Of a DNA stretch of 42,680 nucleotides, positions 1 to 42,680 are shown in pieces. Each line of letters starts with the position of its first letter. The first letter of the stretch is position 1. The notes beneath the pieces were generated by a model. It was not told where the DNA came from. It saw nothing but the letters and a program-made list of their open reading frames with translations, and did no database searches. Source of the DNA: an uncultured Clostridia bacterium (GTDB taxonomy: Bacteria; Bacillota; Clostridia; Lachnospirales; Lachnospiraceae); NCBI GenBank assembly GCA_948472945.1, contig CAOKVX010000021.1:1-42680 (forward strand). Direction: 5' to 3'. The position numbers were made by a program, and so were the translations under genes.

Positions 1-55
1 GTTTACTCTTCATGGTCTTAAACACATTATCGTAATCAGGCGTCTTTTTCTGCAT
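1..55 (-). CDS. Rpn-family nuclease/transposase, N-terminal start only (runs off left edge)
   Basis: The - strand reads MQKKTPDYDNVFKTMKSK from an ATG at 55 to the window edge. The phrase DYDNVFKT near the start is typical of the Rpn (recombination-promoting nuclease, PD-(D/E)XK) proteins that are multicopy in Lachnospiraceae. Only 18 residues are visible, so neither the catalytic core nor intactness can be judged. The neighbourhood is full of decayed genes, and a C-terminal Rpn-like remnant lies at 4444-4650, so this copy may also be broken. The call rests on a short motif and is tentative. Confidence 0.4.
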   Translation of the reverse strand, partial: MQKKTPDYDNVFKTMKSK

Positions 56-120
56 GTTCTTTTATCCTTTCGCAATATTTTTCCAGTCTGGCAGTAGGGA
101 AATCAGTCAGACTTCCATCA

Positions 121-335
121 TCATCCTGATCCAAACATTTCCGCAATTTTATCATTGCAGGCATCAAAATCATCTGGTACAACAAATTTACCTTCTGCAA
201 CGCCAATTCTCTTAGACGTGTCTTCCACTTTCGGTGATTCCATAAATTTATCTGTCACATCGCTAAGAAACATAAGGTTATCGTCTGATAAACCAGCTAC
301 TTTTTTATCACCTTTTTCTCTAATGTTACTGACAT
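121..335 (-). pseudogene. Decayed antitoxin-like gene (frameshifted)
   Basis: An ATG at 335 with an upstream GGAGCG opens MSVTLEKKV and then meets a stop. In the next frame the protein continues through VAGLSDDNLMFLSDVTDKF to VPDDFDACNDKIAEMFGSG and a stop at 121. The span of 215 nt is not a multiple of three, which fits a single frameshift near 305. The short acidic protein ending in a VPDDFD...EMFG tail resembles the antitoxin half of PIN-type toxin-antitoxin pairs, but that family call is by style only. It sits between a second decayed antitoxin (364-605) and the Rpn-like start at the left edge. Confidence 0.45.
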
Positions 336-363
336 GGTGATTCGCTCCTTTTAAATAATCCCG

Positions 364-605
364 TCACATGTACTCTTTAAAGCAATCCGGCGTTTCGTCA
401 AAATCGTCCGCCATGAAAACAAGCCCTCCGGCTAATGGGCCAAGCTTCCTTTCAGAGCTTTTATTTACAGATATATCCATAGAATCCGTTTCCGGATTTT
501 TACAAGTTGTCCCTCAATCCCCTCAAGAGGCTGCAATGCATGACATACTTTATCTTCAGGCATACGGCTGATAATATCAACGGATTTTTCTTTCATAACT
601 GTCAT
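364..605 (-). pseudogene. Decayed paralog of the antitoxin at 5085-5330
   Basis: The - strand starts MTVMKEKSVDIISRMPEDKV, is disrupted in the middle, and resumes as FMADDFDETPDCFKEYM before a TGA at 364. Both ends match the intact 81-residue protein at 5085-5330, which has IDVIGRLPEDK near its start and ADDFDETPECFKEYM at its end. The span of 242 nt is not a multiple of three and at least one internal stop is present, so the copy is dead. It also lies downstream of a uvrB 5' fragment, as its paralog does. Confidence 0.6.
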
Positions 606-873
606 TATATCCGTCCCCTATCCTCTCATTGCATTTGGATTAGAATTGCTTTCTGAATTTATTATAATCCCTTTCCGTCATTTTTACAATAAATTCTCCT
701 CCATGCGCTGCACTTAAAACAGTATCACACATTACTTTTACGAACATCATCTGGACGAATGAGAGTCACCTGTTGCACCCTTTCTATAATGTGTTACCCA
801 GTCCACCCATACCACATATTCCACAAAATATGGACAAAACAGCACAGGCAGGCACTATATGTAGATTCAAATT
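606..873. other. No convincing gene; debris between uvrB fragment and antitoxin remnant
   Basis: This stretch holds only short open frames, for example a 36-codon frame on the - strand from 750 to 640. No motif is recognisable. By position it corresponds to the spacer between the second uvrB fragment and the intact antitoxin near 5340, but I see no clear similarity between the two spacers by eye. Confidence 0.4.
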
Positions 874-1158
874 TCAGGTTTCGTAATAGGAGACAAAATA
901 CTCCACCGCGTTCTCAGGGAACATCTCTTTGAATTCTCCATACAACTGGGCAGCAAGCGTTTTATTATGTGCTATAACGAGAGTGGGTTTCTGTAATTCC
1001 TGAATGACATTTGCCATTGTGAACGTCTTGCCGGAACCCGTAACCCCTAGTAAAGTCTGGAATTGGTTGCCCTCCCTGAAGCCTTTAACCAGCTCGGCGA
1101 TTGCCTGCGGCTGATCGCCTGTGGGCTTGTAGGGAGCTTGTAATTTAAACTCTGACAT
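874..1158 (-). pseudogene. uvrB: uvrB 5' fragment (first 94 codons)
   Basis: The 94-residue product is a textbook UvrB N-terminus: [20 protein letters not shown], then the Walker A motif GVTGSGKT, then [20 protein letters not shown] and EYFVSYY, where it stops as ET*. A real UvrB is about 650-660 residues and continues DYYQPEAYVP at this point, so all helicase motifs after Ia are missing. The start codon has a reasonable upstream context, so a short protein could still be made, but it could not act in excision repair. A second, more decayed copy of the same 5' region at 5363-5668 breaks at the same codon. A full uvrB is presumably elsewhere in the genome. Confidence 0.8.
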
Positions 1159-1173
1159 ATGAAAACCTCCAAT

Positions 1174-1300
1174 TTGTGACCGAAAAAAGTTTGCTTATTC
1201 GCCCGAAATTCGTGTAATTTGATTTTCGATTCGTGTAAAATGGGCTTGCAAAGCTGGCGAATAAGCGTTAAAATAGCAATTACACGAATGCAGGTCACAA
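1174..1300. repeat. Three interleaved inverted repeats upstream of the uvrB fragment
   Basis: Three perfect arm pairs are visible. TTGTGACC at 1174-1181 pairs with GGTCACAA at 1293-1300 and encloses the whole. GCTTATTCGCC at 1193-1203 pairs with 1256-1266. ATTCGTGTAATT at 1208-1219 pairs with 1278-1289. The two inner pairs are interleaved rather than nested (A-B-A'-B'), so as RNA they could form either stem or a pseudoknot. As DNA they could be protein sites. The block lies in what would be the leader of the uvrB fragment. Confidence 0.6.
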
Positions 1301-1377
1301 AACCGTATTTTTGAAACGAAACAACACTGAATAACACCAGCCAGTACAGATAGTATTATCCAGTCATTTGGTTTTTC

Positions 1378-1428
1378 ATTATAACACATAAGTCAAAAAA
1401 AGTACAGACCAAAATCGAACTTTTGTTC
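1378..1428 (-). promoter_or_regulatory. Possible promoter with LexA-like box upstream of uvrB fragment
   Basis: On the - strand an extended -10 (TGTTATAAT; hexamer at 1378-1383) lies about 220 nt before the uvrB ATG. Further upstream, 1417-1428 reads GAACAAAAGTTC, which fits the Gram-positive LexA/DinR pattern GAAC-N4-GTTC. UvrB is a classic SOS gene, so the pairing makes sense. The box lies upstream of where a -35 would be, and it is also the loop and inner stem of a terminator-like hairpin, so it may be a coincidence. Confidence 0.35.
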
Positions 1429-1440
1429 TGTGCTTTTTTA
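1398..1440. terminator. Terminator-like hairpin, possibly bidirectional
   Basis: The arms 1401-1414 and 1421-1434 form a 14-bp stem with one mismatch and one G-T pair around the 6-nt loop TCGAAC. It is followed by TTTTTTA on the + strand and preceded by a run of A that gives a T-run on the - strand. No + strand gene that would use it is visible. Confidence 0.55.
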
Positions 1441-1587
1441 TTCCTTATCGGACGGTAGTTCGCCCGCCCAGTCAGGGGCATGTATTACGAGATGCCCGGA
1501 TGGGTATATCTTTTATGCGATTCGGTTATTCCAGTATCTTAGTTTCATGCAAGAAATACACTGATTTTTTCTATATAATTATCTTCT

Positions 1588-1740
1588 GAAAAATCCGAGT
1601 GGGAGCGACAGGTTAAAGAAAAACACAGACCGCAAAAACCGCCCGAAAGGGAGAGCGTCAGAAACAGGCTCAGACAGTTGCAGGAGCAGGGCAGACAGCG
1701 GCCGCACAGAAAGAAATCCTTTGACAGAGACAGCCGATAA
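1588..1740 (+). pseudogene. C-terminal tail of a relaxase-like mobilization protein
   Basis: An open + strand frame reads EKSEWERQVKEKHRP, then VRNRLRQLQEQGRQRPHRK, and ends DSR* at 1740. This Arg/Gln/Lys-rich tail is the style of the C-termini of relaxase/mobilization proteins in Firmicutes integrative elements. There is a stop codon in frame a few codons upstream and no start codon, so only the 3' end survives. A KTR gene and TnpV nearby support an old conjugative-element origin. The family call is by composition and context, not by a catalytic motif. Confidence 0.4.
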
Positions 1741-1745
1741 GCACA

Positions 1746-1785
1746 GAAAAACCGCCGCTATGGTGTTACCCATAATCGGCGGCTT
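1746..1785 (-). terminator. Rho-independent terminator after the hydrolase-KTR unit
   Basis: On the - strand CCGCCGATTATGG pairs with CCATAGCGGCGG around a GTAACA loop and is followed by TTTTTCTG. It begins 12 nt after the stop of the KTR gene, so it should end the transcript that starts at the hydrolase promoter. Confidence 0.8.
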
Positions 1786-1796
1786 ACATAGTTTGA

Positions 1797-1967
1797 TTAG
1801 TGTTCCTGCTTTTGGATGACGGTTATCTGCAAATCCTTTGCGTCTATCAGTGTTTCCTGCTTGCACTTTGGGCAATACAGAGGATAGTTTTTCAAAACGG
1901 TATCTTCCCGTATTTTATTGTGTGTTTTTCTGCCGCAGATGGGGCAGATTATCCATTTGCTTTTCAT
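1797..1967 (-). CDS. Cysteine-rich KTR protein of conjugative elements (56 aa)
   Basis: The 56-residue product starts MKSKWIICPICGRKT and contains two CxxC knuckles, CPIC near residue 8 and CPKC near residue 32, so it is probably a small zinc-ribbon protein. This layout matches the Cys-rich KTR family found as accessory genes on Tn916-like and related Firmicutes conjugative elements; its function is unknown to me. The start lies 10 nt after the hydrolase stop codon and a good terminator follows, so the two genes are probably cotranscribed. The knuckles are intact and nothing indicates decay. Confidence 0.8.
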   Translation of the reverse strand: MKSKWIICPICGRKTHNKIREDTVLKNYPLYCPKCKQETLIDAKDLQITVIQKQEH

Positions 1968-1977
1968 ATTCTAATCC

Positions 1978-2946
1978 TTACTTGTTTTTCTCAATATCCT
2001 GCCAGTTGGCATTATTTAGAATTTCTGCATTTTCGCCTATAAGTGCTTTACCAGCTTCTTCATCTCCCTGTAACTGATACAGCATCCAAGCCGTCATATA
2101 TCCGTCTGTCCTTTCTTGCATATCCTCGTGTTCCGCACCGACAACCCTTGCACGAAGCTTAAATACATTGCCCGACATAGCATTGTAATTCTCGACCAGA
2201 GATGAGAGCGGAGCAACACCAAGCCAATCTTTCGTTGCGTCCGTTGCACCCGTATCATCAGAAGTTCCAGTAGCAGCAGTCATAAACCACGGAATTGACA
2301 CTTTAGAAGCGTCATATCCTCCCCACATCTGTGCAAGATAGGAATGAGCTGCACTACCCGTAAAAATTGTTTTATATAGACCGCTGCTCTTACATTCAGT
2401 TACCGCTCTAATCGCACCTGCACCACCTTGTGAATATCCAGTAACTCCGATATTTTGGGTATCAATTTTTCCATAAAACAAGCTGTCGGAATTTTGATTT
2501 TGCTCCAGCATATAATCCAAAGTTTGTGAGGTTGATATTCCCGTTCCCGCCTGTCTGTCATCATTGCCGACTACAACAAAGCCCCAGGAAGCAAGCCTTT
2601 CAAAATACGGTTCGTAGTTTAATGCTGCCATATTGCTGGCATTTGTGACAACAATCAGCGGATACTTGTTCTGCTTGTTCTCTATTTCAGAGGGATACCA
2701 AATACGGATATTTCCAATAGTCTTATCCTCGGATTTTACTATCTTACTAGATACTTCATAATCTCCAAGTTCCACATACTTTTTCTCTAATTCCGAATCA
2801 GACTGGAACTGCGTGTAGTAATCTTTCTCCAACCAATGTTTTTGAGAATCAATGTAGTTTTTAATCAGCAGGAAGCCCACTACAAGGACGATTAAAATGA
2901 TAATTACCAAAATCACAAGTCCCACGATTTTCAAGACTCTTTTCAT
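1978..2946 (-). CDS. Membrane-anchored alpha/beta hydrolase
   Basis: The start at 2946 (MKRVLKIVG) is preferred over the upstream ATG at 3006 because AGAAGGAG lies 8 nt before it. This gives 322 residues. An N-terminal transmembrane anchor (about residues 5-28, Ile/Val/Leu-rich) is followed by an extracellular alpha/beta hydrolase domain. The nucleophile elbow GYSQGG and a late His in the segment VGAEHEDMQ are visible, with a YPLIVVTNAS strand and a GNDDRQAG segment before the elbow. The fold resembles chlorophyllase/dienelactone-hydrolase or lipase-type esterases; the substrate is unknown. Its promoter carries a perfect palindrome next to a divergent TetR gene, so it is very likely the regulated target. 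Confidence 0.75.
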   Translation of the reverse strand: MKRVLKIVGLVILVIIILIVLVVGFLLIKNYIDSQKHWLEKDYYTQFQSDSELEKKYVELGDYEVSSKIVKSEDKTIGNIRIWYPSEIENKQNKYPLIVVTNASNMAALNYEPYFERLASWGFVVVGNDDRQAGTGISTSQTLDYMLEQNQNSDSLFYGKIDTQNIGVTGYSQGGAGAIRAVTECKSSGLYKTIFTGSAAHSYLAQMWGGYDASKVSIPWFMTAATGTSDDTGATDATKDWLGVAPLSSLVENYNAMSGNVFKLRARVVGAEHEDMQERTDGYMTAWMLYQLQGDEEAGKALIGENAEILNNANWQDIEKNK

Positions 2947-3043
2947 AAACCAATCTCCTTCTGCTTGACAGAATAATCTGTTTTCGCTATAATAAATTTG
3001 GAACAAATGTCATTATATAAAACACTTGTTTCATGCAATCTAT

Positions 3044-3076
3044 ATTATAGTGAGGGTCGCATTGAGTGTCAATGCG
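3044..3076 (-). promoter_or_regulatory. Consensus promoter of the hydrolase with overlapping TetR-type operator
   Basis: On the - strand TTGACA (3067-3072) and TATAAT (3044-3049) are separated by exactly 17 bp, a perfect sigma-A-type promoter. The palindrome CGCATTGA-GTG-TCAATGCG (3058-3076, 8-bp arms) covers the -35 element. A repressor bound here would block transcription of the hydrolase. The divergent TetR-family gene starts 62 bp away, so it is the obvious candidate repressor. Confidence 0.85.
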
Positions 3077-3138
3077 AATCAGTAAAAATGATTCTGCCAT
3101 TACGCTATGCGGTACAAAAAGGGGGATTTTGTTCCTTT

Positions 3139-3657
3139 ATGAAGAAAAATCAAACAGCATTTATGAAACTATGTCTTGCGGACGCACTTATCAAACTGAT
3201 GAAAACTCAAGACTTTGATACAATCAATGTAAACTCGATTTGCAAGGAAGCGGACATCGGCAGAACTACTTTTTACAGATACTTTGACAACAAAAACAGT
3301 AAAGAAGAAATGCTTCTTTTCAAGATAAAATATGACTGGGAGCAGTATTCTAATAAGCATGAAAGCGACGAGCAGGGAAAGAAAGCTGATTTAACAGAAT
3401 TCATATATTATAATAGGCGTTTGTTTTCAATGCTCTATCACAATAATCTTATTTCCGTCATTATGCGTGCGCTTGAGGATTTGATACTTTCTGGGGAAAC
3501 ATACGATAAGCAAGCCTCATATCTTATGTCCTTTTTTATTTATGGATACTTCGGAATCATGTATCAGTGGATAAAATATGATTTTGATGAAACGCCCGAA
3601 CAGATACAAAAGCATATTAACGACACTATCACCTCTGGGCTAAATCAAAACTCATAA
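3139..3657 (+). CDS. TetR/AcrR-family transcriptional regulator
   Basis: The start at 3139 (MKKNQTAFMKLCLADAL) is chosen because the TetR N-terminal helix begins there; earlier in-frame starts would add a non-homologous tail across the operator. This gives 172 residues. The HTH segment runs about residues 28-50 and ends GRTTFYRYFDNK, the hallmark of TetR proteins. The C-terminal half, with FFIYGYFGIMYQW, is the ligand and dimer domain typical of the TetR group seen beside small exported enzymes in Clostridia. It is divergent from the membrane hydrolase and presumably binds the 19-bp palindrome at 3058-3076. The inducer is unknown. Confidence 0.85.
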   Translation: MKKNQTAFMKLCLADALIKLMKTQDFDTINVNSICKEADIGRTTFYRYFDNKNSKEEMLLFKIKYDWEQYSNKHESDEQGKKADLTEFIYYNRRLFSMLYHNNLISVIMRALEDLILSGETYDKQASYLMSFFIYGYFGIMYQWIKYDFDETPEQIQKHINDTITSGLNQNS

Positions 3658-3696
3658 AAACAAACTGGCAAGAAAATTTCCTGCCAGCCTGTTTTT
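3656..3696. terminator. Bidirectional terminator between tetR-like gene and tnpV
   Basis: ACTGGCA (3664-3670) pairs with TGCCAG (3682-3687) around an A/T loop. It is flanked by AAAAAC on the left and GTTTTT on the right, which extends the stem and gives a T-run on both strands. The genes on either side converge here. Confidence 0.75.
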
Positions 3697-3707
3697 ATAT
3701 AGATGTC

Positions 3708-3959
3708 CTATATGAGTTGTTCAAAGCGTTCCTGCGCCTGCTCTTCAATATCGGCAAGGTAGCTGTTCAGCTTACAGCTTGTCAACAGCGTGCTGTAGGC
3801 TGCTCTTTTATGCTCTTTCAGGTAGCGTTTGTGTCGCTGTCCCCATATGCCGATAGGCTTGTTTTCTTTTTCGGCTAGTAAGGTAAGGCACGGAATATAA
3901 TAATTTCCTTGCAGTTCATACCAAAGCCCGTTATTTTCATCATAAATGTACTTGTCCAT
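3708..3959 (-). CDS. TnpV-like transposon protein
   Basis: The start at 3959 (MDKYIYDENNGLWYEL) has GGAGG 7 nt upstream and is preferred to the ATG at 3992, giving 83 residues. The motif GNYYIPCLTL followed by KPIGIWGQRHKRYLKEHKRA and ending in a helical EEQAQERFEQLI is the pattern of TnpV proteins. These are small accessory proteins of unknown biochemical role found on Tn4451-like and other Firmicutes mobile elements. With the KTR gene and the relaxase tail it marks this segment as a former integrative element. The frame is intact. Confidence 0.75.
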   Translation of the reverse strand: MDKYIYDENNGLWYELQGNYYIPCLTLLAEKENKPIGIWGQRHKRYLKEHKRAAYSTLLTSCKLNSYLADIEEQAQERFEQLI

Positions 3960-4176
3960 CTTGAAATCCTCCAGTATAATATATTCGCACATATATCACA
4001 GTTCCCCGATTGCCACACGTATATATATCTTGTTATGAGATTTTTCTGCCCTTGCTTTTGCCCTTATGAGAAATCGGAGCAAGGATAAACTTGTGTGAAA
4101 CCATATAAAGGGATAAGGAGAGCAGACTGCAATAAATCCTTTGTTTTCAAGGCTTTTGGAGGATTTTATTGATAAC

Positions 4177-4344
4177 CTACGGCAAGCAATAATCGCTCAT
4201 AAAACCGTGTGTTTCAAATTCTGATTTTTCTTCTGGATCGGTTACGTTTTGAATCTCTTCTATACGATCCGATGGTTCTTCTCTCTTGTTGATGGATTTC
4301 CAAAACTTGCAAAATCTTTTCCACCACCCTTTTCCGTTTCTCAT
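4177..4344 (-). CDS. Hypothetical protein, 55 aa
   Basis: I do not recognise this gene. The start at 4344 is chosen for an AAGAGG-type site upstream; a longer frame begins at 4392 without one. The N-terminus is basic and aromatic (GKGWWKRFCKFWKSINKR) and the C-terminal half is acidic, with no cleavage motif visible. An imperfect inverted repeat at 4130-4171 follows the stop. The length and composition would allow a small membrane-associating peptide, but there is no evidence beyond the open frame, and it could be spurious in this decayed region. Confidence 0.35.
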   Translation of the reverse strand: MRNGKGWWKRFCKFWKSINKREEPSDRIEEIQNVTDPEEKSEFETHGFMSDYCLP

Positions 4345-4443
4345 AAATTGCTGGCCTCTTTTCATTTCCACATAAAAATAAGGGTATTCCACATATTTTA
4401 ATTTTATGGAATACCCTATCGTTTTTGCTGTTTCAGAAAAGCA

Positions 4444-4650
4444 CTACACATTTGCATACAATGAATTTTCCGCTCTCTCAATTTCTTCCTCCGTATAACC
4501 AAATGAGATTATCTGCTCTTTTGTTGCATCAGCTTTAAGCATTCTCTCAACAGCCGCGATTCGTTCTTGTTTTACAGCACTCTCTTGAACCAGTTCAGAT
4601 AAATTACACATATTCCGCATCCTCCTTTCTAACTCTTCAGTCATTATCAT
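4444..4650 (-). pseudogene. C-terminal remnant of an Rpn-family nuclease
   Basis: The 68-residue frame ends with KADATKEQIISFGYTEEEIE and a short AENSLYANV tail. This Glu-rich helical ending with a second FGYTEEE helix is common at the C-terminus of Rpn/PD-(D/E)XK transposase-like proteins, which are about 280-320 residues long. The nuclease core is absent, so only the tail survives. The opening residues (MTEELERRMRNMCNLSEL) fit the linker that normally precedes it. It may still be translated but cannot be an active nuclease. Confidence 0.5.
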
Positions 4651-4714
4651 TCATACTCAGTTCTGCTTGAGCATAATCGAAAAGATTTACAGATTGCAAA
4701 TATATCATGTCATT

Positions 4715-5088
4715 TTACCAAACTAATTCCACATCATACTGTTGTATCTTTGAATCGTGAGTTATTAGTTTCATCCTTTCTTCAAGTGCCGTTGCCATAA
4801 TCAGCCTGTCAAACGGATCAGCGTGTATCATGGGGAGCATCTGAACACGCTTTAAATATTTTGTCTTTATTGGAAGTATGGAAATACCGTAATCATCACA
4901 AATTCTCTCAATAACAGATTCTTCTATATCCAATTTTCTTATAGTTTTTTAATCGCAATTTCCCACAAGGAAGCAATGCTAAAATACAAGTCATCAATTT
5001 TTCCTATGATATCCTTTGCCTTCTCTGATAATTACCCGTTATCATCAAGAAACCAAAGCAATGCGCATGTGTCCATTAGATACATCAC
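4715..5088 (-). pseudogene. Dead PIN-domain (VapC-like) toxin
   Basis: Reading from the stop/start overlap with the antitoxin (TGATG at 5083-5087), the frame gives MDTCALLWFLDDNG. This is the PIN-domain opening with its catalytic Asp, and it hits TAA at 5032-5034. The same frame resumes SEKAKDIIGK and FSIASLWEIAIKK, then is shifted near 4935-4945. The final part HADPFDRLIMATALEE, with the conserved DPFDR and a later THD, reads open to 4715. One nonsense codon and one frameshift therefore inactivate a gene of normal PIN-toxin length (about 125 residues). The adjacent antitoxin is intact. Confidence 0.8.
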
Positions 5089-5330
5089 ATATACTCCTTG
5101 AAGCATTCTGGCGTTTCGTCAAAATCATCCGCCATTACCATTTTTCTTTTCAGAATACCGGGCTTTCTGATATAGCCATCCTTACTTATTTCTTTAGAGT
5201 ATGCTTTTTCCCTCTGTGGTTTCTTATCAAAAGACAAAAATTCTGCAAATTGAATAACCTGAATGATCTTATCCTCAGGTAAACGACCTATAACATCAAT
5301 AGCTTTTTGCTGAAGCGTCACAGCCATCAC
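5085..5330 (-). CDS. DUF2281-like antitoxin (orphaned)
   Basis: The 81-residue product starts MMAVTLQQKAIDVIGRLPED and continues with a helix containing IQFAEFLSFDKK, the usual DUF2281-type antitoxin layout. The acidic C-terminus ADDFDETPECFKEYM would wrap the toxin. The stop codon overlaps the start of the PIN toxin reading frame (TGATG), the standard arrangement of a translationally coupled antitoxin-toxin pair. The toxin is broken, so this is an orphan antitoxin. A TTATAAT-like -10 lies just upstream, between it and the second uvrB fragment. A decayed paralog lies at 364-605. Confidence 0.75.
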   Translation of the reverse strand: MMAVTLQQKAIDVIGRLPEDKIIQVIQFAEFLSFDKKPQREKAYSKEISKDGYIRKPGILKRKMVMADDFDETPECFKEYM

Positions 5331-5362
5331 ATCCTCTTTATTTCCTATTATAACGCCAAACC

Positions 5363-5668
5363 CTAATTATTACAACCAAAACGATCTTTCCATCCTGTCA
5401 CTTTTCCCTTACACGAATTTTGGTTACTGTATCTGTCTGTCCGCATAATCCGTATGGTCTCAAATCGTCCACTGCCATACTGTATATAGACCATTTTGCT
5501 CTCATTTAATACCATATATAGTGCCATTATTATCTTATCGTTGTAGGACACAAAATACTCCACTGCGTTATTCGGAAAAAACTCTTTAAAACCTTTTACT
5601 AATTCTTCAATTGCCTGCGGCTGGTCAACCGTAGGGGCGTATTGCGATACTAGTTCAAAATAATCCAT
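5363..5668 (-). pseudogene. uvrB: Second uvrB 5' fragment, internally deleted
   Basis: The frame opens MDYFELVSQYAPTVDQPQAI and EELVKGF, then jumps directly to [17 protein letters not shown], after which the sequence is unrelated. Compared with a normal UvrB N-terminus, the segment with the Walker A motif (about 55 residues) is missing. The two ends meet in a shared FKE, as if a deletion occurred between short direct repeats. The similarity ends at the same point, after EYFVSY, as in the fragment at 874-1158. About 30 nt further on lies the intact antitoxin gene. The product cannot be functional. Confidence 0.75.
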
Positions 5669-5917
5669 AATAATCTCCATACAGACTATTTCATATAAAT
5701 CCATAATATCAAATTGCACTTAATTTTCTGAGTCGGCGCCGCTCAAAGAATCGCAGACAAAATTCCACAATGATCTCCGGTTTGGACAAAAAAGGATATT
5801 TCCAATCAGGCCGGAAAGCTGGTAAAATACGGCTGTACTTCATATACAGAAGAAACAGCCATATTATTAGTTTTTTTATAACAAACATACCGCCGCCTCG
5901 CACGAGCCGCTTTTCTG

Positions 5918-5957
5918 CACATTCACGGTATTTTTAAACACATTCACGGTATTTTTA
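5918..5957. repeat. Tandem 19-bp direct repeat
   Basis: CACATTCACGGTATTTTTA occurs at 5918-5936 and again, identical, at 5939-5957, a 21-bp period. The pair lies just past the 3' end of the GH115 gene. The rest of 5669-5965 holds only a weak open frame (start 5888, - strand) that I cannot identify. Confidence 0.7.
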
Positions 5958-5965
5958 TAATTTAA

Positions 5966-8900
5966 TTAGAATTTTCCAACATACCAGCTTTCACCCGGAC
6001 CCATATAGGAATTTTTCAAGCCTCTGGCGGTCGGATATAACACAAGCTTCTGCAGTACAATTTCCGGGTCGAGCGAGTATATGCGTATTGTATGTACGCC
6101 TTCGCTTAATTCACCCAGATTGACCGTACTGGTGTGGATTCCGTTTTTCACACCGTTTGACCAAAGCGAATCCCTCCATGTTCCTGCAATATATTTATCA
6201 GTGATAGTATCCACGCTCTGCATTGGTTCGCCGTCGACAGAGACGCCGTATTTCATAGTCACCTGATTTCTGTCCACATTGTTGGACGGCGCAATATATG
6301 CGAGCATCGAATACTTTCCGCTTTGCCCCGTCTTTACCTTATATTCTACGTACGGAGCTTCGTCCTCATAATAAAAGCGCCCTGTGCATGGGAACACTTT
6401 CAGCGACGAGAGGCCGCGGCCATAATTCTTAATCTCTTTCCATCCGGCGTCGTCTGCCGCCGGCCTTGAGTTTGTGTAATGCTCTGCTTCAATCGAAATA
6501 TAATTATGCGCCTCGACAAATGTTTTCTCACTTAAGCCCTCCGTCTGTATAACCAAAGCCGTCACACTGATTACAACTGTCTGCCCGTTTCCTTTAACGG
6601 TTACTTTGCCGGCGCCGTCCGCAGCAAATTTTGAAAAGTCGACGCTTATACAGACAGTTTCCTGCTCATTCACTGTACCGGATTCTGTGCTTAACCTAAT
6701 CCATTCGGCATCGGCCGATATCTGATAATCAAAGGCCGCTTTGCCGCCGTTCATAATATTAATAGAATATATCTCATTGTTGATGTTCGTAAAATCCTGC
6801 AAATTTGCGGTACCGCTGTCATATGCCTTTGAATCCCCCTGCATGCGGATGTACATATGTGCCTCCTCCGGAATATCTACGTACACCGGAACCGGATACG
6901 CCCCCTGCGGTCTCCATTCAGGATAACCGATATGCGCCGCATTTTTTGCCTGATACATCATACCGTCCCACTTATTGCCTACGCCTCCCGGCATATCTTT
7001 GTCATAGGTCTGTTCGAGTTCCTTATCAAAGGCAATTTCCTCCTCCATCAGGGCCGCATACACGTTTGCGCTGGCAAGGTTCTGTTTTGCATACGCCTGA
7101 TTCAGTCCGGCATAAATCTGTATACGTACCACATTGGCCGCCGCCACGGCAGGATAATAAATAAGCTGGAAATACGGAGCCTGCGAAATTTCAGGCAGCT
7201 TTTCTTTGTACTCTTCCGCCAATTTTATCAGGTTGTCAATGCGCGCAAGCATCCCCATCGCCTCATTATAATTGTCAAGGCTGTATGTTGACGCCACCAC
7301 ATTTTCCGGCCTGCGGATAGTGTTTATCTTCAAATATTCCTCAAATATGGCAGTCAAATCACTGATTCCCTGTTCATCCGTGTCTTTGCCAAACTGCTCC
7401 TCCATCCACTGCTTTGTATACTGCTCGGTACTGTTTATGTTGCCGCTGCCCCACTTATCATAATCCCATGCCATATCCATAAAATATGATATTGCGGATT
7501 CCATAGGTTTCAAATCGCCTACATTTAAAATCCACATATCTTTCACGCCGTAATCATACGCCATCGACATCTGCTCCCACATCTTCTGAAGCTGCAGCGT
7601 CTGCACCCACTGGTACGAAGTTGGTGCGCCGTTGTAATCCACATGGTAGTACATACCCCAGCCACCCTTACGGTTCTTGCTTTCTTCCGTCGGAAGCGTG
7701 CGGACATTGCCATAGTTATCCTCGGAAAGCATGACAATGGTATCGTCAAGTTCCTCCCAGTCGCACAGGCCTGCCGTCGTTTCGTCGCCGTACCAATAGT
7801 CCTCCACTTCCTTATAAAGCGCCAGAAGCTTAGGATTGTTTTCCAGACCATAATCCTTTAATATTTTTTTCTGGTCAAGGATTACTTCTTTCAGAAGCGA
7901 AATGTTTTCTGCAACCGTGCTTCCCTCCGGCAGCATGGGCGCGTCGCCGTCCCCACGCATTCCAATAGTTATAACATTCTCAAATTGTCCGTTGCGCTCC
8001 GCCCCCTCGGTAAAGAATTTTTTAAGGCCGTCGCTGTTCGTGTAATAATTCCATTCGCCATTTCCATAATTTGATTTGCCCCTGCTCCACTCCTGATGCG
8101 CTTTCATCATCGGCTCATGGTGGGACGTACCCATGACAATACCATACCTGTCCGCAAGCTGTGCGCTTGCCTCCGGTACCTCCACGCCGTCTGTGCTGAA
8201 CGACGACGACCACATTGCCGGCCACAGATAATTACCCTTTAGGCGTAAAATGAGCTGAAATACATTTTCGTAAAAATACTCGTTAAATTTGCCGCCTTTA
8301 TCCTTCTTAAAAAAGTTATTGCCCCAGCTGCCAAGCGCAGGCTCCTCGTCATTTAGAAATATACCGCGGTATTTCACGGACGGCTCCTTTGAAGTCACAC
8401 ACAATGTTTTAGAGTGTAATGTGACTGTCTCTTTCTTTTCCGGTTGCACATTCGCCCAGTACACCCACGGCGATACTCCCATCAGTTCAGATATGTGAAA
8501 AATTCCGTATATCGTGCCCCGCTTGTCGCTTCCGGCGACGACGAGAGCTTCATTTATACCCTCAGCCGGATTCTGTACGAATTGAATTTTGTAGCTCTCC
8601 CTTTTTCCATTAATCGTACTAACATCTAATTTGCCGCTCTCAATCATTTTGTCAATGAGCCGGTTGTTGCCAATGCTTCCGGCTATAATAGGTATACCCG
8701 AAATATTATCCGCATCTGTAACAATTTCCGGACAAGCTTCTGAAACAAGCTCAACATCGCTCTGAAAACATTCCGCAACAAGCCTTAACCCCTCATAGTC
8801 TTCTCCGTCCGGGTCAAGATACATCTGTTCCGAATGTCCGGAAGAAGCAAGAACATAATCTCTTTCCGGCTCCTCAGTCGGTCCCGGTACAGGCGTCTGG

Positions 8901-9595
8901 TCTGCCGGCGGATTAGTCGCGATATATCCCGATTCACTTTTTTTCGTTACTGTTATTTCACATACCGCTTTCTTTCCCCAACCGTCTGCAGCATATGCCG
9001 TAACTTTCGTCTTTCCTTCTTTTTTTGCTTTCACAACTCCTGTTTTGCTGACAGATACAATATTCTCATCTGCCGCTTTGTAAACCACCTTTTTCACGGT
9101 AGCATTTTTCGGTGACACTTTCGCTTTCAAAACTGCCCTTGCCTCCTCGCCGGTCCCTCCTAAATTGAGAGTAATATTTTTTTTGTTCAGCGTAACCTTT
9201 TTTGCCTTTTTCAGTGATTTTACCACGTTTACTTTAAGCTTCGCTTTCCTGTTTCCCGAAACCGATTTGACTGTAACCGTTGCCGTTCCGGTCTTCTTCG
9301 CTTTCAACACTCCCTTAGTGGAAACCGCCACGACTGAAGGCGTACCCGAAATATAACGAAGCTTTTTATTTTCCGCTTTCCTCGGTTCCACTGATGCCTT
9401 GATCTTGTATTTCGTTCCCTTTTTCATTGTAAGCACCGAAATACCCGGCTTTACCAAATCAACGCCCGAAACTTTCACATTTTTCTTTGCAGCGGTAATT
9501 TTTACTGTTCCCTGTACGGCAAACACTGTAATTAACATAACAACCGCCAAAAATCCCGCCGTAATTCTTCGTCTGTTGCATTTAAAAGTTTTCAT
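5966..9595 (-). CDS. Secreted GH115 xylan alpha-1,2-glucuronidase with two BIG2 domains
   Basis: This 1209-residue protein opens with a signal peptide (about 1-36). Two Ig-like BIG2 domains follow (about 37-125 and 126-219, each with the VSxxGVxKAKKxGxxxVT pattern), then a Pro-rich linker. The GH115 catalytic region (about 250-1000) shows typical segments: YRGIFLNDEEPALGSWG, LKGNYLWPAMWSSSF, MGTSHHEPMMKAHQEW and YDYGVKDMWILNVGDLKP. The C-terminal beta domain (about 1050-1209) is also present. GH115 enzymes remove 4-O-methyl-glucuronic acid side chains from xylan. The BIG2 pair probably places the enzyme at the cell surface or on the wall. The start is supported by GGGAGGAAG upstream. An AraC regulator is divergent. 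Confidence 0.92.
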   Translation of the reverse strand: MKTFKCNRRRITAGFLAVVMLITVFAVQGTVKITAAKKNVKVSGVDLVKPGISVLTMKKGTKYKIKASVEPRKAENKKLRYISGTPSVVAVSTKGVLKAKKTGTATVTVKSVSGNRKAKLKVNVVKSLKKAKKVTLNKKNITLNLGGTGEEARAVLKAKVSPKNATVKKVVYKAADENIVSVSKTGVVKAKKEGKTKVTAYAADGWGKKAVCEITVTKKSESGYIATNPPADQTPVPGPTEEPERDYVLASSGHSEQMYLDPDGEDYEGLRLVAECFQSDVELVSEACPEIVTDADNISGIPIIAGSIGNNRLIDKMIESGKLDVSTINGKRESYKIQFVQNPAEGINEALVVAGSDKRGTIYGIFHISELMGVSPWVYWANVQPEKKETVTLHSKTLCVTSKEPSVKYRGIFLNDEEPALGSWGNNFFKKDKGGKFNEYFYENVFQLILRLKGNYLWPAMWSSSFSTDGVEVPEASAQLADRYGIVMGTSHHEPMMKAHQEWSRGKSNYGNGEWNYYTNSDGLKKFFTEGAERNGQFENVITIGMRGDGDAPMLPEGSTVAENISLLKEVILDQKKILKDYGLENNPKLLALYKEVEDYWYGDETTAGLCDWEELDDTIVMLSEDNYGNVRTLPTEESKNRKGGWGMYYHVDYNGAPTSYQWVQTLQLQKMWEQMSMAYDYGVKDMWILNVGDLKPMESAISYFMDMAWDYDKWGSGNINSTEQYTKQWMEEQFGKDTDEQGISDLTAIFEEYLKINTIRRPENVVASTYSLDNYNEAMGMLARIDNLIKLAEEYKEKLPEISQAPYFQLIYYPAVAAANVVRIQIYAGLNQAYAKQNLASANVYAALMEEEIAFDKELEQTYDKDMPGGVGNKWDGMMYQAKNAAHIGYPEWRPQGAYPVPVYVDIPEEAHMYIRMQGDSKAYDSGTANLQDFTNINNEIYSINIMNGGKAAFDYQISADAEWIRLSTESGTVNEQETVCISVDFSKFAADGAGKVTVKGNGQTVVISVTALVIQTEGLSEKTFVEAHNYISIEAEHYTNSRPAADDAGWKEIKNYGRGLSSLKVFPCTGRFYYEDEAPYVEYKVKTGQSGKYSMLAYIAPSNNVDRNQVTMKYGVSVDGEPMQSVDTITDKYIAGTWRDSLWSNGVKNGIHTSTVNLGELSEGVHTIRIYSLDPEIVLQKLVLYPTARGLKNSYMGPGESWYVGKF

Positions 9596-9752
9596 ATACT
9601 TCTTCCTCCCGCCTTGCAGCTTGCAATATATTTACTTATATACTATAATAAAGCAAAATATATAAAATATCTTTTAGTATATTGTTTAAAAACTTGCAGA
9701 AATTGCTATCATACCTATATATAAATTATTGGGTAGATTCAGAGTAGAATAA

Positions 9753-9768
9753 TACCGGTATACCGGTA
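9753..9768. promoter_or_regulatory. 16-bp perfect palindrome in the GH115/AraC divergent region
   Basis: TACCGGTATACCGGTA is a perfect palindrome and also two copies of the palindrome TACCGGTA. It lies between the GH115 start (9595) and the AraC start (9869) in otherwise A/T-rich DNA. This is the kind of place where a regulator site is expected. AraC proteins more often use direct repeats, which this site also offers. Confidence 0.5.
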
Positions 9769-9868
9769 TCTTGTCTAATAAATTGTTGAGAAAACTATGC
9801 GGGATATTTGTTCAACTGCAAGACGGATTTTTATGTACTGTTATTCCATTGGCAGGAGGCGGGATTAC

Positions 9869-10717
9869 ATGATTAAGGAGTATTCCGATGAAATATCGTT
9901 TAACATACTTACATCAAAACAGAGCTACGTGAATGATTTTCATCTTCACAATTTTTATGAGTTGTTTCTGTTGTTGGATGGCGAACTCGATTTCTGCGTT
10001 CAGCAGACATTTTACCATCTGACGCCGGGCTCGCTTATGATGATTAATGATTTGGAGCTGCACAAGGCAATCAATAGAAAAGAAACTCCCTACAAAAGAA
10101 TCTATATCCATATACCCCCGTCCTTTTTTAATAAATATATTGCCGACGATATGGACCTTTCCGCCTGCTTTACGGCAAGAAATATCGGGGAACAGAACAT
10201 GATTCATTTAAAAGACAAGCAAATTTCATATTTTGTGAAACAGTTCAACCAGATTACGGAAAACAAAAAGAACCTGCAACTCGGCAGCAAAATTCTGCTG
10301 GAAACTTATCTTATACAACTGTTGGTTTTTGTGAACAATATTTTTAACCTTTCCACTCCTCATTTTATGTTTCAGTATACACCTACAGTCCAGGATATTA
10401 TGAATTATATGGAGGGACATTTAACGGACACAATAACGCTTGATTCCCTCGCACAGATTTTTTCTCTTAGTAAATATTATATATGCCACATTTTTAAAGC
10501 AGAAACCGGCACAACAATTATTAACTATCTTCTGCTGCTTCGCATTTCCAGGGCAAAGCAACTTTTGTGCGATGGAAAAAACGTTACGGAAACCTGCTAT
10601 TTATCCGGATTTGGAAACTACAGCAACTTCATCACTACATTTAAAAAACACACAGGTTACACGCCCAAAAAATATTCCACACTTTTCGGACGTCAGGACA
10701 ATACAACATTAACCTAA
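9869..10717 (+). CDS. AraC-family transcriptional regulator
   Basis: The start at 9869 (MIKEYSDEISFNILTSKQSY) has AGGAGG 7-8 nt upstream and is preferred to the upstream ATG at 9797; the product is 282 residues. The N-terminal part has the cupin-like sensor pattern (HLHNFYELFLLLDG and YHLTPGSLMMI). The C-terminal about 100 residues carry two HTH motifs with DSLAQIFSLSKYYICHIFK and the hallmark ending LSGFGNYSNFITTFKKHTG plus TPKKY. It is divergent from the GH115 gene, so it probably senses a xylo-oligosaccharide or related sugar and activates that gene; this is inferred from position. Confidence 0.88.
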   Translation: MIKEYSDEISFNILTSKQSYVNDFHLHNFYELFLLLDGELDFCVQQTFYHLTPGSLMMINDLELHKAINRKETPYKRIYIHIPPSFFNKYIADDMDLSACFTARNIGEQNMIHLKDKQISYFVKQFNQITENKKNLQLGSKILLETYLIQLLVFVNNIFNLSTPHFMFQYTPTVQDIMNYMEGHLTDTITLDSLAQIFSLSKYYICHIFKAETGTTIINYLLLLRISRAKQLLCDGKNVTETCYLSGFGNYSNFITTFKKHTGYTPKKYSTLFGRQDNTTLT

Positions 10718-10771
10718 TGTTCCATATCAAAGTGTAGAAAACTTGAAAAACGAAAAAATGGGTATAAGAAA

Positions 10772-10796
10772 AGCATCCACTCATAAAGTGGATGCT
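10772..10796 (-). terminator. Terminator of the secreted FN3 gene
   Basis: AGCATCCACT and AGTGGATGCT form a perfect 10-bp stem with a 5-nt loop. On the - strand it is followed by TTTTCTT. It starts 7 nt after the stop of the FN3 gene. It may also stop the convergent AraC transcript. Confidence 0.85.
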
Positions 10797-10802
10797 CCAA
10801 GC

Positions 10803-11990
10803 CTACCTCGGCACGCGCACCTTTATAGCCTTGCTGAACTTACCGTCCATTATTCTCTTCTGTTCTCCCTTTACATAGGCCCTTACCTTATAATAATATG
10901 TCTGCCCGCCATTTACACGGCTGTCGGTATATTTTACCCTGCTGTTTTTCTTAATTCTCTTTATCATAGAGTATTTGCCGTTTTTCTTGCTGCTCCTGTA
11001 TATTTTGTAGCCCTTGGCGCTGCTCATCTTTTTCCATGACAGCGTTACCTTTGCTTTCGCCTTGGACGCCGAAAGCCCCTTTACACTAGCAGGCGGCACT
11101 TTTATGCTTACAACCGGAGAATAATCCCCGTATATTCTGCTGCCGTCTGATGCCGTCTTAAATGGACGCATCCTGAATAAATATTTGGTTGAATTTTTGA
11201 AACTCTTTGAATATGAAGTCTTATTCACATCTGTAATAGTCGCTACAAGCTTATCCTGTTTAGTCTTTTTATCATATTCATACAGGACATAGCCGTCTGC
11301 CTTTTCATTTTTCTGCCACTTGAAATATACTTTTTTTGAGCCTGCCTTACATGAGACGGTCAAAATATTGCGTCCAATATTAATATTTGTAGTCGGGTTC
11401 GTAACCGAAGGCGGCTGGTTTGTTCCCGTATTTGGCTTGTCAGATGGCGACTGCGTTCCGCCGTTTGATGAGACAGTAACCGGATTCGTGTTTGCAAGAG
11501 GCATAATTTCTTCTTTGAGACCGCTGCTTCCAACATACTTAATACCCGGAGTATTGCTGTCTTTGTCCTGACTCATTACCTCTATCTTTATCTGATAACT
11601 CTTGCTTGTCGGATTGACCGCAACCGTTCCAATTCCGCCCCCGTTTGAACTATCAAATATTTCCCCGCTGTTTTTACCTGATATAATGACATCAACTATG
11701 TAGCTGCCGTCCTTTTGCTTCGTAACGGACGCATCCTTCACATAACTTTTTATTGTATCCTTAAACTTAAATGTAGGCTGTTCCATTGTTCCGCTTAAAG
11801 CTGACACACTCAGCTGCATACGCAGTGATGTTATCCGTCCTGCTTTTCCCTCAGGCAGTTCGAGCGAAACGTCAACATTATTGTTCTGTACTATCAGTGA
11901 CGCGCTGCCCGTCTCTGCTGCAAAAGCCGCTGCAGGGAGCGCTACAAAACAGGCAAACAATATACACATATACAAAATAAATTTTTTCAT
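10803..11990 (-). CDS. Secreted protein: cohesin-like N-domain plus two FN3 domains
   Basis: The start at 11990 (MKKFILYMCILFACF) has GGAGATATAGA upstream; the product is 395 residues with a clear signal peptide (about 1-28, AAAFAAE). Residues about 30-180 form a beta-rich domain (VDVSLELPEGKAGRI, then SLRMQLSVSAL, IVDVIISGKN and YQIKIEVMSQD) reminiscent of cohesin or other jelly-roll domains, but this is not certain. A Thr/Pro/Asn linker (about 180-205) leads to two FN3 domains with YFKWQKNEKADGYVLYEY and LSWKKMSSAKGYKIYRS. No catalytic motif is visible. It lies directly downstream of the dockerin-bearing M60 gene on the same strand, so a binding-partner or scaffold role is possible but unproven. 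Confidence 0.7.
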   Translation of the reverse strand: MKKFILYMCILFACFVALPAAAFAAETGSASLIVQNNNVDVSLELPEGKAGRITSLRMQLSVSALSGTMEQPTFKFKDTIKSYVKDASVTKQKDGSYIVDVIISGKNSGEIFDSSNGGGIGTVAVNPTSKSYQIKIEVMSQDKDSNTPGIKYVGSSGLKEEIMPLANTNPVTVSSNGGTQSPSDKPNTGTNQPPSVTNPTTNINIGRNILTVSCKAGSKKVYFKWQKNEKADGYVLYEYDKKTKQDKLVATITDVNKTSYSKSFKNSTKYLFRMRPFKTASDGSRIYGDYSPVVSIKVPPASVKGLSASKAKAKVTLSWKKMSSAKGYKIYRSSKKNGKYSMIKRIKKNSRVKYTDSRVNGGQTYYYKVRAYVKGEQKRIMDGKFSKAIKVRVPR

Positions 11991-12063
11991 TCTATATCTC
12001 CATTCTTCGGCCAATTTTCAGCCACATATATTAATTATGTAACTCAAACTTCGCAAGACCATT

Positions 12064-12224
12064 GTGAAATACATACAGTAAGTGATTATTCTATTTCCGC
12101 AGGAGCCAAATAGCCTTTAGCAATCCTGACGATTAATCAGTTATGCATGGTATTCGACTCATAATAAACACTTGGTTAAAGCGTATGTCTTGCTGAATCA
12201 AATAATCACTTACTGTTATTTCAC
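12064..12224. repeat. 161-bp element bounded by 24-bp inverted repeats
   Basis: The left arm GTGAAATA + CAT + ACAGTAAGTGATTATT (12064-12090) matches the reverse complement of 12201-12224 except for the 3-nt CAT insertion. The interior (about 110 bp) has no gene. The element sits between two - strand genes. No target-site duplication is obvious, so it is a candidate MITE-like element or a long regulatory hairpin rather than a proven one. Confidence 0.55.
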
Positions 12225-12259
12225 TTACAGCTTTGAAGCTTGTGTAAAGTAATTATATA

Positions 12260-15200
12260 TCACATTCCATCATTCTGCAATGTGTCTGTGAGAGTAATCT
12301 CCGGCAGTGTTTCCGGAACAGTTATCATCTGGGTATCGCTGACAATTCGTTCACCTTCAAGAGTAAGCGCATTATCAACACGATATAACTCACCGCGCAC
12401 ACCCTCAAGCTGCTTAATGGAATTTTCATCCCAATGGCCCGGTTCTACATAATATACCCATGTACCGTCTGAGGTCTCGCCGAGGTTGCCGGCTGCCGGA
12501 ACATCTGCAAAAATTACCTGTCCCGCTTCTACATTACCATCCTTTGCTCCAATTACATTTCCCTGCGAATCGTAAAGTACAACAACATTGTATGCAGGAT
12601 TTCCTTTATACACTCCGGTAAATATGAGCGATCCCTTTGGAATTACATCCTCCGGCTGTTTTCCGTACTTGTAATCCGACTGCAGTACTCCGATTGCCGG
12701 GCTGTTATCCTCTGTCGTCATAAATTCAAGGTTATCTCCTGTCGGACCGCACACATCAATCTCATTGATTGAAATGTTTCCGGACTGAGGTATGGTAATC
12801 TTAACATATCTGGCATCGTAGGTTCCAATCCAGCTATCACGCTCTTCCTCATTAACTGAGTCAAACCACAGGATGTGTTCGCCTGCTGTGTTGAGACTGT
12901 CGTCTTCTGATTTTACAGTAGTCCATGCGCTGCCGTCGGCACTTACCTCTACGGTTACGCCCGCAATTGCATCTCCGACATATTTCAGAGACGTAACCTC
13001 CTGCGTACAGTGCATATCAATAGTAATTGTCGCACCGTTCTCACCGCTAACTCCGTTGTACGTTCCCGTCTGTGACAGGTCGTTGTCAATAATCCTGTCA
13101 ATACTGTGCAGTTTCTTTTCCTCTACAGCCGAAGGGTTTGACGCGTCATATCCACTGTCAGGGTCTTCATCACCCATATCAACTGCTATATCGTCGTCCG
13201 AGGTCATTGTCGTCTCAACCGTCCACTCGCTCTTATCAAGCACTCCGTCGGTCTGTATCTTTGCAGAGCCTGCATATGCCGTCTTTGAGTAGTTCAAATA
13301 TTTGTCTACAGCACGCACCTCATATTCCATAACCCTGTTATTTATGGACAAAATAGTGTCAACATATACTGTGGACTCAGCTGTATCGATAGGTATGAAT
13401 CCTACAACCTTAGACGATTTCTGTCCGTTTGACGTCATAGTTCTTATAATCTCATATCCTAAAATTACATCCTTATCCTTGTCGGTAGAGATATTTACTT
13501 CCACCTTATTTGAATTTGATGATATTGTAGCGCTAACCGCATCCAAATCTTTTATGTTTCCATCTTCCGACGGATGTGCCGCGCGGTAATCCCTTGCGTC
13601 GTCATTTACATAATACAGCGCCTTAGTCTCAGCCTCGCCGTATTTCGCTGCATATTCAAGTGTCGCTTCATCCGGCACCATTCCCCAACGCTCAAAGAAC
13701 GGAATTATATTTTTATTTGCTGCCGCACATGCAAGCCTCATAAGATTCTGGTCCGTGCCTCCGTTTAACGTAAGCCCTTCCTGAGGAGCCTTTGACGGAT
13801 TTCTCGAATAGGTATCTACCCTTGCAAAGAACAGATTGTTAAACTGGTCTTCATAATTGTCAAATATATGTCTGTCGTCTGTATTGTTATCATATGCCAA
13901 ATGCAGCTGCCAGTACAGCGCAAGCTGCGTTGCAACATTCGGCGAGCGTCCTATAGCTCCAGAGGTTACTTTCTTATAGACATTTTCGTAAGTAAACCTT
14001 GTTTTGCCCGGCACCTTTGTAAGAAGCTGAGCGAAATAGTTATTTGTCACCTCGGCAACCGCATATGTGCCCTGATTTATACAATGTCCGATTTCATGGG
14101 CGACACCCCATCCAAATCCGGCCCAGCTGCTTGGACCGCTGGCAAGTCCGCATGAACCCCACTCTATACCGATATGGTTTCCGGACGCATACATAAACGC
14201 GCCTGCAAACATTCTCATATATCTTATATTTTGATGCTGCGAAGGCAGGGCGTTGTTGCCTCTTACTGTTCCGGCCTCATCGCTAAGTCCCTTGTGCTGA
14301 TAGAACAGCGTCATTGTGTCCTCCATAGCTTTCAGGGCATTGTCGAGCTTCTGAACCTTATCCTCCGCGTTTGCAAGTCCGGCCCAAACCTGAGTCGCCG
14401 GTAGGGAGTACATCATTTTCTCCATCATAATATCTGTTGAGTTCAAAATACAATTTGTTCTGTCATAAGCATAATCCACATGTTTTACGCCGACATGCTT
14501 TGCCTCATGCTCAGCCTCTATACCGCCGACATAGGCTTCAAGTTTTTCTACATATTCGCGTATAGCCGCAGTACGCTCATCTCCGGTCTTTCCGTATACG
14601 CTTAGCGCAGGTACCGCGCTTCCTCCGCTGATACGCACTGCATATTTGTCTGACGTATTATTGCCTGTATAAGCTATATACATCTGTCCTCCGCGCTCAA
14701 AATCATTTGTACTAATCTGCGGAACCGTAATTTCGTTCCTTCCGATTTTGAGGTTAACGGTCTTTGCAAATCCGCCCGACTCCGAATGATACTGTGTAAA
14801 TACAAGCTGCAGATTCGTTGAGTCCCCGATTCTCTTTGTATTGTGTCCTACATATACGAGAAGACTCTCCCCGGTATATGCAACCCGGCCCAACGGCTGC
14901 CATGCGTTCAAGCCGCCGAATCCAAGATGACCGTCTTTTTTCGCAGTAATCCTGTTGTCAACCTCATACATTGGTTCAAGGTTTGCTTCAAGAATTTCTC
15001 TTGCTGTCTTTAACTCAAGCAACAGCTCGCTGTAAAGCGGATGTTTTTCCCCGCTCACTTCATCTGTAGCCTCAATGTCTCTCTCTAACTGTGCTATCAC
15101 TTCCTCTGTCACATCATCGCGGAGAGTTGTATGCATCTCGTCCACATACAGTCCCATTATGTCATCCTCAAGCGAGTCATATTTATGGAAGTGAATCTCT

Positions 15201-17497
15201 CCAACTTTCATTTCACCGCGTGTATAAGTTCTTCCAAGAGACATGTGGATTTTGTTTGCCTTAATCGTACCGTCAAATCTTACGACATAATACGGATTAT
15301 TATTTTTATCAATCTTACTGATAAGGCGTGCGCCTACAATCTGCTCCTTCTCCGGATTTTCCGTGTTCCAGTAACCGATTCTGACAGTCTCCAGACCCAG
15401 TTTCTGGTCAGCTGCAGCAAATGTTATATAATTCATCATATAATCATCGTCAAGAGTAACATAGACGCCTCTGTCTGACGCAGGATAAGCAACTCCGTCA
15501 TCCCAGTCATTTTTTAACCAATATGAGCCATAGTCATTGTCGACAAGGCCAAGTCCGCTTTTTGCTACAGTGTCTAACGGGCTTTCTATCATCGTCGCCC
15601 CGCCGTGTCCGCCAATTTTTGCGTCAATTATATGGCTGCTAAGAACGCCTTCTCCGTTGGAAGTATTTAACAGCTTATATTCCGGAAGAAGAGGCGGTGA
15701 GCTGTTCTTCGTCTCAGCTACGGCTGTAAGTGAAGGTTTACCCCATCCAAGCTCATTCCATCCTATTACATAAATCGAATAGGATACTCCATCCTCAAGT
15801 CCTGTTATCGTATAGTATGTAGTATCAAGTTTTCCTGTACCCTCTACAACCGGCTTAAATCCTTCTTTAACCGGCATGAACTCCGCATCTTTGTCAGCGG
15901 TCTTTTTGTAATAAACCATATATCCGTTTGAATCGTCCATATCTTTCCACGAAACGGTCATTGAGCGGTAACCACCCTGTGCCTTTACCTGATCAGGAGG
16001 CGCCGGCAGCTTCTGAGGCTTAGGCTCAGCTATTTTTTCATCCGACCAAGGACTTCTCCAGTCTCCATTTACCGAGCGGACCTTGACCGTATATTTTTCA
16101 AAGTTTTTCAACGGTTTATCATTGATTGAGCTAATCTTCTGAGTCGTGTCGTCTACACGGACAATCTGCATCTCATTTTCCGTCTGCTTTTTAACCGGTC
16201 CTGACACATAAACCTCATATCCGTTAACATTCTTCTGTGCATCCCATGATAAGGTAAATCCTTCATTTTCCGATACAGCGTCTTCTAGCGTCGGAATATC
16301 AAGTTCAGGCGCAGGAATACGGTTCTCCATGTCATTTACAAATTCAACCTTTGCAATATTTACAAGCGGCTCTGTTTTCTTGGTTCCAGTTATTTTCAAC
16401 ATAACCCTCTTAACCGCTATCTGTGTTCCAAAATCAAGAACAAGCGAACCGTCGGCGTTTACCTTTACCTTTGCGGTATCAAGCGAAGCCTTTTTCCTTG
16501 ATGAACGCATTTTGCGTGTATCGGAAACTGCTTTCTGCTTATTTTCTGACAATGAAAGTACCTGTTCTTTCTCATTGCCGTCTTCGTCTACGTATACAAT
16601 CGTCGCCTCACCCGAGTCAATCGCAGTGTCCAGCTCACCTTCCTCATTGCTGAACGGGGAATGGATTACAACTCCCTGAATACCGGGAACCTGTTCCTTA
16701 ACTGCATCTTCCTTTGCAAGTACGAACTCAAGTCCAACAGGATTTTCATTCGATATTGCCGCACTTTCATCCGAAGGTTTAAGGGCAATCTGTCCTAATC
16801 CGTCCATGAAGTCTTTCATATTTCCCTCAACGGATGTTCCTTCTATAGCAGTTGTATTTCTTATATAGCCAAGTTTTTCAATGTGTGACTCTTTGTTTTC
16901 ATCTATACCCTGAATAAGATTCTGTAAATCAACCAAATCCGTAACGCCGTCACTGTTTATGTCGGTGTCAGCTTTTTCCGGATTCTCACGCATTGCCGAC
17001 AATACTTCGTCAGCGTCCTGCTGGTCTAAAACCTTGTCGCCGTTTACATCTCCCGGGCGAATCCATCCCGGAGCCGCATTCCCTTCAGTTCCGACAAATG
17101 AGGAGCAGAGTATTATCTTTGAGACAAATCCCTCTTTTACCTGTACGCTCTGCGTATAGCCCGCAAATCCGTCTGACAGTACATTTACCTCATAATTCCC
17201 CTGCAGTACGTCAAACCTTGCAACAGCGCTGTCCGTATCAAGTTCGCTAAAGTCAAACTCCTTTGAATCCGTTACCTCCTCCGATTCTATCTGAACCTTT
17301 ACCTTTCCTCTGTACGGAAACGAAAGCGATGAACGGACTTCAACCTCCAAAGCTCCCTCTGATTGTTTTACCTCTACTGCCGACGATTCCGTCTGCCGCA
17401 CGGTTTCCTGTGGACGCTCCGCCGCCAGGGCAGATGTTCCGACAAAGGTCTGAACCATAATACAGCCGGTGAGCAGTGCCGCTAAGAATTTTTTCAT
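12260..17497 (-). CDS. Giant secreted M60-family (mucinase-like) metallopeptidase with dockerin
   Basis: The start at 17497 (MKKFLAALLTGC) has GGGAGGAAA upstream; the product is 1745 residues with a signal peptide ending near residue 26. Visible parts are: a beta domain (about 45-135); a type I dockerin (about 147-199) with two calcium loops DVNGDKVLDQQD and DINSDGVTDLVD; two FN3 domains (about 395-600); a galactose-binding-like region; and the M60 core with HEIGH at 1134-1138 and a downstream Glu at 1149, fitting HExxH-x(8-24)-E. Later come another FN3-like region and an F5/8-type domain (about 1440-1590). M60 enzymes cleave O-glycosylated proteins such as mucins. A dockerin in the middle of a peptidase suggests docking onto a cohesin protein. 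Confidence 0.88.
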   Translation of the reverse strand: MKKFLAALLTGCIMVQTFVGTSALAAERPQETVRQTESSAVEVKQSEGALEVEVRSSLSFPYRGKVKVQIESEEVTDSKEFDFSELDTDSAVARFDVLQGNYEVNVLSDGFAGYTQSVQVKEGFVSKIILCSSFVGTEGNAAPGWIRPGDVNGDKVLDQQDADEVLSAMRENPEKADTDINSDGVTDLVDLQNLIQGIDENKESHIEKLGYIRNTTAIEGTSVEGNMKDFMDGLGQIALKPSDESAAISNENPVGLEFVLAKEDAVKEQVPGIQGVVIHSPFSNEEGELDTAIDSGEATIVYVDEDGNEKEQVLSLSENKQKAVSDTRKMRSSRKKASLDTAKVKVNADGSLVLDFGTQIAVKRVMLKITGTKKTEPLVNIAKVEFVNDMENRIPAPELDIPTLEDAVSENEGFTLSWDAQKNVNGYEVYVSGPVKKQTENEMQIVRVDDTTQKISSINDKPLKNFEKYTVKVRSVNGDWRSPWSDEKIAEPKPQKLPAPPDQVKAQGGYRSMTVSWKDMDDSNGYMVYYKKTADKDAEFMPVKEGFKPVVEGTGKLDTTYYTITGLEDGVSYSIYVIGWNELGWGKPSLTAVAETKNSSPPLLPEYKLLNTSNGEGVLSSHIIDAKIGGHGGATMIESPLDTVAKSGLGLVDNDYGSYWLKNDWDDGVAYPASDRGVYVTLDDDYMMNYITFAAADQKLGLETVRIGYWNTENPEKEQIVGARLISKIDKNNNPYYVVRFDGTIKANKIHMSLGRTYTRGEMKVGEIHFHKYDSLEDDIMGLYVDEMHTTLRDDVTEEVIAQLERDIEATDEVSGEKHPLYSELLLELKTAREILEANLEPMYEVDNRITAKKDGHLGFGGLNAWQPLGRVAYTGESLLVYVGHNTKRIGDSTNLQLVFTQYHSESGGFAKTVNLKIGRNEITVPQISTNDFERGGQMYIAYTGNNTSDKYAVRISGGSAVPALSVYGKTGDERTAAIREYVEKLEAYVGGIEAEHEAKHVGVKHVDYAYDRTNCILNSTDIMMEKMMYSLPATQVWAGLANAEDKVQKLDNALKAMEDTMTLFYQHKGLSDEAGTVRGNNALPSQHQNIRYMRMFAGAFMYASGNHIGIEWGSCGLASGPSSWAGFGWGVAHEIGHCINQGTYAVAEVTNNYFAQLLTKVPGKTRFTYENVYKKVTSGAIGRSPNVATQLALYWQLHLAYDNNTDDRHIFDNYEDQFNNLFFARVDTYSRNPSKAPQEGLTLNGGTDQNLMRLACAAANKNIIPFFERWGMVPDEATLEYAAKYGEAETKALYYVNDDARDYRAAHPSEDGNIKDLDAVSATISSNSNKVEVNISTDKDKDVILGYEIIRTMTSNGQKSSKVVGFIPIDTAESTVYVDTILSINNRVMEYEVRAVDKYLNYSKTAYAGSAKIQTDGVLDKSEWTVETTMTSDDDIAVDMGDEDPDSGYDASNPSAVEEKKLHSIDRIIDNDLSQTGTYNGVSGENGATITIDMHCTQEVTSLKYVGDAIAGVTVEVSADGSAWTTVKSEDDSLNTAGEHILWFDSVNEEERDSWIGTYDARYVKITIPQSGNISINEIDVCGPTGDNLEFMTTEDNSPAIGVLQSDYKYGKQPEDVIPKGSLIFTGVYKGNPAYNVVVLYDSQGNVIGAKDGNVEAGQVIFADVPAAGNLGETSDGTWVYYVEPGHWDENSIKQLEGVRGELYRVDNALTLEGERIVSDTQMITVPETLPEITLTDTLQNDGM

Positions 17498-17637
17498 ACC
17501 ATTTCCTCCCTCTGCTGTCCTCTGCAACAAATCATTCATATAAATACTATTCGCAAATGCTACAGACAGTACCGTCATGAAAGATTCACAAAGAAAATTT
17601 TTTATAATTTTATACATATTTTATATATTTCATCACC

Positions 17638-17666
17638 ACTTTACAATACAATATTAATTTTGTCAA
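17638..17666 (-). promoter_or_regulatory. Promoter of the M60 peptidase gene
   Basis: On the - strand TTGACA (17661-17666) and TAAAGT (17638-17643) are 17 bp apart. The start codon follows about 140 nt later, leaving an A/T-rich leader in which I see no riboswitch-like fold. Confidence 0.55.
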
Positions 17667-17724
17667 GCAAAAATTAGCATACAATGGGAATAAAATTATT
17701 TTTTCCGTAAGGTGATAAAAGTTA

Positions 17725-17753
17725 CTGACATAAATACTTTTTTCAAGTATACT
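17725..17753 (+). promoter_or_regulatory. Promoter of the redox operon
   Basis: CTGACA (17725-17730) and TATACT (17748-17753) are separated by 17 bp. They lie 25 nt before the ferredoxin start codon, which has GGAGG at the usual distance. Confidence 0.7.
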
Positions 17754-17778
17754 AATATAAATACATGGAGGAAATACT

Positions 17779-18024
17779 ATGAAAAAGAAAGCTTTTGTTA
17801 ACCAAAAACTATGCGTGGCCTGCGGCTGCTGCCTCAAAGCCTGTAAACTTGGAGCCGTAAGCATACCCACAGGCGTTTACGCCGTAATTGACGCCCTTAA
17901 ATGCGTCGGCTGCGGAATGTGTGAAAAAAACTGCCCCGCCGGTATTATTACCATCAGCAAAGTAAATCAGGAACCTGTGGAACAGAAGAATTTAACGAAA
18001 GGCATGGTGGATACCGATGAGTAA
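17779..18024 (+). CDS. 2x[4Fe-4S] ferredoxin
   Basis: The 81-residue protein carries two cluster motifs. The first is NQKLCVACGCCLKACKLGAV (CxxCxxCxxxC, about residues 9-28) and the second is LKCVGCGMCEKNCPAG (about 40-55). This is a bacterial-type dicluster ferredoxin with a short extra tail. It is the first gene of the operon, starts 25 nt after a good promoter, and overlaps the next gene by 8 nt, so the two are translationally coupled. In context it probably passes electrons to the membrane Fe-S protein that follows. The electron donor is not evident from the sequence. Confidence 0.92.
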   Translation: MKKKAFVNQKLCVACGCCLKACKLGAVSIPTGVYAVIDALKCVGCGMCEKNCPAGIITISKVNQEPVEQKNLTKGMVDTDE

Positions 18025-18598
18025 GAAAAAATGGTACGATTATTTGTGGCTCTTCTCCTGTACTTACCTTATTCTAGGCTTTTTCAATATCCTGTTTGCA
18101 TGGCTTGGACTTATCTGCTTCGTAACGCCGCTTGCTATTTCTTTAATTAATGGCAATAAAGCATACTGTAACAAATACTGCGGAAGAGGCCAGCTCTTTT
18201 CTCTGCTTGGCGGCAGATTCGGGCTGTCCCGCAAAAAGGATATGCCAATGTGGATGAAAACGCCTTATTTTAGGTATGGCTTTCTATTATTTTTTCTGAC
18301 AATGTTCGGAATTATGATATGGAACACTTATCTGGTTTTTGCCGGAGCAGAAAGCTTAAGACAGGTTGTTACACTGTTATGGACGTTTAAAGTGCCGTGG
18401 CAGTGGGCATATCGCGGAACGCTATTTTCAGCCGGTGTTGCACAGTTTGCTTTCGGATTTTACAGCGTTATGCTTACATCAACTATACTGGGCCTAGTCA
18501 CTATGATACTATTTAAACCGCGCTCGTGGTGTGTATACTGCCCGATGGGTACAATGACGCAAATGATATGCAGGATAAAAGCAGGCCGTAATAATTGA
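18017..18598 (+). CDS. Membrane Fe-S electron-transfer protein (NapH/NosR/CcoG-like)
   Basis: This 193-residue protein has about four hydrophobic membrane segments (around 10-30, 31-48, 85-105 and 130-165) and two Cys motifs. One is AYCNKYCGRGQLF near residues 50-62. The other is SWCVYCPMGTMTQMIC near the C-terminus. The CxxCP pattern at a membrane boundary resembles the quinol- or ferredoxin-linked membrane subunits of the NapH/NosR/CcoG group, although it lacks the full soluble ferredoxin domain, which the previous gene could supply. The likely role is to carry electrons across the membrane to CcdA or to a periplasm-side acceptor. Confidence 0.75.
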   Translation: MSKKKWYDYLWLFSCTYLILGFFNILFAWLGLICFVTPLAISLINGNKAYCNKYCGRGQLFSLLGGRFGLSRKKDMPMWMKTPYFRYGFLLFFLTMFGIMIWNTYLVFAGAESLRQVVTLLWTFKVPWQWAYRGTLFSAGVAQFAFGFYSVMLTSTILGLVTMILFKPRSWCVYCPMGTMTQMICRIKAGRNN

Positions 18599-18662
18599 AT
18601 TAGGCAGCCGCCCGGCGCGTCGGCTGCGAGAACAACGAATAACACATTGAGGAGGTTGCCAT

Positions 18663-19325
18663 TTGCAGTACTTAATTTCATTTTTAGAAGGTATTATAAC
18701 TTTTATCTCGCCCTGTCTATTACCAATGCTGCCAATCTACGTTTCATATTTCGCAGGCGGCGGAGGCAGGAATATTAAAAAGACATTGTTAAATGCATCG
18801 GGATTTGTAACGGGGTTTACCTTAATTTTTATGGCGCTCGGCGCGCTTGCCGGAACTCTCGGAAGTTTTCTGAAACAATATCAGACCGCCGTAAATATTG
18901 TTTCAGGGATTGTAGTGATCTTTTTTGGACTGAACTTCCTCGGCGTATTTAAGTTAAATATATTCAGAGGCGGGACAAGATCGGTTGTAAAACATAATAT
19001 GGGCTTCTTCTCCTCGGCGCTCTTTGGAATTATTTTCTCCATTGGCTGGACGCCCTGCGTAGGCGCTTTTTTAGGCTCGGCCCTTATGCTTGCCTCACAG
19101 CAGGGACACGTAACGGAAGGTATACTGATGCTCTTCGCTTATTCAATAGGCCTCGGAATTCCATTTATTTTGAGCGCCGTGTTGATAGACTACCTTAAAT
19201 CTACTTTTGACTTTATAAAGAGGCATTACAAAATAATTAATATTATCAGCGGCAGCCTGCTCGTACTTATCGGCGCGCTTATGGCAACCGGAACTCTGGG
19301 ATGGCTGCTCGCCATGCTGGCGTAG
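18663..19325 (+). CDS. ccdA: CcdA/DsbD-type thiol:disulfide transporter
   Basis: The start is a TTG at 18663 with GGAGG 8 nt upstream. The 220-residue protein has six predicted membrane helices. Both halves carry the conserved Cys in a Pro context: FISPCLLPMLPIY in helix 1 (about residues 14-26) and SIGWTPCVGAFLGSAL in helix 4. These are the CcdA redox pair. CcdA moves reducing equivalents from the cytoplasm to extracytoplasmic thioredoxin-like proteins. The next gene encodes exactly such a partner. No cytochrome c maturation genes are seen, so a role in extracellular protein or sulfoxide reduction is more likely than cytochrome assembly. Confidence 0.92.
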   Translation: MQYLISFLEGIITFISPCLLPMLPIYVSYFAGGGGRNIKKTLLNASGFVTGFTLIFMALGALAGTLGSFLKQYQTAVNIVSGIVVIFFGLNFLGVFKLNIFRGGTRSVVKHNMGFFSSALFGIIFSIGWTPCVGAFLGSALMLASQQGHVTEGILMLFAYSIGLGIPFILSAVLIDYLKSTFDFIKRHYKIINIISGSLLVLIGALMATGTLGWLLAMLA

Positions 19326-19386
19326 AGGTTTTATACGGAGTAAAAGCTGCAAAAATAAATAAGGATATCTGCAATAAGGAGGTTGT

Positions 19387-20052
19387 ATGAAAAATAAAAC
19401 TACATTATTAATTATAGTTCTTGTTTTTGTTTTACTGCTTGGAGGCTCGTACTTACTATACAATAAACTGAGCCCTAATATTAATGCCGACAGATTGGCA
19501 GTGCGGGACGACTCCCAAAATGAAAATGAACAAAGTGAAGACAAGACTGATGACAATACACAAAATGATGTCGGTAAAAAAGACGACAACAGCAATGACG
19601 ACAGCGATAATACGGATGATACCTCACAGAAGAAAGAGCCCGCCCCCGACTTTACCGTTTACGATAAAAGCGGAATGGAGGTTAAACTCTCTGATTTTAC
19701 AGGAAAACCGGCTATCGTTAACTTTTGGGCAAGCTGGTGCGGCCCGTGTCAGATGGAAATGCCGGACTTTGAAGAAAAATATCTTGAGCTAGGCGGTGAA
19801 ATCAATTTCCTGATAGTAAATATGACTGACGGAACACGTGAAACAGTTGAGGCCGCGTCCGAATTTATTGAAAGCAAAGGTTATACTTTCCCGGTATATT
19901 ACGACACCGACTCAAGCGCCGCAACGGCTTATTACGTATATTCGCTTCCGACTACCTATTTCATAGATTCGGAGGGCTATATTATTGCCCAGGCAACCGG
20001 AGCAATTGACGGCGAGACTTTACAAAAGGGAATTGATATGTGCACTGAATGA
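19387..20052 (+). CDS. Membrane-anchored TlpA/ResA-type thioredoxin
   Basis: The start follows AAGGAGG at the usual spacing; the product is 221 residues. It has an N-terminal membrane anchor (about 5-25), a long Asp/Asn/Lys/Glu-rich flexible linker (about 35-80), and a TlpA-like thioredoxin domain. The active site is WASWCGPCQMEMP (about residues 116-128) and the cis-Pro segment is YSLPTTYFID. It lies outside the membrane and is the expected electron acceptor of CcdA. Comparable CcdA-Etrx pairs in streptococci feed a methionine sulfoxide reductase, but none is encoded here, so the final substrate is unknown. It is the last gene of the operon. Confidence 0.9.
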   Translation: MKNKTTLLIIVLVFVLLLGGSYLLYNKLSPNINADRLAVRDDSQNENEQSEDKTDDNTQNDVGKKDDNSNDDSDNTDDTSQKKEPAPDFTVYDKSGMEVKLSDFTGKPAIVNFWASWCGPCQMEMPDFEEKYLELGGEINFLIVNMTDGTRETVEAASEFIESKGYTFPVYYDTDSSAATAYYVYSLPTTYFIDSEGYIIAQATGAIDGETLQKGIDMCTE

Positions 20053-20068
20053 TTTACTCAACTTTAAT

Positions 20069-21193
20069 CTACAGTCTTTTATCGAGAAACCTCATAACAG
20101 GTTTCTCGATAAGCCGGATTCTTGCCAAATCAATTAGCACGCATATTATGTAAACCCCCAAAACTGATAAAACTGCATGAATAGCAATCCACTCAGAATT
20201 ATATACTTCAACATTTCCCAATACATCCTGCCACAGCCATCGCCTCATAGTATCGCTGTTTGCATGAATCAGTAAAACCCCGACTGTCGTTGCGGCTATA
20301 TTGTTAATCCATTTTTTATACCCAATCCGCAGATTCTTGAAATACATAAAAGTTGCAACAGCGGAAAGCAACGCTAAAATCTTGTTGGAATCAGCTATAA
20401 AATAATAATATGCCGTCTTACCAAAACGACTGCTAAGCCATGTGCAGGCCACTACACTAACCCATGAAAGTATCAGACAGATTATTACAGCCAATCCCCA
20501 TACCTTATTATTGTCAAACCGTTTCTTAGGATACAGCCTCACATATGCCGCAATTATATAAACAATCATAAACCATCCTACGTAACCTACTTTTACATCT
20601 GCCATTAAAAAGGAAGGAAATACAGTATATACAAGGATACATAAACCTATAAGCCGTATATGTTGTCTCTCCTCCATCCCTTTTATCAATAAATTTAGAT
20701 ACGGAATAAACAGGAAAAATACCAAATATGACGACAAAAATTCTCTTCCGATTAAATTAACAGGCAACACTGCATTTACCATTTCAACAACCGAAAATTT
20801 ATTATATCCTGTTATAACAAAAGTAAAGTAAATAACTATGTTATAAAACTCTATTTCAAAAAGTAGTTTAAGAAACTTCTTAATAGTAATTTTCTGACTA
20901 CACATAAAATATCCAGTAATAAGTACAAAACAATTAATTGCATATTTACCGCCCCATCCGAAAATCAATAAAGATATTGAACGCATAGATAACATATTAT
21001 AGGATATCTCTTCTAATAATCCAGAATTCACAACATAATGATGCGCAATAATTGTCAGCATCATTATAATACGCAGTAATTCAATTCCCGATTGCCGACC
21101 AGAAATATTAGTATGCTCTGCTCTGCTCTGCTCTGCTCTGCTCTGCTCTGCTCTGCTCTGCTCTGCTCTGCTAAAATTATTCTTTTTCTCCAT
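20069..21193 (-). CDS. Phase-variable membrane O-acyltransferase (acyltransferase-3 family)
   Basis: This 374-residue frame, read from ATG 21193, starts MEKKNNF, then runs through a Ser-Arg-Ala-Glu-Gln repeat (about residues 8-27). A typical acyltransferase-3 domain follows, with about ten membrane helices. The helix-1 signature GIELLRIIMMLTIIAHHYVV has the conserved Arg and catalytic-type His. A VLLIHANSD segment near residue 310 and a final basic tail (KPVMRFLDKRL) also fit. The family transfers acetyl or other acyl groups to cell-surface sugars. The repeat is encoded by eleven 5-bp units, so unit loss or gain changes frame; the sequenced state is ON. A second ATG lies 5 nt upstream. It is the last gene of the polysaccharide operon, coupled to the aminotransferase. 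Confidence 0.88.
   Translation of the reverse strand: MEKKNNFSRAEQSRAEQSRAEQSRAEHTNISGRQSGIELLRIIMMLTIIAHHYVVNSGLLEEISYNMLSMRSISLLIFGWGGKYAINCFVLITGYFMCSQKITIKKFLKLLFEIEFYNIVIYFTFVITGYNKFSVVEMVNAVLPVNLIGREFLSSYLVFFLFIPYLNLLIKGMEERQHIRLIGLCILVYTVFPSFLMADVKVGYVGWFMIVYIIAAYVRLYPKKRFDNNKVWGLAVIICLILSWVSVVACTWLSSRFGKTAYYYFIADSNKILALLSAVATFMYFKNLRIGYKKWINNIAATTVGVLLIHANSDTMRRWLWQDVLGNVEVYNSEWIAIHAVLSVLGVYIICVLIDLARIRLIEKPVMRFLDKRL
20079..20112. terminator. 14-bp perfect hairpin at convergent gene ends
   Basis: TTATCGAGAAACCT and AGGTTTCTCGATAA pair perfectly around CATAAC. It lies 27 nt after the thioredoxin stop, inside the last codons of the convergent acyltransferase gene. There is no strong T-run on either strand, so it may act as a weak terminator or an mRNA-stabilising hairpin. 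Confidence 0.45.
21114..21172. repeat. Pentanucleotide microsatellite, 11 units, inside the acyltransferase start
   Basis: GCTCT (AGAGC on the coding strand) is repeated eleven times without error from 21115 to 21169, with partial units on both sides. The tract begins about 20 nt after the start codon at 21193. Five is not a multiple of three, so each unit gained or lost shifts the frame. The repeat itself contains no stop in any frame of the coding strand. Confidence 0.97.
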
Positions 21194-21209
21194 GACATGT
21201 CAATACCCC

Positions 21210-22316
21210 TTATCTAATTTTTTCTAAAATAATATTACATATCCTGTCAACCTCTTCCAGCGGCAAATCGGCATACAGCGGCAGGGTCAGCACACGTTTT
21301 GCAATATGCAGCGCCATCGGTGTTTTATCAACATCAAACTTTCCATTAAAACAGGCAAATGTATTAGTAAGCGGATAAAAATATTTTCTTGAAAAGATTC
21401 CATGCTCTGCCAGCCTGTCCGCAATCTCATTTCTGCTGAATCCAAAAACTTTCTCGTCAAATACCACCGGAAAATACGCATAATTAGGCTTCACGTTTTC
21501 CTGTACAGGATTTATCTTAATTCCTTCTACCATTCCAAGGCGCTTCCTGTAATGTTCTATGACTTTCCCTCTCTTAGCTATTTCCTCATCAATATGTCGC
21601 AAATTACAGATTCCCATTGCCGCCTGAAATTCATTCATTTTAGCGTTTGCCCCGACACCTTCTACAACCTCAGGTCCATGAATACCAAAATTTTTTAAAT
21701 CATATATTCTGTTTCCCAATTCCTTGTCCCTAAAACATACCGCTCCACCCTCAATTGTATTGAAAGTCTTTGTGGCATGAAAACTAAAGCACGACGCATC
21801 ACCAAAGGAACCAATTCCCTGTCCTTTATATGTCTCCCCAAAAGTATGGGCTGCGTCGTATATAACCTTTAATCCATATTTTCTTGCAATACGTTCAATT
21901 TCCTCCACATTACAGATATTCCCGTATACATGAACAGGAACAATGGCACTTGTCCTGTCCGTAATCAAACTTTCCAGCATACCAACATCAATCGTGTAAC
22001 TGTCTGTATCAATATCACAAAATACTGGCGTCAGTCCATTGCGGACAATTGCATGCGTAGTAGATGCAAATGTAAACGGCGTCGTAATCACTTCTCCTGT
22101 GAGATTCATCGCCTGAAGGGTAAGCTCTAAAGCCATATGTCCGTTAGTCAAAAGCTCAATATTTTCTACGGACAAATATTCCTTTAACTCACTCTGCAGC
22201 TGCCTATGCTTTTTACCCATATTGGTGAGCCAGTGTGTGTCCCACAAATCTCTAATTTCATCTATGTACTCCTCCATATCCGGCATGGAAGAGCGTGTTA
22301 CTAAAATTTCGTTCAT
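21210..22316 (-). CDS. DegT/DnrJ/EryC1 sugar aminotransferase
   Basis: This 368-residue PLP enzyme shows the family landmarks TTPFTFASTTHAIVRNGL, VIYDAAHTFG (Asp contacting PLP) and SFHATKTFNTIEGG (the Lys that binds PLP, about residue 184). It also has the late segment YAYFPVVF. DegT enzymes transfer an amino group to a nucleotide-linked keto sugar. The matching dehydratase or keto-sugar source is not in the window and must be supplied from elsewhere in the genome. AAAGAGG precedes the ATG. The stop lies 11 nt before the first possible start of the acyltransferase, whose ribosome-binding site overlaps it. The product may be the amino sugar the acyltransferase acts on, but this is inference. 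Confidence 0.9.
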   Translation of the reverse strand: MNEILVTRSSMPDMEEYIDEIRDLWDTHWLTNMGKKHRQLQSELKEYLSVENIELLTNGHMALELTLQAMNLTGEVITTPFTFASTTHAIVRNGLTPVFCDIDTDSYTIDVGMLESLITDRTSAIVPVHVYGNICNVEEIERIARKYGLKVIYDAAHTFGETYKGQGIGSFGDASCFSFHATKTFNTIEGGAVCFRDKELGNRIYDLKNFGIHGPEVVEGVGANAKMNEFQAAMGICNLRHIDEEIAKRGKVIEHYRKRLGMVEGIKINPVQENVKPNYAYFPVVFDEKVFGFSRNEIADRLAEHGIFSRKYFYPLTNTFACFNGKFDVDKTPMALHIAKRVLTLPLYADLPLEEVDRICNIILEKIR

Positions 22317-22360
22317 TAATTTACCTCTTTCCCAAAATACATATATTTTTCTATTCTTAA

Positions 22361-23821
22361 TTACAATACCTTGGACATGTAATATGATGTATTCGAAGCA
22401 TTACCTGTAACACTATATCCATGCGCCTTATAAAAACCGATTGCATTAATGTTATCCATCCTTACTTCCAGTGAAAATTGCTTCATTCCAAGTTCTTTTG
22501 CTTCTTTTTCAGCTGTACATAGAAGCTTTTCTCCCAATTTCAGACCTCTGCAGTCACTCTTTACTGCAAGCAAAGTCAGATACGCCGTCTTCTTTTCCTT
22601 ATCATTCATATATGCGGCAAGTATTCCATTACACCCTCCATTTGGATTAACCCCACCATACAGCTGTCCATGACAGAAGATTTTCTCCGCATACGCATCT
22701 ATATCAATATGAAGCTCGCTTAATGTTGGTGTTAACTGCTTTTCAAACACCGATACCAGTTCCTTCACTTTTCCCAAATCTGAACATTTTTCTATTTTAA
22801 TATCCTGTTCCGGATATAGCCTGACAAGATTTATATCTTTATGCGACATAACATTTATACGTTCCCGCAGCGTCTCTTTTTCTACAATCTCGCCTTTTAG
22901 CCACTTTACAATGGCCAACGGCAAATTTACGCCCGCCATATAACTAAACGGATACCCTCCTCCAAAACGCGCGTTCATTTCCAGCACATAACAATTTCCA
23001 TCCACAATAAATACATCTGTGTCAAGATTGGCAACATGATGGAGCATTCCGCTTAATTTCTGACCGAGTTCTTTTAATTCCTGACAGTCAACTGTCGATG
23101 CACAGTCCGTTTCACCGGAACGCATTGCATATTTTATCTTTGCAATAGTCGTCACATAATCTCCATCGAGGTTGTTTATAACATCTAATCCATACTCCTG
23201 CCCATGCAACTTCTCCTGAATAAGTACACACCTTTCAAAATCTTCCTTTGATTCGTATTTCAAATATGTTTTTTTAATGTTACGCTTTGCTTTATTATAA
23301 AATATGTTTAACTCTTCCTCATTTTCCGCCTCAAATATAGCGAGCGAACCCATGCCCCAACGGGGTTTAACCATTACCGGATATTTTGTTTCCCCGGAAG
23401 CTATACTTTTTACCGCTTCATCCACATCAAGAAATGATCTCGGGGCATTAATTCCATTTTGAACAAGAAATTGGTATGTCTTCCATTTATCATTACAAAT
23501 ATCAATTACATATGGGTCAGATACAAGCACCCTGACACCTATTTCTTCAAAACACGCCTTATTTTTTGACAAAACAGGGAGGTCGACATCAAACAGGGAA
23601 ATAATAGCTTTAATATCTTTTTCCATACAATACTCTAGCAAAAATGGAATATAATTATCATCATAAATTAATGGAGTTACAAAAGAATAATCTGCAACTT
23701 GAAATGCTGGCGATATATCTGAAGAATTAGCAACATGTACCTCGCCCGCTCCATTTAAAGCGTCTTTAAAATATTTTACTAAATAACTTCTTCTTCCAAC
23801 TGAAGTAAGCAATACATTCAT
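22361..23821 (-). CDS. ATP-grasp ligase fused to a GNAT N-acetyltransferase
   Basis: The start at 23821 (MNVLLTSVGRRSYLV) has GGAGA at good spacing; the product is 486 residues. Residues about 1-320 form an ATP-grasp enzyme of the carbamoyl-phosphate-synthase-like type. They show a Rossmann-like opening, the ATP-binding strand YPVMVKPRWGMGS, QEKLHGQEYGLDV, and the metal-binding segment VLEMNARFGGGYPFSYM. Residues about 335-486 form a GNAT acetyltransferase with LLAVKSDCRGLKLGEKLL (acetyl-CoA loop) and the ending NINAIGFYKAHGYSV. ATP-grasp enzymes join a carboxylate to an amine through an acyl-phosphate, and GNATs acetylate amines. The fusion suggests two steps on one small substrate, with the neighbouring decarboxylase supplying or using it. 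The substrate is unknown. Confidence 0.88.
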   Translation of the reverse strand: MNVLLTSVGRRSYLVKYFKDALNGAGEVHVANSSDISPAFQVADYSFVTPLIYDDNYIPFLLEYCMEKDIKAIISLFDVDLPVLSKNKACFEEIGVRVLVSDPYVIDICNDKWKTYQFLVQNGINAPRSFLDVDEAVKSIASGETKYPVMVKPRWGMGSLAIFEAENEEELNIFYNKAKRNIKKTYLKYESKEDFERCVLIQEKLHGQEYGLDVINNLDGDYVTTIAKIKYAMRSGETDCASTVDCQELKELGQKLSGMLHHVANLDTDVFIVDGNCYVLEMNARFGGGYPFSYMAGVNLPLAIVKWLKGEIVEKETLRERINVMSHKDINLVRLYPEQDIKIEKCSDLGKVKELVSVFEKQLTPTLSELHIDIDAYAEKIFCHGQLYGGVNPNGGCNGILAAYMNDKEKKTAYLTLLAVKSDCRGLKLGEKLLCTAEKEAKELGMKQFSLEVRMDNINAIGFYKAHGYSVTGNASNTSYYMSKVL

Positions 23822-23832
23822 AGTACATCTCC

Positions 23833-25032
23833 TCATAACAGTTTTAATAGTTCAATATTCTTATCTCTAACCATACGGCAATTATTATTTTCTCTTACAT
23901 ATACCCTTGGCGGCAGATTAATAAAACAGGAATTGAAACCCATAGTATATGCACCAGCACAGTCAAATCGCAGAACATCTCCCGGCAATAATTCTTTTCC
24001 ATTCATTATGGAGGCAAATCTATCGTTTTCCATGCATGTTGAGCCAGCAATTATCTGCCTGTCAACTATTTTTCTTTCTGCATCATAAAATTTATAATCT
24101 ATTTCATACATTGCAGGCCGTTTGACCTGAAAAGGATTGATGTCCAAAGAAGAACCGTCTGTAGTCAAAACTACGGTGTCTCTTATTGTTCTTGTATTAA
24201 TAACCTTTGTATAATATACTACTGCAGTAGATATTAATGAAGCGCCAGGCTCTAAAATCAATGTAATATCAGCAGGATTTAATATTTCTTTCAATATGGA
24301 ACAAATCGTATTGCTATATTCACACAACTGTGGTTTTCCTGCCGAAAAACCATTCTTTCCATAGAAAAAGCCGCCTCCCACGTCAATATATTCTATCTCG
24401 TTTGACAAAACCAAACTCTTTATCAACTCAACTGTCTTTCGAGACAGCTGCTCATATATTTTAATACTCCTTGATTTTGAACTATAATGTAAATGAAATC
24501 CGCTTATTTTTATATTATTTTCATGCAGTATTTCTATTGCTTTATTTAAATCACCATTTTCTATACAAAATCCAAATCTGCTGACATCTACTCCCGCTGT
24601 TGTTTCTCCTGGACATAATGCTTCTAAATCAAAATTAATTCTCAATCCTATTTTTGCCCGAAGCTTTTCAGAAATAATATCTTGCTGCAAAATCCATTCA
24701 ATTTCACTAAAATTATCTAAATTAATTATGGCATCCGATTTTAACGCTTCCATAAACTTCTCTCTTGACTTTTGTGGACCGTTAAATATAATCTTTGACG
24801 GTTTATATCCGACGCTCTCCGCTTGGTCATACTCGTCGTCAGAAACCACTTCCGCATACATCCCCAAACTGTCTGCAAGCTTTAAAAACCCCAAAGTATT
24901 ATTTGTCTTTACAGAATAACCAAATATAATGTTCTCACTCCAACTAGCAGAAAAAGCTTTCTTAAACTGCTCCAGATTTTTTTTAAATATATCTGCATCT
25001 ATAACATAACACGGAGTTAATAGATTACTCAT
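23833..25032 (-). CDS. Fold-type III PLP amino-acid decarboxylase (LysA/ODC superfamily)
   Basis: This 399-residue protein has the barrel-type decarboxylase landmarks: PLP lysine in IIFGYSVKTNN (about residue 42), GLRINFD, HLHYSSKS, YIDVGGGFFYG (phosphate-binding glycines), LILEPGASL and the late cysteine motif GSTCMENDRF. The family includes diaminopimelate, ornithine and arginine decarboxylases. HLHYSSKS replaces the usual HIGSQ-type segment, so the substrate may differ from DAP. It ends in a 4-nt overlap with a possible upstream ATG of the ATP-grasp/GNAT gene, pointing to tight coupling. A lysA for lysine synthesis would not be expected inside a polysaccharide operon, so a role in making an amine for surface decoration is more likely. 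Confidence 0.82.
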   Translation of the reverse strand: MSNLLTPCYVIDADIFKKNLEQFKKAFSASWSENIIFGYSVKTNNTLGFLKLADSLGMYAEVVSDDEYDQAESVGYKPSKIIFNGPQKSREKFMEALKSDAIINLDNFSEIEWILQQDIISEKLRAKIGLRINFDLEALCPGETTAGVDVSRFGFCIENGDLNKAIEILHENNIKISGFHLHYSSKSRSIKIYEQLSRKTVELIKSLVLSNEIEYIDVGGGFFYGKNGFSAGKPQLCEYSNTICSILKEILNPADITLILEPGASLISTAVVYYTKVINTRTIRDTVVLTTDGSSLDINPFQVKRPAMYEIDYKFYDAERKIVDRQIIAGSTCMENDRFASIMNGKELLPGDVLRFDCAGAYTMGFNSCFINLPPRVYVRENNNCRMVRDKNIELLKLL

Positions 25033-25056
25033 AAATTTTACAACCTCCCAATGACC

Positions 25057-26493
25057 CTATATTCCCGTCTTTTTCTTTCCCAATAATCCTAAAATATAAA
25101 GAAAACTATCCAATTTAAACACCCACGACAAACCGATATAAATAATTATTCCAAAAACAACTTGTAAAACCAGAGTAAGCACCAAATAAAAGCCTGCAAA
25201 CTGAATACACCACACGAATCCGCCCATGATTAATGAAATGATAATGGATGGAAAAATGTCTTTCAACTGTTCTACATAACTGTACTCCAATAATTTTTTA
25301 TTGGGCCACGAATTAATAATCTGACTAATAGTATTGGTTATCAGCATACTGTATGCCATAACAAGAGGACCAAACCACATGGTTGCCAAAAGTACCGCCA
25401 TTCCCATCAGCTTTTTTATAACCTCTAGCTTTAGAAACAAATCGCTCCTCCCAAGCGCCTTTATTGCGTTCAGATTTGCTGTGTGTATAGGCCAAAAAGC
25501 ATAGGTAACACAAAATATCCTCAAAAAAGGCACACACGAAAGCCACTTTTCCGTCAAAATCAGCCGCACCAACGGTTCTGCAACAACAGCCATTCCTATC
25601 ATCAGCGGCCACATAATATAACTGCTTATAGTGATTGCTCTTCTTGTCATAGATTTTATATGAACCTTGTCCTCCTGCACGGCAGACATTGTAGGAAACA
25701 GTACGCTGTCTATGGATATATTAATGTTATTAACAAATAAACTCGGAAATTTCTGTCCCTGATTATAGTAAGCCAAATCATCTGCACTGTATTTTTTCCC
25801 AATAATAAGCTGACGCAGATTGTTATATATCGTATCAATAAGCGACGACACCAAAAGCTTCCAACCAAAAGAAAACAATCCCTTAATCCTTGCAATAGAA
25901 AAGTTAAGTTTGGGCCGCCACTTTACTGTAACCCATAGCACACATGTATCAACAAATACGTTAAATACCTGCTGCGCAACCAAAGCCCATACACCAAAAC
26001 CACGATATGCCATTATAATTCCAAGCACAGCCGCCCCAATTGTTCCAGCCAAAGTGGAAAAGAAAAATCTCTTGAACTGCATTGTTCTAGAAACATATGC
26101 CTGCTGCACATTTTTGAGTCCTGATATCACAATAGTAAGGCTGAGTACCCGCATCACCATTGAAAGCTCCGGCATTTTATAAAATTTCGCTATCAGCGGA
26201 GAACAGACAAACATAATTCCGTATAGTGCAAGACAGATAATCATATTGCAGTAAAATACAGAAGAAAAATCCAAATCATCCGCATCTTTTTTCTGAATAA
26301 GCGCATTACCAAATCCGCTGTCCACAAAAACATTAAGAATCAGAATAAATACATTCAGCAGAGCAATTGTTCCATAGTCGGACGGCAACAAGAGTCTTGC
26401 CAATATAACGGAAACAATAAAATTAACAGCCTGCGCTCCACATCTTTCTGCGAAGCGCCATATAAAATTTGAGAAAATACTATTATTTTTCAT
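25057..26493 (-). CDS. Wzx-type polysaccharide flippase (MOP/PST family)
   Basis: This 478-residue protein is almost wholly hydrophobic, with about twelve to fourteen membrane helices. The N-terminal phrase FIVSVILARLLLPSDYGTIAL is typical of the PST/Wzx group. A central segment LLVSSLIDTIYNNLRQLIIG and YYNQGQKFPSLF also match this family. It flips lipid-linked repeat units across the membrane for Wzy to polymerise. It starts 2 nt after the stop of the GT2 gene. Its place between glycosyltransferases and modification enzymes supports a Wzx/Wzy-dependent pathway. Confidence 0.9.
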   Translation of the reverse strand: MKNNSIFSNFIWRFAERCGAQAVNFIVSVILARLLLPSDYGTIALLNVFILILNVFVDSGFGNALIQKKDADDLDFSSVFYCNMIICLALYGIMFVCSPLIAKFYKMPELSMVMRVLSLTIVISGLKNVQQAYVSRTMQFKRFFFSTLAGTIGAAVLGIIMAYRGFGVWALVAQQVFNVFVDTCVLWVTVKWRPKLNFSIARIKGLFSFGWKLLVSSLIDTIYNNLRQLIIGKKYSADDLAYYNQGQKFPSLFVNNINISIDSVLFPTMSAVQEDKVHIKSMTRRAITISSYIMWPLMIGMAVVAEPLVRLILTEKWLSCVPFLRIFCVTYAFWPIHTANLNAIKALGRSDLFLKLEVIKKLMGMAVLLATMWFGPLVMAYSMLITNTISQIINSWPNKKLLEYSYVEQLKDIFPSIIISLIMGGFVWCIQFAGFYLVLTLVLQVVFGIIIYIGLSWVFKLDSFLYILGLLGKKKTGI

Positions 26494-26495
26494 AA

Positions 26496-27491
26496 TCAGT
26501 CTATCCCCAGCTTAATCTTTATCTTCCTGAATTTCTTCATACTTTTTATAATAAATCGAGTAAAGCGCGGCAATGAACAACCTAATTTAATTCTCATAAA
26601 ATACAATGTTCTTTTTAACAGTGGCAAACTCTTAATATAATCAATTATTTTTTTATCATTGAGAATCCCCTTATAATCTTCTAATTTAAATTTTATTACT
26701 AATTCATGTTTCACTATACATGCATTTATCGAAGTTTCATACGTAAAATTGCTCAATTCATTATACTTGCGAAGCATCCTGATAATTTTCTTTTCACACT
26801 CCACCCCATATTGGACATTTTCTTTACTCCGCCGACTCCATGAACCTTCAACATTTGCCCTATAAGCAGACATTACTTCTGAAAAACAATATGCATTCCC
26901 CTTGCCTGCCAAAAAAATCTGCAATGCATAATCTACCTCATATAAGCCTGTTTCATGAAATTGTCTGGCAAATTCTGCTTTTGTCAAAATACTGTTTGTT
27001 GCACAAAAACCTCCTCCGCTCAAAATAAACTTTTCGCAGGGAATTTCACAGCTGCTTTTTACGGTACTTATCACGCCCATATTTTTTTTATCTCTGTTAA
27101 CCTTCATCGCATTGTGTATACATATGGAACAATCATTATGCGATTCCATATAATCAACCTGTTTTTGAAGCTTGCTTGTATCAATCCAATAATCATCGCC
27201 TTCACAAATCGCAATATATTTCCCCCTCGCTTCCGGAAAGAGAAACGTACCCATTATCGGAACACCTTTGGAATATTGATTTTCAGACTGGTAAACAACC
27301 TTAATTTTATCCGGATAAAGTGTTTCATACTCTTTCAATATCTGTCTGGTACCATCGGTTGATACATCATCATGAACTATAATCTCAAATTCAAAGTTTG
27401 TTATCTGTTCCAAAAAACTATTTAATGCATCTTTTATATAATTCTCATGATTATATGTAATACATACAATGGTAACCATTATTTTATTCAT
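26496..27491 (-). CDS. GT2 family glycosyltransferase
   Basis: The start at 27491 (MNKIMVTIVCITYNHENYI) has TGGAGG upstream and lies 1 nt after the stop of the polymerase gene; the product is 331 residues. The GT-A fold landmarks are VTIVCITYNHENYIKDAL at the N-terminus, EIIVHDDVSTDGT (first Asp pair) and CEGDDYWIDTSKLQKQ (the DxD-like metal site). The C-terminal about 100 residues are basic and helical. It adds a sugar to the lipid-linked repeat unit on the cytoplasmic face. Donor and linkage cannot be read from sequence. Confidence 0.9.
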   Translation of the reverse strand: MNKIMVTIVCITYNHENYIKDALNSFLEQITNFEFEIIVHDDVSTDGTRQILKEYETLYPDKIKVVYQSENQYSKGVPIMGTFLFPEARGKYIAICEGDDYWIDTSKLQKQVDYMESHNDCSICIHNAMKVNRDKKNMGVISTVKSSCEIPCEKFILSGGGFCATNSILTKAEFARQFHETGLYEVDYALQIFLAGKGNAYCFSEVMSAYRANVEGSWSRRSKENVQYGVECEKKIIRMLRKYNELSNFTYETSINACIVKHELVIKFKLEDYKGILNDKKIIDYIKSLPLLKRTLYFMRIKLGCSLPRFTRFIIKSMKKFRKIKIKLGID

Positions 27492-27492
27492 C

Positions 27493-28803
27493 CTATGCCT
27501 CCATTCTATCATTTACTCTTTCTCTATATCCCTTAAAAGCCCGTACGTTTTTTCTCTTGCAATGATTTCCTATAATTAATGCCGCATAATACAGCATCTG
27601 CCATAAAGTAAGATTATCAATATCAGGGACTGCAATAATTAACGCAACTATTACTGCACAGAGCGAAACCATAATGGCAGAACATTCTTTATTCTCCCGA
27701 AAAGTATACAGCTTCCATAGCAAGATTCCCAAAAACAGAATAAGAACTACCGAACCTGCCATCCCTAGTTGTGCAGGTACAGAATAGTACAAGCTTGAAG
27801 CCCGGACACATCTGTACCCTGCTCCCCACACCGGGGAATCCAAAAACATTTCATACGCCCACTCATTCCAATTGTGCCTTGTTACTGCTGAACCTGTTTC
27901 CCCCTTGGAGAAAATAACCATATTAAGCCAAGTAATTAATGTTCCCATTGCAGTCAAAAGCGACACAGCCGCTATTCCTATAGGTATCAAATACTTTAAT
28001 GCCTTTTTGTTACTCGAAAAAATAAGATATATTACACCGCCAATTGCAAACGCACCATATGCTGTCGAAGAAAACGAAAGTAATATTTCCAACACCAATA
28101 CAATACAGACTACTCTTATATAACCTTTATTACGGTTAATAGTTATATTGTAGTAAAATGCTGCCACTAAAAAAACACCGCAATAACTTGGCTCCATAAA
28201 TGTTGAGAATAATCTAGGGTAATAACTATACCAATAATAAGCAGACTGAGTATCTGGTGTATATAAGAAAGTTTCCCAAAAAACATTGCGCGACAGTATA
28301 TTTGTTGTCACTAAAAATTGTAACAGACCTATTACCATAACAAATATACTGATTTTTTCAAATATACTCGTAATATCATCTGTTGTAAGCCTACTTCCGC
28401 TGCTCCACATGGAAACAAAACAAACCATATATATAACCAATTGTAACAAAAGCAGGTACCATGTATCTGAATATACAATACCTAAAACATTTTTCTTTTT
28501 AGAGACTAAAATTACAATACAAAACGCAGCTAACAGAAAGATTTCAACATAAAATACTTTATTCCGTCTCGAAAATGACAATTTAAATTCCTTCCAAAAT
28601 GCAGAATGTACCACTGCCCATACAATCATAGCAAAACATGTAGGTATTTGAGGACCCACTCCCTGACCATTTATTAAGAAAACTGACGAAGCCTGAAATA
28701 CCATCGAAAATAATGTCATAGTTATCATATATTTTGCGTTCTTTTGAATAAAGACACAAATTAATGTCAAAATCCAAACATAGCCAAAAATTGTAATACT
28801 CAT
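27493..28803 (-). CDS. Wzy-like polysaccharide polymerase
   Basis: This 436-residue protein has about eleven to twelve membrane helices. A large loop follows the middle helices (YSYYPRLFSTFMEPSYCGVF, then LSFSSTAYGAFAIGG). That arrangement, with conserved aromatic, Arg and Ser/Gly residues facing the outside, is typical of Wzy/O-antigen ligase-like polymerases. Sequence conservation in Wzy is poor, so the call rests on topology and on its position between GT4, GT2 and Wzx. It joins repeat units after flipping. Its start codon follows the GT4 stop directly. Confidence 0.82.
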   Translation of the reverse strand: MSITIFGYVWILTLICVFIQKNAKYMITMTLFSMVFQASSVFLINGQGVGPQIPTCFAMIVWAVVHSAFWKEFKLSFSRRNKVFYVEIFLLAAFCIVILVSKKKNVLGIVYSDTWYLLLLQLVIYMVCFVSMWSSGSRLTTDDITSIFEKISIFVMVIGLLQFLVTTNILSRNVFWETFLYTPDTQSAYYWYSYYPRLFSTFMEPSYCGVFLVAAFYYNITINRNKGYIRVVCIVLVLEILLSFSSTAYGAFAIGGVIYLIFSSNKKALKYLIPIGIAAVSLLTAMGTLITWLNMVIFSKGETGSAVTRHNWNEWAYEMFLDSPVWGAGYRCVRASSLYYSVPAQLGMAGSVVLILFLGILLWKLYTFRENKECSAIMVSLCAVIVALIIAVPDIDNLTLWQMLYYAALIIGNHCKRKNVRAFKGYRERVNDRMEA

Positions 28804-28804
28804 A

Positions 28805-29896
28805 TCAAGCCTCCAAATATATCTTTCGCAGCCTATTGGCTTCCTGTTCTATTCCATATCCACAGCTTGCAATACTTTCACATGCCGCTTTTGACTTTAT
28901 ACTTCTGTTTTGTATATCCGTCCGAACCGTTTCCTTAGCCCAATGTTCTACAGGCAATTGCAGACTAATATACTTAATGTTATCGCTGACCTTTGTCTCT
29001 GACGGAACAGTATCAGAAACAATGCACGGTAATCCCGATGCCTGTGCTTCTATCACAGCCATTCCCAAACCTTCAGCCAACGAAGGAAAAACAAACACAT
29101 CCATAGCTGCTAAAAATGGTACTGTATCACTTTGCATTCCAACAAAAATACAGCTTTCCTCTATATTCAGAGCCCGCGTTTGTTCCATAAGATTATCTTT
29201 CAGTTGTCCGCCTCCTACTATTAACAGCTTAGCTTTTGTTTTAAACTTTATTATTTCCGCAAATACATTAATTAAAAAAACATGATTCTTTCCATGATTT
29301 AATTTTCCAACGGTTCCTATTACATAGTCATCTTCATCTATACTATATTTCCTGCGGCATTGCTTTCTTAATTCCTCCCGAAAACGATAATGACTTGTAT
29401 CTATTGCGTTATTTAAAACTATAAATTTATTCTTCTTATACAGGTACTGACCGGACGCATCTGATACAGAAATGCGATCTGTAATCAATTTATTAAAAAT
29501 TGGATATAAAAATGTATGCAATAAAGTATGCTGATTACCACAGCTATGCACATGTACAATACGCTTTCTAATTCCCGCCATAAAAGCAGGCAAAAGTTCA
29601 AATGTCATAGTTGCACTATTTCCATGAATATGAATCACATCATATTCTTCTCTTTTTAACAGTTGATACAGTGCTTTCATATAACTAAATATTTTTTTCT
29701 TTCTGCTTGGAAGCTGAATATATTGACTGTTACTTTTGTTTATCTCATCAGCCAACGGTTGCAGCGCTACATTACACGAGGCAAAATCTATATGAAGTCC
29801 AGTCTTGTCCATTGCTCTGTAATAATTCATCGCTACAGTTGCAAGTCCTCCCCACGGCACAAAACCGGTTGTAATAACAATTAGTATTTTTGTCAT
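28805..29896 (-). CDS. GT4 family glycosyltransferase
   Basis: This 363-residue GT-B enzyme has the opening TGFVPWGGLATVAMNYYRAM with the family's Gly-rich loop. It also shows YDVIHIHGNSATM, IGTVGKLNHGKNHVFLI and the donor-site block VFVFPSLAEGLGMAVIEAQA with the E-x7-E pattern, followed by SGLPCIVSD. It is a retaining transferase of the capsule/exopolysaccharide type, using a nucleotide sugar that cannot be named from sequence. AGGAG precedes the ATG. The gene lies between tagD-like and wzy genes. Confidence 0.92.
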   Translation of the reverse strand: MTKILIVITTGFVPWGGLATVAMNYYRAMDKTGLHIDFASCNVALQPLADEINKSNSQYIQLPSRKKKIFSYMKALYQLLKREEYDVIHIHGNSATMTFELLPAFMAGIRKRIVHVHSCGNQHTLLHTFLYPIFNKLITDRISVSDASGQYLYKKNKFIVLNNAIDTSHYRFREELRKQCRRKYSIDEDDYVIGTVGKLNHGKNHVFLINVFAEIIKFKTKAKLLIVGGGQLKDNLMEQTRALNIEESCIFVGMQSDTVPFLAAMDVFVFPSLAEGLGMAVIEAQASGLPCIVSDTVPSETKVSDNIKYISLQLPVEHWAKETVRTDIQNRSIKSKAACESIASCGYGIEQEANRLRKIYLEA

Positions 29897-29925
29897 CCGA
29901 CATTCACTCCTACTTCCGTCAAACT

Positions 29926-30357
29926 CTATTCTTTTGATTTCAGTTCTTCTTTAATCTGTGTTGTCGATATACCTTGCGTGTATGGCAGATATTCAATACT
30001 AACTCCCAGTCCAGAAAACTGTTCTTCCGTTTTTTTATAACGCTCAGAGCCTTTCCAGTCATCACCTGAAAACAACACGTCAAATTTAAATCTTTCTAAA
30101 GCCAGCATTTTATCATCTATTTCAGCTAACGATATCGACGAAACTTCGTCAACACATTTCAAAGCTCCGATAATTCTAATACGTTCTTCCTCTGAATAAA
30201 CAGGATTTTTTTTCTTTACCTGTGTAACATAATCATCTCCGCAGACTGCTACAATTAAATACTCACACTGTTTTTTACATCGTTCTAAAAGATTCAGATG
30301 TCCAACATGGAACAAGTCAAATACTCCTGTTGTAAATCCAACTTTATATTTTTTCAT
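29926..30357 (-). CDS. TagD-like cytidylyltransferase
   Basis: This 143-residue protein has the nucleotidyltransferase signature VGFTTGVFDLFHVGHLNLLE (GxFD-x3-HxGH) at residues 6-25, and later PVYSEEERIRIIGALKCVD and a final YLPYTQGISTTQI (the ISTT loop). These are the marks of glycerol-3-phosphate cytidylyltransferases such as TagD, which make CDP-glycerol from CTP and glycerol-3-phosphate. A related polyol-phosphate or ethanolamine-phosphate substrate is possible. The neighbouring TagB/TagF-like gene would use the product, so together they would add glycerol-phosphate to the polysaccharide. SD GGGGGAAA precedes the ATG. Confidence 0.9.
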   Translation of the reverse strand: MKKYKVGFTTGVFDLFHVGHLNLLERCKKQCEYLIVAVCGDDYVTQVKKKNPVYSEEERIRIIGALKCVDEVSSISLAEIDDKMLALERFKFDVLFSGDDWKGSERYKKTEEQFSGLGVSIEYLPYTQGISTTQIKEELKSKE

Positions 30358-30392
30358 AATATTTCCCCCAATTGATAGATTATGGACAGTTT

Positions 30393-31550
30393 TTATTCCA
30401 AATGAATACCGCTCAATTTAACAATCCGTTCACAATTACAACTGTCCTGATATTTAAAAACTTTATCTCTAACCAATTTTCTCTTATCACTATAGCAATC
30501 GACACCATTCGCAAAATCACGTATAAATTTCTCAAACTCATCCTGTGTTTTAATAATATGTCCAGCCATATATTCTTCAGGATTTTCAAATTCAAATCCC
30601 CTTTTTTCTCTATATTCATCAATATCTGGTATTACAAACGCCTCTGGCTTATCAGTCAGCAAATATTGTAATGACGCTGACGAATAATCACCTATTAAAC
30701 CATCTGCCTGCGCCATTAAGTTATATAATTCATATCCCCTTGCCTGAAAATCCTGATGGGTTAATATTTCAAGATTAGAATATATATACTCATGGTTTTT
30801 CTGCAGATTTTGTGCAGGATGTAATTTTACAATCAACTTTATGTCATACTCCTTAAGCATATCATTTAACCGTTCATATGCTTCTTCCGGAAACAAGGGT
30901 ACAACATCCTGAATTGACGTATCATTATATCCCAAATAATCTGATTGCCTAAAAGTCGGCAGCCACAACAATACTTTTGAAAAATCCCCAAAATAATATT
31001 TTTTTTCACATTCAAACAAACCGTCCAGCATAGCGTCTCCTGCAACAACAATCTGACTTTCTTTGCAGGCAAACTCCTGTACCATTATTGGTATATACAA
31101 TTCTGACGATGCAATCATATAAGTAAAATAATTTTCATTTCCATTATTTATTTTCGTTAATTTCCCACTTGTTTTATAGTTGGCATTTCCATGTCTTAAA
31201 TGTATAACAACCTGCTGCCTCGACGGCTTCACCGGAATCTGCCCGGTTGTATAAAATACATGTTTTGAAATCAAAAAATATAATATAGATTTAAATTTAC
31301 CTATATATTTCACCCTTTCATCTGACTCAGCGTATTTCATACTCTCAATCCCACAAATTATTTTATTGTTATTATCGTAAGAATGATTTAGTAAATACTT
31401 TTTTAGGGGAACCAGACTGTGACAGATTCCATGATTAGCAGAATAAAGCAATATATAATCGTCCCTTTTCGGAACAATCTTATTTATTCCACTGAATAAT
31501 GGTGAAATAGTGTTTTTTATCACTTTTTTTATCTTTATATTTTTAAGCAT
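30393..31550 (-). CDS. CDP-glycerol glycerophosphotransferase-like protein (TagB/TagF)
   Basis: The start at 31550 (MLKNIKIKKVIKNT) has GGAAGGTG upstream; a TTG two codons earlier is possible. The product is 385 residues. The family pattern is visible: YILLYSANHGICHSL, HVFYTTGQIPVKPSRQ, VVIHLRHGNANYKTSG, VLLWLPTFRQSDYLG, LIVKLHPAQNLQKN and the C-terminal LIGDYSSASLQYLL (Ser-rich nucleotide site) with DIDEYREKRGF. The classic enzymes move glycerol-phosphate from CDP-glycerol to a wall teichoic acid acceptor. Here one such enzyme beside one TagD suggests a single glycerol-phosphate side group or linkage rather than a long teichoic chain. The acceptor is unknown. Confidence 0.88.
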   Translation of the reverse strand: MLKNIKIKKVIKNTISPLFSGINKIVPKRDDYILLYSANHGICHSLVPLKKYLLNHSYDNNNKIICGIESMKYAESDERVKYIGKFKSILYFLISKHVFYTTGQIPVKPSRQQVVIHLRHGNANYKTSGKLTKINNGNENYFTYMIASSELYIPIMVQEFACKESQIVVAGDAMLDGLFECEKKYYFGDFSKVLLWLPTFRQSDYLGYNDTSIQDVVPLFPEEAYERLNDMLKEYDIKLIVKLHPAQNLQKNHEYIYSNLEILTHQDFQARGYELYNLMAQADGLIGDYSSASLQYLLTDKPEAFVIPDIDEYREKRGFEFENPEEYMAGHIIKTQDEFEKFIRDFANGVDCYSDKRKLVRDKVFKYQDSCNCERIVKLSGIHLE

Positions 31551-31569
31551 AGACAAGCACCTTCCGATT

Positions 31570-32061
31570 TTATAGCTCCTCCACCAGTTTCTCCAATCTT
31601 TCGTTAAATTCTTTATTTGAACTGTAATTCCTTATTTCTTTTTGTTTACAAATTTCAGCATATCCCAAAATAACATCCTGCAGCGTATTTACATCTTCCA
31701 CCACAATAATATTTCCCATGCGTTCTTCTACTGCTTTGCAAAAGTCTAGCTGATGGTCATTTACATGTTCTTCATACTTCTTCTGTCTGGGAACCACTAT
31801 AGGAATTTTCCCAATTTGCAAAGGGGCAATAAAACTGGCAGGACCTCCGTGGGTAATAACAATCTCTGCCTTTTTTATATTGGCTTCCATATTTTCATAA
31901 GAAATTAGTTTGCTCCATTTGCAATGCTTCGGTTCATACGTGGAAAATCCTGTCTGCATAACAACTGCATCCCTGATAACTCCGTCGCCCTTTAACCGGT
32001 CTATTTCCTGTATTAAACGATTAAACTGCTGCTCATGCGTTCCCACCGTTACAAATATCAT
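31570..32061 (-). CDS. Alg13/PssE-like glycosyltransferase catalytic subunit
   Basis: This 163-residue protein is the C-terminal half of a GT28-type enzyme. It opens MIFVTVGTHEQQFNRLIQEI and has VVMQTGFSTYEP, EIVITHGGPASFIAPLQIGK (nucleotide-sugar site) and IVVPRQKKYEEHVNDHQLDF. This is the pattern of Alg13, EpsF/PssE and Cps14G. These proteins act only together with an Alg14/PssD membrane partner, encoded by the preceding gene. The pair usually adds the second sugar to the lipid-linked primer. AGGAG precedes the ATG. Confidence 0.92.
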   Translation of the reverse strand: MIFVTVGTHEQQFNRLIQEIDRLKGDGVIRDAVVMQTGFSTYEPKHCKWSKLISYENMEANIKKAEIVITHGGPASFIAPLQIGKIPIVVPRQKKYEEHVNDHQLDFCKAVEERMGNIIVVEDVNTLQDVILGYAEICKQKEIRNYSSNKEFNERLEKLVEEL

Positions 32062-32111
32062 AGTATACTCCTAACTCTGCTGACACGCCTGCTCTCAGAC
32101 AGCAAAATAAA

Positions 32112-32561
32112 TCAAAATATGCTTCCCAAATTTATCGCCTTAGGATATACCTGTTTCATTTCCTCCCACTGGACAATAAATTTATCTGAAATCCGATACA
32201 CCAATTTCCCAGTCATGGTTGGTTTATCAATTCTGTCAAACACTTCAATATAAATAAGCTTTTTTCCCATTAACTTAGCTATATAAAAAAACGGAACTGC
32301 CACCGCCGCTCCTGATGAAATAAGCAAATCCGGTTTTTCCTTTAATAAAACTTTTATTGCCAAAAATGTGTTTTTTATCAAATTTTTTATGTTACGATTT
32401 GTGGGGTAGTAACATGGATACACTTTTTCACCCTTTAACAGACTTCTTGCATCCTCCTTATCAAACGTAACCCAAAAATGTTCCTTTTCTTTCCAAAACG
32501 GTTTTAGCATATATAAATGCGTTAAATGTCCTCCGCTGGAACCCACCAAACATATCTTCAT
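32112..32561 (-). CDS. Alg14/PssD-like glycosyltransferase membrane subunit
   Basis: This 149-residue protein opens MKICLVGSSGGHLTHLYML, the Gly-rich loop of Alg14/PssD. It continues FWVTFDKEDARSLLKGE, LLISSGAAVAVPFFYIAKL and LIYIEVFDRIDKPTMTG. It anchors and recruits the Alg13-like subunit of the next gene to form an active transferase. The ATG follows AAGGAG. It is the first structural gene after loaP, separated by 79 nt that hold a small hairpin. Confidence 0.92.
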   Translation of the reverse strand: MKICLVGSSGGHLTHLYMLKPFWKEKEHFWVTFDKEDARSLLKGEKVYPCYYPTNRNIKNLIKNTFLAIKVLLKEKPDLLISSGAAVAVPFFYIAKLMGKKLIYIEVFDRIDKPTMTGKLVYRISDKFIVQWEEMKQVYPKAINLGSIF

Positions 32562-32594
32562 ATATCCGCTCCTTAATATGCCAAAATTCTAATC

Positions 32595-32611
32595 TAGTTA
32601 CCCCGCAACTA
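32595..32611 (-). ncRNA. Small hairpin between loaP and the first glycosyltransferase
   Basis: On the - strand TAGTT and AACTA pair around a GCGGGGT loop, in the short leader between loaP and the PssD-like gene. LoaP antiterminators act on RNA hairpins in the leaders of the operons they control, so this is a candidate. The stem is only 5 bp, so it could be chance. Confidence 0.25.
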
Positions 32612-32640
32612 CTGTTATGCTTTAACTACAATCTTTTTAA

Positions 32641-33150
32641 TTATGATTTCCTCACAATTTCAAGAGCAACCTGAGTCTGCCTGTTTTGCCCATAAAGAAG
32701 AAATTCAATTTTTGCAAGGCGTCTATGCCTGTCAACTTTCCGTATGCAGAAACTGCGCTGGCGAAGAGGACCTTCCTTTATATCAAATTCACCATTCACA
32801 ATATCCCCTCTTGATATACCGACTGTATCATTCATGTCCAAAAGCGAATCCAAAAACTGTTCCTCCTCAGGATATACCGGCACAAAATCTTTACCCGTGC
32901 ATACCGGAGAAGCTATTCTTGCAAGCGGCCCTGCCAAAATATCCTTAATTGGTTCCCCGTCGTCAGAATCAACTATTATATATCCGGGAAACAGTACCTG
33001 TCTCTCCTCATGCCATGCCCCCTGATATTTTTTCAATATAATGTACTTGGGAACAAAGATACGCCGGTAACTTCCGGCCGGAAACGCATGCTTACATTTT
33101 TCACACACTGATTCTTCCCTGCCAACCGCAGTTTGAATAATGTACCACAT
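32641..33150 (-). CDS. loaP: LoaP-type NusG paralog (antiterminator)
   Basis: This 169-residue protein has an NGN domain opening MWYIIQTAVGREESVCEKC, with YRRIFVPKYIILKKY and the NusG-type core QVLFPGYIIVDSDD. The linker carries the substitution-rich LAGPLARIASPV and YPEEEQFLDSLLD. The C-terminal KOW domain runs ISRGDIVNGEFDIKEGPLRQ to IEFLLYGQNRQTQVALEIV. The ordering and the Cys-rich start fit LoaP, the specialised NusG paralog that lets RNA polymerase read through terminators in long polysaccharide or polyketide operons of Firmicutes. It is the first gene of the operon here. GGAGG precedes the ATG. Confidence 0.88.
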   Translation of the reverse strand: MWYIIQTAVGREESVCEKCKHAFPAGSYRRIFVPKYIILKKYQGAWHEERQVLFPGYIIVDSDDGEPIKDILAGPLARIASPVCTGKDFVPVYPEEEQFLDSLLDMNDTVGISRGDIVNGEFDIKEGPLRQRSFCIRKVDRHRRLAKIEFLLYGQNRQTQVALEIVRKS

Positions 33151-33249
33151 GATTCCTCCTAATATTCCGAATTAATTTTGTGCTGCGGACTGAAATTTAC
33201 AGATAAATGTCCACATAATATTTATTATTTTACAAAAATATTTAAAAAC

Positions 33250-33278
33250 ATAATAACACAATGTGCCATTAAATACAA
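33250..33278 (-). promoter_or_regulatory. Putative promoter of loaP and the polysaccharide operon
   Basis: On the - strand TTGTAT (33273-33278) and an extended TGTTATTAT -10 (hexamer 33250-33255) are 17 bp apart, about 100 nt before the loaP start. The rest of 33151-33416 is very A/T-rich and holds no gene. I looked for inverted repeats that could mark an invertible promoter and saw only weak A/T-rich similarity. Confidence 0.5.
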
Positions 33279-33416
33279 GGGTTCACTGTATTTTCTACTA
33301 ATTTCCTATATTAATAATACGATGATTAAAGCGACTGACTTATTATTATATTATATATAGTAATTGGTTTGTTATTCATATTTTGATTTAACATTCAGCA
33401 GTAGCAGATGATAACT

Positions 33417-34295
33417 TTATCCGGCAGAAACACTATCTGAACACGCCAGCCCGTCAAGAAGACCAAGTCTGTCAAGCTGCCGTCTGTGTTTAGAGCTTGA
33501 TTTTTTAATATATATTCGCGTCGTCTCGATATTGCTGTGGCCAAGTATATCCGCAAGCATTGCGATGTCCTTGAACATTGTGTAATATGTTTTTGCAAAC
33601 AGAGCTCTTAGATTGTGAGGAAATACACGGCTTTGCGGTACTCCGGCCTTACCGCACAATTTTTTCATCTCACGCCAAATATAACTTCTGTCCATAGGCT
33701 TTCCTTTTGACGTACAAAAAATTTTTCCAGACTTAATCCCCTGTTTTTTTATATAGGCCAGAAGTTTCTTTTGCAGGCTCCTCTGCAATAAAATTACTCT
33801 TTCTTTGCCTTTATTATAAATTGTAACCTGACCTTTAATCACGGAATTTACAGTGACGTAACGCACCTCGCTCACCCGCATGCCCGTACCGCATATTGTC
33901 TGGATAATCATTGATATTTTGGTGCGCCCCAGTTCCCTCGCAGTACTGACAAGCTTTTTTAAATCAAGCTTTGTCAGCTCGCGCTCCTCTGGCGCAAAAA
34001 CCGTGCGCTGCATCCTGATTGTCTTCACTCCGATTCCATACCATCCCATGTAGTCAAAAAAACGGTTTGCCGCCACAAGATAGGAATTGATACTTGTAGA
34101 TTTATAATGCCTGTCATTCATCAGGTGCTCCTTATACTGAATCACAAGCTCCTTTGTAATCTCTTGTTCCCCGGCATATATCATAAGTTTGCGAAGGTCA
34201 GACAAATATTTATTAATCGTCGCGGTGCTTTTTTCCTCCTTGTAAAGATAACTGCCGTACTCCCTCAATAGTTTCTCCGTAATTTTCCTCTCCAT
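33417..34295 (-). CDS. Tyrosine recombinase (XerD/integrase family)
   Basis: This 292-residue protein has an N-terminal SAM-like core-binding domain (about 1-100: LLREYGSYLYKEEKSTATIN). The catalytic domain has the expected set: Arg in CGTGMRVSEVRYV (about residue 148), a Lys near KGKERVILLQ, HNLRALF (His and Arg, about 239-242), LGHSNIETTRIYI (His and the Tyr nucleophile). All are intact. Such enzymes integrate elements or flip DNA segments. Its position directly upstream of loaP and the capsule operon, on the same strand, recalls the recombinases found at variable surface loci. No flanking inverted repeats typical of an invertible promoter were found. SD AAAGAGG precedes the ATG. Confidence 0.9.
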   Translation of the reverse strand: MERKITEKLLREYGSYLYKEEKSTATINKYLSDLRKLMIYAGEQEITKELVIQYKEHLMNDRHYKSTSINSYLVAANRFFDYMGWYGIGVKTIRMQRTVFAPEERELTKLDLKKLVSTARELGRTKISMIIQTICGTGMRVSEVRYVTVNSVIKGQVTIYNKGKERVILLQRSLQKKLLAYIKKQGIKSGKIFCTSKGKPMDRSYIWREMKKLCGKAGVPQSRVFPHNLRALFAKTYYTMFKDIAMLADILGHSNIETTRIYIKKSSSKHRRQLDRLGLLDGLACSDSVSAG

Positions 34296-34386
34296 AAATA
34301 ATACCTCTTTCTACATTATCAATGCTGTTATTCTTTTGTATTTTAATTTTTTCTGTTTTGTAATTAATATGACGATTATATTTTTA

Positions 34387-34424
34387 TAGCTCAACGGCGC
34401 CAATTTGAACCCGCCGTTGAGCTA
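34387..34424. repeat. Perfect 13-bp inverted repeat upstream of the recombinase
   Basis: TAGCTCAACGGCG (34387-34399) and CGCCGTTGAGCTA (34412-34424) pair around a 12-nt spacer. The left arm is preceded by TTTTTA and the right arm is followed by ATAAAAA, so a T-run comes before the stem on both strands and no T-run follows. That is the reverse of a terminator. It may be a recombinase or regulator binding site. A second GC-rich dyad lies at 34436-34472. The stretch 34296-34532 has no gene. Confidence 0.6.
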
Positions 34425-34532
34425 ATAAAAAGGGACTGACATTTTTGTCCGGCAACCCGGTTCCGGTCGTCAGATTACTAAATGCCAATCCATTTTTAAA
34501 TAATTATCTAACTGAAACATATACGCAAATGA

Positions 34533-35789
34533 TTATTTTCCGGCCCTCTCCTTTATGACCTCAATCGCTCTCTGCATTTGATTGTCTATACTGAATTTGT
34601 CGCCCTCCACTTCACTGTCCTCGTCATATTCAACAACAACATCCGGTTCAATTCCTATACCGTCAATGTTGCGCCCCTTAGGCGTAAAATATTTTGCTGT
34701 TGTAATCTTAATCGCAGAACCGTCGTTAACTCCATGCAGCGGAATTATTGACTGTACCACCCCTTTTCCATAGCTCTTTGTTCCGACAATCGTTCCAAAG
34801 CCAAAATCCTGAACGGCTCCTGCAAAAACCTCCGACGCACTTGCGCTGTACTGATTAATAAGTACGGCGTACGGCTTGCCGTAGCTTTGTTCTGCGGTCG
34901 AGAAATATTCCTCGTCCCTTCCCTTGTTAGTTTCAGTGTACATCACAAGACCTTCAGGCAGTATCCTGTCAAGCATTTCAACAACGGAATCTACAAGACC
35001 TCCTCCATTATTCCTCAAATCAATAATAATTCCGTCTACATTGGCCGCCTCCAATGCGTCGACAGCCTCCTCAAATTGTTGACATGTTACACTTTCAAAC
35101 GCCGAAACCTGAATATAACCAACATTACTCTCTTTAAGAACCTCATATAATACCGTCGGTACATTTACCAGTTCCCTTATAACCTCAATTGCAAGCCTGT
35201 TTCCGTCCCTCTCTACTCCGAGCGTTACGGGAGTTCCCGCCTCGCCTTTCATCATAGAGACAATTTCGTCAAGTTCAAGTCCCTGGACCGACTTACCTTC
35301 CACCTCAACAAGCAGGTCGCCGGACTTAATACCCGCCTTATCTGCAGGCGCACCCTCAAACGGGTTTACTATAACTATCTCACCTGTATTTATATTCTGC
35401 GACACATAAGTTCCTATTCCGCCATACTGGCCCTTTGCGCCTTCCATAAAAGAATTATATTCATCACTGTCATAATATTCAGCATACTTATCGCCTAGCG
35501 AATCCATAACGCCGCGAAACATACCCCTGCTTATATCTTTTCCTGAAATATCGTCTTTGTTAAGGTAATACTCATTTATATAATCATTCAAAACATCGCA
35601 TTTTTTAACAAAATCTTTATCCGTTACCATGTCTTTCAAGCTAACGTCATCGCCTACGGATTCATTTTCAATCGCCCCTGATATTTCTATTATATCTCCT
35701 ATAACATGTGAAACGACACGTACCCCAAATGATACGACAAGCGTTGCTGCAATTCCTGTAACCAATCCTTTTAAAAACCCATGTTTCAT
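34533..35789 (-). CDS. ctpA: C-terminal processing peptidase (CtpA, S41 family)
   Basis: This 418-residue protein has an N-terminal membrane anchor (about 8-30), a PDZ domain (about 115-200, with GAPADKAGIKSGDLLVEV), and the S41 catalytic part. The latter shows IDLRNNGGGLVDSVVEML, NQYSASASEVFAGAVQDFG with the nucleophile Ser, and GTKSYGKGVVQSI with the general-base Lys. It is a tail-specific protease acting outside the membrane, commonly on cell-wall hydrolases or their regulators. It follows the EnvC-like hydrolase gene by 68 nt, the usual Clostridia order ftsE-ftsX-hydrolase-ctpA, so they probably share a transcript. Confidence 0.95.
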   Translation of the reverse strand: MKHGFLKGLVTGIAATLVVSFGVRVVSHVIGDIIEISGAIENESVGDDVSLKDMVTDKDFVKKCDVLNDYINEYYLNKDDISGKDISRGMFRGVMDSLGDKYAEYYDSDEYNSFMEGAKGQYGGIGTYVSQNINTGEIVIVNPFEGAPADKAGIKSGDLLVEVEGKSVQGLELDEIVSMMKGEAGTPVTLGVERDGNRLAIEVIRELVNVPTVLYEVLKESNVGYIQVSAFESVTCQQFEEAVDALEAANVDGIIIDLRNNGGGLVDSVVEMLDRILPEGLVMYTETNKGRDEEYFSTAEQSYGKPYAVLINQYSASASEVFAGAVQDFGFGTIVGTKSYGKGVVQSIIPLHGVNDGSAIKITTAKYFTPKGRNIDGIGIEPDVVVEYDEDSEVEGDKFSIDNQMQRAIEVIKERAGK

Positions 35790-35857
35790 TTTATATTATG
35801 CCTCCAAAGCGCTATTTTATTTCCGCTGGTAATGGTCCCAGAGCCCCAATGTAATAA

Positions 35858-37150
35858 TCACCGCGATACATAATTACCAGGATTAACATATGCTCCATTC
35901 ACAGATACTCCAAAATGCAGATGTGATCCCGTAGATATTCCTGTTGAACCGACTTTCGCTATAGTCTGGCCCTGCGATACCTCGTCGCCTTTGCTTACAG
36001 TAAGTGACGAAGCGTGCATATATACTGTAAATACTCCATTGCCATGATTTATCATCACATAATTTCCAGCCCCTGAACTGTATGCGGCAGTTACGACCGT
36101 ACCTCCCTTTGCCGCATATATTGCCGTGCCTGTAGGAGCACTTATGTCAATGCCCTGATGATTGCTGCTGGCACCGGCAGTAGGGCTGTTTCTACTTCCA
36201 AACCCGGACGTTATCTTGCCGGCAACGGCCAAAGGCCAAATGAAACCTCCCGCCGAATTATTGTTATTACCAGAAGGTTCTGCTGTAGGCTCGGTATTAG
36301 TATCACTCTGATTTTGGTTTTGCTGTTCCTGCTGTCTCTTCAGCTCCTCCTGCCGCTTTCTCTCCTCTTCCTCTTTTCTTCTTTTCTCTTCCTCGGCTAT
36401 TCGTATCTGTTCCTTTAAAAGTTCATCTTCAATAATTTTTTCCTGTCTTTCAAGCTCACTCTGGTTGTCGGATATAGCCTCCTGAGTTTTAGCAATATTT
36501 TCATTATATATGTCAATTTCCTTTTTCTTCCTGCTCTCAAGCTTATCAAGAGCGGCCTTTTCCTGTGCAAGCGCCTCGGCAGCAGTCTCAAGCGCCAATT
36601 TCTTTACCTCAAGCGCCGCTCTTTTTTCCTCAAGCTCATTTTTTCCGGCTATAAAATTATCAAGCATGTTCGCATCATAGGCAGAAATTTTTTCAATATA
36701 TTCTGATTTGTTCAGAAGCTCGGAGAGACTGCCCGATGCGAGCAGTATATCAATGTAATCAGAATTTCCATTTTCATACATATATTTTATGCGCTTCTTC
36801 ATGCTATCATACTGATTATTTATATCAATTTCAGCCTGTTCTATTTTTTTAGTCAATTTTTTAATTGAATTTTTCTTATTTTCAATCTTTGTCTGCGTCT
36901 TTTCAAAATCAGCCGACACCTTATTTATTTTTGTGTCGAGCTTCTCAATATATTCCAAAATATCAGCCTTGTCATTCTCCAGATCGGAGAGCATGCTGTT
37001 CAGCTCTTTTTTTTCTCTCTCAAGCTCTTTCTTTTCCTCCTCGGCCTCAGACAGCTTATTTGCCTGCGCGTACATATAAGTACCTGCACAGCAGGCGCCC
37101 ATCGCTGTGATAAGCCACAAACCACATACCAATTTGCGTATATTAATCAT
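35858..37150 (-). CDS. Coiled-coil M23 murein hydrolase/activator (EnvC/PcsB-like)
   Basis: The start at 37150 (MINIRKLVCGLWLI) is preferred; a GTG three codons earlier is possible. The product is about 430 residues. A signal/anchor segment (about 5-28) is followed by a long Glu/Lys-rich coiled coil (about 30-270), a Gln/Asn/Thr linker, and a LytM (M23) domain. The zinc and active-site pattern HQGIDISAPTGTAIYA, VMINHGNGVFTVYMHAS and GSHLHFGVS is complete. Proteins of this build are activated by FtsEX, encoded just upstream, which controls peptidoglycan cleavage at division or elongation. The intact zinc ligands suggest it is an endopeptidase itself and not only an activator. Confidence 0.92.
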   Translation of the reverse strand: MINIRKLVCGLWLITAMGACCAGTYMYAQANKLSEAEEEKKELEREKKELNSMLSDLENDKADILEYIEKLDTKINKVSADFEKTQTKIENKKNSIKKLTKKIEQAEIDINNQYDSMKKRIKYMYENGNSDYIDILLASGSLSELLNKSEYIEKISAYDANMLDNFIAGKNELEEKRAALEVKKLALETAAEALAQEKAALDKLESRKKKEIDIYNENIAKTQEAISDNQSELERQEKIIEDELLKEQIRIAEEEKRRKEEEERKRQEELKRQQEQQNQNQSDTNTEPTAEPSGNNNNSAGGFIWPLAVAGKITSGFGSRNSPTAGASSNHQGIDISAPTGTAIYAAKGGTVVTAAYSSGAGNYVMINHGNGVFTVYMHASSLTVSKGDEVSQGQTIAKVGSTGISTGSHLHFGVSVNGAYVNPGNYVSR

Positions 37151-37206
37151 ACCAACCACTCACTTTCTTCGGTTTCATACAGCATATTCACATGTTCTGT
37201 TTCTAA

Positions 37207-38121
37207 TCAAACCCTTACATGCCTTCTGAGCGTCCATATGCTTCCAATATATCCTATTCCGACGCCTAAACATACGCATATAGGCACAAGGACAGAAAAA
37301 ACCGTCCCCTCTTCTAAAAATATAAGTATACCTGAAAGCACGCTGAATCTTTCACCCACAAAATTAACAATCCTGCCATACATAAAATACAGCACGGCCA
37401 GCGGCAGCGCGGCGCCTATAATACCGATTAAAATTCCCTCAATGATAAACGGCATTTTAATAAATAAATCTGTCGCCCCTACAAGACGCATAATAGATAT
37501 TTCTTCTTTTCTGACAGATACCCCGGTAGATATTGTCGTATTAATAAGGAATATTGAAACGGCGAGCAGAATTATTATAATAGCAGCCGATACATAGCCA
37601 ATCAGTTTATTAACATTAGTAAGTCCTGTCGCAGCGTCTATGGAGCCTTTCACCTCCCTAACGCCATCGATTGATTTTATGTATTCAGACAGTGCCCCTT
37701 GCTCTGAAACATCACTCAAATATACCTCATATGACGCAGAATCCACAAGAGGATTGTCGTCACCAAATGTCTGGGCAATCTCTTCCTCACGGCCCGCAAA
37801 AACTTCTCCTTTAAATTTTTCCCACGCCTCGTCGGCAGATACAAATATAACTTCCGACACTTCGCCTCGCGCCCTTATCTTATCTCCAATCGACGCAATG
37901 GCTTCGTCTCCTATATTTTCATTAAAAAAAACAGTAATTCCTACGGAAGTTTCAGCATTTTTAACCATGTACTGAAAATTACTGACTATAAAATAGAATA
38001 TTCCAAACAAAAACAGACACGCCGATATGGTTCCTACAGATGCAAGTGTGAACAACCCATTATGCCTCAAGTTTTTTATTCCCTGTTTTATGCTGTATAA
38101 AAGTACACTAATACCTTTCAT
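37207..38121 (-). CDS. ftsX: Cell-division ABC transporter permease FtsX
   Basis: The start at 38121 (MKGISVLLYSIKQGIKNL) has AAGGTGG upstream and overlaps the ftsE end by 14 nt; the product is 304 residues. The four-helix FtsX topology is clear: helix 1 near residues 20-45, a large extracellular loop (about 50-165), then three helices (about 170-300) around the conserved cytoplasmic EEISIMRLVGATDLFIKMPF. The N-terminal GIKNLRHNGLFTLASVGTI is typical. FtsX passes the FtsE ATPase signal through the membrane to the coiled-coil hydrolase encoded next. Confidence 0.95.
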   Translation of the reverse strand: MKGISVLLYSIKQGIKNLRHNGLFTLASVGTISACLFLFGIFYFIVSNFQYMVKNAETSVGITVFFNENIGDEAIASIGDKIRARGEVSEVIFVSADEAWEKFKGEVFAGREEEIAQTFGDDNPLVDSASYEVYLSDVSEQGALSEYIKSIDGVREVKGSIDAATGLTNVNKLIGYVSAAIIIILLAVSIFLINTTISTGVSVRKEEISIMRLVGATDLFIKMPFIIEGILIGIIGAALPLAVLYFMYGRIVNFVGERFSVLSGILIFLEEGTVFSVLVPICVCLGVGIGYIGSIWTLRRHVRV

Positions 38122-38815
38122 ATGCGTATCCACCTTTAACCTTATCGCTAAGTACCTTTCCATTCTGCATAACAATTACTCTTTTTTTCATCTCGTCGAC
38201 GACATCAGGATTATGTGTCACGACAATTACGGTCGTCCCAAGTTTATTGACGTCGTCAAGCAGCTCCATCATAGCGCGTGCATTTTTAGGGTCAAGATTA
38301 CCGGTGGGCTCGTCTGCAAGCAGTATTGACGGTCTGTTGACAAGGGCCCTCGCCAAAGCCACTCTCTGCTGTTCTCCTCCCGACAGTTCCGACGGATTTG
38401 CAAGAATCTTCTCTGTAAGTCCGACGAGTGACAAAATCGAGGCTACATTTCTGTTCATATTCCATTTTGAAACGCCGATTACCCTCTGCGCCAGCGCAAC
38501 ATTTTCAAATACGTTTCTGTCGTTGAGCAGTTTAAAATTCTGAAATACAACTCCAATCTCGCGCCTGTATTTAGATATCTGCCTTCTCCTCAGCGACGCA
38601 ATACTTTTACCCCTCATAAATATCTGCCCGCCTGTAGGCTCAATCTCCTTGAGCAGCAGCTTTATAAGCGTCGATTTGCCAGATCCGCTCGGCCCAACCA
38701 CAAATACAAACTCACCCTTATCAACCTCAAGTGAAAGATTATCTATAGCATCAACGCCCTCCTGATATGATTTTGATATATTCTCAAGCCTAATTATTGG
38801 TATATTTTCACTCAA
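38108..38815 (-). CDS. ftsE: Cell-division ATP-binding protein FtsE
   Basis: The start is a TTG at 38815 with GGAGG 8 nt upstream; an ATG 5 nt before it is followed at once by a stop in its own frame. The 235-residue ABC ATPase has Walker A GPSGSGKS (about 42-49), the Q-loop VVFQNFKLL, the signature LSGGEQQRVALARAL, Walker B ILLADEPTGNLDP and the switch His in VVTHN. It pairs with FtsX to control wall hydrolysis. The stop overlaps the ftsX start. Confidence 0.96.
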   Translation of the reverse strand: MSENIPIIRLENISKSYQEGVDAIDNLSLEVDKGEFVFVVGPSGSGKSTLIKLLLKEIEPTGGQIFMRGKSIASLRRRQISKYRREIGVVFQNFKLLNDRNVFENVALAQRVIGVSKWNMNRNVASILSLVGLTEKILANPSELSGGEQQRVALARALVNRPSILLADEPTGNLDPKNARAMMELLDDVNKLGTTVIVVTHNPDVVDEMKKRVIVMQNGKVLSDKVKGGYAYERY

Positions 38816-38926
38816 TACATTTCCTCCGATTATGTGTATATATGCCTAAATTATTATTTTGTACACTCAGATAAAGATATTATCTATAATCAAATTCCTT
38901 ATGACTTCCTTGAATAAGTCGGTACG

Positions 38927-40030
38927 CTAATATGCCTGTTCCTCAAGGTACTGCATATATTTAGAAACCATCAGTGCAATTTTAAATGTTATAGCGTCGT
39001 CAAACGCCCTCAAATCAAGTCCGGTCAGCTTTTGAATCTTGTCTAATCTGTACACAAGCGTATTCCTGTGTATATATAGCTGTCTCGATGTCTCCGAAAC
39101 ATTGAGGTTATTTTCAAAAAACTTTACTATAGTGAGAAGAGTCTCCTCGTCAAAATCATTAATTGATTTACTGGAAAAGCTTTCCTTTATAAACATATTG
39201 CATAACTGCATAGGAAGCTGGTATATCAATCTTCCTATACCAAGATTATTGTATGCGATTACACTTTTATCATTATAGAAAATGTTTCCTACATCCAGCG
39301 CCATCTTTGCCTCTTTGTACGAGCGCGACACTTCCTTAATCTCCTCTACGATTGTTCCGTAAGCCACATGTACATTTGCCATCGCCTCTGTGTTAAGCAT
39401 ATCTAATATAGTTTTAGCAATCTTGTCAAGCTCGGCATATCTCTCCGTAGGCATAACTTCCTTTACTACAATTATATTTTTTTCATCGACAGCCGTAATG
39501 AAGTCTTTTGTTTTTGAGGCAAACAGTCCACGTACAACTTCAAGCGAGTTATTGTCATGTTCCGCATCCTCTTTATCATCACGGCTTTCAATTATGAATA
39601 CAACCCTGCGCACATTTGTATCTATATGAAGTTTTTTTGCACGATTATATATATCTACGAGCAGCAGATTATCAAGAAGCAGATTTTTAATAAAATTATC
39701 TTTATCGTACCTCTCTTTATATGCGACAAGAAGGCTCTGTAACTGAAACGCCGTAATCTTGCCAATCATGTATATGTCCTCGCTGTCACCCTTGACAAGC
39801 GTCACAAATTCAAGATGATTCTCATCAAACACCTTAAAAAACTGGACACCCTGTACCTCCTGGCTGTCTGCCGGAGAGTCAACAAATGATATCACTGCGC
39901 TCTCATACTCTACCGCATCCTCGAACGTCGTCGCGGCAACCTTTCCCTCGACATCCATTACACATATTTCGACCCTGCTTATACTTTTAACGCCTTCGAT
40001 AGTATTTTGTATAATCTGGTTTGATATCAT
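38927..40030 (-). CDS. PucR/CdaR-type helix-turn-helix regulator
   Basis: This 367-residue protein has an N-terminal sensor part (about 1-110, MISNQIIQNTIEGVKSI), a middle GGDEF-like domain (about 140-270), and a C-terminal HTH of the PucR/CdaR type with the hallmark SRQLYIHRNTLVYRLDKI. The layout matches the sugar-diacid regulator CdaR. In Clostridia a gene of this kind commonly sits just before ftsE; its link to division is not established, as far as I know. The inducer is unknown. GGGGGGAGAG precedes the ATG. The 111-nt gap to ftsE makes cotranscription possible. Confidence 0.85.
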   Translation of the reverse strand: MISNQIIQNTIEGVKSISRVEICVMDVEGKVAATTFEDAVEYESAVISFVDSPADSQEVQGVQFFKVFDENHLEFVTLVKGDSEDIYMIGKITAFQLQSLLVAYKERYDKDNFIKNLLLDNLLLVDIYNRAKKLHIDTNVRRVVFIIESRDDKEDAEHDNNSLEVVRGLFASKTKDFITAVDEKNIIVVKEVMPTERYAELDKIAKTILDMLNTEAMANVHVAYGTIVEEIKEVSRSYKEAKMALDVGNIFYNDKSVIAYNNLGIGRLIYQLPMQLCNMFIKESFSSKSINDFDEETLLTIVKFFENNLNVSETSRQLYIHRNTLVYRLDKIQKLTGLDLRAFDDAITFKIALMVSKYMQYLEEQAY

Positions 40031-40231
40031 AAAAAGTACTCTCCCCCCTAACGTGATTTTGTCTATAGTTTAACACCAATCTTTGTAAAATTCAACAAAC
40101 AAGTATATGATACCTGAACATTTACTACTATACTGACCTCATTAAACCATGCAGTATTTACCTAATCTCCAATATTAATTATACAGCTAATAATTACAAA
40201 GTCAAATATTCATTCATGCCCAAATAAACAA

Positions 40232-40311
40232 GTCAAATACCCCGCAGCAAGCTACAGGGTATGCCTTAGCTCCTTTTTAGCAAGTTCGCCCCAAGGGGCG
40301 GGGTATTTGAC
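40232..40311. repeat. 80-bp palindromic intergenic element
   Basis: GTCAAATACCCCGC (40232-40245) and GCGGGGTATTTGAC (40298-40311) are perfect 14-bp inverted repeats. The right arm also folds with CGCCCC just before it (40287-40300). A second GC-rich dyad follows near 40322-40353. The GC content differs sharply from the surrounding DNA, in the manner of a REP/MITE-like element. No gene lies in 40031-40517. Confidence 0.65.
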
Positions 40312-40388
40312 CCACGCGCAGTCGCCAACTGCAAGCAAGCTTGCGATTGGCTCGTTGCGTACGAGGGAATAAAGCTGTATATAAATGA

Positions 40389-40422
40389 CAGGTTTCCAAA
40401 AAATTCTGCTTTTGGAAACCTG
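40389..40422 (-). terminator. Terminator-like hairpin after the GLUG surface-protein gene
   Basis: CAGGTTTCCAAAA and TTTTGGAAACCTG pair perfectly (13 bp) around an 8-nt loop, 96 nt after the stop of the GLUG gene. On the - strand it is followed by TCATTTATAT, a weak T-run. Confidence 0.5.
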
Positions 40423-40517
40423 CCACTTTAGATATTACGCCTTTTTCAGTTTTCAGTGATTATTAGAACTTCATAATATTAGGTTCGCTTATTCACTTTT
40501 TTCAAATGTTAGAAATC

Positions 40518-42680
40518 TCATTTCACTTTTACCTTAACTTTCTTGAATATACCGTTCTGAGCGTAGACGTAAATGTTACATGTGCCTTTTGCCCTTGCCT
40601 TAATCTTACCTTTCTTTGTGACGGTTGCAATCTTTGTGTTAGTTGATTCATAACATATATTCCGATGACGCTTAATCTTCTTTGACTTTGATTTACTTAC
40701 CTCGCTTGCTTTGATTGTGAAAGACTTACCTTTCTTTATGACAGCTTTTTTCTTGTTAATCTTGACAGAAGCAGCATCTCCATATTTTCCACCATTAGTC
40801 ACGACATGAATGGTTTTTGATATCGCTATGCTAATCTTTTTGCCATCCACTATCTTGTAGGCACGCACGATATATTTGTAGAAAGTTGCTTTATCCTGTT
40901 TTTTCTGTTTAAAAGTTTTCGTGTTTCCGTTCTGGATAGTTTTAAGCAGCTTATATTTGTTTTTCCTTCCACACTTAGTTCCATAAACGAGGTAGCCATC
41001 GACTCCTTTTACTTTCTTCCATGTAAGCTTGATACTTTTATTGGAGCCTTTTCCCTTTGCCTGTAATTTGGCAAAGCTGGAACCTAACACATCGCCTTCC
41101 GACACAAGACTGAATATGGAGCTGTCTGTGACGAGGAGCGTATCGACCGGAACACCAAGTTCATTTGCAAGTGCCTGTATTTTTTCGGCGGTTTCTTTTG
41201 ATACCCCTAGTTCAGAAGCGATTTTTGCTATATTTTTGCTGTCAGTCCCCGGATTATTCACCGACTGGTCATGTACGTTTCCTATTGGTGTAGTTCCTCC
41301 CGGAGCAGGTGTGTCACCCGGTGTCAGTGTCACATCCGGCGTAGGTGATACATCCGGTGTCGCTGTTACTTCCGGTGTCGGTGTCACATCCGGTGTTGGT
41401 GTCACTCCCGGTGTTGGTGTCACTCCCGGTGTTGGTGTCACTCCCGGTGTCGGTGTCACTCCCGGTGTTGGTGTTACTCCCGGTGTCGGTGTTACTCCTG
41501 GTGTTGGTGTTACTCCTGGTGTTGGTGTTACATCTGGTGTCTCACTATCGCCATGAGTAATCCCAGCCGGGTCCGGGCTGACCCCTCCGATACCGGTAAG
41601 GTCTTTGTTTACTGTATCTGTCTGCTTGTAGTAGCCGGTTACAGAGTCGCTGTCCGGATTTTTGTTTCCACCTGCGATTGCTCCTGTTGTGCTGTTGTCC
41701 CCGTTTCCGGTAACATTTCCGGTGTTTATGCAGTTTTCAACGGTTCCGTTTTGTTCATTACTTCCGGTAATTCCTCCGGTGTTGTCTTCTCCCGTAACAT
41801 CTCCTGTGTTTGTGCTGTCGCTTATGTTTCCTTCATTGCTTCCGGCGATTCCCCCGGTGTTGTTTGTTCCGTTTACATCCCCGGTGTTGGTGCTGTTACT
41901 TATGTTTCCTTCATTACTTCCGGCGATTCCTCCGGTGTTGTCCTTTCCGGTTACGTCCCCGGCGTTGGTGCTGTCAATTATGGAAGCATTTTCGCCGTTT
42001 GAGCCGGCGATTCCTCCTACGTTACTGTTTCCCGTGACAGTGACCCTGCTGGTGCAGCCGATAATTTCGCCTTCGTTTCTTCCGGCAATTCCGCCCACGT
42101 AGTCATGTCCGGTAACCTGACCCTCTACCGTCAGGTTCTTTATTGTTCCTGTGTTGTAACCGAACAGGCCCACATTGTCCGCCGTAACATCGTTGATGTA
42201 GAGCCCCTTTATGGTGTGGCCGTTTCCGTCAAATATTCCCGCAAACGGATTGTTGTCCGTATCGCCCGTATAGGTGCCTATCGGTTTCCACTGGGACGTC
42301 TCGCTGCCGGACAGCTCAATGTCCGCCGTGAGCGTAAAATGTGTACCCTCAAAACTGTTTCCGGCATTTACCAAGTCACGGATTTTCTCCAAATCTTCCT
42401 TTGTGGCAATCTTGTATGGGTCTTCAACTGTTCCGCTTCCGGTAAATAATGTGTCTCCCGTACCGTGGGTAATTCCTTCCGGGTCCGGGCTGACCCCTCC
42501 GATACCGGTAAGGTCTTTGTTTACTGTATCGGTCTGCTTGTAGTAGCCGGTGACAGAGTCGCTGTCCGGGTTTTTGTTTTCTCCTGCGATTGCACCCGTT
42601 GTGCTGTTGTCCCCGTTTCCGGTAACATTTCCGGTATCGGTTACGTTTTCGATTCTTCCGCTCTGTTCATTGTTTCCGGC
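40518..42680 (-). CDS. GLUG-repeat surface protein, 5' end off the right edge
   Basis: The frame is open from the right edge to the stop at 40518, at least 720 residues; the start lies outside. The visible order is: a Gly/Asn-rich module; a segment EDPYKIATKEDLEKIRDLV; ISWI-like and GLUG repeats (NTGGIAGSNEGNIS and variants); a second copy of the Gly/Asn-rich module; a Thr/Pro linker of about a dozen PTPxV units; a helical patch; an FN3-like domain (LTWKKVKGVDGYLVYG); and a BIG2 domain ending in KVKVKVK. GLUG repeats are common in extracellular adhesins and surface proteins. No LPXTG-type sorting signal is present at the C-terminus, so attachment is by another route. Confidence 0.85.
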   Translation of the reverse strand, partial: AGNNEQSGRIENVTDTGNVTGNGDNSTTGAIAGENKNPDSDSVTGYYKQTDTVNKDLTGIGGVSPDPEGITHGTGDTLFTGSGTVEDPYKIATKEDLEKIRDLVNAGNSFEGTHFTLTADIELSGSETSQWKPIGTYTGDTDNNPFAGIFDGNGHTIKGLYINDVTADNVGLFGYNTGTIKNLTVEGQVTGHDYVGGIAGRNEGEIIGCTSRVTVTGNSNVGGIAGSNGENASIIDSTNAGDVTGKDNTGGIAGSNEGNISNSTNTGDVNGTNNTGGIAGSNEGNISDSTNTGDVTGEDNTGGITGSNEQNGTVENCINTGNVTGNGDNSTTGAIAGGNKNPDSDSVTGYYKQTDTVNKDLTGIGGVSPDPAGITHGDSETPDVTPTPGVTPTPGVTPTPGVTPTPGVTPTPGVTPTPGVTPTPGVTPTPDVTPTPEVTATPDVSPTPDVTLTPGDTPAPGGTTPIGNVHDQSVNNPGTDSKNIAKIASELGVSKETAEKIQALANELGVPVDTLLVTDSSIFSLVSEGDVLGSSFAKLQAKGKGSNKSIKLTWKKVKGVDGYLVYGTKCGRKNKYKLLKTIQNGNTKTFKQKKQDKATFYKYIVRAYKIVDGKKISIAISKTIHVVTNGGKYGDAASVKINKKKAVIKKGKSFTIKASEVSKSKSKKIKRHRNICYESTNTKIATVTKKGKIKARAKGTCNIYVYAQNGIFKKVKVKVK
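41310..41545 (-). repeat. 18-bp tandem repeat encoding a Thr-Pro linker
   Basis: About a dozen units of the type ACTCCCGGTGTTGGTGTC (coding PTPGVT) run through the gene. The middle units are nearly identical and the outer ones degenerate. The unit is a multiple of three, so copy-number change would alter linker length without breaking the frame. Confidence 0.9.
41556..41765 (-). repeat. Intragenic duplicated module, copy 1
   Basis: About 210 bp here match 42466-42680 almost base for base, at an offset of about 910 bp. Both copies encode TGAIAG, NPDSDSVTGYYKQTD and VNKDLTGIGGVSPDP. The second copy reaches the window edge. Confidence 0.85.
42466..42680 (-). repeat. Intragenic duplicated module, copy 2 (runs to window edge)
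   Basis: This is the partner of the module at 41556-41765. It differs by scattered single-base changes, for example SPDPEG in place of SPDPAG. The similarity probably continues past the edge. Confidence 0.85.

Follow-up and report, generated by a model that had tools for sequence, protein, structure and literature searches.

An AGAGC repeat tract at the start of a putative surface-glycan acyltransferase gene and its probable place in a promoter-anchored class of T-free repeats

A perfect pentanucleotide repeat at the end of a capsule-type operon

We analysed a 42,680-nt stretch of DNA from an uncultured Lachnospiraceae bacterium (hereafter the window) and identified a tandem AGAGC repeat in the 5' part of an acyltransferase gene (Table 1). 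This gene forms the end of a capsule-type run of minus-strand genes, at whose far end a LoaP/NusG-like protein is encoded (32641–33150; 123.3 bits for LoaP vs. a cut-off of 125). The remaining run comprises genes for ATP-grasp/GNAT, PLP decarboxylase, flippase-like, glycosyltransferase, Wzy-like, and CDP-glycerol glycerophosphotransferase-like proteins. The acyltransferase matched PF01757 over residues 36–353 of 374 (E = 9.5e-12, 45 bits vs. a cut-off of 31) and no NCBIfam family at 0.001; judged by the PF01757 match and the operon context, it looks like a surface-glycan O-acyltransferase. At the head of the operon, an imperfect inverted repeat of ~20 nt (33244–33264/33575–33594, two overlapping pairs) flanks ~310 bp of DNA, which comprise the stretch ahead of the LoaP-like gene and the 3'-terminal part of an Xer-like tyrosine recombinase gene. 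The segment 33244–33594 is a candidate invertible segment heading the capsule operon.

Table 1. Features around the AGAGC tract and in the capsule-type gene run of the window
Feature	Position	Strand	Source
Acyl_transf_3 (PF01757) acyltransferase, 374 aa, frame open through the tract from the ATG at 21193	20069..21193	(-)	
(AGAGC)11.8 simple sequence repeat	21114..21172	(-)	Tandem Repeats Finder
AATAAT, -10-like hexamer, ends 3 nt before the tract	21176..21181	(-)	
Start codon ATG2, in the acyltransferase frame with 11 units (arithmetically also with 8 or 14)	21191..21193	(-)	
Start codon ATG1, 5 nt upstream of ATG2	21196..21198	(-)	
TTGACA, -35-like hexamer, starts 31 nt upstream of the tract	21198..21203	(-)	
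GGGG, Shine-Dalgarno-like run, immediately behind the stop codon of the preceding gene	21206..21209	(-)	by eye
DegT/DnrJ/EryC1/StrS aminotransferase, directly upstream of the acyltransferase	21210..22316	(-)	
Remaining capsule/exopolysaccharide-type run	22361..33150	(-)	

Tandem Repeats Finder described the tract with a period of 5, 11.8 copies, 100% match, and a score of 118. Its coding-strand sequence is AGC(AGAGC)11 followed by a single A; seven codons (MEKKNNF) of the ORF that starts with ATG2 precede it, and it is translated as RAEQS repeats. Both the repeat analysis and the PF01757 match bear out the claim of an earlier note on this DNA that a perfect AGAGC tract lies inside an acyltransferase-3 frame. 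Because the coding strand of the tract is free of T, it contains no stop codon in any frame. The tract has the features that define a simple sequence repeat (SSR) contingency locus, namely a perfect tandem repeat, a unit that is not a multiple of three, and a position in the 5' coding region. Five or more perfect AGAGC units occurred at a single place in G000, the 2.68-Mb genome to which the window belongs (seven overlapping matches, one tract), from which (CAAG)7 and (GACA)7 were both absent. The unit count of the window's tract is that of one draft assembly and may not be exact.

Following the stop codon of the DegT-type gene, the coding strand presents GGGG, TTGACA, ATG2, a short A-rich stretch with AATAAT, and the tract, in this order, and the last base of TTGACA is the first base of ATG1. 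The distance to the GGGG run is 7 nt for ATG1 and 12 nt for ATG2. The earlier note had called the gene in frame (ON), which holds for ATG2; with 11 units, translation from ATG1 runs in another frame and yields a product of 44 aa. At 5 nt per unit, arithmetic puts ATG1 in frame with 10 or 13 units, and neither ATG with 9 or 12. The first in-frame ATG 3' of the tract is 50 nt on, behind an IELLRI stretch, and an intact enzyme thus needs translation through the tract. Gain or loss of AGAGC units would shift the frame, with the full enzyme made via ATG2 at 11 units, via ATG1 at 10 or 13, and not at all at 9 or 12. Three possible expression states can be deduced, i.e., enzyme from ATG2, enzyme from ATG1, or none.

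Repeat tracts in related genes, genomes, and viral contigs

The earlier note had proposed a slipped-strand switch from the non-triplet 5' repeat. Relatives support such switching on sequence grounds and in part, through unit-number differences, a homologue with a different repeat, and further repeat-bearing genes of the same family. A homologue in genome G038 (43% identity) has a G10 tract at the equivalent position, soon after its start, and a stop codon directly after the tract in that frame, i.e., it is OFF as sequenced; it is preceded by an aminotransferase-like C-terminus that by eye is similar to the DegT protein of the window. Three viral contigs have AGAGC tracts of 10 (L103), 24 (L116), and 9 (L108) units. 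The aligned flanks of L103 and L116 are 98.98% (2740 nt) and 98.4% (2181 nt) identical, with some 2 kb extra in L116 that begin ~110 nt upstream of the tract, and the aligned pieces of L108 are ~94–98% identical. Besides the window with its 11 units, four Acyl_transf_3 genes carry a tract at the 5' end, composed of AGAGC in L010 (Coprococcus comes, 15 units), L071 (8 units), and L129 (12 units) and of GACA in L441 (9 units). An acyltransferase homologue from the same genus (L019, genome G001) has a G9 run in the coding frame (2406–2414), which is open as sequenced.

Tracts were also found in other kinds of genes. An AMP-ligase gene (L069, assigned by Pfam) has 10 AGAGC units, and an AMP-ligase look-alike (L440, by eye) has 8 GACA units. 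Upstream of the AMP-ligase gene, L069 (genome G310) contains a second switch-like tract, (CAAG)9, after a Shine-Dalgarno-like site and an ATG. Seventeen GACA units are present in a methyltransferase-like gene (L432), and 14 units lie at the start of a gene for a protein with an N-terminal hydrophobic stretch (L128). Only the window and L128, two of the nine cellular gene-start cases, are in frame from a start codon at most 45 nt upstream, where a third would be expected by chance. Mid-gene GACA, AGAGC, or CAAG tracts occur in PAPS-reductase-like and C5 DNA methyltransferase genes (L104, L111, L257, L088, and other viral contigs); the frame of L104 is open through its 10 units, and that of L111 changes at its 11 units. 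GACA is found in or beside type I restriction specificity genes in L450 and L442 (Methylase_S) and, by resemblance only, in L436. A 90-aa piece of a phage methyltransferase had no match in the phages collection.

At the level of the family, 8 of 397 genomes had (AGAGC)6; the figures were 14 of 392 for the order and 3 of 398 for the phylum (overlapping draws). The reversed unit, which has the same composition and served as a control, had no match in any of these draws. (GACA)7 was commoner than AGAGC, with 20 of 216 genomes of the order, and was present in at least 120 stretches of viral contigs, while (CAAG)7 was detected in 3 of 250 genomes of the family. Three genomes from one other family of the order (G589, G603, G648) have many tracts, often at contig ends.

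Promoter matches at the tract start

Upstream of the tracts we observed a recurrent layout of TTGACA, 16–18 nt, a -10-like hexamer, 0–6 nt, and the tract. The window, with TTGACA-N16-AATAAT (11 of 12 consensus matches), fits the proposed class, in which TTGACA starts 29–35 nt upstream and the -10-like hexamer ends 0–6 nt before the tract. The window's promoter match is one of two in 600 bases, with an average of 2.1 in shuffles; by itself it is not significant, and the class carries the argument. TTGACA started 29–35 nt upstream in 21/31 AGAGC, 37/77 GACA, 7/36 CAAG, and 0/23 CAAT representatives. Nine 7-nt control windows between 36 and 98 nt upstream held 0–2 each, and shuffled sequences gave a mean of 0.06–0.25 and a maximum of 2. 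The exact hexamer was missing from this place in 10/31 AGAGC, 40/77 GACA, and 29/36 CAAG representatives, and it lay nearer to one CAAG tract (13 nt) and one CAAT tract (26 nt). When TTGAC was accepted anywhere 18–45 nt upstream, it preceded 43/77 GACA tracts (control position 1/76, opposite strand 6/85), 8/36 CAAG tracts (control 3/36), and 2/23 CAAT tracts (control 0/23). The best -10 match was found at a spacer of 16 or 17 in 55/73 cases (ties favour 17). Short AGAGC tracts of 5–6 units are without the motif (TTGAC in 1/14 representatives). At cellular GACA loci, TTGAC was in place at 11/21 tracts, and five of the ten misses are from one repeat-rich gene in L439. This locus (genome G096) has a long, degenerate array rich in GACA (RQTDRQAD repeats) in its coding sequence and lacks the promoter layout. 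In L449, TTGACT-N16-TATAAT is flush with the GACA tract.

The representatives were non-redundant and unselected for TTGACA, and L166–L205 were left out. Dropped were tracts with less than 60 nt of upstream sequence, with N or internal repeats in the upstream sequence, or with upstream 45 nt at least 70% identical to those of a kept tract, as well as AGAGC tracts of fewer than seven units and other tracts of fewer than six. The CAAG set (n = 36) consists of viral contigs and four cellular loci. An alternative count of 36/45 is biased, as it includes loci fetched with a TTGAC-anchored pattern. The counts are not independent trials because representatives share ancestry: among the 75 with an upstream frame of at least 60 aa, 31 form a PAPS-reductase-like cluster and 18 a methyltransferase cluster. 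In a narrower count (starts 32–36 nt upstream), TTGAC was present in 17/31, 3/18, and 2/5 members of the three larger clusters, the first two being the PAPS-reductase-like and methyltransferase clusters.

The spacing between promoter match and tract recurs in unrelated genes, in leaders, at gene starts, and mid-gene. The hexamer is read as ttg-aca (LT) or ctt-gac-a (LD) in PAPS-reductase-like genes, as att-gac-a (ID) in methyltransferases, and as ttg-aca within LLTF in a specificity-subunit-like gene. In the homologous methyltransferases L084 and L088 it is formed by different codons, and the distances to the tract agree within 1 nt. In L270 and L278 the tract starts nearer the KYL motif, and TTGACG lies correspondingly further upstream, in gtt-gac-gga. 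In three tract-less homologues (L220–L222; Dulem virus 39 methyltransferase, bajarodino virus 16 reductase, Ruminococcus phage reductase) TTGACA is absent from the matching position. Dulem virus 39 comes within one base of it, with TTGATA at the position that TTGACA occupies in L084, and in bajarodino virus 16 a TTGACA follows 52 nt further downstream. Genes of one kind may bear GACA in one viral contig and AGAGC or CAAG in another. Given the varied codon phases and the swapped units, it is the promoter match that stays more constant, and the repeat unit is exchangeable. We propose that T-free repeats of 4–5 nt (GACA, AGAGC, and some CAAG) form a putative class, present in genomes of this order and in viral contigs, that begins within ~6 nt past the -10 element of a sigma70-type promoter match, which places the predicted transcription start in the first repeat unit. 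The earlier note had viewed the window's tract as a coding tract; it is one, but not an isolated case, as repeats of its class start at sigma70-type promoter matches both within genes and in non-coding leaders. The idea of a function tied to AGAGC itself was rejected, because its architecture is shared by GACA and some CAAG tracts. The reading of GGAG..TTGACA..ATG as a mere ribosome site with start codon was likewise rejected in general, since family f5 has GTG, TTG, or no start codon and the motif also occurs mid-gene.

The locus could be an ordinary coding contingency locus of the Haemophilus/Neisseria type, with the promoter-like sequence arising by chance in AT-rich Clostridia DNA. The frame arithmetic works without a promoter, the window match alone is within chance, and most CAAG tracts are without TTGACA, yet chance would hardly produce the sharp TTGACA peak at 29–35 nt in AGAGC and GACA tracts, across varied codon phases and in non-coding leaders too, and we hold this explanation to be improbable. 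An assembly artefact, in the tract as such or in its number of units, is very unlikely: draft assemblies are involved, and contigs of G304, G315, G589, G603, and G648 start or end within such tracts, but the window's tract is internal to a 42.7-kb contig with the frame open on both sides, and related contigs carry such tracts independently.

In the leader class, which comprises genes for signal-peptide surface proteins and family f5 genes, the repeat is the first part of the 5' leader and the promoter can serve the gene. The promoter may be selected for expression and the repeat act as a length-variable 5' leader (rheostat), the coding cases being by-products. This agrees with the arrangement of the leaders, where the promoter is followed by the tract, then by a T-run or a terminator-like hairpin, and finally by a gene that has a Shine-Dalgarno site of its own, and with runs of at least four T within 34 nt after the tract in 19/20 leader-type vs. 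2/9 coding-type cases (hand-chosen). However, the promoter match lies mid-gene in methyltransferase and PAPS-reductase-like genes of viral contigs, at gene starts the transcript would lose the start codon, and the fold z-scores of the leader type are weak and mixed (+0.92 to -3.72); as the general explanation, a rheostat is rather unlikely but a fair rival. Repeat-armed terminators after leader tracts, where T-runs are common, are a suggestion in view of these z-scores. Alternatively, GAG triplets 2 nt apart could be a binding site of a TRAP (MtrB)-type attenuation protein. TRAP sites consist of (G/U)AG triplets 2–3 nt apart, a pattern that GAGCA repeats fit, and the leaders bear terminator-like hairpins. 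PF02081 (TrpBP) was nevertheless found in none of 18 genomes, including G000 and 17 with AGAGC tracts, under a search that recovered the Bacillus subtilis control, and GACA and CAAG tracts share the architecture without having GAG triplets; TRAP binding is extremely unlikely. Among 17 related loci other than the window, Rfam at the gathering score gave no match over tract or leader and only a T-box and tRNA elsewhere in L103. Seven loci of families f5 and f16 (L190, L193, L195, L196, L199, L201, L206) have similar post-tract leaders before unrelated genes, which by eye consist of a CCTAAACTCCGCCTTTTTGTC-like sequence followed by a terminator-like hairpin; L190, L193, L195, L199, L201, and L206 had no Rfam match there.

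We regard the window's tract as a slipped-strand contingency locus within the promoter-anchored class of T-free repeats, with transcription initiation as the proposed driver of slippage (probability about 0.7). The transcript predicted from the window's promoter match lacks ATG1 and ATG2, and where a coding-class transcript has no start codon, gene expression cannot be the purpose of the promoter. We infer that transcription initiation drives tract instability. RNA polymerase that opens and starts inside the repeat would make it unstable, in the leader and coding classes alike, and where the promoter is unable to serve the expression of its own gene it would drive mutability instead. The open bubble, and purine-rich RNA re-annealing in any register as an R-loop, would lead to slippage during replication. 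The three associated units (GACA, AGAGC, CAAG) are T-free, which keeps every frame open and makes the RNA U-free, purine-rich, and suited to R-loops. CAAT, which contains T, showed no association, as a single control unit whose hosts may differ. Tentatively, and with less than even odds, a sigma70 promoter firing into a T-free repeat may be a hypermutation device of Lachnospiraceae-like gut Clostridia and viral contigs, i.e., a transcription-coupled contingency locus that seeds and expands whichever of GACA, AGAGC, or CAAG lies at the start site, in genes as in leaders, via R-loops or slipped strands in the initiation bubble. If so, repeat instability would be tied to promoter activity and could be regulated.

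Relation to described switches

Coding pentanucleotide switches near the 5' end are known from the opa genes of Neisseria, which the window resembles in repeat length and position and from which it differs in unit and protein. In the lic genes of Haemophilus, several start codons in different frames lie upstream of the tract. The window has a comparable arrangement, from which graded states would be expected; its unit and host are different, and its states are deduced from sequence only. An O-acetyltransferase gene of Haemophilus influenzae, oafA, is switched ON and OFF by a GCAAn tract (PMC6479036). Like the window, oafA has a non-triplet SSR in a surface O-acetyltransferase-type gene; unlike the AGAGC tract, its unit is a tetranucleotide and its setting Gram-negative lipooligosaccharide. 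Promoter-adjacent repeats are described for Helicobacter sabA, where a T-tract tunes expression as a rheostat (PMC4081817), and, by a title cited in the same paper, for Moraxella uspA2, where a promoter-proximal tetranucleotide acts as a rheostat. The sabA tract lies beside the -35 element, whereas repeats of the window's class start just past the -10 match and often inside a coding frame.

In the accessible text of a 2025 review of phase variation (PMC11868660), the places on Clostridia deal with promoter inversion and with the CmrRST system of Clostridioides difficile and say nothing of repeats, and pentanucleotide, Firmicutes, and transcription(al) start are all unmentioned. Our literature search covered open-access papers, with most subscription papers outside its scope. 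Within it, we found nothing relevant on AGAGC phase variation, no SSR phase variation in Lachnospiraceae, no pentanucleotide-repeat phase variation of an acyltransferase, and no description of transcription-start-anchored repeats in Clostridia, in agreement with the earlier note's remark that such coding switches are rarely described in gut Clostridia. Repeat-switched surface O-acetylation and promoter-adjacent rheostats are thus known already, and repeat tracts that begin at a promoter match were not found described in these sources, some of them accessible in part. Our results suggest that repeat switches of one family act in gut Clostridia and viral contigs, with surface acyltransferases, AMP ligases, type I specificity subunits, DNA methyltransferases, and PAPS-reductase-like genes as targets. 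With the spacing to the promoter match fixed, it can be tested directly whether transcription is linked to localized hypermutation. Elsewhere in the window, a long open frame (41297–41982) contains tandem repeats with periods of 18, 36, and 54 bp and of 78 bp.
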